From NCBI GenBank assembly GCA_903938485.1, contig CAJADF010000079.1, positions 1 through 40,107 of the forward strand: a stretch of DNA of 40,107 bases. The letters are read 5' to 3'. Made by a program: the position numbers and the translations under genes. Positions 1 through 40,107 of this stretch are shown here, one piece after another (position 1 is the first letter of the stretch; every line of letters begins with the position of its first letter). The stretch comes from an uncultured Methylococcaceae bacterium. Its GTDB lineage: Bacteria > Pseudomonadota > Gammaproteobacteria > Methylococcales > Methylomonadaceae. The notes below the pieces were generated by a model that searched no databases, was not told the origin of the DNA, and saw nothing but the letters and a program-made list of their open reading frames with translations.

Positions 1-402
1 GGTAAGCTCCATTTATATGTTAATCCAGAAACGTCTATTGAAAATAAGAGACTGGTACTTACCGAGTTTTATAGAGTTCAGCTTAAGAATCAGATAGACC
101 AACTAATCACTGGTTGCCAAGAGCGTGTTGGGGTTGAGTGTGTTGATTGGAACGTTAAAAAGATGAAAACCAAATGGGGTAGTTGCAATATTGGGGCTAA
201 ACGCATTTGGCTGAATCTTGAGTTAGCTAAAAAACCACCGGAGTGTTTAGAGTATATTTTGGTACATGAATTGGTGCATTTACTTGAGCGTAAGCATAAT
301 GAAACTTTTCGCATGCACATGGATAGGTTGTTACCAAATTGGCAGGAGCGGCGGGATTTGCTTAAGGATTTACCCCTAGCCTTTGAGAGTTGGAGATATT
401 AG
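1..402 (+). CDS. YgjP-like (DUF45) metallopeptidase, 5' truncated
   Basis: The reading frame is open from the first base and ends at 402, so the N-terminus lies outside the window; 133 residues are visible. The zinc metallopeptidase motif HELVH is at fragment residues 89-93, followed by KHNETF, which supplies the third His. A KWGSC motif lies about 35 residues before HELVH. KWGSC, then HExxH, then a distal H is the signature of the YgjP/SprT-like M48-related family (DUF45), predicted metal-dependent hydrolases whose substrates are not known. It is probably cytosolic, as no signal peptide or membrane segment is visible in this part. It ends 87 nt before argG and is probably not cotranscribed with it, because a TATAAT lies in the gap. 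The family call is firm; the biological role is unknown. Confidence 0.85.
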   Translation, partial: GKLHLYVNPETSIENKRLVLTEFYRVQLKNQIDQLITGCQERVGVECVDWNVKKMKTKWGSCNIGAKRIWLNLELAKKPPECLEYILVHELVHLLERKHNETFRMHMDRLLPNWQERRDLLKDLPLAFESWRY

Positions 403-457
403 CCTTAGTCATACAGGTATTTAGGTTGCGTTCTTTTTAGTTCAATTAGTTTTCAGG

Positions 458-463
458 TATAAT
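458..463 (+). promoter_or_regulatory. candidate -10 box for argG
   Basis: A perfect TATAAT lies 27 nt before the argG ORF start. No convincing -35 hexamer is seen at 16-18 nt spacing (the area is T-rich). It would give a very short leader. This is a sequence match only. Confidence 0.4.
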
Positions 464-489
464 CAGCGAAATTTTTTAACTCTGAGTAA

Positions 490-1713
490 ATGCGTATTAT
501 GTCGAAAATCAATAAAGTGGTATTGGCCTATTCTGGAGGCTTAGATACTTCCATTATTCTTAAATGGTTACAAGATGTTTATGATTGTGAAGTCGTTACC
601 TTTACTGCTGATTTAGGTCAAGGTGAAGAAGTAGAGCCAGCTCGTGCAAAAGCACAAGCAGCGGGTATCAAAGACATTTTTATTGAAGATTTACGTGAAG
701 AATTTGCGCGTGATTATGTATTCCCAATGTTCCGTGCTAACACCATTTATGAAGGGGAGTATTTATTAGGTACTTCTATTGCACGACCTTTAATTGCTAA
801 GCGTTTGATTGAAATTGCTAATCAAACCGGTGCAGATGCTATTTCTCATGGCGCAACTGGTAAAGGTAATGACCAAGTGCGTTTTGAATTGGGTGCTTAT
901 GCCTTAAGACCTGATATTCATGTGATTGCGCCTTGGCGTGAGTGGGATTTAAACTCTAGACAATCTCTTTTGGCTTACGCTGAAAAACACGGTATTTCTG
1001 TTGAGAATAAAAAAGGTAAAACTTCACCTTACTCAATGGATGCTAATTTATTACACATCTCTTACGAAGGTCGTATCCTTGAAGATCCTTGGACAGAGCC
1101 AGAAGAAGATATGTGGCGTTGGACAGTTTCTCCAGAAAACGCACCTGATAAAGCGACTTATATAGAGTTAACTTATCAACACGGTGATGTAACTGAGATT
1201 GATGGCGTGCCAGTTTCTCCTGCGACTGTTTTAGAGCAATTAAACAAAATAGCGGGCGCTAATGGTATTGGTCGTTTAGATATCGTAGAAAACCGTTATG
1301 TAGGTATGAAGTCACGTGGCTGTTACGAAACACCAGCCGGTACTATTTTATTAAAAGCCCATCGTGCGATTGAATCTTTAACATTAGATAGAGAAGTGGC
1401 ACATTTAAAAGATGAATTGATGCCACGTTATGCGTCTTTAATTTATAACGGTTACTGGTGGAGTCCTGAACGCAAATTGTTACAAACTATGATTGATGAA
1501 TCACAAGTATCGGTTAACGGTAAAGTGAGACTTAAATTGTATAAAGGTAATGTGATTGTGGTTGGCAGAGCTTCTGATACGGATAGTTTATTTGATGAAA
1601 GTATCGCAACATTTGAAGATGATGGCGGTGCTTATAATCAAAAAGATGCAGAGGGTTTTATTAAATTGAATGCACTAAGAATGCGTATAGCGGCAGCCAA
1701 ACAGGCCCGTTAA
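490..1713 (+). CDS. argG: argininosuccinate synthase
   Basis: ArgG condenses citrulline and aspartate, using ATP, to argininosuccinate, the penultimate step of arginine synthesis in the cytosol. The N-terminal PP-loop ATP-binding motif AYSGGLDTS is at about residues 12-20. SIARPLIAK and [13 protein letters not shown], both typical of the family, follow. The length (404-407 aa) is normal for the type found in many proteobacteria. Two starts are possible: ATG at 490 (MRIMSKINK) or ATG at 499 ([14 protein letters not shown]). The second matches the usual N-terminus of the family, but neither has a strong Shine-Dalgarno; a GAG at 484-486 is the only purine match. It appears to be a single-gene unit. 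Confidence 0.97.
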
Positions 1714-1741
1714 TTCAATTAAAAAACACAGGACAAAAACT

Positions 1742-1769
1742 ATTTAGCTTGTATAATTGCGAGCTAAAT
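1742..1769. promoter_or_regulatory. inverted repeat around a TATAAT box
   Basis: Arms ATTTAGCT (1742-1749) and AGCTAAAT (1762-1769) flank 12 nt that contain a perfect TATAAT (1752-1757). It lies 29 nt after argG and 70 nt before the next gene. It could be an operator over a -10 element for the 1839 gene, or a weak stem-loop at the end of argG; there is no U-run, so the operator/promoter reading is preferred. No good -35 is seen. Confidence 0.35.
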
Positions 1770-1838
1770 TGTACTAATAAAAATAACAACGTCCTGCTAA
1801 GCCTTTAATTTTGGGCTTGGTTTGAGGGGAATCTAATA

Positions 1839-2414
1839 ATGAGTGAGTTGCGCGAGACCAAAGCAGAACTAGTTGTTCTGGAAAGAATACCTTCGCATCA
1901 AGCTTTGGTGAAAGTTAATCGGTGGTTAACGGCTATTATCTTTGTATTAATGGCTGTAATTATTGTGGCTGGCTTTTATTTGGTTCCTTCTCAAGATCTT
2001 AATCGTCTTAAAAGCACAGATGTAAAAATATCTGAAGCTAATCCTGTTTTATCAGCAGAAGTTAATGCCTTAAAAGGCCAATTTGTTGGTTTAGTTAGCG
2101 GTTCCATCGAAAGTAAATTAAGAGCGTTAGAAGATAGTATTCGGGTTGGTACGGTATCGAATTCTTTAGGTACCCTTGAGGAATTAAAGAGTGAAGTGCA
2201 GGTTTTAAAATCTTATTCAGAGACTCCAAAGGTTAATACTGCAAGTGTCGTTAATGAGCAAATTGTGCAAGAAATGCATAGTTTAAAGCGCCTAGTTTAT
2301 TTAACGCTGGCTTCATGTGGTTTGATGTTGGCGGCAATGGGGGGGGTGTGGTTAACTAATCGTTACCGATTACCTAACAAAGAAAGGTTTAAGCAGTATC
2401 TGGCTAAAAAATAA
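1839..2414 (+). CDS. small bitopic-pair membrane protein, unknown function
   Basis: A 191-aa protein that I do not recognise. Two hydrophobic helices are clear, at about residues 28-49 (rich in I, V, A, L) and 153-173 (LTLASCGLMLAAMGG). The roughly 100 residues between them are hydrophilic with heptad-like Leu/Val spacing (EVNALKGQF, SKLRALEDS, LEELKSEVQVLK), suggesting a coiled coil. With Arg/Lys at both ends, the termini are probably cytoplasmic and the coiled segment periplasmic. The start has a good ribosome site, GAGGGGA, 7 nt before the ATG. It stands alone, with argG upstream on the same strand, and ends at a shared bidirectional terminator. The ORF and topology are well supported; the function is not. 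Confidence 0.8.
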   Translation: MSELRETKAELVVLERIPSHQALVKVNRWLTAIIFVLMAVIIVAGFYLVPSQDLNRLKSTDVKISEANPVLSAEVNALKGQFVGLVSGSIESKLRALEDSIRVGTVSNSLGTLEELKSEVQVLKSYSETPKVNTASVVNEQIVQEMHSLKRLVYLTLASCGLMLAAMGGVWLTNRYRLPNKERFKQYLAKK

Positions 2415-2450
2415 TTAATTAACGTTTTTATTCTTTAATTTCAGACATAA

Positions 2451-2487
2451 AAAAGCCGCTCTGCTGAAACAGCAAGAGCGGCTTTTT
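2451..2487. terminator. bidirectional intrinsic terminator
   Basis: The stem AAAAGCCGCTCT / AGAGCGGCTTTT continues inward as GCTG / CAGC around an AAA loop, with one bulged A. It is flanked by A-runs and T-runs on the two sides. It sits between the convergent genes ending at 2414 (+) and 2509 (-) and can serve both. Confidence 0.92.
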
Positions 2488-2508
2488 TTGTGTCATCTTT
2501 TTTTATTC

Positions 2509-2847
2509 TTATTTGCTGCTGATGTAAGCGAATAAAGCGTCAACCGCTTGATCTTCACCGTAGCCAGCTTTTTCTACGGCTTTATTTTTCATGATTTCAG
2601 CGATTGCAACTGGCATACCACCTTTACCTTCTTTAAGGATTTTTTCAAAGCTTGCTCTAGTTAAAGTGCCTGCTTTGATGTTTGCTGGTAATTGTGGGTT
2701 AGAAGCGATGTCATGGCAAGTACCACAACCACGGCCGAAAGCACGTTCATAAATTTTTTGACCAATTTCAAGTTGTTCGTCAGCGAAAGCAGAACCGCTT
2801 AATGCGATTAAAACGATACCAGCTGCTGTAGCAAGTGTTTTTTTCAT
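2509..2847 (-). CDS. periplasmic monoheme c-type cytochrome
   Basis: A 112-aa small soluble electron carrier. Residues 1-22 form a signal peptide (MKKT, hydrophobic core, SAFA cleavage site before DEQ). The mature part holds one class I heme site, CGTCH, at 41-45, and a GGMP motif with Met78 as the likely distal heme ligand, as in cytochrome c5/c-553-like proteins. About 90 mature residues is normal for the class. The start is supported by AGAGGT 5 nt upstream of the ATG. The next gene upstream on this strand, cysG, is 276 nt away, so it probably has its own promoter; its leader contains two hairpins (2871-2889 and 2903-2919). The redox partner cannot be told from the sequence. Confidence 0.9.
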   Translation of the reverse strand: MKKTLATAAGIVLIALSGSAFADEQLEIGQKIYERAFGRGCGTCHDIASNPQLPANIKAGTLTRASFEKILKEGKGGMPVAIAEIMKNKAVEKAGYGEDQAVDALFAYISSK

Positions 2848-2870
2848 AGTGACCTCTTGGTTTTAAAATT

Positions 2871-2919
2871 AAGAGAATTTAGTTCTCTTGGTGGAAAATT
2901 TTTTTGCTTAAAAAGCAAA
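2871..2919 (-). promoter_or_regulatory. two hairpins in the cytochrome c leader
   Basis: Two perfect hairpins lie just before the cytochrome gene. AAGAGAA / TTCTCTT (2871-2877, 2883-2889) has a 5-nt loop. TTTGCTT / AAGCAAA (2903-2909, 2913-2919) has a 3-nt loop. In the minus-strand sense the second is followed by an A-rich run. They may stabilise the message or act as regulator sites. The structure is seen; the role is inferred. Confidence 0.4.
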
Positions 2920-3064
2920 CTAGCAAAGAATAGGGAATTTAATAGAAAAATTCAATCTTTAATTTCAAATTGTCATAAAACTCAGCATCAAGACCCTAAT
3001 TACGGACCTATTTTTGTTCAGTTTGTTAACTATTCAAGTTCGGATTTTGGTAAGTGCTCAGAGC

Positions 3065-3125
3065 AAACGGATATTGGTCTATTCGATTTGCACCTGATGA
3101 TTTCTTACTCAGTGAATATCCGTTT
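3065..3125. repeat. 11-bp inverted repeat at the cysG 3' end
   Basis: Perfect arms AAACGGATATT (3065-3075) and AATATCCGTTT (3115-3125) are separated by 39 nt; the right arm overlaps the cysG stop codon (3124-3126). A shorter dyad TGCTC-A-GAGCA (3055-3065) abuts it. There is no T-run after the stem, so it is not a classical intrinsic terminator. Confidence 0.6.
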
Positions 3126-4521
3126 ATTTAACATCGCTTGATAATTGGAACCAATTCAATTTGTTATGCAATGTAACTACGGTGCCTATAATTATTAGCG
3201 TCGGTGGTTTGATATCTAGGCCGGCAATTTTCTCTGCAAAGCCTTCTAAAATACCTGTTACAACACGTTGATTTGTAGTGGTGCCTTGTTGCACTAGGGC
3301 AATAGGTAAATCTTTTGGGCTACCGTGTTTAATCAACGCTTCACAAATTTTTTCTAGTCCAACTAGGCCCATATAGATAACGATTGTTTGATTGGGTAGC
3401 GCTAATTGAGTCCAGTTTAAATTGATGGAGTTATCTTTTAAATGCCCCGTCACAAAAGTACAGGACTGCGCATGATCTCTATGGGTTAAGGGTATGCCTG
3501 CATAGGTAGAACAACCAGAAGCGGCGGTAATGCCGGGTACAACTTGAAAGCTAATGCCTTGCTCCATTAACGTTTCTATTTCTTCACCACCTCTGCCAAA
3601 TATAAACGGGTCTCCACCTTTTAAACGCACAACGCGTTTGCCGGCTTTAGCAAGATCCGCTAATAAGGTATTGATGGATTCTTGGGGTAGGGTATGTTTG
3701 TCACGCTGTTTGCCGACATAAATTTTTTCTGAATCACGTCTAGCTAAATCAATAATGTCGGGTGAAACTAAATGATCATAGACAATCACATCCGCTTGTT
3801 GCATTAAGCGTAAAGCTCTAAAGGTTAATAAATCCGCAGCTCCAGGGCCAGCACCTATTAAATAAACCTCACCTACTGTTTCAGTGTTTTTATGTTGCTG
3901 TAATGCTTGTAGTAATTGTTGTTCAGCACCATTATCATTACCAGCAAAAACGGCTTCTGCAACAGAGCCTTGAAAGATATTTTCCCAAAAGATGCGGCGT
4001 TGAGCAGGTTCTTTGATGAGTGATTTAACTTTGTTTCTATAGTTTTCTGCAAGTTGAGCAAGTTGACCATAAGCGGGTGGAATTATCGTTTCTATCTTAG
4101 CGCGTAATAAGCGTGCTAAAACGGGTGCTGCACCACCTGAGGAGACTGCGGCAATAATAGGTGAACGGTCTATAATAGCGGGGAAGATAAAGCTACAGAG
4201 GTCTGGGCTATCAACGACATTGACTAAAATCTTGTGGGCTTCTGCGCTTTGGGCGACTAATTCATTAGTGGCTCTATTGTCTGTTGCTGAAATGACTAAT
4301 TTAAAATTAAGTACATCATCGGGGGTAAACGCTTTCTGGTGAATAGTTAACCCCAGTTTATGTTCAATACTCGCTACATGATGGCTGATTTCAAGTGCGA
4401 TTACGGTTATATTGGCGCCCGCACGAGCTAATAGGTCAATTTTACGGGCGGCAATTTCACCTGCGCCAATCACTAAACAGGGCTTATCTTGCAGTTTTAC
4501 AAAGAGGGGGAAGTAATCCAT
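3124..4521 (-). CDS. cysG: siroheme synthase (trifunctional)
   Basis: CysG makes siroheme, the cofactor of sulfite and nitrite reductases, from uroporphyrinogen III. The N-terminal part (about 1-200) is the precorrin-2 dehydrogenase/ferrochelatase: NAD-binding VIGAGEIAARK (17-27), NVVD with Asp104, which aligns with the shared catalytic Asp of enterobacterial CysG, and VSSGGAAPVLARLLR with Ser128 at the position of the known phosphoserine. The C-terminal part (about 215-460) is the SAM uroporphyrinogen-III methyltransferase: VYLIGAGPGAADLLT, VRLKGGDPFIFGRGGEE and VPGITAASGC. The length of 465 aa is normal and all three activities look intact. No strong ribosome site precedes the ATG. It is divergent from a TusA-like sulfur carrier gene 74 nt away. 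Confidence 0.97.
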   Translation of the reverse strand: MDYFPLFVKLQDKPCLVIGAGEIAARKIDLLARAGANITVIALEISHHVASIEHKLGLTIHQKAFTPDDVLNFKLVISATDNRATNELVAQSAEAHKILVNVVDSPDLCSFIFPAIIDRSPIIAAVSSGGAAPVLARLLRAKIETIIPPAYGQLAQLAENYRNKVKSLIKEPAQRRIFWENIFQGSVAEAVFAGNDNGAEQQLLQALQQHKNTETVGEVYLIGAGPGAADLLTFRALRLMQQADVIVYDHLVSPDIIDLARRDSEKIYVGKQRDKHTLPQESINTLLADLAKAGKRVVRLKGGDPFIFGRGGEEIETLMEQGISFQVVPGITAASGCSTYAGIPLTHRDHAQSCTFVTGHLKDNSINLNWTQLALPNQTIVIYMGLVGLEKICEALIKHGSPKDLPIALVQQGTTTNQRVVTGILEGFAEKIAGLDIKPPTLIIIGTVVTLHNKLNWFQLSSDVK

Positions 4522-4595
4522 TTAATTGCAGGCATTCTTAGAATCATTAGGAAATGTTATTATAAGCGCTCTACAGCTTACTGAGTACCTAAACA

Positions 4596-4826
4596 ATGCT
4601 TGAATTTAGTCACGAAGTCGATGCCAGCGGCTTGTTATGTCCTTTACCTTTGTTACGTTTAAAAAAGATATTAGTCGCCATGGAAAGTGGCGATGTAGTG
4701 AAGGTGATTGCCACAGACCCTGCGGCCCATTTAGATTTTGGTGTCTTTACTGATCAAGCCGGTCATAAAATCTTAGCGTTGATGAAAGAAGAGTGCCAAC
4801 AAATTTTTTATATTCAAAAGAAATAG
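4596..4826 (+). CDS. TusA/SirA-family sulfur carrier protein
   Basis: A 76-aa protein of the TusA (SirA, YedF, YeeD) fold. The hallmark CPxP motif, seen as LLCPLPLLRLKK, places the sulfur-accepting Cys at residue 15. The alpha/beta pattern with VVKVIATDP follows, as in the family. Such proteins carry persulfide sulfur in tRNA thiolation, cofactor synthesis or sulfur oxidation. Which job this one does cannot be told: the divergent cysG suggests sulfur assimilation, while the downstream glnS (80 nt away) suggests nothing specific. It is a full-length single-domain protein without a signal peptide, so cytosolic. Confidence 0.88.
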   Translation: MLEFSHEVDASGLLCPLPLLRLKKILVAMESGDVVKVIATDPAAHLDFGVFTDQAGHKILALMKEECQQIFYIQKK

Positions 4827-4906
4827 CTTATTCGCTTAATTAGTGCCTTGTACCTTACAACGCGCTCCTTTAAAATGATCTATCCCTACTCCTTACACAT
4901 AAAGTT

Positions 4907-6574
4907 ATGACTACAAACGATACGCCCGTTTCGACCAATTTTATTCGTCAAATCATTACCCAAGATCTTAAAGAAAATAAAAACCAAGGCAAAGTAGCCA
5001 CACGATTTCCTCCTGAGCCTAACGGTTATTTACATATCGGTCACGCCAAATCTATCTGTTTAAATTTTGGCATTGCGGGTGAATTTAAAGGGACTTGTAA
5101 TTTGCGTTTTGACGATACCAATCCCGAAAAAGAAAACATCGAATATATGGAATCAATAGAACGCGATGTGAAATGGCTGGGGTTTGAATGGGCGGGTTTG
5201 TACAATGCATCCGATTATTTTGAACAACTTTATAATTACGCAGTACAGTTAATTGAACAAGGTTTAGCTTATGTAGATAGTTTATCTGCAGAAGAAATTA
5301 GAGTGTATCGCGGTACTTTAACAGAACCCGGTAAAGAAAGTCCTGATCGTAATCGGTCAATTGAAGAAAATTTAGATTTATTTACTCGTATGCGTGCTGG
5401 CGAGTTTGCTGATGGCGCCTATGTGTTACGCGCTAAAATTGATATGGCATCGCCTAATATTAACATGCGTGATCCAGCGATTTATCGTATTCGTCGTGTG
5501 CATCATCATCGTACGGGAGATGCTTGGTGCATTTACCCTATGTACGATTATACGCATTGTATTTCTGATGCTATTGAAGGCATTACCCATTCAATTTGTA
5601 CCTTAGAATTTGAGGATCATAGACCATTATATGATTGGGTCTTAGATAAACTCCAAACACCTAGTCATCCACAGCAAATTGAGTTTGCTAGATTACAATT
5701 GGAATACACCATTGTGAGTAAGCGTAAGCTCAATCAGTTAGTAACAGAAAAGCATGTTAAAGGCTGGGATGATCCTCGTATGCCCACCATCGCTGGTTTG
5801 CGACGTGCCGGTTTTACCCCTAAATCGATTCGTGACTTTTGTGAGCGCATAGGCGTGACTAAGCAAAATTCATGGATAGAAATGGGCGTATTGGAATACT
5901 GTATTCGTGAAGATTTAAATGAGAATGCTTTACGTGCAATGGCGGTCTTACAACCTTTACGTGTGGTTATCGAAAACTATCCTGATGGGCAAGTTGAACA
6001 ATTAGAAATCAGTAATCATCCGCAAAAGCCTGAGTTAGGTAAACGGCAGGTACCCTTTAGTAAAGTCATCTTAATTGAGCAAGATGACTTTGCAGAAATT
6101 CCACCTCCCAAGTACAAACGTTTAATTGAAGGTGGTGAAGTACGGTTACGCGGTTCTTATGTGATTAAATGTAATGAGATTATCAAAAATGCTGAGGGTG
6201 TGATCACTGAGTTACGATGCTCTTATGATCCAGACACCTTAGGTAAAAATCCAGAAGGTCGTAAAGTAAAAGGCGTGATTCATTGGGTATCAGAAGCAGA
6301 GTCTGCAGAAGCTGAGATTCGTTTGTACGATCGTTTATTTACGGTACCGAGTCCTGATAATGAACTTAACTTTTTAGACGTCATTAATCATGATTCTTTA
6401 GAAGTGTTAGACGGCTGTCGGGTCGAAGCGAGTTTGGCTCAAGCATCACCAGAGAACCGTTATCAGTTTGAAAGAACAGGGTATTTTTGTTTAGATTCAG
6501 TAGATAGCGTCGATGGAAAATTAGTCTTTAATCGTACAGTGACTTTAAGAGAAGGCGGCTGGGCTAAAGATTAA
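4907..6574 (+). CDS. glnS: glutaminyl-tRNA synthetase
   Basis: GlnRS charges tRNA-Gln. This is a class I synthetase of 555 aa, the length of the E. coli enzyme. It has the ATP-site motif [15 protein letters not shown] near the N-terminus, the [11 protein letters not shown] motif that discriminates GlnRS/GluRS, and the KMSKS loop as VSKRKL. The two C-terminal beta-barrel anticodon-binding domains cover about residues 340-545 (PVPFSKV-type and [10 protein letters not shown] segments). There are no gaps or frameshifts. GlnS is common in gammaproteobacteria and absent from many other bacteria, in keeping with the inferred host. The start ATG at 4907 is followed by [15 protein letters not shown]; the family start varies. 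It is probably monocistronic. Confidence 0.97.
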
Positions 6575-6654
6575 ACGTTTTATAAAAAGACGGGCATAGC
6601 CGCGTGTTTAATTATAAAATACGCAACTTTTTTAAATATTAACTCGGAAGAGAC

Positions 6655-7065
6655 ATGGCACAACAAGAAAGTATTAACCTCGTAGAAAGCTATTACGCAG
6701 CCTTTAATGGTGGCGATATGGACACTTTTTTAAACTTGTTAACTGATGATGTAATTCACGATATTAATCAAGGCAGACGTGAAGTAGGTAAAGAAGCGTT
6801 TTCTGTTTTTATGGGTGGAATGAATACTAACTACAAAGAACAATTAGTAGACATGGTTATTATGGCTAGTGCTGATGGTACGCGTGCTTCTGCTGAGTTT
6901 GTGGTATTAGGTGAATACATTAAAACAGATGAAGGTTTACCCGAGGCGAAGGGTCAAACTTATCGTTTGCCAGCCGGTGCGTTTTTTGAAATTCGTGATA
7001 ACAAAGTAGCCCGTATTACTAATTACTATAATCTCCAAGATTGGATTGCGCAGGTTTCAGCGTAA
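6655..7065 (+). CDS. NTF2/SnoaL-like (ketosteroid isomerase-related) protein
   Basis: A 136-aa single-domain protein with the NTF2-like cone fold: an N-terminal helix VESYYAAFNGGDMDTFLNLL, then DDVIHDINQGRREVGKEAF, then beta strands ending with GAFFEIRDNKVARITNYYNLQDW, a typical closing segment of the SnoaL/ketosteroid-isomerase-related group. Members bind small hydrophobic molecules or act as isomerases/hydratases; the actual substrate here is unknown. The start is supported by GGAAG about 5 nt upstream of the ATG. There is no signal peptide. It lies 80 nt after glnS on the same strand and may have its own promoter. Confidence 0.8.
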   Translation: MAQQESINLVESYYAAFNGGDMDTFLNLLTDDVIHDINQGRREVGKEAFSVFMGGMNTNYKEQLVDMVIMASADGTRASAEFVVLGEYIKTDEGLPEAKGQTYRLPAGAFFEIRDNKVARITNYYNLQDWIAQVSA

Positions 7066-7087
7066 CAATATTATCGGGTGTTTTGAG

Positions 7088-7114
7088 CTTGTCGAATGTT
7101 TATAGCTCGACAAG
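7088..7114. repeat. palindromic CTTGTCGA/TCGACAAG element
   Basis: Arms CTTGTCGA (7088-7095) and TCGACAAG (7107-7114) around 11 nt, in the 120-nt gap between convergent genes. The GAGCTTGTCGAA core resembles short dispersed intergenic palindromes (TTCGACAAGCTCA type) common in many proteobacterial genomes. It could also act as a weak transcription stop. The repeat-family assignment is from memory. Confidence 0.45.
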
Positions 7115-7185
7115 TTCTAACAAGACCTCTCTTCGACTGCTTAATGACTAACGCCATAGTGCACGAGCATACCCTGTTCTGATAA

Positions 7186-10050
7186 TTATTGATGCCAGTT
7201 TTCTGCTATTAATAGTTGTAATTTTTCTAATAAAGTCTGTTGTAAAATTTTTAGTCGAGGTAACTTAGCTAAAGCTTCTTTGTACTTGCCATCTGCATGT
7301 AGTTTAACCAGTTCTGCCCCAAAAGCGTTTAATTGTTGATGTAAGGTTTGAGCACTTAAATATATACCATCCTTAGCAATACTTTTTGTTTTTAGCCAGG
7401 CCCCAAATCGTGAGTGTTGATTATTAGGTAAGTTTGTCGTGTTTGGATTTAATAGATACTTTTCTATATCTTCAAGCCAGACTCGGTATTCAGCATTTGC
7501 AAATAACAACGGTAAGTCGTCTCTTGTAAATGATGGTCTGTCATGCCAACTGGTATCAGGTTTCCAATTTTTAATCCAATCAGGTATTTCTGCTGCGGGC
7601 ATTGGCTTTGCAATAGCAAAGCCTTGCGCAATATCACAACCGAGTTGTAATAATATTTCGCCATGTTGCTTAGTTTCCATGCCCTCAGCAATCACCTCAA
7701 GATTAAAGGCGGAGGCTAAGGCTAATACACCTTCTACGATTGAAAGATCATCAAAGTCATTTAGCATGTCACGAACAAAACTTTGATCTATTTTAATTTG
7801 GCTTACTGGTAAACGTTTTAAGTAAGTGAGCGAGGAATAACCAGTACCGAAATCATCAAGAGCGAATTTAACTCCCAACTCACTGCAGGCTTCGATGAGT
7901 TTTGATACTTGAGTTAAATCTCGCATCGCATTGGTTTCCAAAACCTCCATTTCTAAATCTCCGGGGTTAACTTTGGGGTGAGCCGCCAGCATTAGTTTTA
8001 AGCGCTCAACAAAATCTTCTTGTTGTAATTGTTTAGCGCTCACATTGACACTAATAGGTATATCGAGATTAACAAGATGCCAAGCCTCTATTTGATCCAT
8101 GGTGGTATTAATGACCCACTCGCCGATTTCTAAAGACAGTTGATGATTCTCAATGAGTGGCAGAAACTCGGCAGGCGCTAATAAGCCTTTCTCGGGGTGT
8201 TGCCATCGAATCAAAGCTTCAACACCAGTGACACAGCCCAAGCGTAAATTGACTTTGGGTTGGTAATGCAATCTAAATTCTCCAGCATTTAAAGCCTTAG
8301 TAATGCTTTTTAAGTTTTCATGATGGGTACGGGTGAGATTGTCTAATTCTAGATCAAACACATGATAGCAATTTTTACCGGCTAATTTTGCCTGATACAT
8401 AGCTTGATCTGCCTGGCGGATTAAGATATCACCATCGACTTCCTCGGTTTGTGGATAGAAGGTAATGCCCATGCTGGCGGTAATTTGTAAATTAATATCA
8501 GCAAATAATAATGTTTGCGATGCGGCTTTAAGGAGTCTATTTAATAAGGGCGCGCACGTTTCAGCGTCACCAACATCGACTAATAGAATAATAAACTCGT
8601 CTCCGCCTATGCGGGCTAAAGTGTCTACTTCGCGTAGGCATTCTTTCATGTTATTAGCTACACTGATCAGCAATTGGTCACCGGCCAAATGTCCAAAAGA
8701 ATCATTAATGGTTTTAAAACCATCTAAATCTAAAAAAACTACGGCTAGGATTTGGTTTTGCCGTTTAGTGACTGCGATGGCTTGTTGTATTCGATCCGCT
8801 AATAAGACGCGATTAGGTAAGTTGGTTAAGGCATCATAATGCGCACTATGTTCTAAGTCGTGTTCATGTTTTTTTGCCAAGGTAATGTCGGACATGAGAG
8901 CAACATAATGTGAGGAATTTCCATTTTCATTATAAACAGAGCTAATGTATTCCATTACTACGTAGACTTCTCCGTTTTTATTGCGATTCCAAATCTCCCC
9001 ATACCAATGCCCTTTTTTTAATAAATCCCGCCATAAACTGTCATAAAACTCTTTTCCTTGGTGGCCAGAGCTCAATATTCTGGGATTTTTATTAAGGACT
9101 TCTTCACGATTAAAGCCGGTAATTTCAGAAAATGCATCATTGACTTGTAAAATGGCTCCTGAATTATCAGTGATTAAAATACCTTCGTGGGCATGAGTAA
9201 AAACACTGGCAGCAAGCTTTAGTTTAGCTTCAGCTAATTTATGTTCTGTAATGTTTGTATGTGATACGACAGCTCCATTGTTAATAGAAATAGGTGTCAC
9301 ATTACTTCTGATCCAGCATTGTTCTGATGGAGTATGGCAGGTATATTCCATAGAGAATTCTGGTAATGTGCCTTTTAATACGGCGTTGATACCTATGCAT
9401 GCACTTAATGAATTATGGTTGGTATCGGTATTTATATGGGTTTGACAAACGTCTAAATAGTTAGCACCTATATCTGTTTTTGATAACTCAAGACCAGAAA
9501 TAAGACTATTTTTGATCGCAAAATCTTTCCATGCTTGATTAGTTAAGGTGATAAAGCCTTGGTTATCTAATACGGCAATTTGAGCTGATACGGAATTTAG
9601 AATGCTGAGTTGAAAGGATTCGATATTTTGTAAATTTTCTTCTATTTTTTTACGGAGGCTAATATCTTGGAAGAATGCGGCAATTTGTCCGCCGTTATAA
9701 GGCAAAAATTGTATGGAGACTTCTACCTCATAAGTTGAGCCGTCTTTGCGTCTATGTTTTGATTCAAAACGATTTTGATGAAGTAATAGGTGTTCAGAAA
9801 TATCTGACTTGCTGTCACTAGATTGCAAGTCGGCTATATTAAGAGATTTAAGTTCGGCTTCTTTATAGCCACTCATTTTGCAATAACTGTCATTGACTTC
9901 AATGAGTTGCATTTGTTTATTTAATAGCCAAAATCCATCAATTGCATTGTTTAAAATGCGTTGATGTTGTTTATCTTTTAGATGTAATGCTAGGGCAAGG
10001 GCGGAGTGTTTTTTATAAAAGCTCAGCAGTTTTCGGATATTTAACGGCAT
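7186..10050 (-). CDS. PAS-PAS-PAS-GGDEF-EAL cyclic-di-GMP protein with CZB-like tail
   Basis: A 954-aa cytoplasmic sensor enzyme with no clear membrane helix. Three PAS domains lie at about 28-132, 143-268 and 276-392. The GGDEF domain (398-566) has an intact GGDEF at 482-486 and the inhibitory I-site RxxD at 473-476, five residues before it, so cyclase activity with product inhibition is plausible. The EAL domain (577-825) has EALIR (611-615), the VNVSAKQL Asn, LETN, DDFGTGYSS (732-740), KIDQSF and AQGF, the residues needed for c-di-GMP hydrolysis. The last 125 residues resemble a CZB (chemoreceptor zinc-binding) domain, with YRVWL, RFGAWL and TLHQQL, but the usual His and Cys ligands appear replaced by Tyr and Ser. 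The net activity cannot be told from sequence. It is single-gene and convergent with the NTF2-like gene. Confidence 0.93.
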   Translation of the reverse strand: MPLNIRKLLSFYKKHSALALALHLKDKQHQRILNNAIDGFWLLNKQMQLIEVNDSYCKMSGYKEAELKSLNIADLQSSDSKSDISEHLLLHQNRFESKHRRKDGSTYEVEVSIQFLPYNGGQIAAFFQDISLRKKIEENLQNIESFQLSILNSVSAQIAVLDNQGFITLTNQAWKDFAIKNSLISGLELSKTDIGANYLDVCQTHINTDTNHNSLSACIGINAVLKGTLPEFSMEYTCHTPSEQCWIRSNVTPISINNGAVVSHTNITEHKLAEAKLKLAASVFTHAHEGILITDNSGAILQVNDAFSEITGFNREEVLNKNPRILSSGHQGKEFYDSLWRDLLKKGHWYGEIWNRNKNGEVYVVMEYISSVYNENGNSSHYVALMSDITLAKKHEHDLEHSAHYDALTNLPNRVLLADRIQQAIAVTKRQNQILAVVFLDLDGFKTINDSFGHLAGDQLLISVANNMKECLREVDTLARIGGDEFIILLVDVGDAETCAPLLNRLLKAASQTLLFADINLQITASMGITFYPQTEEVDGDILIRQADQAMYQAKLAGKNCYHVFDLELDNLTRTHHENLKSITKALNAGEFRLHYQPKVNLRLGCVTGVEALIRWQHPEKGLLAPAEFLPLIENHQLSLEIGEWVINTTMDQIEAWHLVNLDIPISVNVSAKQLQQEDFVERLKLMLAAHPKVNPGDLEMEVLETNAMRDLTQVSKLIEACSELGVKFALDDFGTGYSSLTYLKRLPVSQIKIDQSFVRDMLNDFDDLSIVEGVLALASAFNLEVIAEGMETKQHGEILLQLGCDIAQGFAIAKPMPAAEIPDWIKNWKPDTSWHDRPSFTRDDLPLLFANAEYRVWLEDIEKYLLNPNTTNLPNNQHSRFGAWLKTKSIAKDGIYLSAQTLHQQLNAFGAELVKLHADGKYKEALAKLPRLKILQQTLLEKLQLLIAENWHQ

Positions 10051-10380
10051 CTATTTATTAACAACTCATGTTGGTAGGTAGGTGCTATTAAAGTTTAGTA
10101 GAAGATTTCTATATTTCAAATTTATTTTTATCAGTGTTAGCGGATAAAGTGATGAAATATCTAAAATGGAGCTTTTAATTAAGTATTTAGGTGTAGGTAT
10201 TTGAGATATCTCTCAACATTGTTACGGGTTAAGCCGTGTTGGATATTTAAGCCGAGGCTATAGAATTTAATATTTTGAGAACTGATTTAGTAGGTCACTG
10301 CAGGCAGGTTATATTTTAAACCTGCCTGAGTGTTATTGAATCTGAGTATTTTTGATATTGCTTGTAAAGGATTAAGTTAA
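10051..10380. other. 330-nt spacer between two minus-strand genes
   Basis: No coding region is seen. It must hold the promoter of the PAS/GGDEF/EAL gene. It contains a strong 10-bp hairpin (10301-10328) and a small dyad TTGAGA-TATC-TCTCAA at 10201-10216. The rest is AT-rich without recognisable structure. Confidence 0.6.
10301..10328. repeat. strong 10-bp stem-loop downstream of the RHY-motif gene
   Basis: Arms CAGGCAGGTT (10301-10310) and AACCTGCCTG (10319-10328), loop of 8 nt. It lies 53 nt past the stop of the minus-strand gene ending at 10381. It could end or protect that transcript, but neither side has a T-run. Confidence 0.55.
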
Positions 10381-11004
10381 TTAGCTATTAATCATTGATT
10401 CGTAGTGGCGACGTAAAATAGAATCGGTAGGAACATTAGCAATTGTTGCAGTTGCAACAGGGGCAATCGGCGCCGAATCAACAGTTTCTGTTACTACCGT
10501 TTTTGCAGCAGGTGCTGCTTTGCTAGAGGCAATAGGTGTTTTAGGAAGATTTTCATAATCAGCGGTCGCATTTGCAAGTGCTGTTTTGCAAACTAAGCAT
10601 AATTCAATTTGGGCTGTTATTTCAGCATCATAATGACGACTTTGTACTGAGTCAGATGGGCGATTACCTTTAACGGCTTCTAAAATGCTTTTTAATTGTG
10701 CTAAAGCATGTCTTCTTAAAGTTGAATCTTCAGGAAGGTTATCGGTTGTTGCTTTGGTAAATAAGGGTGCTGATGCTTCAATTAGAGGCGCTTTCACTTC
10801 AGCGATTGGAGTCGATACTTCAACCACAGGCGTGGTTTCTTCAGTGGCTGCAGTTTTTGGAGCTTCGCTTGCAATTGGAGCAGTTGTTGCCGCTGATTTA
10901 TTCAGTTCGGCATTTACTTTTTCAGTTAATACCGCAAGTTGTTCTGTTGCTAATGTAAATGTTTTTTTGGCAAGACTAATTAGGTTTTCTAATAGATTGT
11001 TCAT
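10381..11004 (-). CDS. unknown Ala-rich protein with three PxDSxxxRH motifs
   Basis: A 207-aa protein with no recognised domain. The start is ATG at 11004, which has GAG 8 nt upstream; a GTG nine bases earlier is less likely. The N-terminal ~35 residues are amphipathic and helical (LLENLISLAKKTFTLATEQL), reminiscent of a phasin-like start. Long Ala/Thr/Pro/Val-rich low-complexity linkers follow. Three short motifs recur: LPEDSTLRRHAL (about 90-101), RPSDSVQSRHYD (115-126) and VPTDSILRRHYE (191-202), the last at the very C-terminus. A CLVCK pair lies at about 136-140. There is no signal peptide. A perfect 9-bp dyad lies 41-62 nt upstream. Probably monocistronic. Confidence 0.82.
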   Translation of the reverse strand: MNNLLENLISLAKKTFTLATEQLAVLTEKVNAELNKSAATTAPIASEAPKTAATEETTPVVEVSTPIAEVKAPLIEASAPLFTKATTDNLPEDSTLRRHALAQLKSILEAVKGNRPSDSVQSRHYDAEITAQIELCLVCKTALANATADYENLPKTPIASSKAAPAAKTVVTETVDSAPIAPVATATIANVPTDSILRRHYESMINS

Positions 11005-11044
11005 AATAATCACTCTGTAATAAAGAAGATGCCGCGTTGAAGTT

Positions 11045-11066
11045 TTGTTACTATAAATAGTAACAA
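11045..11066. promoter_or_regulatory. operator-like dyad upstream of the RHY-motif gene
   Basis: Perfect arms TTGTTACTA (11045-11053) and TAGTAACAA (11058-11066) around TAAA. The size and symmetry fit a dimeric regulator site. It is 41 nt upstream of the ATG at 11004, where a promoter would be expected. The regulator is unknown. Confidence 0.5.
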
Positions 11067-11079
11067 TGGTTTTTTATTT

Positions 11080-11121
11080 TTATCGCCAAACTATAACACT
11101 TGTCGCTTAACTTGGCGATAA
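11080..11121. repeat. 10-bp inverted repeat between mtaD and the RHY-motif gene
   Basis: Arms TTATCGCCAA (11080-11089) and TTGGCGATAA (11112-11121) with a 22-nt loop, 33 nt past the mtaD stop. In the minus sense the stem is followed by an A-rich tract, so it is not a standard U-tailed terminator, but in the position of one. It could instead be a second operator. Confidence 0.5.
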
Positions 11122-11154
11122 TCAGTGTGATAAATAATTAGTAACGTGAGGGAA

Positions 11155-12465
11155 TTAAGCTGATAGGCGTTCTTGCCAAAGTTTAGTTTTTTCTTTTAAG
11201 ACGTCTATGTTCATAGCAGTGAGTTGATGGTTTTGTACTAAATGTTGACCGGCCACCCATACATCAGATACTTGTTGGCGACTGGCGGCATAAACAATCT
11301 GAGATATGGGTGAATAAATGGGTTGCGTTTCTAAAGCGCTTAAATCTATTGCTATTACATCTGCGGCTTTACCTATGGTTAAAGAGCCTGTGATATCCTC
11401 AATACCTAAAGCTTTGGCGCCATTAATAGTCGCCATTTTAAGGGCTGTCATAGCGGGTACTGCACTTGCATCTCCCGATACCCCTTTGGCTAATAGGGCA
11501 GCGGTACGCATTTCGCCAAACATATCTAAGTCATTGTTACTGGCGGCGCCATCAGTGCCTAAGGCAACATTAACGCCGGCAGCTAAACATTTAGCAACCG
11601 GACAAAAACCACTCGCTAGTTTTAAGTTAGATTCAGGGCAATGCACAATATGTGCACCTGATTCGGCAAATAAACTAATTTCTTCGTCATTGAGTTGGGT
11701 CATGTGTACAGCCACTAAAGACGGATTAATTAAACCTAAAGCGTTTAAGCGTTGTATTGGACGTTGACCAGACTCAGTTTGTGCTTGGTCCACTTCAAAA
11801 GCTGTTTCATGAATATGCATATGAACGGGTAAATCTAATTCGTCTGCTAAGGTTCTGATTTTTAGTAAGGGCTCATCAGAAACCGTATAAGGTGCATGTG
11901 GGGCAAAGGCAGTGCTGCAAAGTGTGGAATGTCGAAGTTGTTCTTGTAATGCTAGCCCTTTAGCAATATATTCTTCACTATTTTGGGCCCAAGCGGAGGG
12001 GAAGTCGATAACGATTAAGCCCACTTTTGCACGAATGCCATGCTCGAGTGCTTGTTGTGCAGTGACTTCTGGAAAGAAGTACATATCGTTAAAGCAAGTG
12101 GTACCGCCCAAGAGCATTTCGGCAATCGCTAAATCAGTCCCGTCTTTTACAAAGGCGGGGCTTATCCATTTTTGTTCTAAAGGCCAGATATGGTTCTGTA
12201 ACCAATCCATTAAGGCTAGGTCATCGGCGATTCCTCGCATAAGTGTCATAGGAACATGCGTATGACAGTTAATTAAGCCGGGTAACAGGGCGTGGTTTTC
12301 TAAGTTTTCTGTGGTGCTTGCTTTATACTTTTGTTTTGCCAAATCTGTGGGTAATAAATCAATAATTTTGCCTTGATGAATCACCAAACTGTGGTGTTCG
12401 TAGGTTACGGATTCCGGTTCAACGGGTATAATCCAACGCGCATGTATAAGAGTATCGACTTGCAT
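11155..12465 (-). CDS. mtaD: 5-methylthioadenosine/S-adenosylhomocysteine deaminase
   Basis: A 436-aa amidohydrolase of the TRZ/ATZ (MtaD/SsnA) family that deaminates MTA or SAH to the inosine form. Metal and catalytic motifs are in order: INCHTHVPMTLMRG (HxH), FAPHAPYTVSDE, MHIHETAFE, VAVHMTQL and LGTDGAASNNDLDM (the zinc-ligand Asp region). The length and all ligands are normal. The start is well fixed by AGGAA 6 nt upstream of the ATG. It is divergent from mtnA across 72 nt. The pairing fits the route known in Pseudomonas, where MTA is deaminated first and the ribose then enters MtnA. The methylthioinosine phosphorylase that this needs is not in the window. Confidence 0.92.
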   Translation of the reverse strand: MQVDTLIHARWIIPVEPESVTYEHHSLVIHQGKIIDLLPTDLAKQKYKASTTENLENHALLPGLINCHTHVPMTLMRGIADDLALMDWLQNHIWPLEQKWISPAFVKDGTDLAIAEMLLGGTTCFNDMYFFPEVTAQQALEHGIRAKVGLIVIDFPSAWAQNSEEYIAKGLALQEQLRHSTLCSTAFAPHAPYTVSDEPLLKIRTLADELDLPVHMHIHETAFEVDQAQTESGQRPIQRLNALGLINPSLVAVHMTQLNDEEISLFAESGAHIVHCPESNLKLASGFCPVAKCLAAGVNVALGTDGAASNNDLDMFGEMRTAALLAKGVSGDASAVPAMTALKMATINGAKALGIEDITGSLTIGKAADVIAIDLSALETQPIYSPISQIVYAASRQQVSDVWVAGQHLVQNHQLTAMNIDVLKEKTKLWQERLSA

Positions 12466-12537
12466 CAGTTGTTCCTGTGTGAGTAACTATTTTTAATAAG
12501 AGAATTATAACTTTTTAACCTTAGGTTTTAGCAAATA

Positions 12538-13581
12538 ATGACGCAACAAACGAACGAAACGGTGCAAGCTCTGATTTGGACAGGGTCTTCTTTAAAAGTA
12601 TTAGATCAGCGTAAATTACCTGATACTATTATTTATGATGAATATCAGGACGCCGGAGGTGTTACAGAAGCGATTGCTTCAATGCGGGTTCGTGGTGCGC
12701 CTGCCATTGGCATTGCTGCTGCCTATGGCGTGGCTTTATCTGTTTCTCAGCATCATGTTAATGATGCCGTAGATTGGCAAGCACAAGTGTCTAAAGATAT
12801 TGCTTTACTGGCGCAATCAAGACCGACTGCCGTTAATTTGTTTTGGGCCTTAGCGCAAATGGAAGCCCTTTTAGCTCAAAAACTAGATGATCCTAAAGCT
12901 GAATTTATTGCAGCTGCTGAACAAATTCATGCTGATGATATCGCGGCAAATATCAAAATGGGTGAAATGGGCGCCGATTTGTTGGCGGGCTCTAAAGGTT
13001 TAATGACGCATTGTAATACGGGTACTTTAGCAACAGGTGGTTATGGTACAGCCTTAGGTGTAATAAGAAGTGCCACTAAACGCCAAGCCGTTAATGTTTA
13101 TGCGGGGGAAACGCGCCCTTGGTTACAAGGTGCTCGATTAACTGTTTGGGAATTAGCCCAAGATGGTATTCCAGTGACTTTAGTGGCTGATTCTGCGGCT
13201 GCATGGTTAATGAAGTCTGGGGCAATTGATTGGGTTATTGTCGGTGCAGATCGTATTGCGGCAAATGGGGATACGGCTAATAAAATTGGCACTTATTCTT
13301 TAGCTGTTTTGGCGAAACATCATGGCGTTAAATTGATGGTGGTGGCCCCAACTACAACGATTGATTGGGGCATTGAAAGTGGCTCTGAGATAGAAATAGA
13401 ACAGCGTGATCCTAAAGAACTATTACCCGTTTGTTACGATCACGAGGGCTCTTTAGTGACTGCGTGGAATCCGGTTTTTGATGTAACCCCTGCAGAGTTA
13501 ATTGCGGCGATAGTGACAGAACGCGGTGTGGTATTGAATCCTTCTATTGAGACTATGAGGACTATAAAAGATGCTATTTGA
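12538..13581 (+). CDS. mtnA: S-methyl-5-thioribose-1-phosphate isomerase
   Basis: MtnA converts methylthioribose-1-phosphate to methylthioribulose-1-phosphate in methionine salvage. The protein is 347 aa, normal length, with the eIF2B-like fold. Clear motifs: RVRGAPAIGIAAAYG, MTHCNTGTLATGGYG (catalytic Cys at about 159), ETRPWLQGARLTVWEL, and VGADRIAANGDTANKIGT (catalytic Asp at about 238). It is divergent from mtaD and overlaps cysZ by 11 nt, so mtnA and cysZ are translationally linked. No mtnB, C, D or K is visible here, so the rest of the salvage pathway is elsewhere or absent. Confidence 0.96.
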   Translation: MTQQTNETVQALIWTGSSLKVLDQRKLPDTIIYDEYQDAGGVTEAIASMRVRGAPAIGIAAAYGVALSVSQHHVNDAVDWQAQVSKDIALLAQSRPTAVNLFWALAQMEALLAQKLDDPKAEFIAAAEQIHADDIAANIKMGEMGADLLAGSKGLMTHCNTGTLATGGYGTALGVIRSATKRQAVNVYAGETRPWLQGARLTVWELAQDGIPVTLVADSAAAWLMKSGAIDWVIVGADRIAANGDTANKIGTYSLAVLAKHHGVKLMVVAPTTTIDWGIESGSEIEIEQRDPKELLPVCYDHEGSLVTAWNPVFDVTPAELIAAIVTERGVVLNPSIETMRTIKDAI

Positions 13582-14290
13582 TAAAAAAGCGAATAATCCT
13601 GTGTTAGCGGTTGGGTATTTGTTTAAAGGATTAAATTTATTAACCAGTACATCTTTACGCAGTTTTATTTTGATCCCCGTTTTAATTAATTTAGTGTTGT
13701 ACGGAGTAGCTTTAACTTTAGGTTATTACTACATCTCTGATCTGATCAATCAGTTTATTCCTAGTTGGTTAAACTGGTTAAGTTGGGTGTTATGGCCTTT
13801 ATTTTTTATTAGCTTCTTTATTGCGGGTTTCTTTACTTTTACAGTGTTAGCCAATTTATTAGCGTCGCCCTTTTACGGCAAATTATCTGCAAAAACTTTA
13901 AGTTTAGTGGCTACCAAGCTGGTTGACGGTAAAGAGCAAGCCCTACCTCAGGTGGTAAGTGCAGAAGTAAAACGCGCTATTTACTTGCTCACTAGAGCTA
14001 TTCCTTTGGTAATCATCTCCTTTATTCCCGGTGTTAATGTTTTAGCGCCATTTCTTTGGGCTTTATTTGGTGCATGGGGTATGGCTTTAGAATATTGTGC
14101 TTATCCTTTAGAAAATGCTGGCTTGTTATTTACGGATCAACAACAACTGCTTAAAAGTGTTCGGTTTGGCGCTTTAAGTTTTGGTGGTGCTGCAGCCTTA
14201 GGTTTAACCATACCCGTGCTTAATATACTCATTGCTCCTGCAGCAGTTATTGGCGCCACTTTGTACGTTAATGATATGAAACAAGATTAA
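13571..14290 (+). CDS. cysZ: CysZ-like sulfate transporter (EI24 domain)
   Basis: A 239-aa inner membrane protein with several hydrophobic helices (about 35-57, 69-100, 140-170 and 197-225). It matches the CysZ pattern throughout: a GxxLLTSTSLRSFILIPVLINL start, SWLNWLSWVLWPL, LANLLASPFYGKLSA, PRAIP-type LTRAIPLVIISFIPGVN, LEYCAYPLEN, FGALSFGG and a final P-LNILIAPAAVIGAT segment. CysZ takes up sulfate for the cysteine pathway, where the siroheme made by cysG is used by sulfite reductase. The ATG lies inside the end of mtnA (11-nt overlap). The stop is only 10 nt from the convergent ABC permease gene, with no terminator between. Confidence 0.88.
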   Translation: MLFDKKANNPVLAVGYLFKGLNLLTSTSLRSFILIPVLINLVLYGVALTLGYYYISDLINQFIPSWLNWLSWVLWPLFFISFFIAGFFTFTVLANLLASPFYGKLSAKTLSLVATKLVDGKEQALPQVVSAEVKRAIYLLTRAIPLVIISFIPGVNVLAPFLWALFGAWGMALEYCAYPLENAGLLFTDQQQLLKSVRFGALSFGGAAALGLTIPVLNILIAPAAVIGATLYVNDMKQD

Positions 14291-14300
14291 CGTCTGGAAA

Positions 14301-16727
14301 TTAATAATTGAGTCCCGCTCTGACCACTATTTTAGTAGCGTTTCGGGCGGGTAAATAAGTGGCAAATATCGCTAAAATAAATACAACTATCAGCCAAATT
14401 AACACGGATAGTTGTGAGAAAACAAAGTCTAAATGCATGTTTAACATGGTTAAACCTAGCTTCTTAGCTAGCGGGGCGGCGACTAGATAAGCAGTAGGTA
14501 CACTGATTAGCCAGGCTAACAAACCATGCAATAAGCCTTCAAGCATAAAAAGTCTAAAAATAGCGTTTGAATTAGCACCAATGGCTCTCAGTACCGCTAT
14601 TTCTCTAGTGCGTTGTAAAACGCTAATAGCCAATGTTCCTGAAAGACCAATCCCTCCCACAATGGCAATCATAATAGCTAATCCTAGTAGCATCCCCAGC
14701 ATAGGTTTGAATTGATTCTCTGCAAATTGGCGTTGTTCACGTTTAGCTATCGTGGTGTAGACATCTAAAACGATGGGATGTTCTTGGAACACTGTTTTTA
14801 AAGCTTCGAGATAGGTTTTTTCCTCATTCAAAGAGTTTAACCTAGCTGTTAATAGTGCAAAGGAATATTTAAATTCATTTTTAGTATTTGTTTGCAAGGT
14901 GCTTAAGGGGCCATAAACGGGTTCTACTGTATAACCCGTTCCTGCAAACCACCGGTATAAGCCAATAACTTCCCATTCTTGGGCTGTGTGTTGTAACAGT
15001 TTAGTATTTATTTTGTCACCCACATGAATACCATTAAGTGCCGCAGTATCAGCATTGATTATCAAATGCTGTTGTTGTTCATCTGAATTATCAAACCAAC
15101 GGCCTTCAACAATAAGGGGTTTATACATTGAGGTATTAGTGGGTAGGGCGATCATTTGCATGCCCAAACTACCAACTTGTTGGATGACTTTATCCTTAAC
15201 CGATAGTTCTACTGGCAAGCGATTCCATAGCTCTATACTTTGGGTATTTGGAAAGCTATTGACCAGTGTGTTGATGATTTCTTGAGGTTGGTCTTGGATA
15301 AAACCTAAGCGAATATCATACGAGCTACGATCGAGTTCGTTATTTAGGGTCAGATTAAGTGACGCTATCAAGCTCGTAATCACTATAAACAAGACACCTG
15401 CAATAATCAATACGCTTTGTGTCCATAGTAAACGGGCTTTACGGCGTAACAAATTAGCTATTGCAATTGCATAAATCGTGGGTAAGCACGCAGCTATTTT
15501 AAGTTCTAGCCAGCGGTCAAAACGAGTGCTGACAAAATCCGCTCCTAGGCCGTAACTTGAAATAGCATACCTTACAGATAGTGATGCACCCTGTAAGATA
15601 GGTTGTAAAGCCGCCAAAATGGGTGCAATTAATCCGCCGGCAACCATTATGTAAATTGTTTTAGGTGAATATACAAATTCCGAGAGTTCAATATTAAATA
15701 AATCTAATAACCAACGACTACTGTAATAAGCGCCTGCTGCACTTAAAGGAATCGCGATTAATAAGGCGATAATGGATAGCACGAAGACTTCTGATAAATA
15801 GATTTTAGCGATGCTGTAACGGCGAGCACCCAGTGACTTCATAATGCCTATTTGATCAGTCTGTTGGGTAATTAAAGCACCTACTGTATTTAAGATCAGA
15901 ACAGAACTGAGTGCCAAAGATGCCCAAGCCATCACCGTCAATATGAAATGTATGCCTTTAAAAATAGCGCGTCCCCAATGTTGGTCAGGGTTTTGCAATA
16001 AGGTGGCATTAACAGGGATGTTTTGGCTGGCAAGTTTTTGGCGGATTTCACCTGCTATCAAATTAACTTTTCCTGGGTTGTAAGGCGGTTTAACTTGGAC
16101 TAATAATTGTCTGAAACTAGCGCTAGGAATGTTGAAGGTAGGTGCTAATTCAGGTGCGATAAATACATGTAATTGACCACCAAAACTGGGTGGTTTAACA
16201 AAAGGATGTCGAATGATACCGGCAATCGTAAGGATCTCAGTGCCATTAGGTGTTTTTATTTCAAGAGTGTCGCCTAGGCTTAGGTGAGCATATTGGGCAG
16301 ATAAACGTTCTATAGCCACAAATTTATCGTGTGGGAAACTACCTGCTAACAAGCGCATTTGGTCTTGTTTTTGATTTAGATAATCGCTTCTGAATAATAA
16401 AGTCCCCGTTTGCCATGGAGTAGATTCAGTTGTTTTAAATTGCCCCGTAAATTGCGTCATGATATCAACGCTATTCACTTCGTCCATTTTTTTGATGCTT
16501 TCGGCTACAGAAAAATCCACATCCCTTCTAAGCATTAAACTGATATGCGAAGGCTGTGAGGCTTGATGCGCTTTATCCATGTAAGTGAGTTGTAAGTCCA
16601 TCATGCCGAGCAAGGTACCCATCACAAATAGACCAATAGCAATACTCGATATGGCTAAGACGGTATGGTATTTATGCATTAGCAGATCACTGCTAATTTT
16701 TTTCCATAGAATTGAGTTAAAAAGCAT
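14301..16727 (-). CDS. ABC transporter permease, double FtsX/MacB type
   Basis: An 808-aa permease made of two fused FtsX-type halves. The first half has a helix at about 20-42, a MacB-like periplasmic domain (50-255) and three helices at about 260-395, including the SLGARRYSIAKIYLSEVF segment. The second half has a helix at about 440-460, a second periplasmic domain (470-680) and three final helices, with TREIAVLRAIGANSNAIFRLFMLEG and a closing YLPARNATKIVVRAGL. The architecture of 8 helices and 2 large periplasmic domains is that of LolCE/AttFGH-like systems, which handle lipoproteins, lipids or toxic compounds from the outer face of the inner membrane. It lies 5 nt after its ATPase. The substrate is unknown. 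Confidence 0.9.
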   Translation of the reverse strand: MLFNSILWKKISSDLLMHKYHTVLAISSIAIGLFVMGTLLGMMDLQLTYMDKAHQASQPSHISLMLRRDVDFSVAESIKKMDEVNSVDIMTQFTGQFKTTESTPWQTGTLLFRSDYLNQKQDQMRLLAGSFPHDKFVAIERLSAQYAHLSLGDTLEIKTPNGTEILTIAGIIRHPFVKPPSFGGQLHVFIAPELAPTFNIPSASFRQLLVQVKPPYNPGKVNLIAGEIRQKLASQNIPVNATLLQNPDQHWGRAIFKGIHFILTVMAWASLALSSVLILNTVGALITQQTDQIGIMKSLGARRYSIAKIYLSEVFVLSIIALLIAIPLSAAGAYYSSRWLLDLFNIELSEFVYSPKTIYIMVAGGLIAPILAALQPILQGASLSVRYAISSYGLGADFVSTRFDRWLELKIAACLPTIYAIAIANLLRRKARLLWTQSVLIIAGVLFIVITSLIASLNLTLNNELDRSSYDIRLGFIQDQPQEIINTLVNSFPNTQSIELWNRLPVELSVKDKVIQQVGSLGMQMIALPTNTSMYKPLIVEGRWFDNSDEQQQHLIINADTAALNGIHVGDKINTKLLQHTAQEWEVIGLYRWFAGTGYTVEPVYGPLSTLQTNTKNEFKYSFALLTARLNSLNEEKTYLEALKTVFQEHPIVLDVYTTIAKREQRQFAENQFKPMLGMLLGLAIMIAIVGGIGLSGTLAISVLQRTREIAVLRAIGANSNAIFRLFMLEGLLHGLLAWLISVPTAYLVAAPLAKKLGLTMLNMHLDFVFSQLSVLIWLIVVFILAIFATYLPARNATKIVVRAGLNY

Positions 16728-16732
16728 TGTTT

Positions 16733-17431
16733 CTAAACTGGTTTAGATAGGCATTGATCACTTGAAACATGTCCATCGTGCAAGGTGATATGACGGCTAG
16801 CTGTTTTTGCAAGGTCCTCATTATGAGTCACAATGACGAGTGTTTTCCCCTCTTGCTGTAATGCCGAGAAGAGTGTGTAGATATTTTCTGCGGTCGCTGA
16901 ATCTAAATTCCCCGTGGGTTCATCTGCAACTAGCAATGCGGGGTCATTTGCTAATGCACGCGCAATCGCGGCACGTTGTTGTTGTCCCCCAGAAACTTGT
17001 CCGGGTAATTGTTTGGCTTGTTTTGTTAAACCAACTCGATCAAGTAAATAATGCGCTCTATCCAAACGCTCGCGTTTTGGGTATTTATTTACAAAATCCA
17101 TGGGTAATTGGATATTTTGTAGCAAAGTGAGTGAGGGCAGTAATTGAAAAAACTGAAACACAATGCCTACGTTTAAGCCTCGCCATACTGATAATTCTTC
17201 TTCTTTTAACAGTTGTAAAGCCGTTTCATTTATTATTATTTCACCACTGCAGGGCCTATCAATACCCGTTAATAAGTTTAATAAGGTCGATTTTCCATTG
17301 CCAGATGGACCCGTAATGGCGACAAACTCACCGGTATTAATGTTTAAAGAAATGTTTTGTAAAACAGGCGTAGTTAATTGTCCTTGCGTATAAGCTTTAT
17401 AAACATGGTTTAGTTTTATAAGATTTTGCAT
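16733..17431 (-). CDS. ABC transporter ATP-binding protein, LolD/MacB type
   Basis: A 232-aa ATPase that partners the downstream 808-aa permease (5-nt gap, same operon). Walker [10 protein letters not shown] at 41-49, Q-loop in [12 protein letters not shown], signature VSGGQQQR at 146-153, Walker [14 protein letters not shown] from 166, and H-loop VTHNED. The EExSVWRG and NLDS forms are typical of the LolD/MacB/FtsE branch, whose members power mechanical work on periplasmic substrates rather than transport through a pore. No adaptor (MacA-like) gene is adjacent. It is divergent from the gene at 17515 across 83 nt. Confidence 0.94.
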
Positions 17432-17514
17432 GGCAAAAGGTGTTTTATGATTGCGTTATTTATAAAAATATTAGATTCTACCACGCACTCATTGTTAGAA
17501 CTTGAAATACGCGG

Positions 17515-18093
17515 ATGACATTTATACAACAGTTATGGCTAATATTAGCGGGTATTTGGACAGTGTTGGAGATTCTTGTTGGGTATAAAACACGTGTATC
17601 GTTTCATGATTCAGTTCCACAGCTAAAGAATTATCAAAAGGAGCGCCTTATTTGGCTGGTCGTGGTGATTTCGATTATCGGCGCTTTTGGTTTTAAACAT
17701 TTGCAGTTAGTGCAATTACCCATGAGCTATGGTGTGCGGCAAATAATTGCTTTAATAATGATGTCGATAGGCCTGATGATCCGTTTCTACGCGATAAAAA
17801 GGTTGGGGCGGTTTTTTAGTACGACAGTTGTGATTCAAAATGAACATGCGCTGATCACTCATGGACTTTATCAGTTTATAAGACATCCTGCTTATACGGG
17901 GTTACTGATTAGTTTTTTTGCCATAGGTGTTGCTATGGGTGATATTTTAGCGATACTTATTTTAGTTTTGCCATTAGGACTTTTTCTAAAACAACGAATT
18001 AGCGTTGAAGAAGATATTTTAATCGGCCATTTTGGTAAAGACTATTTGGAGTATGCCGTTCGAACAAAGAAGCTTATTCCTTGGCTTTATTAA
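17515..18093 (+). CDS. ICMT/PEMT-like membrane methyltransferase
   Basis: A 192-aa integral membrane protein with about four or five helices (4-20, 46-62, 74-95, and 130-165 as a re-entrant pair). The C-terminal half has the isoprenylcysteine carboxyl methyltransferase family signature: RFFSTTVVIQ, HALITHGLYQFIRHPAYTG (the SAM-binding RHPxY motif) and SVEEDILIGHFGKDYLEY with the conserved EE and Y. Bacterial members methylate unknown, often lipophilic, substrates. It is the first gene of a co-directional block with the C30 carotenoid genes (64 nt to crtN), so a carotenoid acid is a candidate substrate; this is inference. No good ribosome site precedes the ATG. Confidence 0.85.
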   Translation: MTFIQQLWLILAGIWTVLEILVGYKTRVSFHDSVPQLKNYQKERLIWLVVVISIIGAFGFKHLQLVQLPMSYGVRQIIALIMMSIGLMIRFYAIKRLGRFFSTTVVIQNEHALITHGLYQFIRHPAYTGLLISFFAIGVAMGDILAILILVLPLGLFLKQRISVEEDILIGHFGKDYLEYAVRTKKLIPWLY

Positions 18094-18157
18094 TAGTTGA
18101 TACTTCTATAGATTCAAAGTTTTCATTCATTTAAATTATTTAATCTCTTTATCTTTT

Positions 18158-19663
18158 ATGCCTAACAAGAAACAAATTGTCATCGTGGGCTCAGGACCTG
18201 GGGGTCTGTGTGCTGGAATGTTATTAAGCAAACGTGGTTTTAAGGTCACTATTTTTGATAAGAATCACGAAGTGGGAGGTAGAAATCGTCCCATTAGATT
18301 GGGTGATTTTGTATTTGATACAGGACCAACTTTCTTATTAATGAAGCATGTATTGGATGATATGTTTGCATTATGCGGTAAAAAAAGTGCTGATTATTTA
18401 GAGTTTATTAAACTCGATCCTATGTATCGCTTGTTGTTTTCTGACCGCAGTATTCAAGTATTTTCTGATAGAAATAAAATGCGAGCTGAATTGGAGCAAG
18501 GTTTTAATGAAGGCAGTTCAGGATATGACGCTTATTTAAAGCGGGAAGGAAAGCATTTTGAAAAACTTTATCCTTGTATCAAACGTGATTACAGTAGTAT
18601 CAAGACATTTCTCTCGTGGGATTTAATAAAAGCCGTTCCCTATCTTGCATTGAATCATAGTGTGTTTTCTAATTTAGGTAATTATTTCAAAGAAGAGAAA
18701 ATGCGTTTAGTATTTTCTTTTCAGTCTAAGTATTTAGGTATGTCACCGTGGGATTGCCCCGCTATATTTACCATGTTGTCTTATTTAGAGCATGAATATG
18801 GTATTTATCATGTAAAAGGTGGTTTAAATAAAATTGCTGAGGCTATGGCCAAAGTTATTATCGAACAAGGTGGGCATATTCATACTGATACTGAGATCGA
18901 ATCTCTAGTTATCAATAATAAAAAAGTAAACGGTGTACGTTTACAAGACGGTACTGAAATTTTGGCAGATGATGTGATTATCAATGCTGATTTTTCACAT
19001 GCGATGACTCATCTAGTTAAACCTAATGAATTAAAGCAATATAGCCCAGAGAAGGTAGATAAGTTGGAGTACTCTTGCTCTACTTTTATGTTGTATCTAG
19101 GTTTAGATAAATTTTACGATTTACCGCATCACACTATTGCTTTTGCGGACGATTATGTAACGAACATTAATAATATCTTTCATAGCAAAACGCTGAGCAA
19201 AGATTTCTCTTTTTATGTGCAAAATGCTTGTGTTAATGATGACACCTTAGCGCCAGCAGGAAAGTCAGCTTTATATGTATTAGTTCCTACGCCTAATAAT
19301 GAAAGCCTTACAGATTGGGATTCTTACTGTGCTGACATGCGTGAGCAAGTATTAAATACCTTAGAAACGCGTTTAAATTTAACTGATATACGTGCCCATA
19401 TAGAACAAGAAAAGATTATTACGCCTAAAACTTGGGAAGCTGAGGAGTATGTTTTTAAAGGTGCGACTTTTAGTTTGGCACATAAATTTAGTCAGCTTTT
19501 ATATTGGCGCCCACATAACAAGTTTCAAGAACTTGATTCATGTTATTTAGTGGGTGGCGGTACGCATCCTGGCAGTGGTTTACCAACAATCTATGAGTCT
19601 GCGCATATTTCGGCAAAATTGATTTGCAAAAAGTATGGCGTCAAATTCGGATTGGCAATATGA
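18158..19663 (+). CDS. crtN: 4,4'-diapophytoene/C30 carotenoid desaturase (CrtN)
   Basis: A 501-aa FAD enzyme that would desaturate a C30 backbone to diaponeurosporene or diapolycopene. The N-terminal dinucleotide motif IVGSGPGGLCAGMLL is at about 9-23, followed by FDKNHEVGGRNRP and FDTGPTFLLM. The C-terminal FAD motif LVGGGTHPGSGLPTIYESA closes the protein. Internal features (LEYSCSTFMLYLGLD, GKSALYVLVPTPN, HIEQEKIITPKTW) follow Staphylococcus CrtN rather than CrtP. The ATG lacks a purine-rich ribosome site (CTCTTTATCTTTT upstream). Its stop overlaps the ald start as ATGA (19660-19663), so the two are translationally coupled. Whether it uses dehydrosqualene or squalene as input cannot be told. 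Confidence 0.92.
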   Translation: MPNKKQIVIVGSGPGGLCAGMLLSKRGFKVTIFDKNHEVGGRNRPIRLGDFVFDTGPTFLLMKHVLDDMFALCGKKSADYLEFIKLDPMYRLLFSDRSIQVFSDRNKMRAELEQGFNEGSSGYDAYLKREGKHFEKLYPCIKRDYSSIKTFLSWDLIKAVPYLALNHSVFSNLGNYFKEEKMRLVFSFQSKYLGMSPWDCPAIFTMLSYLEHEYGIYHVKGGLNKIAEAMAKVIIEQGGHIHTDTEIESLVINNKKVNGVRLQDGTEILADDVIINADFSHAMTHLVKPNELKQYSPEKVDKLEYSCSTFMLYLGLDKFYDLPHHTIAFADDYVTNINNIFHSKTLSKDFSFYVQNACVNDDTLAPAGKSALYVLVPTPNNESLTDWDSYCADMREQVLNTLETRLNLTDIRAHIEQEKIITPKTWEAEEYVFKGATFSLAHKFSQLLYWRPHNKFQELDSCYLVGGGTHPGSGLPTIYESAHISAKLICKKYGVKFGLAI

Positions 19664-21255
19664 CTCAAGAGATTACAGCGTGTTCGGCGATAACTGAACA
19701 GCTCGTTAAAACTTTTTCGGTGACTCCGTTAGAGGATGTTACTAAGGCACTGCTTGAGGCACGGGATGCTGTGACTGTCTGGGAGGCTTTTACGGTTGAG
19801 CAACGCCTTAAACATTTAGTAAAACTTGAAGCCATTATTCAAGCGGAGATGGATGCTATTGTTGAGGTTATTATGGCCGCGACAGGTAAAGTGAAAACTG
19901 AGGTCTTACTCGGTGAAATTTATCCAGTTCTGACTACCTTGCGATATTATCAAAAAAATGCGGCAGCTATTCTGGCCAGTGCGCCGGTTATTACGTCGCC
20001 TATTTTATTTCCAAAATCTAATGCTCAAGTTTATCGTCGACCTTACGGTGTAGTCGCTATTATTTCACCGTGGAATTTTCCGTTTCAATTGACGCTAATT
20101 CCTATACTGACTGCGCTTATAAGTGGTAACTCGGTCATTTTTAAAATGTCTGAATTAAGCTTACCCGTAGGTGATTTGTTGATAGATTTATTATCAAGAT
20201 TGGCTTTGCCAGAAAATTTAGTTCAACATGTGATCGGTTTTGCGGAGACGGGGCAACAATTGATAGAAGCCCGTCCAGATTTAGTGTTTTTTACCGGTGG
20301 TGTTATTGCTGGTAGAGCCGTCATGGCAAGTGCCGCCCAGCATCCTATTCCCGTTGTTTTAGAGTTAGGGGGTAAAGATGCGATGGTCGTGTTTGCTGAT
20401 GCTAATCAAACTCGGGTAGTCAATGCTGCTTTGTATGGGGCTTTTAGTAATAGCGGTCAAGTTTGTGTGTCAGTTGAGCGGTGTTATGTCGAGGCCTCAT
20501 ATTATCAAAATTTTATTAGTCAGCTTAATGTTGCCGTGCAGAATCTTAAAGTCGGGCATGGATGTTTAGGCGATTTAGGTGGACTTACTACCTTAAAGCA
20601 ATTTGCTGTCATTGAAGCTCATTATAACGATGCCTTGGCAAAGGGTGCTAAAGCATCAGGACCATTGAAACTAGAGGGTCGATATTTGCATCCTGTTGTA
20701 TTGTGGGATGTGACCCATGATATGAAAATTATGCGCGAAGAAACGTTTGGTCCCGTGTTGCCAGTGATGAAGTTTACTTCAGTAGCGGAGGTGATTGAAT
20801 TAGTAAATGATAGTAATTTTGGTTTAAATGCTAGTGTTTGGAGTCAGAATATTGCAAAGGCGGAGCAGGTCGCCAGACAATTAAATGTCGGGAGTTGGGC
20901 GGTAAATGACGTTATTAAAAATATCGGTCATCCCAGTTTACCCTTTGGGGGGACTAAAAATAGTGGCTTTGGACGATACCACGGTGCTGAAGGCTTGCGA
21001 AGTTTTACTTATACCGTAGCAGGGCTGACGAGTCGAAGTACTTATGAATCTGAACCTAATTGGTTTCCTTATTCAGATCAGCGTTACATTGAAATGCGGG
21101 CTTTTCTTGATCTAATGTTTGGTGATGGGTGTTTGTTTTTTCGGATAAAAAACAACTGGCGTGCATTACAAGCATTTAAACAGTATTCATCTTTAAACTT
21201 AGTTCAGCATTGGCATAACTTAAAAATAAAATTTTTTAAAAAATCTATTGGTTGA
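19660..21255 (+). CDS. ald: diapocarotenal (C30 carotenoid) aldehyde dehydrogenase
   Basis: A 531-aa ALDH-superfamily enzyme expected to oxidise 4,4'-diapolycopene aldehydes to carboxylic acids, as the ald gene of Methylomonas does. Motifs: SPWNFPFQLTLIP (Asn of the oxyanion hole), FFTGGVIAGRAV, LELGGKDAMVVF with general base Glu235, and SGQVCVSVER with nucleophile Cys269. The C-terminal LPFGGTKNSGFGRYHGAEGL is typical. A roughly 70-residue tail ending in KKSIG continues beyond it and may associate with the membrane (MFGDGCLFF). I chose the ATG at 19660, which overlaps the crtN stop by 4 nt; an in-frame TTG at 19624 would lie inside crtN and is less likely. Confidence 0.9.
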   Translation: MTQEITACSAITEQLVKTFSVTPLEDVTKALLEARDAVTVWEAFTVEQRLKHLVKLEAIIQAEMDAIVEVIMAATGKVKTEVLLGEIYPVLTTLRYYQKNAAAILASAPVITSPILFPKSNAQVYRRPYGVVAIISPWNFPFQLTLIPILTALISGNSVIFKMSELSLPVGDLLIDLLSRLALPENLVQHVIGFAETGQQLIEARPDLVFFTGGVIAGRAVMASAAQHPIPVVLELGGKDAMVVFADANQTRVVNAALYGAFSNSGQVCVSVERCYVEASYYQNFISQLNVAVQNLKVGHGCLGDLGGLTTLKQFAVIEAHYNDALAKGAKASGPLKLEGRYLHPVVLWDVTHDMKIMREETFGPVLPVMKFTSVAEVIELVNDSNFGLNASVWSQNIAKAEQVARQLNVGSWAVNDVIKNIGHPSLPFGGTKNSGFGRYHGAEGLRSFTYTVAGLTSRSTYESEPNWFPYSDQRYIEMRAFLDLMFGDGCLFFRIKNNWRALQAFKQYSSLNLVQHWHNLKIKFFKKSIG

Positions 21256-21303
21256 GTCGGATAAACTCAAATCACTATTATTTATAATCACTGAGACAAT
21301 GGC

Positions 21304-22803
21304 ATGAATAAAAATAATAAACCTCATATTGTTGTAATTGGAGCTGGGCTAGGTGGTTTGTCCGCGGCAATTTCATTGGCAACAGAAGGCTTTAGTGTCG
21401 ATTTATTGGAGAAAAATGACAAAGTCGGCGGTAAATTAAATATCTTAGAGAAAGACGGCTTCACCTTTGATTTAGGTCCGTCTATTTTAACCATGCCACA
21501 TATTTTTAAAGCCTTGTTTGATAGAGCCGGCAAAAATATGGATGATTATGTCAGCATTCAAACAGTTGAGCCGCATTGGCGCAATTTTTTTGAAGATGGT
21601 AGTACGCTCGATTTAAGCTCGGATCCAGAAATAATGCAACAGGAGTTGTTAAAATTGGGGCCGAATACACCTAAAGAATTTGCTCGGTTTTTAGCCTATT
21701 CTAAAAAACTATGTGAAGTGACTGAAGACGGTTATTTTGCACAGGGCTTGGATTCATTTTGGGAGCTTCTTAAATATTATGGTCCGGTTAAGAGTTTGCA
21801 AGAGTTTGATGTTTTTCGATCAATGGATCAGGGCGTTAAACGCTTTATTAAAGATCCAAAGTTAGTGGATGTACTCAATTATTTTATTAAATATGTGGGG
21901 TCGTCTCCTTACGATGCACCCGCTTTAATGAATTTATTGCCTTATATTCAGTTTGGTTATGGGCTTTGGTATGTTAAAGGTGGCATGTATGGCATGGCGC
22001 AAGGTTTAGAAAAGTTGGCGCTTGAGTTGGGGGTTAATATTCAAGTGAATGCTGAGGTTAAAGAGATTCAGCATGAAGCGGGTTATGCTTCTGCTGTAAA
22101 GCTAGCTGATGGGTCAGTGTTAAAAGCGGATATTGTCGTTTCGAATATGGAATTGATTCCAGCTTATAAAGAATTAATGTCAGGACAAGAAAAAGAAATA
22201 AAACGCATAGAAAAGTATGCGCCTAGTTGTTCTGGCTTAGTCTTGCATCTGGGTGTTGATAGAATTTATGAACAATTAGCGCATCATAATTTCTTTTATT
22301 CTGATCATCCGCGTGAGCATTTTAAGGCAATATTTCATGAGCATAAATTGTCAGAAGATCCCACAATTTACTTAGTTGCTCCTTGTAAGAGTGATCCTGC
22401 ACAAGCCCCCGAGGGTTGTGAGATCATTAAAATATTACCGCATATTCCGCATTTAGATCCTAATAAACCTTTAACCGCAGAAGATTATGCTGATTTAAGA
22501 GAGCGGGTTTTAATTAAACTAGAACGCATGGGGCTAACGGATTTAAGAAAACATATCGTTAGTGAAGAAAGTTGGACGCCTGTAGATATTCAAGCCAAAT
22601 ATTATTCTAACCAAGGGTCCATCTATGGGGTAGTGGCAGATCGATTTAAAAATTTAGGGTTTAAAAATGCTCAGCGCAGTAACGTTTTAAAAAATCTGTA
22701 TTTTGTAGGGGGTAGTGTTAATCCAGGTGGTGGAATGCCTATGGTGACATTATCTGGACAGTTAGTGCGGGATAAGATTTTGGCAGATTTATCTAAGCAT
22801 TAG
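21304..22803 (+). CDS. crtP: 4,4'-diaponeurosporene/diapolycopene oxidase (CrtP/CrtNb)
   Basis: A 499-aa FAD enzyme of the phytoene-desaturase family that oxidises terminal methyl groups of C30 carotenoids to aldehydes. It matches Staphylococcus CrtP and Methylomonas CrtNb very closely along the whole length: VVIGAGLGGLSAAISLA, FDLGPSILTMPHIFKALF, FIKYVGSSPYDAPALM, LAHHNFFYSDHPR, LVAPCKSDPAQAPEG, GLTDLRKHIVSEESWTP, NQGSIYGVVADR and VGGSVNPGGGMPMVTLSGQ. These features separate it from the desaturase crtN upstream. A GAG lies 8 nt before the chosen ATG. It is 48 nt after ald. Its product aldehyde is the substrate of Ald, so the gene order forms a complete oxidation module. Confidence 0.95.
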   Translation: MNKNNKPHIVVIGAGLGGLSAAISLATEGFSVDLLEKNDKVGGKLNILEKDGFTFDLGPSILTMPHIFKALFDRAGKNMDDYVSIQTVEPHWRNFFEDGSTLDLSSDPEIMQQELLKLGPNTPKEFARFLAYSKKLCEVTEDGYFAQGLDSFWELLKYYGPVKSLQEFDVFRSMDQGVKRFIKDPKLVDVLNYFIKYVGSSPYDAPALMNLLPYIQFGYGLWYVKGGMYGMAQGLEKLALELGVNIQVNAEVKEIQHEAGYASAVKLADGSVLKADIVVSNMELIPAYKELMSGQEKEIKRIEKYAPSCSGLVLHLGVDRIYEQLAHHNFFYSDHPREHFKAIFHEHKLSEDPTIYLVAPCKSDPAQAPEGCEIIKILPHIPHLDPNKPLTAEDYADLRERVLIKLERMGLTDLRKHIVSEESWTPVDIQAKYYSNQGSIYGVVADRFKNLGFKNAQRSNVLKNLYFVGGSVNPGGGMPMVTLSGQLVRDKILADLSKH

Positions 22804-22915
22804 TGTTCCAATATTGATTGTTTATGATTATTTTATTTTTCATGCTGGCATGACTAACGATTCTTTAGTCAATGTTAGCTTAGACTTTAGTAACCATTTT
22901 ATGTTGGCGTAATTT

Positions 22916-25900
22916 ATGAGTTTATCTGCTAGTTCTTCTCAGTCTGATGTAATCAGTGCAAGTCAATTACAAGAGTTACAACATATTAATTTGCAATTAG
23001 CGGCTTTAGGCCAGCCAATTTGCCAGATTGATGATGCGCAAAATTATTTACAAATTGCAGATAGTCTTTTAAAAAATTATGTTCAGCAACGTCGCTTATT
23101 AGCTAAGTATCGTTGTCCTGCAGATCAGCGTATTCAAGATTTTTTAAATACCTATTTAAAGGTTAATGGCGTTTCTGCAGATATAAATCTGCCGGGGCAG
23201 ACATTTGTCTTAGAAAGGACCGGTTTAGCAAGAGCCCTATCATTACCTTTTCAAGAAAATGAATTTCATTCAGCGTATGTAGATTCCTATCGAATGGCGC
23301 AGGGGGTATTACATAATCCTCAAAATGATAGGCGCACTACTAAAGGTGTCTTTCATATTGTTGCGGGTGGATTATCTGTGCCAGCTGACAAAAATGAGGT
23401 GCCTGTTGCTACTTATGCGCAATTATTACGTTTAGCGTTAACGCCCCCCGATGATTTGTTGGATTTACCGTTTACTAGTCAACAAGAACATTCAGCCAAA
23501 CTTTGGTTATCTTTGTCACTAAGCCCTATTGTAGTGCCTGAATTGGCCGGAGTTACACCCTCAAAAATCATGGAAACTCGATTTTTTGTGCCGGGTGGTT
23601 TGGTATCTAATTTAGATTTTGTGGAGTCTATTTTCGGTAATGCAGGGGATCCGTTTTTACCAGAAAATGATGTGGCTCTGGATATTGAACATTGGACGGG
23701 GCATACAGGCTGTATTATTTTAGCGCCCCATTTAGTGCACTGCCGCAAGCAGGATTTAGGCTTACCCCATTATAATGATGCGACGGAGCGACAACGCATA
23801 GATGGTATGTGTTGGCAAAGTCCTGATGAGTTATATAACGATGGTAAACCCTTTAAGCTAGTGTGCCGAGATATGACCGGCGTGATTGTGACCTTAATCG
23901 CTGATAATTATTTTGGTTACAGTAAAAAAGAAATCAAATCTCAAATCAGTTACTCAGCAAACCTTTTTGGCGGTTGTGAAGAAGAACATTCAGGCGGAGC
24001 GTTGGCTTTTCCTAGAGCTATTTTAGGCGAAGTGTATTTGCCACAAGTTGATCATAGTTATCATGATTATTCATTTGAGAAACTGAGCCAACAGTGGGGT
24101 GCTGATATTGCTTTACAAATAGAGGGTTATGCGATTGATAAGCGCTATCCAAGCATTGTTTTTATTCCTGAGACAGCTCAAATTAGTATTCCTAAACTGC
24201 AGATTACTTGGCAACATTCGGGAAGTTTGCGGACTTTAAAATTGCTCCATAATCATACCTATGTCTATCCAGATGGCTTTAGAGTGACTATGGAAAGGCA
24301 TCCTCATGCGCCTAGTTGGCGATTGATTGGTACATATCCAGAAGGTACTTTTTGTCATAAACCTAGCACTGTTTCTGGTGGAGGCAAGTCTGAAATTTCA
24401 AAATCTATTGCAGGTGCAGTTATTTCTGGTGCTGTATTTGTCGATGATTTTGACAAAGATATGGCGATGGTAGCGGATATTTTTAATTACGATTATTCAA
24501 AACGATTTTTAGATCCGCATCGTAATGGATCTGATCAACGGACGTTGTTGAGTAATGAGCGTACTTTAGGTTCTGTGATTAAATTGCTAACGCCGTCGGT
24601 GACGCAATATACCCATGAGTATAATCATTGGCTAAAGAAAATCCCGCAACACATTTTAGCCTTAGTGTTGATGATTAAACGGTTTTACAAAGTGGAATGG
24701 GGTCAAAACTGGCGCGAACACTTCTCGGTTGACTTAGTAAATGGCTATCCGGGTAACGAACTTAAGTTTAATGGCCGTAAATTGCTGGCGAGTTACTTAC
24801 GAGTAGGCTTTGATGAAAAGGGTGCGTGGCGGGTGTTTAAGTTAAGACAAGATTTTGCTGCATCAGAGAAAGTGCAATTAGAAGATGATATTACTGCATC
24901 AGTAGTTGTGCCAGCAAATCAGTTAGTCGGATTGAATCCACATTATAAAAATTTCAGTGTTAAATTAGTTGAGAATTGTGAACTAAGCTTTTTTCAAAGA
25001 CCAGACGATGCTGTTAATCGAGGCGCAGATTTACAAACGGAGTTGGATTTTTCGGGGACAAACAATTTCATTTCAAATTTTGAACCGCTTACTGCGAGTG
25101 ATGCGCGAGAGTTGGTTGAAGATATCGTGCATTTTGAAGAGTTTAGTCAGCCTATGCGTGAGTTGATTATGTCAGCTGCACAAAATAAAGCTGGGGAATA
25201 CTTTGTATCATCTGCACATCCGCGTTTAGTAGAAGGTAAACCGAGTCAAAATGTGCGTTATTTACAAGCAAGGCCTGATAAAGTTAATCCTATGACACGT
25301 TATTTGGCAGAATTATCAACGCGTTTAGCGCGTGGATTAAAAGCTGAGCAAGCCATTTATTTTCCTGTAAATGCGGTGATGCCCGGCAGACGCAATAATC
25401 CTAGTGACCTTAAAGCCGGTATTAGACCCTTAGCAATTTACAATCCTATACATTATCAGGAGCTTCCTGAATTGTTTATGGATTTTATTTGTAGTTTAAC
25501 GGGTAAATCACCCTCTACAACTGGAGCGGGTTCTGAAGGCGCTTTAACTAAAGGTCCGTTTAATGCTTTATCAACGACTGCTGATTTAAATACCGCATTA
25601 GTGTCTTATATTTTATGTGGATATGATGGCTATTCAACGGCTGCTGGCTATATCGGGGCAGAACGTAAAATTGATCATGATATTAGCTTATTAATTCCCG
25701 AATTATGGTCAAGATTACCCGTTGAACAACGTGATCCTCAGCATTTAATTGCGCAAGGTCAATTAGAAAAGTTGGAAGATTTCGAATATGAAGGCAAGAT
25801 AGTGTATGCCAGTCGCTTAGGATATCGAATTACCGAGTGTTTTGTGCATACTAATTTTGGTAAAATATTTGACTATCCAACTGCTGTTTTTGATGAGGCG

Positions 25901-26368
25901 ATGTTAAAACCTGAAACACAGGATATGGCTAGTTTTGTAGATGGTATTAATAATGTGAATAGCGCTCAGCAACGCGTGGCTCAGATGTACTTTAAGGATG
26001 GAACGATTAACGATGCCTGTCCACCTCTAAAAGCTTTGTTACATATCATGGCTTACGGAACTTATGAGGGTAAAGATATTAACGATGCCAGTATTAGGGA
26101 ATTATTTAAGCGTGATTACTTATTGCAAAGCGCATGGTATCAAGAGCGTTTAAGCATTAAGCAGCAAAGAGATATTGAACTTTGGCAACGACATTTTGAT
26201 TATTTATCACAGCAAATCTCACAAATAGAAGCGTCTGATGAATTGACGCCTGTTTTTGCAGAAAAATTAGAGGTAGTTGATCAACGTTTGCAAGCGTTAA
26301 AGCACGATTCATATTTGCAAAGTTTATCAGGCACTTTAGGTGCTGATTGGGTAGATCGTACTCATTAA
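22916..26368 (+). CDS. PPi-type phosphoenolpyruvate carboxykinase homologue
   Basis: An 1150-aa protein. From recall of the family it matches the long (about 1100-1150 aa) PPi-dependent PEP carboxykinases of Propionibacterium and Entamoeba, which interconvert oxaloacetate plus PPi with PEP, CO2 and phosphate. Supporting segments: RRTTKGVFHIVAGGL, FVPGGLVSNLDFVESIFGN, WTGHTGCIILAPH, DATERQRIDG, GGCEEEHSGGA (about 351-361), the phosphate-binding TVSGGGKSEISKSI (about 484-497), LGSVIKLLTPSV, TGKSPSTTGAGSEGALTKGP and AAGYIGAERKIDHDIS. No signal peptide. The length and motif order are intact. It is 112 nt after crtP and 35 nt before the O-methyltransferase. Methanotrophs are known for other PPi-linked enzymes, so the role fits. 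The alternative is a paralogue of altered function. Confidence 0.8.
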   Translation: MSLSASSSQSDVISASQLQELQHINLQLAALGQPICQIDDAQNYLQIADSLLKNYVQQRRLLAKYRCPADQRIQDFLNTYLKVNGVSADINLPGQTFVLERTGLARALSLPFQENEFHSAYVDSYRMAQGVLHNPQNDRRTTKGVFHIVAGGLSVPADKNEVPVATYAQLLRLALTPPDDLLDLPFTSQQEHSAKLWLSLSLSPIVVPELAGVTPSKIMETRFFVPGGLVSNLDFVESIFGNAGDPFLPENDVALDIEHWTGHTGCIILAPHLVHCRKQDLGLPHYNDATERQRIDGMCWQSPDELYNDGKPFKLVCRDMTGVIVTLIADNYFGYSKKEIKSQISYSANLFGGCEEEHSGGALAFPRAILGEVYLPQVDHSYHDYSFEKLSQQWGADIALQIEGYAIDKRYPSIVFIPETAQISIPKLQITWQHSGSLRTLKLLHNHTYVYPDGFRVTMERHPHAPSWRLIGTYPEGTFCHKPSTVSGGGKSEISKSIAGAVISGAVFVDDFDKDMAMVADIFNYDYSKRFLDPHRNGSDQRTLLSNERTLGSVIKLLTPSVTQYTHEYNHWLKKIPQHILALVLMIKRFYKVEWGQNWREHFSVDLVNGYPGNELKFNGRKLLASYLRVGFDEKGAWRVFKLRQDFAASEKVQLEDDITASVVVPANQLVGLNPHYKNFSVKLVENCELSFFQRPDDAVNRGADLQTELDFSGTNNFISNFEPLTASDARELVEDIVHFEEFSQPMRELIMSAAQNKAGEYFVSSAHPRLVEGKPSQNVRYLQARPDKVNPMTRYLAELSTRLARGLKAEQAIYFPVNAVMPGRRNNPSDLKAGIRPLAIYNPIHYQELPELFMDFICSLTGKSPSTTGAGSEGALTKGPFNALSTTADLNTALVSYILCGYDGYSTAAGYIGAERKIDHDISLLIPELWSRLPVEQRDPQHLIAQGQLEKLEDFEYEGKIVYASRLGYRITECFVHTNFGKIFDYPTAVFDEAMLKPETQDMASFVDGINNVNSAQQRVAQMYFKDGTINDACPPLKALLHIMAYGTYEGKDINDASIRELFKRDYLLQSAWYQERLSIKQQRDIELWQRHFDYLSQQISQIEASDELTPVFAEKLEVVDQRLQALKHDSYLQSLSGTLGADWVDRTH

Positions 26369-26403
26369 TACTATAAATTTAATCCGTTCATAAGGAAGTA
26401 ATA

Positions 26404-27096
26404 GTGACTGATGTTTTAAGTCCCAAAAAGATGCCGCCACCGCGTCGAACACCACCAGTCAGTCCTGCGGTAGAAAAGTACTTATTAGATTTATTGGGCC
26501 CCGCAGAAAATTCAGTATTACAAGAAATGGAAGCCTTAGCAGAAAAGAATAATTTTCCTATTGTTGGGCGTTTAGTCGGTGTGTTTATAGAAATGCTGGC
26601 TAAGATGATTAACGCCCAGCGCGTGTTTGAGTTTGGTAGTGGTTATGGTTATTCGGCTTATTGGTTTGCTAAAGCAGTGGGCTCCAGTGGACAAGTAATT
26701 TGCAGCGAGGCTGATTTTTTAAATAGAGATAAAGCTGAGCACTATTTAAGTGCTGCTGGATTATGGGACAGGATCGATTTTAAAACCGATATGGCGCAAA
26801 ATGCTTTTGCACAGACTGAGGGTTTGTTTGATATTTGCTATAACGATGTTGATAAAGGCGATTATCCCGATATTTGGTTATTGGCTAAAGATAGAATCCG
26901 TCCGGGTGGTTTATATATTGCGGATAATGTTTTGTGGCGCGGGCGAGTCGCAGCGCATTCTGGAAAAGATGTATTTCAAGGGTGGACGGAAGCCATTCGA
27001 CAACACAATCAAATGATTTTTGATGATCCTGATTTTGAGACCTTTATAAATCCGAGTCGTGATGGTGTAATAGTCGCACGTAAAAAAACAGATTAA
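26404..27096 (+). CDS. SAM-dependent O-methyltransferase (family 3, CCoAOMT-like)
   Basis: A 230-aa class I methyltransferase. Motif I is FEFGSGYGYSAYWFAKA (about 79-95), followed by VICSEAD (acidic ribose contact), then YNDVDKGDYPDIW, and RPGGLYIADNVLWRGRV, the segment that marks the YrrM/caffeoyl-CoA O-methyltransferase family (metal-linked Asp/Asn). The N-terminus MTDVLSPKKMPPPRRTPP is short, Pro-rich and basic, unlike typical members. The start is GTG, with AAGGA 8 nt upstream. Family members methylate catechols and other hydroxyls; the substrate here is not known. It sits 35 nt after the PPi-PEPCK gene and 24 nt before the RelA-like gene, so probably cotranscribed with both. Confidence 0.87.
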   Translation: MTDVLSPKKMPPPRRTPPVSPAVEKYLLDLLGPAENSVLQEMEALAEKNNFPIVGRLVGVFIEMLAKMINAQRVFEFGSGYGYSAYWFAKAVGSSGQVICSEADFLNRDKAEHYLSAAGLWDRIDFKTDMAQNAFAQTEGLFDICYNDVDKGDYPDIWLLAKDRIRPGGLYIADNVLWRGRVAAHSGKDVFQGWTEAIRQHNQMIFDDPDFETFINPSRDGVIVARKKTD

Positions 27097-27120
27097 CACA
27101 TAAGTAATAAGGTTTCCTCC

Positions 27121-28614
27121 ATGCAACACAGATCAGCCAGCCAAGAACTTCATCATGAAATATTTGGCTCTATACTAGATAGGTCAGACTTAAGCCCTTA
27201 TCTTTTATTATCCGCCGAAAATTATGCGACTGCGCTTAAGCAGGCCACAAAAATGATGAGTAACCGTGGCTTTGATGTTGTAGATAATGGCGAGTTGCAA
27301 GAAAGTGAGCAGAAGCGAGCCTTAGTGTACGTTGAGCGAACTTATCGGTACTTTTTGAAGTGGTTGTTTCCCTTTGTAAAACGCCAATTAGAGGCGTTGA
27401 TTGTCTTAGAATCAAGTAATCTGGCTTTATATCAACACAGTTTGGCGGCCATTAAACAGCTTGAAACGCTCTTAAAAAATCCGGCCTTTAAACAGATTGT
27501 GGAGCAAGATCCTCGACATTTGTTTTTATTAGCCTCTTCAAGTAAATACCCTACGGTTTTTCATGGTTATCAGGGTAAAAAGCTGATTGTGCCTCTGGAA
27601 TGGCAGCAAACGGCTTGTGCCATGTTAAAGATGGGCTATTTGATTAAATCCATAGAAGAAGAAAGCCAAGATATAAATGACTTTGCCCAGTTAGGTTTCT
27701 TTTTAGAAGCGGAAAATCAAAGCCTGAATGACTTATTTAATTATGATTGGGAAAATCCTCAGCATATTCCAGAAAGTGAACCCGCTCAGAATGCCTTTGT
27801 GAAGATATCGGCTTTCTTTCATAAATTAAGAGAGTCAGTGAGTTTGGATGCGGACGGCGAGGGCTTTGTCTTTGATAGTGGTGATGGCGTCCGTGTTGAT
27901 ATCGCTGAGATTAAAGCCCGTTTAAAAAGTCCTGAAAGTATGTTTACCAAGCTCGGTAAAAATCTCGAAGGCGAGGCGTATGATATTAGAGATATTTTGG
28001 CCATTACCTTCATCCTAAGAGATAAGGACGATACCTTAAAGTTGTTTCATGCCTTGCAAAAGAAAGGCGTTATCTTGCAAGAAAACACCCATTCTCAATC
28101 TATCACTCAAACTTTGTTTGATAACCCAGAACACATGGTGGAAGCCGTACGCAGATTAATGATTAGTTTGTCGCAAAGTGCGGGTCATGAGGCCAGTGTG
28201 ACAGATCAGGAAGTCTTACTGAATGCGCAAACTTTTTATGATGCACTGAGTATGAATGCCGAGAAGAATCAACATTCCTCTGCTGGACACCGCAAGTTTC
28301 AATGTAAGATTAGTTTTTCTTTGCCTATTCATCGGCAAGCCAGAACCCATAAAATTATTATTCCCGGTACAGATGTCTATGCACGTCGAAATGAGATTAA
28401 TAAGAAAACCCAAGAGCATACCTTAGGGGTTGAATTACGGATTTCTGATGAAGAAAGCTGGCGTACTTCTGAGCAGAAAGGCGATTCTCATCACAGTGCC
28501 TATAAGTTTAGGCAGCTTATTGCGGTGATGAATCGGGTCTTTAAGAACGTGTACTATATGCCTAAAGACAGCATAGCCCAGTTGAAGAAAGATCAGGGTG
28601 TGTTGTTTTCTTGA
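27121..28614 (+). CDS. conserved protein with divergent RelA/SpoT-like synthetase half
   Basis: A 497-aa protein without an assigned function. Residues 1-230 are mostly helical, with no HD hydrolase motif. Residues 255-470 show the order of elements of a (p)ppGpp synthetase: RLKSPESMFTKLGKN (267-281; Arg267, Lys269 and Lys277 match the R-x-K...K of RelA), DIRDILAITF (288-297; Asp291 matches the Mg-binding Asp), GVELRIS (436-442; Glu438 matches the catalytic Glu of IEIQIRT) and SEQKGDSHHSAYKFRQ (450-465; compare AE-G-AAH-YK). The usual GYxSxH element is weak (GHRKFQCKIS). It may make an alarmone-like nucleotide or be a degenerate relative. AAGG lies 9 nt upstream of the ATG. It is the last gene of the block, before a strong terminator. 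It may belong to the TIGR04552-type family. Confidence 0.78.
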   Translation: MQHRSASQELHHEIFGSILDRSDLSPYLLLSAENYATALKQATKMMSNRGFDVVDNGELQESEQKRALVYVERTYRYFLKWLFPFVKRQLEALIVLESSNLALYQHSLAAIKQLETLLKNPAFKQIVEQDPRHLFLLASSSKYPTVFHGYQGKKLIVPLEWQQTACAMLKMGYLIKSIEEESQDINDFAQLGFFLEAENQSLNDLFNYDWENPQHIPESEPAQNAFVKISAFFHKLRESVSLDADGEGFVFDSGDGVRVDIAEIKARLKSPESMFTKLGKNLEGEAYDIRDILAITFILRDKDDTLKLFHALQKKGVILQENTHSQSITQTLFDNPEHMVEAVRRLMISLSQSAGHEASVTDQEVLLNAQTFYDALSMNAEKNQHSSAGHRKFQCKISFSLPIHRQARTHKIIIPGTDVYARRNEINKKTQEHTLGVELRISDEESWRTSEQKGDSHHSAYKFRQLIAVMNRVFKNVYYMPKDSIAQLKKDQGVLFS

Positions 28615-28618
28615 GACA

Positions 28619-28650
28619 TAAAAAAGGCGACCCTAAGGCCGCCTTTTTAA
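28619..28650. terminator. bidirectional intrinsic terminator
   Basis: A-run, stem AAAAAGGCG / CGCCTTTTT with inner CC/GG pairing around CTAA, then a T-run. It lies between the convergent ends at 28614 (+) and 28663 (-) and closes the carotenoid-to-RelA-like block. Confidence 0.93.
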
Positions 28651-28662
28651 ACTTAGTTTTAA

Positions 28663-30354
28663 TTAAGCTGCTTTACGTTTACGATTTAAACCTAAAAAGC
28701 CCATTAAGCCCGTTAAAAATAACCAAACTGCTGCTGGTACTGGTACAGCAGAAGGTGTAATAGCTACCCCACCAAAACGCGAACCTGCAGTTGCAGTTTC
28801 TAATACACTGAAAGAGGTATTAAGTGCTGTTGAAGTTGAGCCAATGTTAATAGCAACGATTTGATTGGGATCAGCACCTAAATCATGAGTTGTTTCGTTA
28901 CTAACAGTAGAAGTAGTACCAAAGATAGTGAAAGAACCATCAGCATTCTTTTGACCAGCAATGTTACGTAAACCATCTTCTTGAACTGACCAACCTAAAG
29001 CCGCTTGTGCAGCAGAATCTAAATGACCCACTAAACCTGTTTGGAATACTTGTGTTTCAGTCCAAGTACCACCTACTTTTTGCCACTCTTGTAAACCGGC
29101 TTGAGATGTTACTTTGTTTAAAATGTTAACAGCATCAGTACGTATTCCATCGCCTTCATCTGCTACGAATAAAGTGTTTGCATCCGCTTCCCAAATACCA
29201 AAAGGGTGGAAACTGGCTGCTGGTGATTGATATGCATGAGCCGTTAATGTACCCGCTGTAATTGCAGCGGCATTAGCCGTGTTATATGTAGTTGCCGCCG
29301 CATTAGCGGTAACAATAGCACCTGAAGCTGTTTCAATAACTTTTTCAGATACCGCGTTAAAGCCAGGTAATGGAGTGATTGTTGCATTAGAAGGTAATTG
29401 ACCACCATTGGCTAAAGCGCCCGCAGCACCCACTTGATAAACCGTGTCTACACCGTTGCTGCCACTGCCTTTAGAAACATATAAAGTACCGTCGCTTGAT
29501 ACTGTCATGCCACGGAAGTTGTCGTCTTTACCTGTTTTGTCAGCTGCATAGTTTGTACCCGCTGCTTTAGTAGGGTCTTGCAATTGTTGTAGTGCAAAAC
29601 CGTTTTGATAGCCAGTAGCACTAGTATTTGAACCTTGTGAAAGACCAATCACTGAAGTATTACCAGAACTAGTTGCAGCAATAGTTTGGACACCCGTGTT
29701 ATTACTTAAGGCTACTAATCCAGCCGCACCAGCCGATCCATTACCCGCATTACCGACCATATAATATTGGCCATTAGCTAATACAGCTGCTCTGCCATTG
29801 TTACCACTGTAGGCATTTACGTTAGTTACAGACACAGCACCTGAAGTTAAATCAACAGTACCAATAGCTCTTGGAACAGTTGTCGTTACAGGGTTAGTTG
29901 AGTCATAAGCTTGAGCAGTATTTGAGTTAGAGACATCAATCGCATCAACCGGAGAAGCGTAACCCATAAAGCTAACTGATTGACCGTCAGTTGAAACGTT
30001 TAAGGCTAATTCTGATTTAGAAGCAAAGCTGGTAGTCATTACACTTGAATCAACAGCTAGGTTATTAACGATTGTTCCGCTAGTAGTCAATTGTTGCAAA
30101 GTGATCGCTGATGAAACCCCAAAAGATGCATCAGGTACTTCATTTTTAAATACGTTTAATGAGCTGCCATCATTGGTAGCTTTACCACCACCAGACAATG
30201 TTTGACCAACTGTCACATTAGCATTATTGTCATAAGTTGTTTCTGAAACAATTAAATTGCCAGGTACAAAATATGGATCCGCTAGAGAAGTTTGAGTATA
30301 TCCCAGTGAAATTATTGCAACAGCTAAAGCTGTTTTTTTATAAGAAAAAGACAT
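28663..30354 (-). CDS. secreted PEP-CTERM-type protein, unknown function
   Basis: A 563-aa exported protein. It has an N-terminal signal peptide (MSFSYKKTALAVAIISLGY..SLADP, cut near residue 25), then a Ser/Thr/Ala/Gly/Asn-rich, beta-rich body with repeated GTLYVSKGSG, NTLFVADEGDGIR and GRAAVLANGQYYMVG segments suggesting a beta-propeller, and a C-terminal sorting signal: VPVPAAVWLF, a hydrophobic helix and the basic end NRKRKAA. That tail is the VPxPAAVWLF variant of PEP-CTERM signals, cut by exosortases; none is in the window. Only one or two Cys or fewer are seen, as usual for surface proteins. GGA lies about 7 nt before the ATG. The gene lies between the 3' end of the RelA-like gene and a diverged copy of that end, so it may have been inserted here. 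Confidence 0.88.
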   Translation of the reverse strand: MSFSYKKTALAVAIISLGYTQTSLADPYFVPGNLIVSETTYDNNANVTVGQTLSGGGKATNDGSSLNVFKNEVPDASFGVSSAITLQQLTTSGTIVNNLAVDSSVMTTSFASKSELALNVSTDGQSVSFMGYASPVDAIDVSNSNTAQAYDSTNPVTTTVPRAIGTVDLTSGAVSVTNVNAYSGNNGRAAVLANGQYYMVGNAGNGSAGAAGLVALSNNTGVQTIAATSSGNTSVIGLSQGSNTSATGYQNGFALQQLQDPTKAAGTNYAADKTGKDDNFRGMTVSSDGTLYVSKGSGSNGVDTVYQVGAAGALANGGQLPSNATITPLPGFNAVSEKVIETASGAIVTANAAATTYNTANAAAITAGTLTAHAYQSPAASFHPFGIWEADANTLFVADEGDGIRTDAVNILNKVTSQAGLQEWQKVGGTWTETQVFQTGLVGHLDSAAQAALGWSVQEDGLRNIAGQKNADGSFTIFGTTSTVSNETTHDLGADPNQIVAINIGSTSTALNTSFSVLETATAGSRFGGVAITPSAVPVPAAVWLFLTGLMGFLGLNRKRKAA

Positions 30355-30540
30355 TGTTATTCCGTTATTTTTAATTAAAGTGCGATAAAGAATGAGCTGT
30401 ATTAAGTTGAATCAACAAACAGGGTTTGGTCAGATGACTTGCAAAGTCCCATACATACTATATCGTTTTTGTTACGCTAATATTTCTATCGGATTACAAG
30501 ATAAAGACAATTTAATTAAATGTAATGTAGTTAATATGAT

Positions 30541-30615
30541 ATTAAAAATGTTTATTACATGCCTAAAGATAGCATCGCTCAGTTAAAGAAAGATCAGAGC
30601 GTGTTGTTTTCTTAA
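30541..30615 (+). pseudogene. relic copy of the 3' end of the RelA-like gene
   Basis: The last 25 codons of the 27121-28614 gene recur here with 62 of 75 bases identical. Of 24 sense codons, 22 keep the amino acid (NVYYMPKDSIAQLKKDQ then SVLFS) and nine of the differences are synonymous; the stop is TAA instead of TGA. A weaker match may continue to about 30530 after a 1-nt deletion. Upstream of that nothing is similar. It has no start and cannot be a gene. The synonymous pattern says it came from a functional, long-diverged homologue. Confidence 0.85.
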
Positions 30616-30640
30616 GTTATTGATTTAATTGCCTGATGAT

Positions 30641-31546
30641 TTAAATTTTACTAATCTTGTAATTTGCACTGAGTTTAAACTCGCAACTTGGCGATATTTC
30701 AATGGTATCGCAAGCAACATTCCCTGATTCAACACAAACAAAGCGTTCATAATCGTTTGCTTCCAAGTCAGTAATGTTGGGTGGTAGAGTGACTCCAGGG
30801 TTCCAAACTACTGCAGTTTTATGATGAGTCGACGTTATAATAATTTGTCGATTTAATGCGCTGTCTTTAATGATTAAACGTTCCTCAACGTTTTTGTAAA
30901 TTCTGTTTACTTCAGTTTCAATACTCAGAGTACCTAGTTGTTGATTTTCGGTGCCATTATTAAGCTTATCAAGATAAGGTGAGTTATCTAAGCCTAAAAT
31001 TTTCACTTCATTGATATGTCCAACATTAAAGTAGGCATGTAAGGCTTGAGTAATTGTAAAACTTTGATCGCCAGTGTTGCGCGTGATTAAATTAAGCGAT
31101 AAGGTATCGCTAATAAGAACTTCTAGTTCGAGCGTAAATGCTTTTGGCCAATATTCTGAAGTTTGCGAGGTGTTTTCAAATTGAAAGACTATTTTTGTCT
31201 CAGCATCTGAGTTTGCTTCTGTTTTTAAAATACGCCATAAACCATTGCGCACAAAACCATGATCAGGTCTTTTAAGATCATCGGGATCCGGGCCAAACCA
31301 AGGCCAGCATAACGGAATCCCCCCCCTTATAGCTCTTCCTTCTTCATACCAAGAGTTTTGGCTTACAAAGAGTAAATCCTCTTCTTCTCGATGGGGTTTA
31401 TACGAAAGAATTTGCGCGCCGTGTAGTGAAATAATGGCGCTCGCGCGTTTATTATGGATGAAAATAAAAGGTAAATGTCCGTTACCTTTATCGAATTTGA
31501 GGTGGCCTTTAATGCCGTGATCACGATTTAAATGCTCAATTTTCAT
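30641..31546 (-). CDS. D-hexose-6-phosphate mutarotase (YeaD-like)
   Basis: A 301-aa aldose-1-epimerase-fold enzyme that equilibrates the anomers of glucose-6-phosphate. Typical segments: HGAQILSYKP, RGGIPLCWPWFGP, DHGFVRNGLWRIL, ITQALHAYFNVGHI (catalytic His) and NDYERFVCVESGNV (catalytic Glu). The length is normal for YeaD. It follows glgX by 32 nt on the same strand, so both are probably cotranscribed; sugar phosphates from glycogen breakdown would be the source of its substrate. No membrane segment, cytosolic. No strong ribosome site was seen before the ATG. Confidence 0.92.
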   Translation of the reverse strand: MKIEHLNRDHGIKGHLKFDKGNGHLPFIFIHNKRASAIISLHGAQILSYKPHREEEDLLFVSQNSWYEEGRAIRGGIPLCWPWFGPDPDDLKRPDHGFVRNGLWRILKTEANSDAETKIVFQFENTSQTSEYWPKAFTLELEVLISDTLSLNLITRNTGDQSFTITQALHAYFNVGHINEVKILGLDNSPYLDKLNNGTENQQLGTLSIETEVNRIYKNVEERLIIKDSALNRQIIITSTHHKTAVVWNPGVTLPPNITDLEANDYERFVCVESGNVACDTIEISPSCEFKLSANYKISKI

Positions 31547-31578
31547 AGTATTATTTTAACACGCCTTACTAGTGGATT

Positions 31579-33693
31579 TTAAAATAAACTTAATAACGCA
31601 GGGCGTTTAATTGCGATGCTTTCAAAAATAATGACAGATTTATCATGAACAATATAACTGTTTCCTTTATACGGTTTTTGTTTGTTTGGGCTAATGATGT
31701 CATATGGGGATTGTTGCGAAGTATCTAAAGCAACTGCCCATTTCTGACCAGTGATAACGGGAAGTTGTACTGAGGCACTTTCGTCAGACATATTCATGAT
31801 GATGTGTAGGTCAGTTTCATCATTTTCAGTGCCGGTTAAAGTAAAGGCAAGTAATCGTGCTTCTGGGTCAAACCATAATGGTTTATCGATTTCTAAGCCA
31901 TGCCAAGTAACATCTGCCAGTTTTTTTTCATTAGCGATTTCGCCAGTTAGAAATCGACGGCGCATGATGGCTGGGTGCCTTTTGCGTAAAGCAATCATCT
32001 CTTGTACAAAGCGTAAAACATCGGCATTTTTCTCTGCCAGCGTCCAATCTATCCAGCTAAGTTCGTTATCTTGGCAGTAACAATTGTTGTTGCCGCGTTG
32101 ACTATGTAAAACTTCATCCCCTGCCAATAACATAGGGACACCTTGACTAAGAAGTAAAATAGTAAATACGTTTTTAGCTTGTTTTTTGCGGAATTCTAAT
32201 ATATCTGCGTTGTCAGTGTTGCCTTCAACACCGGAGTTATAACTTAAATTATTGCTGCAGCCGTCACGATTATCTTCGCCATTTGCGGCATTATGTTTTT
32301 CGTTGTAACTAAATAAATCATAGAGCGTAAAGCCATCATGACAAGTGACAAAATTAATGCTGTTGATCGGTAAGCGACCTTGATGTTGGTATAGATCGCT
32401 ACTGCCAGAAATGCGAGTGGCTAATTCAGATAATAAGCCTTTATCTCCTCGGACAAACTGTCGAATAATATCTCTATATCGGCCGTTCCACTCTGCCCAG
32501 CGATAGCCAGGAAAACTCCCAACTTGATAAAGTCCTGCGGCATCCCAAGCTTCGGCGATTAATTTGGTTTTAATGAGTTGTTCAGAGAGTTCAATGCCCC
32601 ACAACACTGGAGGGTCTTGTAAAACTTCACCGTTTTCACCTCTTGCCATGGCGCTGGCTAAGTCAAAACGAAAGCCATCCACATGCATTTCTCTGACCCA
32701 ATATTCAAGGCAACTTATAATAAAACGGGCGACTAAAGGGTGATTGGCATTAACGGTGTTTCCACAGCCAGTGTAGTCACGCAAAATGCTTTTGTCAGCG
32801 TTATCAGTGTGATAAAAAGATTTGCCGCCAATGCCTCTAAAATTTATGACAGGGCCATCGGCACCTGCTTCAGCGGTATGATTAAAAACTACATCCATAA
32901 TCACGCCAATACCAGCTTTGTGTAGGGCTTTAACTAAATCTTTAAATTCTTGAACATGCGTGCCTTGTTCGGGCGTTACACAATAGCCAGGGTGTGGGCT
33001 AAAGAAACTATGGGTGCTATATCCCCAGTAGTTCTTTAAACCGAGTTCCGCTGTTTTTGGTGGTACATCTTGTTCGTCAAAAGCCATGACGGGTAAAAGC
33101 TCTACATGGCTAATACCGAGTTTTTGTAAATAAGGAATTTTTTCGATAAGACCCGAAAAGGTACCGGGATGCTTTACTTTAGAAGAAGAATGTCGAGTAA
33201 AACCGCCCACATGTAGTTCGTAAACGATGGCTTTTTCACTACGAATAGCTAGGGGTACATCTCCTTCCCAATCATAATGATCATCGGTAACCATACAGCG
33301 CATTGAAGTGAGTACGTTATTACCTGGATTGCATGCTGCTTTTCTGTTCCAGCGTTTATGACTAACGGCTTGCGCCCATGGGTCTAGTAAATGTTTTTCT
33401 TTTTCAAAACGGAAGCCAGAATCACGCGCTTGACCTTGTCCATCCATGCGCCATGTGTACCAAGTGCCAGCTGGTAGTTTAGCGACATAAACATGCCATG
33501 AGAAAAAAGTGCGGTTGATATCTTTATTGAGGCGAATAACTTGGAAGGGCTCATCCGTTTCTGCGCTCGAAAACAATAATAGTTCTACTTCTTCGGCATA
33601 ACGACTGAATATGGAGAAATTAACACCTTTTTCAGTGTATTTTGACCCCGACGGGTAAGGTTTTCCATGTTTTAATTGATACTGTTGATGCAT
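31579..33693 (-). CDS. glgX: glycogen debranching enzyme (isoamylase type)
   Basis: A 704-aa GH13 enzyme that removes alpha-1,6 branches from glycogen limit dextrins. It has an N-terminal CBM48 domain (about 10-110), then the catalytic barrel with VIMDVVFNHTAE, VDGFRFDLASAM (nucleophile Asp), LIAEAWDAAGLY (acid/base Glu) and NFVTCHDGFTLYD (third Asp), and a C-terminal beta domain. The length and all catalytic residues match GlgX/TreX. It is the first gene of a two-gene unit with the mutarotase. Other glycogen genes (glgA, B, C, P) are not adjacent. A run of A before the ATG and two GTTAAC hexamers (33705-33717) lie in its leader. Confidence 0.95.
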   Translation of the reverse strand: MHQQYQLKHGKPYPSGSKYTEKGVNFSIFSRYAEEVELLLFSSAETDEPFQVIRLNKDINRTFFSWHVYVAKLPAGTWYTWRMDGQGQARDSGFRFEKEKHLLDPWAQAVSHKRWNRKAACNPGNNVLTSMRCMVTDDHYDWEGDVPLAIRSEKAIVYELHVGGFTRHSSSKVKHPGTFSGLIEKIPYLQKLGISHVELLPVMAFDEQDVPPKTAELGLKNYWGYSTHSFFSPHPGYCVTPEQGTHVQEFKDLVKALHKAGIGVIMDVVFNHTAEAGADGPVINFRGIGGKSFYHTDNADKSILRDYTGCGNTVNANHPLVARFIISCLEYWVREMHVDGFRFDLASAMARGENGEVLQDPPVLWGIELSEQLIKTKLIAEAWDAAGLYQVGSFPGYRWAEWNGRYRDIIRQFVRGDKGLLSELATRISGSSDLYQHQGRLPINSINFVTCHDGFTLYDLFSYNEKHNAANGEDNRDGCSNNLSYNSGVEGNTDNADILEFRKKQAKNVFTILLLSQGVPMLLAGDEVLHSQRGNNNCYCQDNELSWIDWTLAEKNADVLRFVQEMIALRKRHPAIMRRRFLTGEIANEKKLADVTWHGLEIDKPLWFDPEARLLAFTLTGTENDETDLHIIMNMSDESASVQLPVITGQKWAVALDTSQQSPYDIISPNKQKPYKGNSYIVHDKSVIIFESIAIKRPALLSLF

Positions 33694-33787
33694 ATTTTTT
33701 TCATGTTAACCGTTAACTATCCAGGTGTACTAAAGAGCAACAATTCTGGTGTCTTCGTGAGGCAATCTTCGTAAAGTAAGATAATAA

Positions 33788-33799
33788 TAAATCGATTTA
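33788..33799. promoter_or_regulatory. 12-bp palindrome upstream of glgX
   Basis: A perfect TAAATCGATTTA, extended imperfectly by AT steps on both sides, about 95 nt upstream of the glgX start. It is an operator candidate, but AT-rich palindromes are frequent in such sequence. Confidence 0.3.
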
Positions 33800-34120
33800 T
33801 ATTATTAATGGGTTGTTGTTTTAAGTCTGTGGTCTCTTAAAATGGCTAATGATAGCAATAATTAATAAATGTATGCCTCTAATTTTAGTTAATTTAAAAA
33901 CACTCATTGATATTTAGCATTCAAATTTTAAATTTATTGAATTATTAAATGTTTATTTTTTGGGTTTTTTAAAGTAAATTAATTATAAAAAGCATGGTTT
34001 CTTTATATCGTCACATTAGAATGATAGTCTATGCAAAAACCAAGCCATTAATTAGAAATACGGAATAACTAAGTTTTGGGGAGTAATTAATTTTATTATA
34101 AGATAATTAATGCTTCAAAA

Positions 34121-34147
34121 TGGTGCGATTTGAGCTAAGTTGGTGCG
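34121..34147 (+). promoter_or_regulatory. TGGTGCG direct repeats upstream of the cyc2-like gene
   Basis: TGGTGCG at 34121-34127 and again at 34141-34147, each followed shortly by TTT, spaced exactly 20 nt. They lie about 180-207 nt upstream of the ATG at 34328, a position suited to an activator site. These are GC-containing islands in a very AT-rich stretch. Confidence 0.35.
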
Positions 34148-34327
34148 TTTTTATTTGGCGAATAAATGTTTAGTTGCTTTGGCATTACAATATCAATCAT
34201 TACAAATTTATCTATTACGAGAATTATTGCGTGGTAGTTTTAATCAAATTTAAATCAACTGATTTAACACTCGAAACTCATCTTATTGGTTTTATTCGGG
34301 ATTTTTTAATATAAATCTAAAGGCATT

Positions 34328-35683
34328 ATGCAAATTTCACATAAATCTTATCAAATACGTTTTTTATCGATCTTAATATTTACAAGTACTCTAATTCTGT
34401 CATTAATGTCTTCTGTGGCAAAGGCTTTACCTAGTTTTTCAAGACAAACGGGTGAAAGTTGCAGTGCGTGTCATACTCAGTCATTTGGCCCGAATTTAAC
34501 AACTTTTGGTCGAGAATTTAAATTGGGTGGATACACCATGGGGGGAGGCAAAGGCTTAGCTGCAAAGTTACCTGCGGTAAGTGGTATGGTCATGGGGTCT
34601 TTTACAAATACACAGAAAGACTCAGCTGAGTTACCAGAGAATGCAGATAAACAAGGCTACAATAAAAATAATAATTTCTCATTTGATGAGGCCTCATTAT
34701 TTTATGGCGGAAAGATTTACGGAAAAGTTGGGGCATTAAGTCAATTAACTTATGATGGTGCGGCAGACCGATTAGCATTGGATAATACGGATATTCGTTT
34801 TTCTGATCAGTTAGATTTAAATACGCCAGTCACTTACGGTATTTCAATTAATAACAACCCAACCGTACAGGATTTATGGAATACCACGGCGTGGGGATTT
34901 CCCTATACAGAAAGTGCTGTTCAACCTGGAGTGGGTGCCTCGGCTTTAATAGATGGCGGATTATCTACTCAGGTAGGGGGTGCGTCTGCTTATACTATGA
35001 TTGATAACTTTGTTTATTTGGATGCGGGTGGATACGGATCTTTAGATAATAATGTGCAAAAAGGTTTGGGTGTGGCTGATGCGGGTCAGCAACAAATTGA
35101 TGGTGTAGCGCCTTATTGGCGAGCGGCATTACAAAAAGATTGGCATGGGCATTATTTTGAATTGGGCCATTATGGATTGATTGCCGATGTATTTCCTGCT
35201 AGAGACCGAAGTCGTGGCACTGATCACTATACGGATGTGGCAGTGGATGCGACTTATCAGTATCTGGCAAATCCAAAGCATATTTTCGAAGTTAAAACTA
35301 CCTATATCTATGAAGATCAAAGATTAAATGCAAGTCGTTTGTTAGGAAGTTTAGCGTCAGCGGGCAGTACTTATTTAAATACGTTTAAAATTAATACCGC
35401 TTATACATTTGATCAAACCTATGGTTTAACCTTTGCATATAATAAAATTACGGGCTCTCAAGATACGAGTTTATATGCTGACGGTTTTTCTTTAGCTAGA
35501 CCAAATAGTCAATATTTTTCAACAGAATTAGTGTATGTGCCTTTTGGTAAAGATAGCTCTTATTTGTACTTAATGAATTTAAGAACGAGTCTCCAGTATA
35601 TTGCTTATACGCAATTTAATGGTTCGAATCCTGGTGCACAAGACAATAATACCTTCATGGTTAATGGCTGGTTAGCGTTCTAA
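34328..35683 (+). CDS. Cyc2-like fused cytochrome c-porin (outer membrane)
   Basis: A 451-aa outer membrane protein. A signal peptide covers about 1-34 (hydrophobic core, SVAKA). A mini cytochrome domain follows at once: LPSFSRQTGESCSACHTQ with a single heme site CSACH at 45-49, then NLTTFGREFKLGGY. This P-F-RQTG-CxxCH...FGR-FK--GY pattern is that of Cyc2 and related cytochrome-porins. The remaining ~380 residues show alternating beta strands rich in Tyr, Asp, Asn and Gly and end in Phe (MVNGWLAF), as beta-barrels do. Cyc2 proteins move electrons across the outer membrane, best known in Fe(II) oxidisers. The length fits (about 430-490). AAAGG lies 4 nt before the ATG. The donor or acceptor here is unknown. 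Confidence 0.82.
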   Translation: MQISHKSYQIRFLSILIFTSTLILSLMSSVAKALPSFSRQTGESCSACHTQSFGPNLTTFGREFKLGGYTMGGGKGLAAKLPAVSGMVMGSFTNTQKDSAELPENADKQGYNKNNNFSFDEASLFYGGKIYGKVGALSQLTYDGAADRLALDNTDIRFSDQLDLNTPVTYGISINNNPTVQDLWNTTAWGFPYTESAVQPGVGASALIDGGLSTQVGGASAYTMIDNFVYLDAGGYGSLDNNVQKGLGVADAGQQQIDGVAPYWRAALQKDWHGHYFELGHYGLIADVFPARDRSRGTDHYTDVAVDATYQYLANPKHIFEVKTTYIYEDQRLNASRLLGSLASAGSTYLNTFKINTAYTFDQTYGLTFAYNKITGSQDTSLYADGFSLARPNSQYFSTELVYVPFGKDSSYLYLMNLRTSLQYIAYTQFNGSNPGAQDNNTFMVNGWLAF

Positions 35684-35701
35684 TCGGTTTCCTCTATTAT
35701 C

Positions 35702-35725
35702 AGGCAAGGTAAAATTATCTTGCCT
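35702..35725 (+). other. stem-loop between the two cytochrome genes
   Basis: AGGCAAG (35702-35708) and CTTGCCT (35719-35725) with a 10-nt loop, 19 nt after the cyc2-like stop. There is no T-run, so it may be a processing or stability hairpin inside a two-gene transcript rather than a terminator. Confidence 0.45.
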
Positions 35726-35783
35726 CAGTCAACTTAAGTTATAGAATAGCAATAACTTACAGTTTTATTATTTGATAAAGACA

Positions 35784-36518
35784 ATGCAAAAAGAACATTA
35801 CGCTCGATTTAGAGATATTTCGGTTAGTGAACGAATTTTGAATACCGTTTTTTTGTTGACCATAGGCATGGGCTATTTAATGGCCTTGGCAAATATGTAT
35901 TACACGCACCAGGGTTTAGATGGTAAACCCGGTTTAAGTATTGAAGATGTGGTAATAAGTTATCATGGCGGCAGTAACCAGACGCGTTTGGGAACGGCAA
36001 TTAACGGGATTATGAAAAATAATTTGCGTTATGCGAGTGATAAAGATGTCATTATGCAATGGATACAAAAAGGGGCTGATGAGGAAGGTTATAAAGAAAA
36101 AATACAGCCAATTTTAGAAAGGGATTGTGTGTTTTGTCATACGCCAACTGTTAATCCTTCGTTGCCTGATTTAACCCATTATTCAACCGTTTCTGAAGTC
36201 TCTCATGCAGGAGGTGCAACGCTTCCTACCCTCGTAAGGGTTTCACATATTCACTTATTTGGGATTGCCTTTATTTTGTTTTTTATAGGCAAAATATTTT
36301 TACTTTGTGATATGAACGTGCATATAAAAAGAGTCGCGGTGGTAATTCCTTTCGCGGCGATGCTATTAGATGTGGTTTCTTGGTTTATTACTAAAACCAC
36401 TCCGTCATTTGCTTATGTCGTGGTTTATAGTGGTGCTCTCATGGGTTTATCTATGGGATTGCAAATTTTGCTAAGTATTTATCAGATGTGGTTTTACTCA
36501 AGAAAAAGTCCTAATTGA
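35784..36518 (+). CDS. membrane-anchored monoheme cytochrome with four helices
   Basis: A 244-aa inner membrane protein. Helix 1 is at about 17-39; a periplasmic domain at 40-150 carries one heme c site CVFCH (115-119), preceded by IQPILERD, a usual lead-in to CxxCH in membrane-linked cytochromes. Helices 2-4 are at about 154-175, 181-201 and 208-236. Several His (HGG at 61, SHIHLFG at 154-159) could add heme ligands. I chose the ATG at 35784; a TTG 12 nt earlier has no better ribosome site. It lies 100 nt after the cyc2-like gene on the same strand and may link the quinone pool or periplasmic carriers to it. I do not recognise a named family. Confidence 0.82.
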   Translation: MQKEHYARFRDISVSERILNTVFLLTIGMGYLMALANMYYTHQGLDGKPGLSIEDVVISYHGGSNQTRLGTAINGIMKNNLRYASDKDVIMQWIQKGADEEGYKEKIQPILERDCVFCHTPTVNPSLPDLTHYSTVSEVSHAGGATLPTLVRVSHIHLFGIAFILFFIGKIFLLCDMNVHIKRVAVVIPFAAMLLDVVSWFITKTTPSFAYVVVYSGALMGLSMGLQILLSIYQMWFYSRKSPN

Positions 36519-36590
36519 TAATATTCAATTTTGAGTTAGATTAAACTTGTTTAAGCTTGTGTTCTTTAAAGTAAAACTTTACAGGTAAAA

Positions 36591-38441
36591 GTGGATACAG
36601 AGCGGGTGTCAGTAAATAGTTTTGATATCGATGGTTTTTTAAAAAATCTTACTACGCGTCCAGGCATTTATAAGATGTTGGATGACCAGAGTGAAATTAT
36701 CTATATTGGTAAAGCTAAAAATCTTAAAAATCGCGTTTCAAGTTATTTTAAAACGCAATCGGCTTCAATAAAACAACAAGTTATGGTCGCTAAAGTCGCG
36801 GCTATAGACGTTACAGTAACACACACAGAAGGTGAGGCGTTACTTCTTGAATGTCAGCAGATTAAAGCACATAAGCCTCGTTATAATATTTGTTTACGAG
36901 ACGACAAAACCTTTCCTTATGTGTTCTTGTCCACCCTGCATGATTTTCCGCAAATTACTTATCACCGAGGCGCAAAAAATAAAAAAGGTCGCTACTTCGG
37001 GCCTTATCCAAGTTCGGGGGCAGTTAAAGAAAGTTTAAAATTATTACAACGCTTATTTCCAGTCCGGCAGTGTGAAGATGGGGTTTATAACAATAGAACT
37101 CGGCCTTGTTTGCAGTATCAGATAGAAAGATGCACTGCGCCTTGTGTAGGTTTAATTGATAAGCCGTCATATGCCTTGGATGTCGAAAGTACCGTAATGT
37201 TTTTGGAAGGTAAGGGCAGTTTGTTGATTGATCAACTAATCAGCAAAATGGAAAATGCCTCCGGAGCACTTGAGTTTGAGCAAGCAGCGAGTTTTAGGGA
37301 TCAGATTGTTAAATTACGTTCGGTATTAGAAAAACATTTTGTGTCGGGTGAAAAAGGTGATGTTGATATTATTGCTTGTGCTAGTAAAGGTAATGTAGCT
37401 TGTATACAGGTGTTTTTTATTCGTAACGGCCAACAGCTTGGTAATAAAGCTTTTTTTCCGAGTATTGCAACAGAATATGATCCGGCAGCCATTATAGAGG
37501 CCTTTATACCACAATATTATCTTGATAAACCAGTGCCGCATGAAGTGATCGTTAGTCATGAGTTAGGCGAGGTGACTTTATTGCTTGAGGTTTTAGCGAG
37601 TCAAGCTAAACATGCGGTTTCTATTTCTGCAAATATACGTGGTGAACGTTTAAAATGGTTACAAATGGCGTTAACCAATGCTGAAAATTCTTTACAAAGT
37701 AAGCTAGCTGATAAGCAAGGTATTTACGCGCGTTTTTTAAGTTTACAAGAAGAATTAGGCTGTCTAGATTTGCCTAAGCGTTTGGAGTGCTTTGATATTA
37801 GTCATACCCAAGGGGATCAAACTGTTGCTTCCTGTGTGGTTTTTGACCGAGAAGGGCCGGTAAAATCAGCTTATCGACGTTTTAATATTACCGGTATTAC
37901 GGGTGGTGATGATTATGCGGCAATAAATCAAGCGGTATTGAGGCGTTTTAAGCGTTTAAAAGCAGGTGAGCATGAGTCGCCAGATATAGTGTTTATTGAT
38001 GGAGGTAAAGGTCAGGTGCATGAAGCACAAAAGGCATTAGCAGAATTAGACATAAACAATGTTATGATAGTCGGCGTTTCAAAAGGCCCAGATAGAAAAG
38101 CGGGCATGGAAAAACTTATATTGGTTGATCAAGAGCAACCCATAGAGGTAACGCCTAGTGCAAGTGGCTTGCTATTAATACAGCATATAAGGGATGAAGC
38201 ACATAGGTTTGCAATAACAGGACATAGGGCGCGACGGGGAAAGGCTTCTAAACAATCGGTTCTGGAAAGTATTTCGGGGTTAGGTGCTAAACGCCGACAA
38301 TTATTATTGAAGCAATTTGGGGGGCTGCAAGGTATTACCTCAGCAGGTGTTGACGCACTTTGTAGTGTGGACGGCATTAGCAGGCAGTTGGCAGTGCGAA
38401 TTTACGAACTATTTCATCATCAAGATGGCGATTCAATTTAA
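36591..38441 (+). CDS. uvrC: excinuclease ABC subunit C
   Basis: UvrC makes both cuts around DNA damage in nucleotide excision repair. A protein of 616 aa, normal length. The N-terminal GIY-YIG nuclease is PGIYKMLDDQSEIIYIGKAK, then a UVR (UvrB-binding) motif in the region ALEFEQAASFRDQI, then the RNase H-like nuclease with LECFDISHTQGDQTVASCVV and FIDGGKGQVHEA, and C-terminal helix-hairpin-helix motifs (SISGLGAKRRQLLLKQFGG, VDGISRQLAVRIYE). The start is GTG at 36591, with AGG 7 nt upstream. The end overlaps pgsA by 17 nt. The uvrC-pgsA arrangement is conserved in gammaproteobacteria. Confidence 0.97.
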   Translation: MDTERVSVNSFDIDGFLKNLTTRPGIYKMLDDQSEIIYIGKAKNLKNRVSSYFKTQSASIKQQVMVAKVAAIDVTVTHTEGEALLLECQQIKAHKPRYNICLRDDKTFPYVFLSTLHDFPQITYHRGAKNKKGRYFGPYPSSGAVKESLKLLQRLFPVRQCEDGVYNNRTRPCLQYQIERCTAPCVGLIDKPSYALDVESTVMFLEGKGSLLIDQLISKMENASGALEFEQAASFRDQIVKLRSVLEKHFVSGEKGDVDIIACASKGNVACIQVFFIRNGQQLGNKAFFPSIATEYDPAAIIEAFIPQYYLDKPVPHEVIVSHELGEVTLLLEVLASQAKHAVSISANIRGERLKWLQMALTNAENSLQSKLADKQGIYARFLSLQEELGCLDLPKRLECFDISHTQGDQTVASCVVFDREGPVKSAYRRFNITGITGGDDYAAINQAVLRRFKRLKAGEHESPDIVFIDGGKGQVHEAQKALAELDINNVMIVGVSKGPDRKAGMEKLILVDQEQPIEVTPSASGLLLIQHIRDEAHRFAITGHRARRGKASKQSVLESISGLGAKRRQLLLKQFGGLQGITSAGVDALCSVDGISRQLAVRIYELFHHQDGDSI

Positions 38442-38988
38442 TATACCTACAAATCTAACATTGTTAAGAATCGCGTTAATTCCTTTATTAACGGTGGTTT
38501 TTTATCTACCATGGCAGTACGCGAATAGTGCGTGCACATTAATATTTATATTAGCTGGCATTACAGATTGGTTAGATGGTTATTTGGCAAGAAAACTTAA
38601 TATGGAGACACCATTTGGGGCTTTTTTAGACCCAGTGGCCGATAAATTAATGGTGACTATTGTTTTGGTATTAATCGTTCAGCAACAGGCAACGCCTTAT
38701 TTAGCAATACCAGCAGCTATAATCATTGGGCGAGAAATTACAATTGCTTCATTGCGAGAGTGGATGGCAGAAATTGGTCAGCGGGCTAAAGTTAAGGTAT
38801 CAAAAGTCGGTAAATGGAAAACTACCGCCCAAATGATGGCTATTGGTTTATTGCTTTATCATGATGATTTATTAGGCTTACCTATTAATACACTAGGTTT
38901 TATTTTATTGTATATCGCAGCAATATTAACTTTATGGTCGATGATGAGTTATCTAAATGCGGCTTTAAAAGTGATTAAAGCAAATTAG
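38425..38988 (+). CDS. pgsA: CDP-diacylglycerol-glycerol-3-phosphate 3-phosphatidyltransferase
   Basis: PgsA makes phosphatidylglycerol phosphate, the first committed step to phosphatidylglycerol and cardiolipin. The protein is 187 aa with about four to five helices. The CDP-alcohol phosphotransferase motif is complete: DWLDGYLAR, then G after eight residues, then DPVAD (D-x2-DG-x2-AR-x8-G-x3-D-x3-D). The start MAIQFNIPTNLTLLRI is the standard one; an upstream in-frame ATG inside uvrC would add 36 residues and is rejected. It starts 17 nt before the uvrC stop, so it is translationally coupled to uvrC. Confidence 0.96.
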   Translation: MAIQFNIPTNLTLLRIALIPLLTVVFYLPWQYANSACTLIFILAGITDWLDGYLARKLNMETPFGAFLDPVADKLMVTIVLVLIVQQQATPYLAIPAAIIIGREITIASLREWMAEIGQRAKVKVSKVGKWKTTAQMMAIGLLLYHDDLLGLPINTLGFILLYIAAILTLWSMMSYLNAALKVIKAN

Positions 38989-39018
38989 GCAGGATTAAAA
39001 AAATAGACACTTATTGCT

Positions 39019-39054
39019 TAGCGGTAGCAAATAATTATTATCCGCTAGCTTTTT
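39019..39054 (+). terminator. weak terminator after pgsA
   Basis: Stem TAGCGG (39019-39024) / CCGCTA (39042-39047) with a 17-nt AT-rich loop, then GC and five T. The stem is short and the loop long, so the efficiency is doubtful. Confidence 0.4.
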
Positions 39055-39067
39055 AACACCCAAAACA

Positions 39068-39085
39068 CAGTGTATTGAAACACTG
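39068..39085. promoter_or_regulatory. dyad 13 nt before the TetR-family gene
   Basis: CAGTGT-ATTGAA-ACACTG, a perfect 6-bp dyad with 6-nt spacer, ends 13 nt before the ATG at 39099. TetR-family genes are often autoregulated through such sites; binding here is inferred. Confidence 0.45.
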
Positions 39086-39098
39086 AAAAATAATAAAA

Positions 39099-39704
39099 AT
39101 GGATCAGGAAATAGAGAGTCAGCCCTTAAAAGTGCTAACTGCCAATGAGGTTTTGTTAGCGGCATTAAAATTATTTACCAGTAAAGGTTATTACAAAACA
39201 GCATTAACGGATATCGCAATGCTGCTAGATTTGCCTGACACGCGGCAAATTTATGCGCATTTTAATGATAAACAAGCTATGGCTGTACAGTTATACGCGA
39301 CTATTTTAGATAGTTTAAGTATTTCTATCGATGAAATCAGACGTAAGAACGAAAAGCCTTCAGAGCAATTACGAGGTATTGTCGATTTATTGTTTCGATT
39401 AACTGATGAAGCACCAGCCGTCATGCGGTTTTTGTACCTATTAAAGCATGACGAATTTATTCTTGATGTAAAGCCTCTTCATGAAACAGCGGCCCTCCAG
39501 AAAATAAATAAAATCATACAGTCGGGTATTAGAGCGGGAGAGATTAGAGACTTAGATCCCAATTTGATTTATGCTCAATTATTTGGTGTGGTTAATGCGA
39601 CTTTATGTGCTGTGTTAAATGCGGAATTAGAAAAGAAGGCTGATTTCTATTTAAGTCAAACTTGGTTGGCGGCTTGGCCGGTCGTTGCTAGAAAATCTAT
39701 CTAA
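39099..39704 (+). CDS. TetR/AcrR-family transcriptional regulator
   Basis: A 201-aa regulator. The N-terminal TetR helix-turn-helix covers about residues 13-60: NEVLLAALKLFTSKGYYKTALTDIA, then LDLPDTRQIYAHFNDKQAM, matching the A--LF---G---T-----A-----...-Y-HF--K pattern. The variable C-terminal half (about 70-195) is helical and would bind the ligand and form the dimer; ligand unknown. The start ATG has no strong ribosome site (TAATAAAA upstream). A perfect dyad lies just upstream. The zinc-ribbon-like gene follows after 12 nt. It is probably not a regulator of uvrC-pgsA; the target may be its own operon or a distant one. Confidence 0.9.
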   Translation: MDQEIESQPLKVLTANEVLLAALKLFTSKGYYKTALTDIAMLLDLPDTRQIYAHFNDKQAMAVQLYATILDSLSISIDEIRRKNEKPSEQLRGIVDLLFRLTDEAPAVMRFLYLLKHDEFILDVKPLHETAALQKINKIIQSGIRAGEIRDLDPNLIYAQLFGVVNATLCAVLNAELEKKADFYLSQTWLAAWPVVARKSI

Positions 39705-39716
39705 AAGGTGCTCTGG

Positions 39717-39902
39717 ATGGGTGATGTTGTTCAGTTTAAACGCCCCTCTGTTGCAGAAAAACATAAAGGAAAGACTTTATGTCAGAGTGGATTCCATAAA
39801 TGGAAAATAATTAAAGAACAGCAGTTTGATGTTAAGCAAGGCAAGTTAATCACGGTTTATCAATGCGCACGATGTGCAATAATTAAATCTAAGGCTTTGT
39901 AA
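39717..39902 (+). CDS. small zinc-ribbon-like protein, unknown function
   Basis: A 61-aa basic protein. The start is ATG at 39717, with AAGGTG 7 nt upstream; an in-frame GTG at 39708 overlaps that ribosome site and is rejected. A first potential ligand set, LCQSGFHKWKI (Cys and His), is followed about 25 residues later by YQCARCAII with a CxxC. The layout C-x4-H...C-x2-C resembles a small zinc ribbon. Such proteins are found as conserved hypotheticals in gammaproteobacteria. It follows the TetR gene by 12 nt and is very likely cotranscribed. Function unknown; nucleic acid or protein binding would be a guess. Confidence 0.75.
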   Translation: MGDVVQFKRPSVAEKHKGKTLCQSGFHKWKIIKEQQFDVKQGKLITVYQCARCAIIKSKAL

Positions 39903-40054
39903 TTAGATTTAACTGTGTGATTTAATGTGTGCTTTTGGAATAATCATAATTCTGTTATGATGATTTTAAGATTCAATTGTTACTATACTTTTTATGCTTT
40001 TTTATTCTATTAAGTCATAAAATAGTCTGCAGCTATCTTTAAGAGTCATTTAAC

Positions 40055-40107: not shown

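What the first reader, a model, noticed from the sequence alone, without database searches (positions are those of the whole stretch)
27121..28614. Divergent RelA/SpoT-like synthetase at the end of a carotenoid/PPi-PEPCK block
The C-terminal half shows, in the right order, counterparts of RelA synthetase elements: R267-x-K269...K277, Asp291 in DIRDILAI, Glu438 in GVELRIS and a SEQKGDSHHSAYK segment like the AE-G-AAH-YK of RelA. The GYxSxH guanine-stacking element is poorly kept and the Arg after DILAI is Thr. The gene may encode an unusual alarmone-type nucleotide synthetase or a remodelled nucleotidyltransferase, tied to a membrane pigment and PPi metabolism operon. The similarity was found by eye only.
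Basis: partly seen in the sequence, partly recalled or inferred. Interest (0 to 1): 0.72.

Follow-up and report, generated by a model that had tools for sequence, protein, structure and literature searches.

The report
Unrecognised relative of RelA-type alarmone synthetases
A methane-eating bacterium carries an unannotated protein predicted to fold like the makers of the bacterial stress signal ppGpp; it keeps their catalytic core but has altered base-reading residues, so it may make a different nucleotide signal, and its relatives form a family with no assigned function.

Summary
The 497-aa protein (27121-28614, +) is a divergent relative of RelA/SpoT (RSH) synthetases. PF04607 RelA_SpoT is its best Pfam match, below cut-off (19.6 vs 27 bits); 44 of 47 aligned sequences match it at E<=0.01. 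Nearest named families are the uncharacterised TIGR04552/TIGR04562 (E ~1e-18, below cut-off); TIGR04562 occurs in 143 of 235 genomes of the Myxococcota. An AlphaFold2 model (pLDDT 89.3) has RSH synthetases as Foldseek ranks 1-43, but no hit reaches E 0.001 and shown TM-scores stay under 0.5. R267, K269, S273, K277, D291 are kept in 47 of 47 sequences, E438 in 46 of 46. Base-contacting positions differ equally invariantly: T296 (RelSeq R269), H390 (Y308), R440 (Q325). Best reading: an ATP-using, Mg-dependent pyrophosphokinase with changed nucleotide recognition; product unknown, untested. The PPi-PEPCK neighbourhood is confined to some Methylococcales (11 of 19 loci; 0 of 38 elsewhere). A quick tree suggests transfer from a Nitrospirota-like source.

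The parts
27121..28614 (+). CDS, 497 aa: divergent RelA/SpoT-type synthetase-like protein
27121..27837 (+). Residues 1-239: mainly helical N-terminal region, no Pfam match; residues from 129 on align with TIGR04552/62
27838..28545 (+). Residues 240-475: synthetase-like domain (TIGR04562 match 231-475)
27919..27951 (+). R267-x-K269...S273...K277, matching RelSeq R241, K243, S247, K251 (ATP side); each 47/47
27991..27993 (+). Asp291, matching RelSeq catalytic Asp264; 47/47
28006..28008 (+). Thr296 in place of RelSeq Arg269 (adenine-sandwich Arg); Thr 47/47, against Arg 31/31 in TIGR04552/62 relatives
28063..28287 (+). Residues 315-389: lengthened stretch (Asp291 to His390 is 99 residues, against 44 from D264 to Y308 in RelSeq) with its own conserved motifs (ILQEN, SITQTLFD, N383)
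28288..28302 (+). H390-R-K-F-Q394 where RSH has Y308-x-x-x-H312 of GYxSxH; His 47/47 and Gln 47/47 (the Q394-H312 match holds only if read without a gap)
28432..28440 (+). Glu438 (RelSeq Glu323) 46/46, and Arg440 (RelSeq Gln325) 46/46
28471..28506 (+). E451...H458..Y461-K462, counterpart of the AE-G-AAH-YK segment of RelA
   Evidence: direct reading
26404..27096 (+). O-methyltransferase gene 24 bp upstream, same strand (local neighbour only)
22916..26368 (+). PPi-type PEP carboxykinase gene further upstream, same strand (local neighbour only)

Best explanation
The gene encodes a member of an unrecognised branch of the RelA/SpoT synthetase superfamily, sister to the uncharacterised TIGR04552/TIGR04562 families. 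Shown here: remote homology, predicted fold, motif order, and invariance of the phosphate/Mg core (R267, K269, S273, K277, D291, E438). Inferred: it binds ATP-Mg and transfers a pyrophosphate to a ribose 3'-OH, with D291 and E438 holding the metal and E438 activating the acceptor, as proposed for RSH enzymes. Three positions that in RelSeq touch the two bases or the product (R269, Y308, Q325) are invariantly Thr, His and Arg, and the stretch from D291 to H390 is 55 residues longer than in RelSeq. I therefore infer that the acceptor, and perhaps how the donor base is held, differs from GTP/GDP synthetases: the product is more likely a non-standard pyrophosphorylated nucleotide or RNA end than ppGpp. 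The gene is under strong selection, lacks a conserved partner that could be an antitoxin, and stands alongside two ordinary long RSH genes.
For: PF04607 best Pfam hit, in 44 of 47 aligned sequences and 21 of 27 TIGR04552/62 proteins. PF04607 finds two TIGR04552/62 proteins above its own cut-off among 37 genomes of their phylum. The TIGR04562 model in turn hits five 726-736-aa frames in other genomes (the one read, L027, is a long RSH). Profile comparisons with controls. TIGR profile against PDB: best hits YwaC (E 0.0018) and RelSeq (0.0024). Model pLDDT 89.3, pTM 0.87; Foldseek ranks 1-43 all RSH synthetases, best 6fgx E 1.6e-3, prob 1.00; best non-RSH row E 0.64, prob 0.03. Residue table, RelSeq numbering, residue roles from passages of PMC7983052 and PMC13299517. 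Purifying selection. Two canonical RSH genes elsewhere in the genome.
Against: Below the curated cut-offs of PF04607, TIGR04552 and TIGR04562; not listed in the own-genome PF04607 search at E<=0.001. Foldseek gives no hit at E<=0.001; TM-scores by target length are 0.38-0.47 for the small synthetases of ranks 1-25, rmsd 6.7-14.3 A. The 497-aa subfamily profile alone does not find RSH and is within its permuted controls. The good model came with the TIGR proteins and other phyla in its alignment (the first, with 20 genus sequences, was poor), and AlphaFold2 was trained on PDB structures, RSH among them (general knowledge). Loss of the stacking Tyr and one adenine-sandwich Arg could also mean weak or no activity. 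No assay, no coordinates at hand to measure the active site, no neighbour conserved across phyla to indicate a pathway.
Confidence: 0.6

Rival explanations
1. It is an ordinary (p)ppGpp (or pGpp) synthetase that reads guanine in another way: His390 replaces the stacking Tyr and other residues replace the lost Arg.
For: Catalytic core fully kept; His can stack on a purine (general knowledge); nearest folds are the GTP-using RelP and RelQ.
Against: Residues that contact the bases and the product in RelSeq are changed at once and invariantly; the genome already has two long RSH genes.
Confidence: 0.2
2. It has lost transferase activity and serves as a nucleotide-binding sensor or scaffold.
For: One adenine-sandwich Arg and the Tyr are lost in all 47 aligned sequences.
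Against: R267, K269, K277, D291 and E438 are invariant over members down to about 49% identity, which a dead site would not need.
Confidence: 0.13
3. It is a toxic small alarmone synthetase of the toxSAS kind (tRNA or adenosine pyrophosphokinase toxin).
For: toxSAS enzymes share the fold and use other acceptors (CapRel among the Foldseek hits; acceptors from passages of PMC11559606).
Against: No neighbour conserved across phyla in the fetched flanks of 67 loci; no hit in PADLOC, the plasmid collection or the phage collection; one clade in Methylococcales.
Confidence: 0.05
4. The RSH likeness is fortuitous and this is another nucleotidyltransferase or an unrelated fold.
For: Weak scores; TM-scores under 0.5; the subfamily alone does not find RSH by profile.
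Against: Several lines agree with the motifs in register.
Confidence: 0.04

Closest known systems
TIGR04552 / TIGR04562 (NCBIfam subfamilies, 'TIGR04552 family protein', no function given)
   Same: Homologous over residues 129-475 (hhalign E 1.9e-19); same Lys/Ser/Lys, Asp and Glu core
   Different: Window protein is longer (497 aa against models of 352/356 positions), scores about half the cut-offs, and has R267, T296, H390, R440 where 31 of these have K/G/S, R, Y (30 of 31), Q
Small alarmone synthetases RelP/SAS2 and RelQ/SAS1 (PDB 6fgx, 6ex0, 5ded)
   Same: Top fold matches; same catalytic elements in the same order
   Different: About 10-15% identity; 497 aa with a helical N-terminal region and a longer stretch before the Tyr/His position; base-recognition residues changed
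Long RSH (RelA, SpoT, Rel; PDB 1vj7)
   Same: Synthetase motifs map to RelSeq R241, K243, S247, K251, D264, E323
   Different: No Pfam HD, TGS or ACT match; RelSeq R269, Y308, Q325 replaced
toxSAS (FaRel2, CapRel, PhRel)
   Same: Synthetase fold with non-GTP acceptors as precedent (passages of PMC11559606)
   Different: No conserved neighbour that could be an antitoxin; no match in the plasmid and phage collections

Membership tests
RelA_SpoT synthetase (PF04607) | Score at or above Pfam's gathering cut-off (27 bits) | tested here: not met
   19.6 bits, E 0.0011; two TIGR04552/62 relatives do reach it
RelA_SpoT synthetase (PF04607) | Catalytic Asp and Glu (RelSeq D264, E323) | tested here: met
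   D291 47/47, E438 46/46; numbering
RelA_SpoT synthetase (PF04607) | Phosphate-binding Lys pair (RelSeq K243, K251) | tested here: met
   K269, K277 47/47
RelA_SpoT synthetase (PF04607) | Arg pair sandwiching the ATP adenine (RelSeq R241, R269) | tested here: not met
   R267 kept 47/47, the second is Thr296 47/47
RelA_SpoT synthetase (PF04607) | Guanine-stacking Tyr of GYxSxH (RelSeq Y308) | tested here: not met
   His390 47/47; Tyr invariant in the 11 canonical RSH domains aligned
RelA_SpoT synthetase (PF04607) | Synthetase fold | tested here: met
   Predicted model only: Foldseek ranks 1-43 all RSH, prob 1.00 at the top, but best E 1.6e-3 and shown TM-scores under 0.5
RelA_SpoT synthetase (PF04607) | ATP:nucleotide 3'-pyrophosphotransferase activity | not testable with these tools
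   needs a biochemical assay
TIGR04552 / TIGR04562 | Curated score cut-offs 125 / 140 bits | tested here: not met
   67 / 68.1 bits; all 47 aligned sequences match both models at E<=0.001
TIGR04552 / TIGR04562 | Homology over most of the family's length | tested here: met
   hhalign 274 columns, E 1.9e-19
toxSAS | Adjacent antitoxin or fused antitoxin domain | tested here: not met
   No neighbour conserved across phyla in fetched flanks; no PADLOC hit
Long RSH | HD hydrolase, TGS, ACT domains | tested here: not met
   No such Pfam match

The most novel reading that the evidence does not exclude
TIGR04552/TIGR04562 plus this 497-aa subfamily form an overlooked further kind of RSH-type enzyme, besides long RSH and small alarmone synthetases. 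It is present in most sampled Myxococcota genomes and scattered through Nitrospirota, Spirochaetota and methanotrophs, and makes a nucleotide or RNA-end signal that is not ppGpp.
Probability: 0.3. Interest if true: 0.85.

Novelty: new variant of a known kind. Interest (0 to 1): 0.62.

Why it matters
Alarmones steer bacterial growth, and the known acceptors of this fold (GTP/GDP, adenosine nucleotides, tRNA) each led to new biology. Here a family named only by number, found in 143 of 235 sampled genomes of the Myxococcota, is tied to that fold, and its unusual branch keeps the reaction core while all aligned members change the base-contacting residues in the same way. That gives a specific, testable prediction of a new pyrophosphorylated product, with obvious test positions (D291, E438, H390, T296, R440).

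Tried and rejected
First structure prediction with 20 genus-level sequences was poor (pLDDT 51.5) and was not used. hmmsearch of the PDB with the 47-row alignment A7 gave no RSH hit, only weak unrelated ones. phmmer with the window protein found nothing in the PDB. PHROGs gave only a weak E 0.29 hit, PADLOC none. Plasmids and phages: no match. Six viral-contig scans found no relative; the later ones also served to see which peptide patterns the tool chose. The Pfam YceM-like_C match (E 0.0092) was rejected: 1 of 47 aligned sequences. Gene neighbourhood as a guide to function was rejected as general evidence. Literature: 'TIGR04552' occurs in one paper of the library, in a mutation table, one passage seen; 'TIGR04562' in none. 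Broader searches were seen as listings; nothing listed concerned this family by title or abstract start. In the 2011 RSH survey PMC3153485 I saw only 12 passages found for a few terms: Nitrospirae listed with Rel only, no occurrence of Myxococc- or Bdellovibrio in the main text. These searches cover open-licence PMC papers only.

Full report
1. The gene. The ORF at 27121-28614 (+) encodes 497 aa. The window's genome has two canonical long RSH genes (PF04607 at 153.2 and 150.5 bits; the window gene is not listed at E<=0.001), so this is not the housekeeping enzyme.

2. Family evidence. Pfam: RelA_SpoT PF04607, 19.6 bits against a cut-off of 27. NCBIfam: TIGR04562 and TIGR04552 at E 7.8e-19 and 1.7e-18, residues 228-475, both under their cut-offs; both carry only the name 'TIGR04552 family protein'. 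Of 47 aligned sequences (window plus 46 loci), 44 match PF04607 at E<=0.01 and all 47 match both TIGR models. Of 27 TIGR-type proteins, 21 match PF04607, best 1.2e-6. In a PF04607 search of 37 genomes of the Myxococcota, two such proteins pass Pfam's own cut-off (27.8 bits; 26.9, or 31.6 with neighbouring pieces). Conversely the TIGR04562 model hit 5 open frames of 726-736 aa in other genomes, with the own genome 6 of 299; the one I read (L027) is a long RSH.

3. Distribution. 24 of 61 genomes searched as relatives, own included, have the gene, all in the window's genus (24 of 35 genomes of that genus). In the order, 22 of 251, including 5 from two other genera of the family. In a class sample, only the window's genome of 274. 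A scan of one genome per species found 66 loci: Methylococcales (28), many labelled Nitrospirota or Thermodesulfovibrionia, and single MAGs labelled Myxococcales, Syntrophobacterales, Deferribacteres and two Spirochaetes, 47-99% identical. Its two peptide patterns favour close relatives, so the count is a lower bound. In the phylum of a Thermodesulfovibrio-labelled genome, 12 of 198. TIGR04562: 143 of 235 genomes in the phylum of the Myxococcales-labelled genome G818 (called Myxococcota here), 141 above cut-off; in none of 14 control genomes. G818, behind locus L100, has both a true TIGR04552/62 gene (320 bits) and this subfamily. In a quick tree of 65 rows (59 of 66 loci, the window, 5 TIGR proteins) rooted on the distant TIGR proteins, Methylococcales form one clade (SH-aLRT 100) among Nitrospirota lineages, which suggests one transfer into methanotrophs; long branches make deep placements unsure.

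4. Alignments. A7 holds the window protein and 46 of the 66 loci (others, mostly near-duplicates, left out). A8 adds 31 TIGR-type proteins. A9 holds 27 of those 31. A10 holds 11 canonical RSH domains of the 12 I extracted out of 32 loci. hhalign: A7-A9 E 1.9e-19; A9-A10 3.4e-4 over 112 columns through all motifs; A8-A10 1.1e-4 over 53 columns, first half only; A7-A10 not significant (E 0.13). Controls: 60 column permutations and a reversal of A10. A8 and A9 exceed all of them (39.1 against at most 26.3; 35.4 against at most 23.3); A7 (18.8) does not exceed its own (maximum 31.6).

5. Residues. In A7: R267, K269, S273, K277, D291, T296, N383, H390, Q394 47/47; E438, R440, H458, Y461 46/46 (one partial sequence). 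In the 31 TIGR proteins: K269, S273, K277, D291, N383 and E438 positions 31/31 identical, but Arg at 296 (31/31), Tyr at 390 (30/31; one Phe), Gln at 440 (31/31), and Lys, Gly or Ser at 267. In the 11 RSH domains the Arg, Tyr and Gln counterparts are invariant. Against RelSeq (1vj7; residue numbers counted from the printed alignments): R241, K243, S247, K251, D264, E323 correspond to R267, K269, S273, K277, D291, E438; R269, Y308, Q325 correspond to T296, H390, R440. The match of Q394 to H312 depends on an ungapped reading; MAFFT places a gap there. In PMC7983052 (passages; a homology model with simulations) R241 and R269 sandwich the ATP adenine and Y308 stacks on guanine. In PMC13299517 (passages) D264G and E323Q are reported to abolish synthesis and Gln325 is among the residues binding pppGpp. 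So the reaction core is kept and base contacts are changed.

6. Structure. With A8 the model has mean pLDDT 89.3 and pTM 0.87; with 20 genus sequences it was poor. Foldseek against the PDB: 99 matches with E<=10, 50 shown; ranks 1-43 all RSH synthetases (RelP, RelQ, RelSeq, RelA, CapRel and others), 47 of the 50 rows shown; best E 1.6e-3 at probability 1.00; first non-RSH row E 0.64 at probability 0.03; none at E<=0.001; TM-scores of the rows shown below 0.5. The match is consistent and specific, but remote.

7. Context. The O-methyltransferase gene ends 24 bp before the start codon. PPi-PEPCK is confirmed by PDB match. O-methyltransferase adjacent in 14 of 25 and PEPCK in 11 of 19 Methylococcales loci with enough flank (window included); 0 of 38 elsewhere within the fetched flanks. 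No neighbour is conserved across phyla. dN/dS against close relatives is 0.016-0.033 in 5 of 8 pairs (dS above 1 in 4 of them); the other 3 are saturated.

8. Verdict. A divergent RSH-type synthetase of an unrecognised subfamily; pyrophosphate transfer is likely, acceptor unknown. It works like an RSH synthetase by inference; by curated cut-offs and base-recognition residues it is not filed as a member of PF04607 or of TIGR04552/62.

Noticed in passing
window 28541-28615 and 30542-30616: The last 24 codons of the gene occur a second time, 84% identical in DNA, just beyond the PEP-CTERM-type gene at 28663-30354 (-), as if that gene had been inserted with duplication of the 3' end.
   Followed up: partly
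L080, L085, L088, L089, L091, L095, L096, L104, L106: In 9 of 38 non-Methylococcales loci the fetched flanks hold ammonium-transporter-like genes, often with PII-like genes; four loci also have a glutamine synthetase-like gene (named by reading the sequences, not by a family search).
   Followed up: partly
L178, L182, L193, L194: In 4 of 20 Myxococcota loci the TIGR04552-type gene lies upstream of genes that look like guanylate kinase, MTA phosphorylase and a sugar kinase (named by reading).
   Followed up: no
PMC9888234, gene DOE51_RS08710: A TIGR04552 family gene of Bdellovibrio sp. NC01 took a small indel in an evolution experiment (one table passage seen).
   Followed up: no
A8 columns of residues 325-332 and 383: A conserved S-x-x-x-TQTL stretch (N-T-L in many TIGR proteins) and an Asn383 invariant in 78 of 78 rows lie in the lengthened stretch before His390; possible acceptor pocket.
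   Followed up: partly
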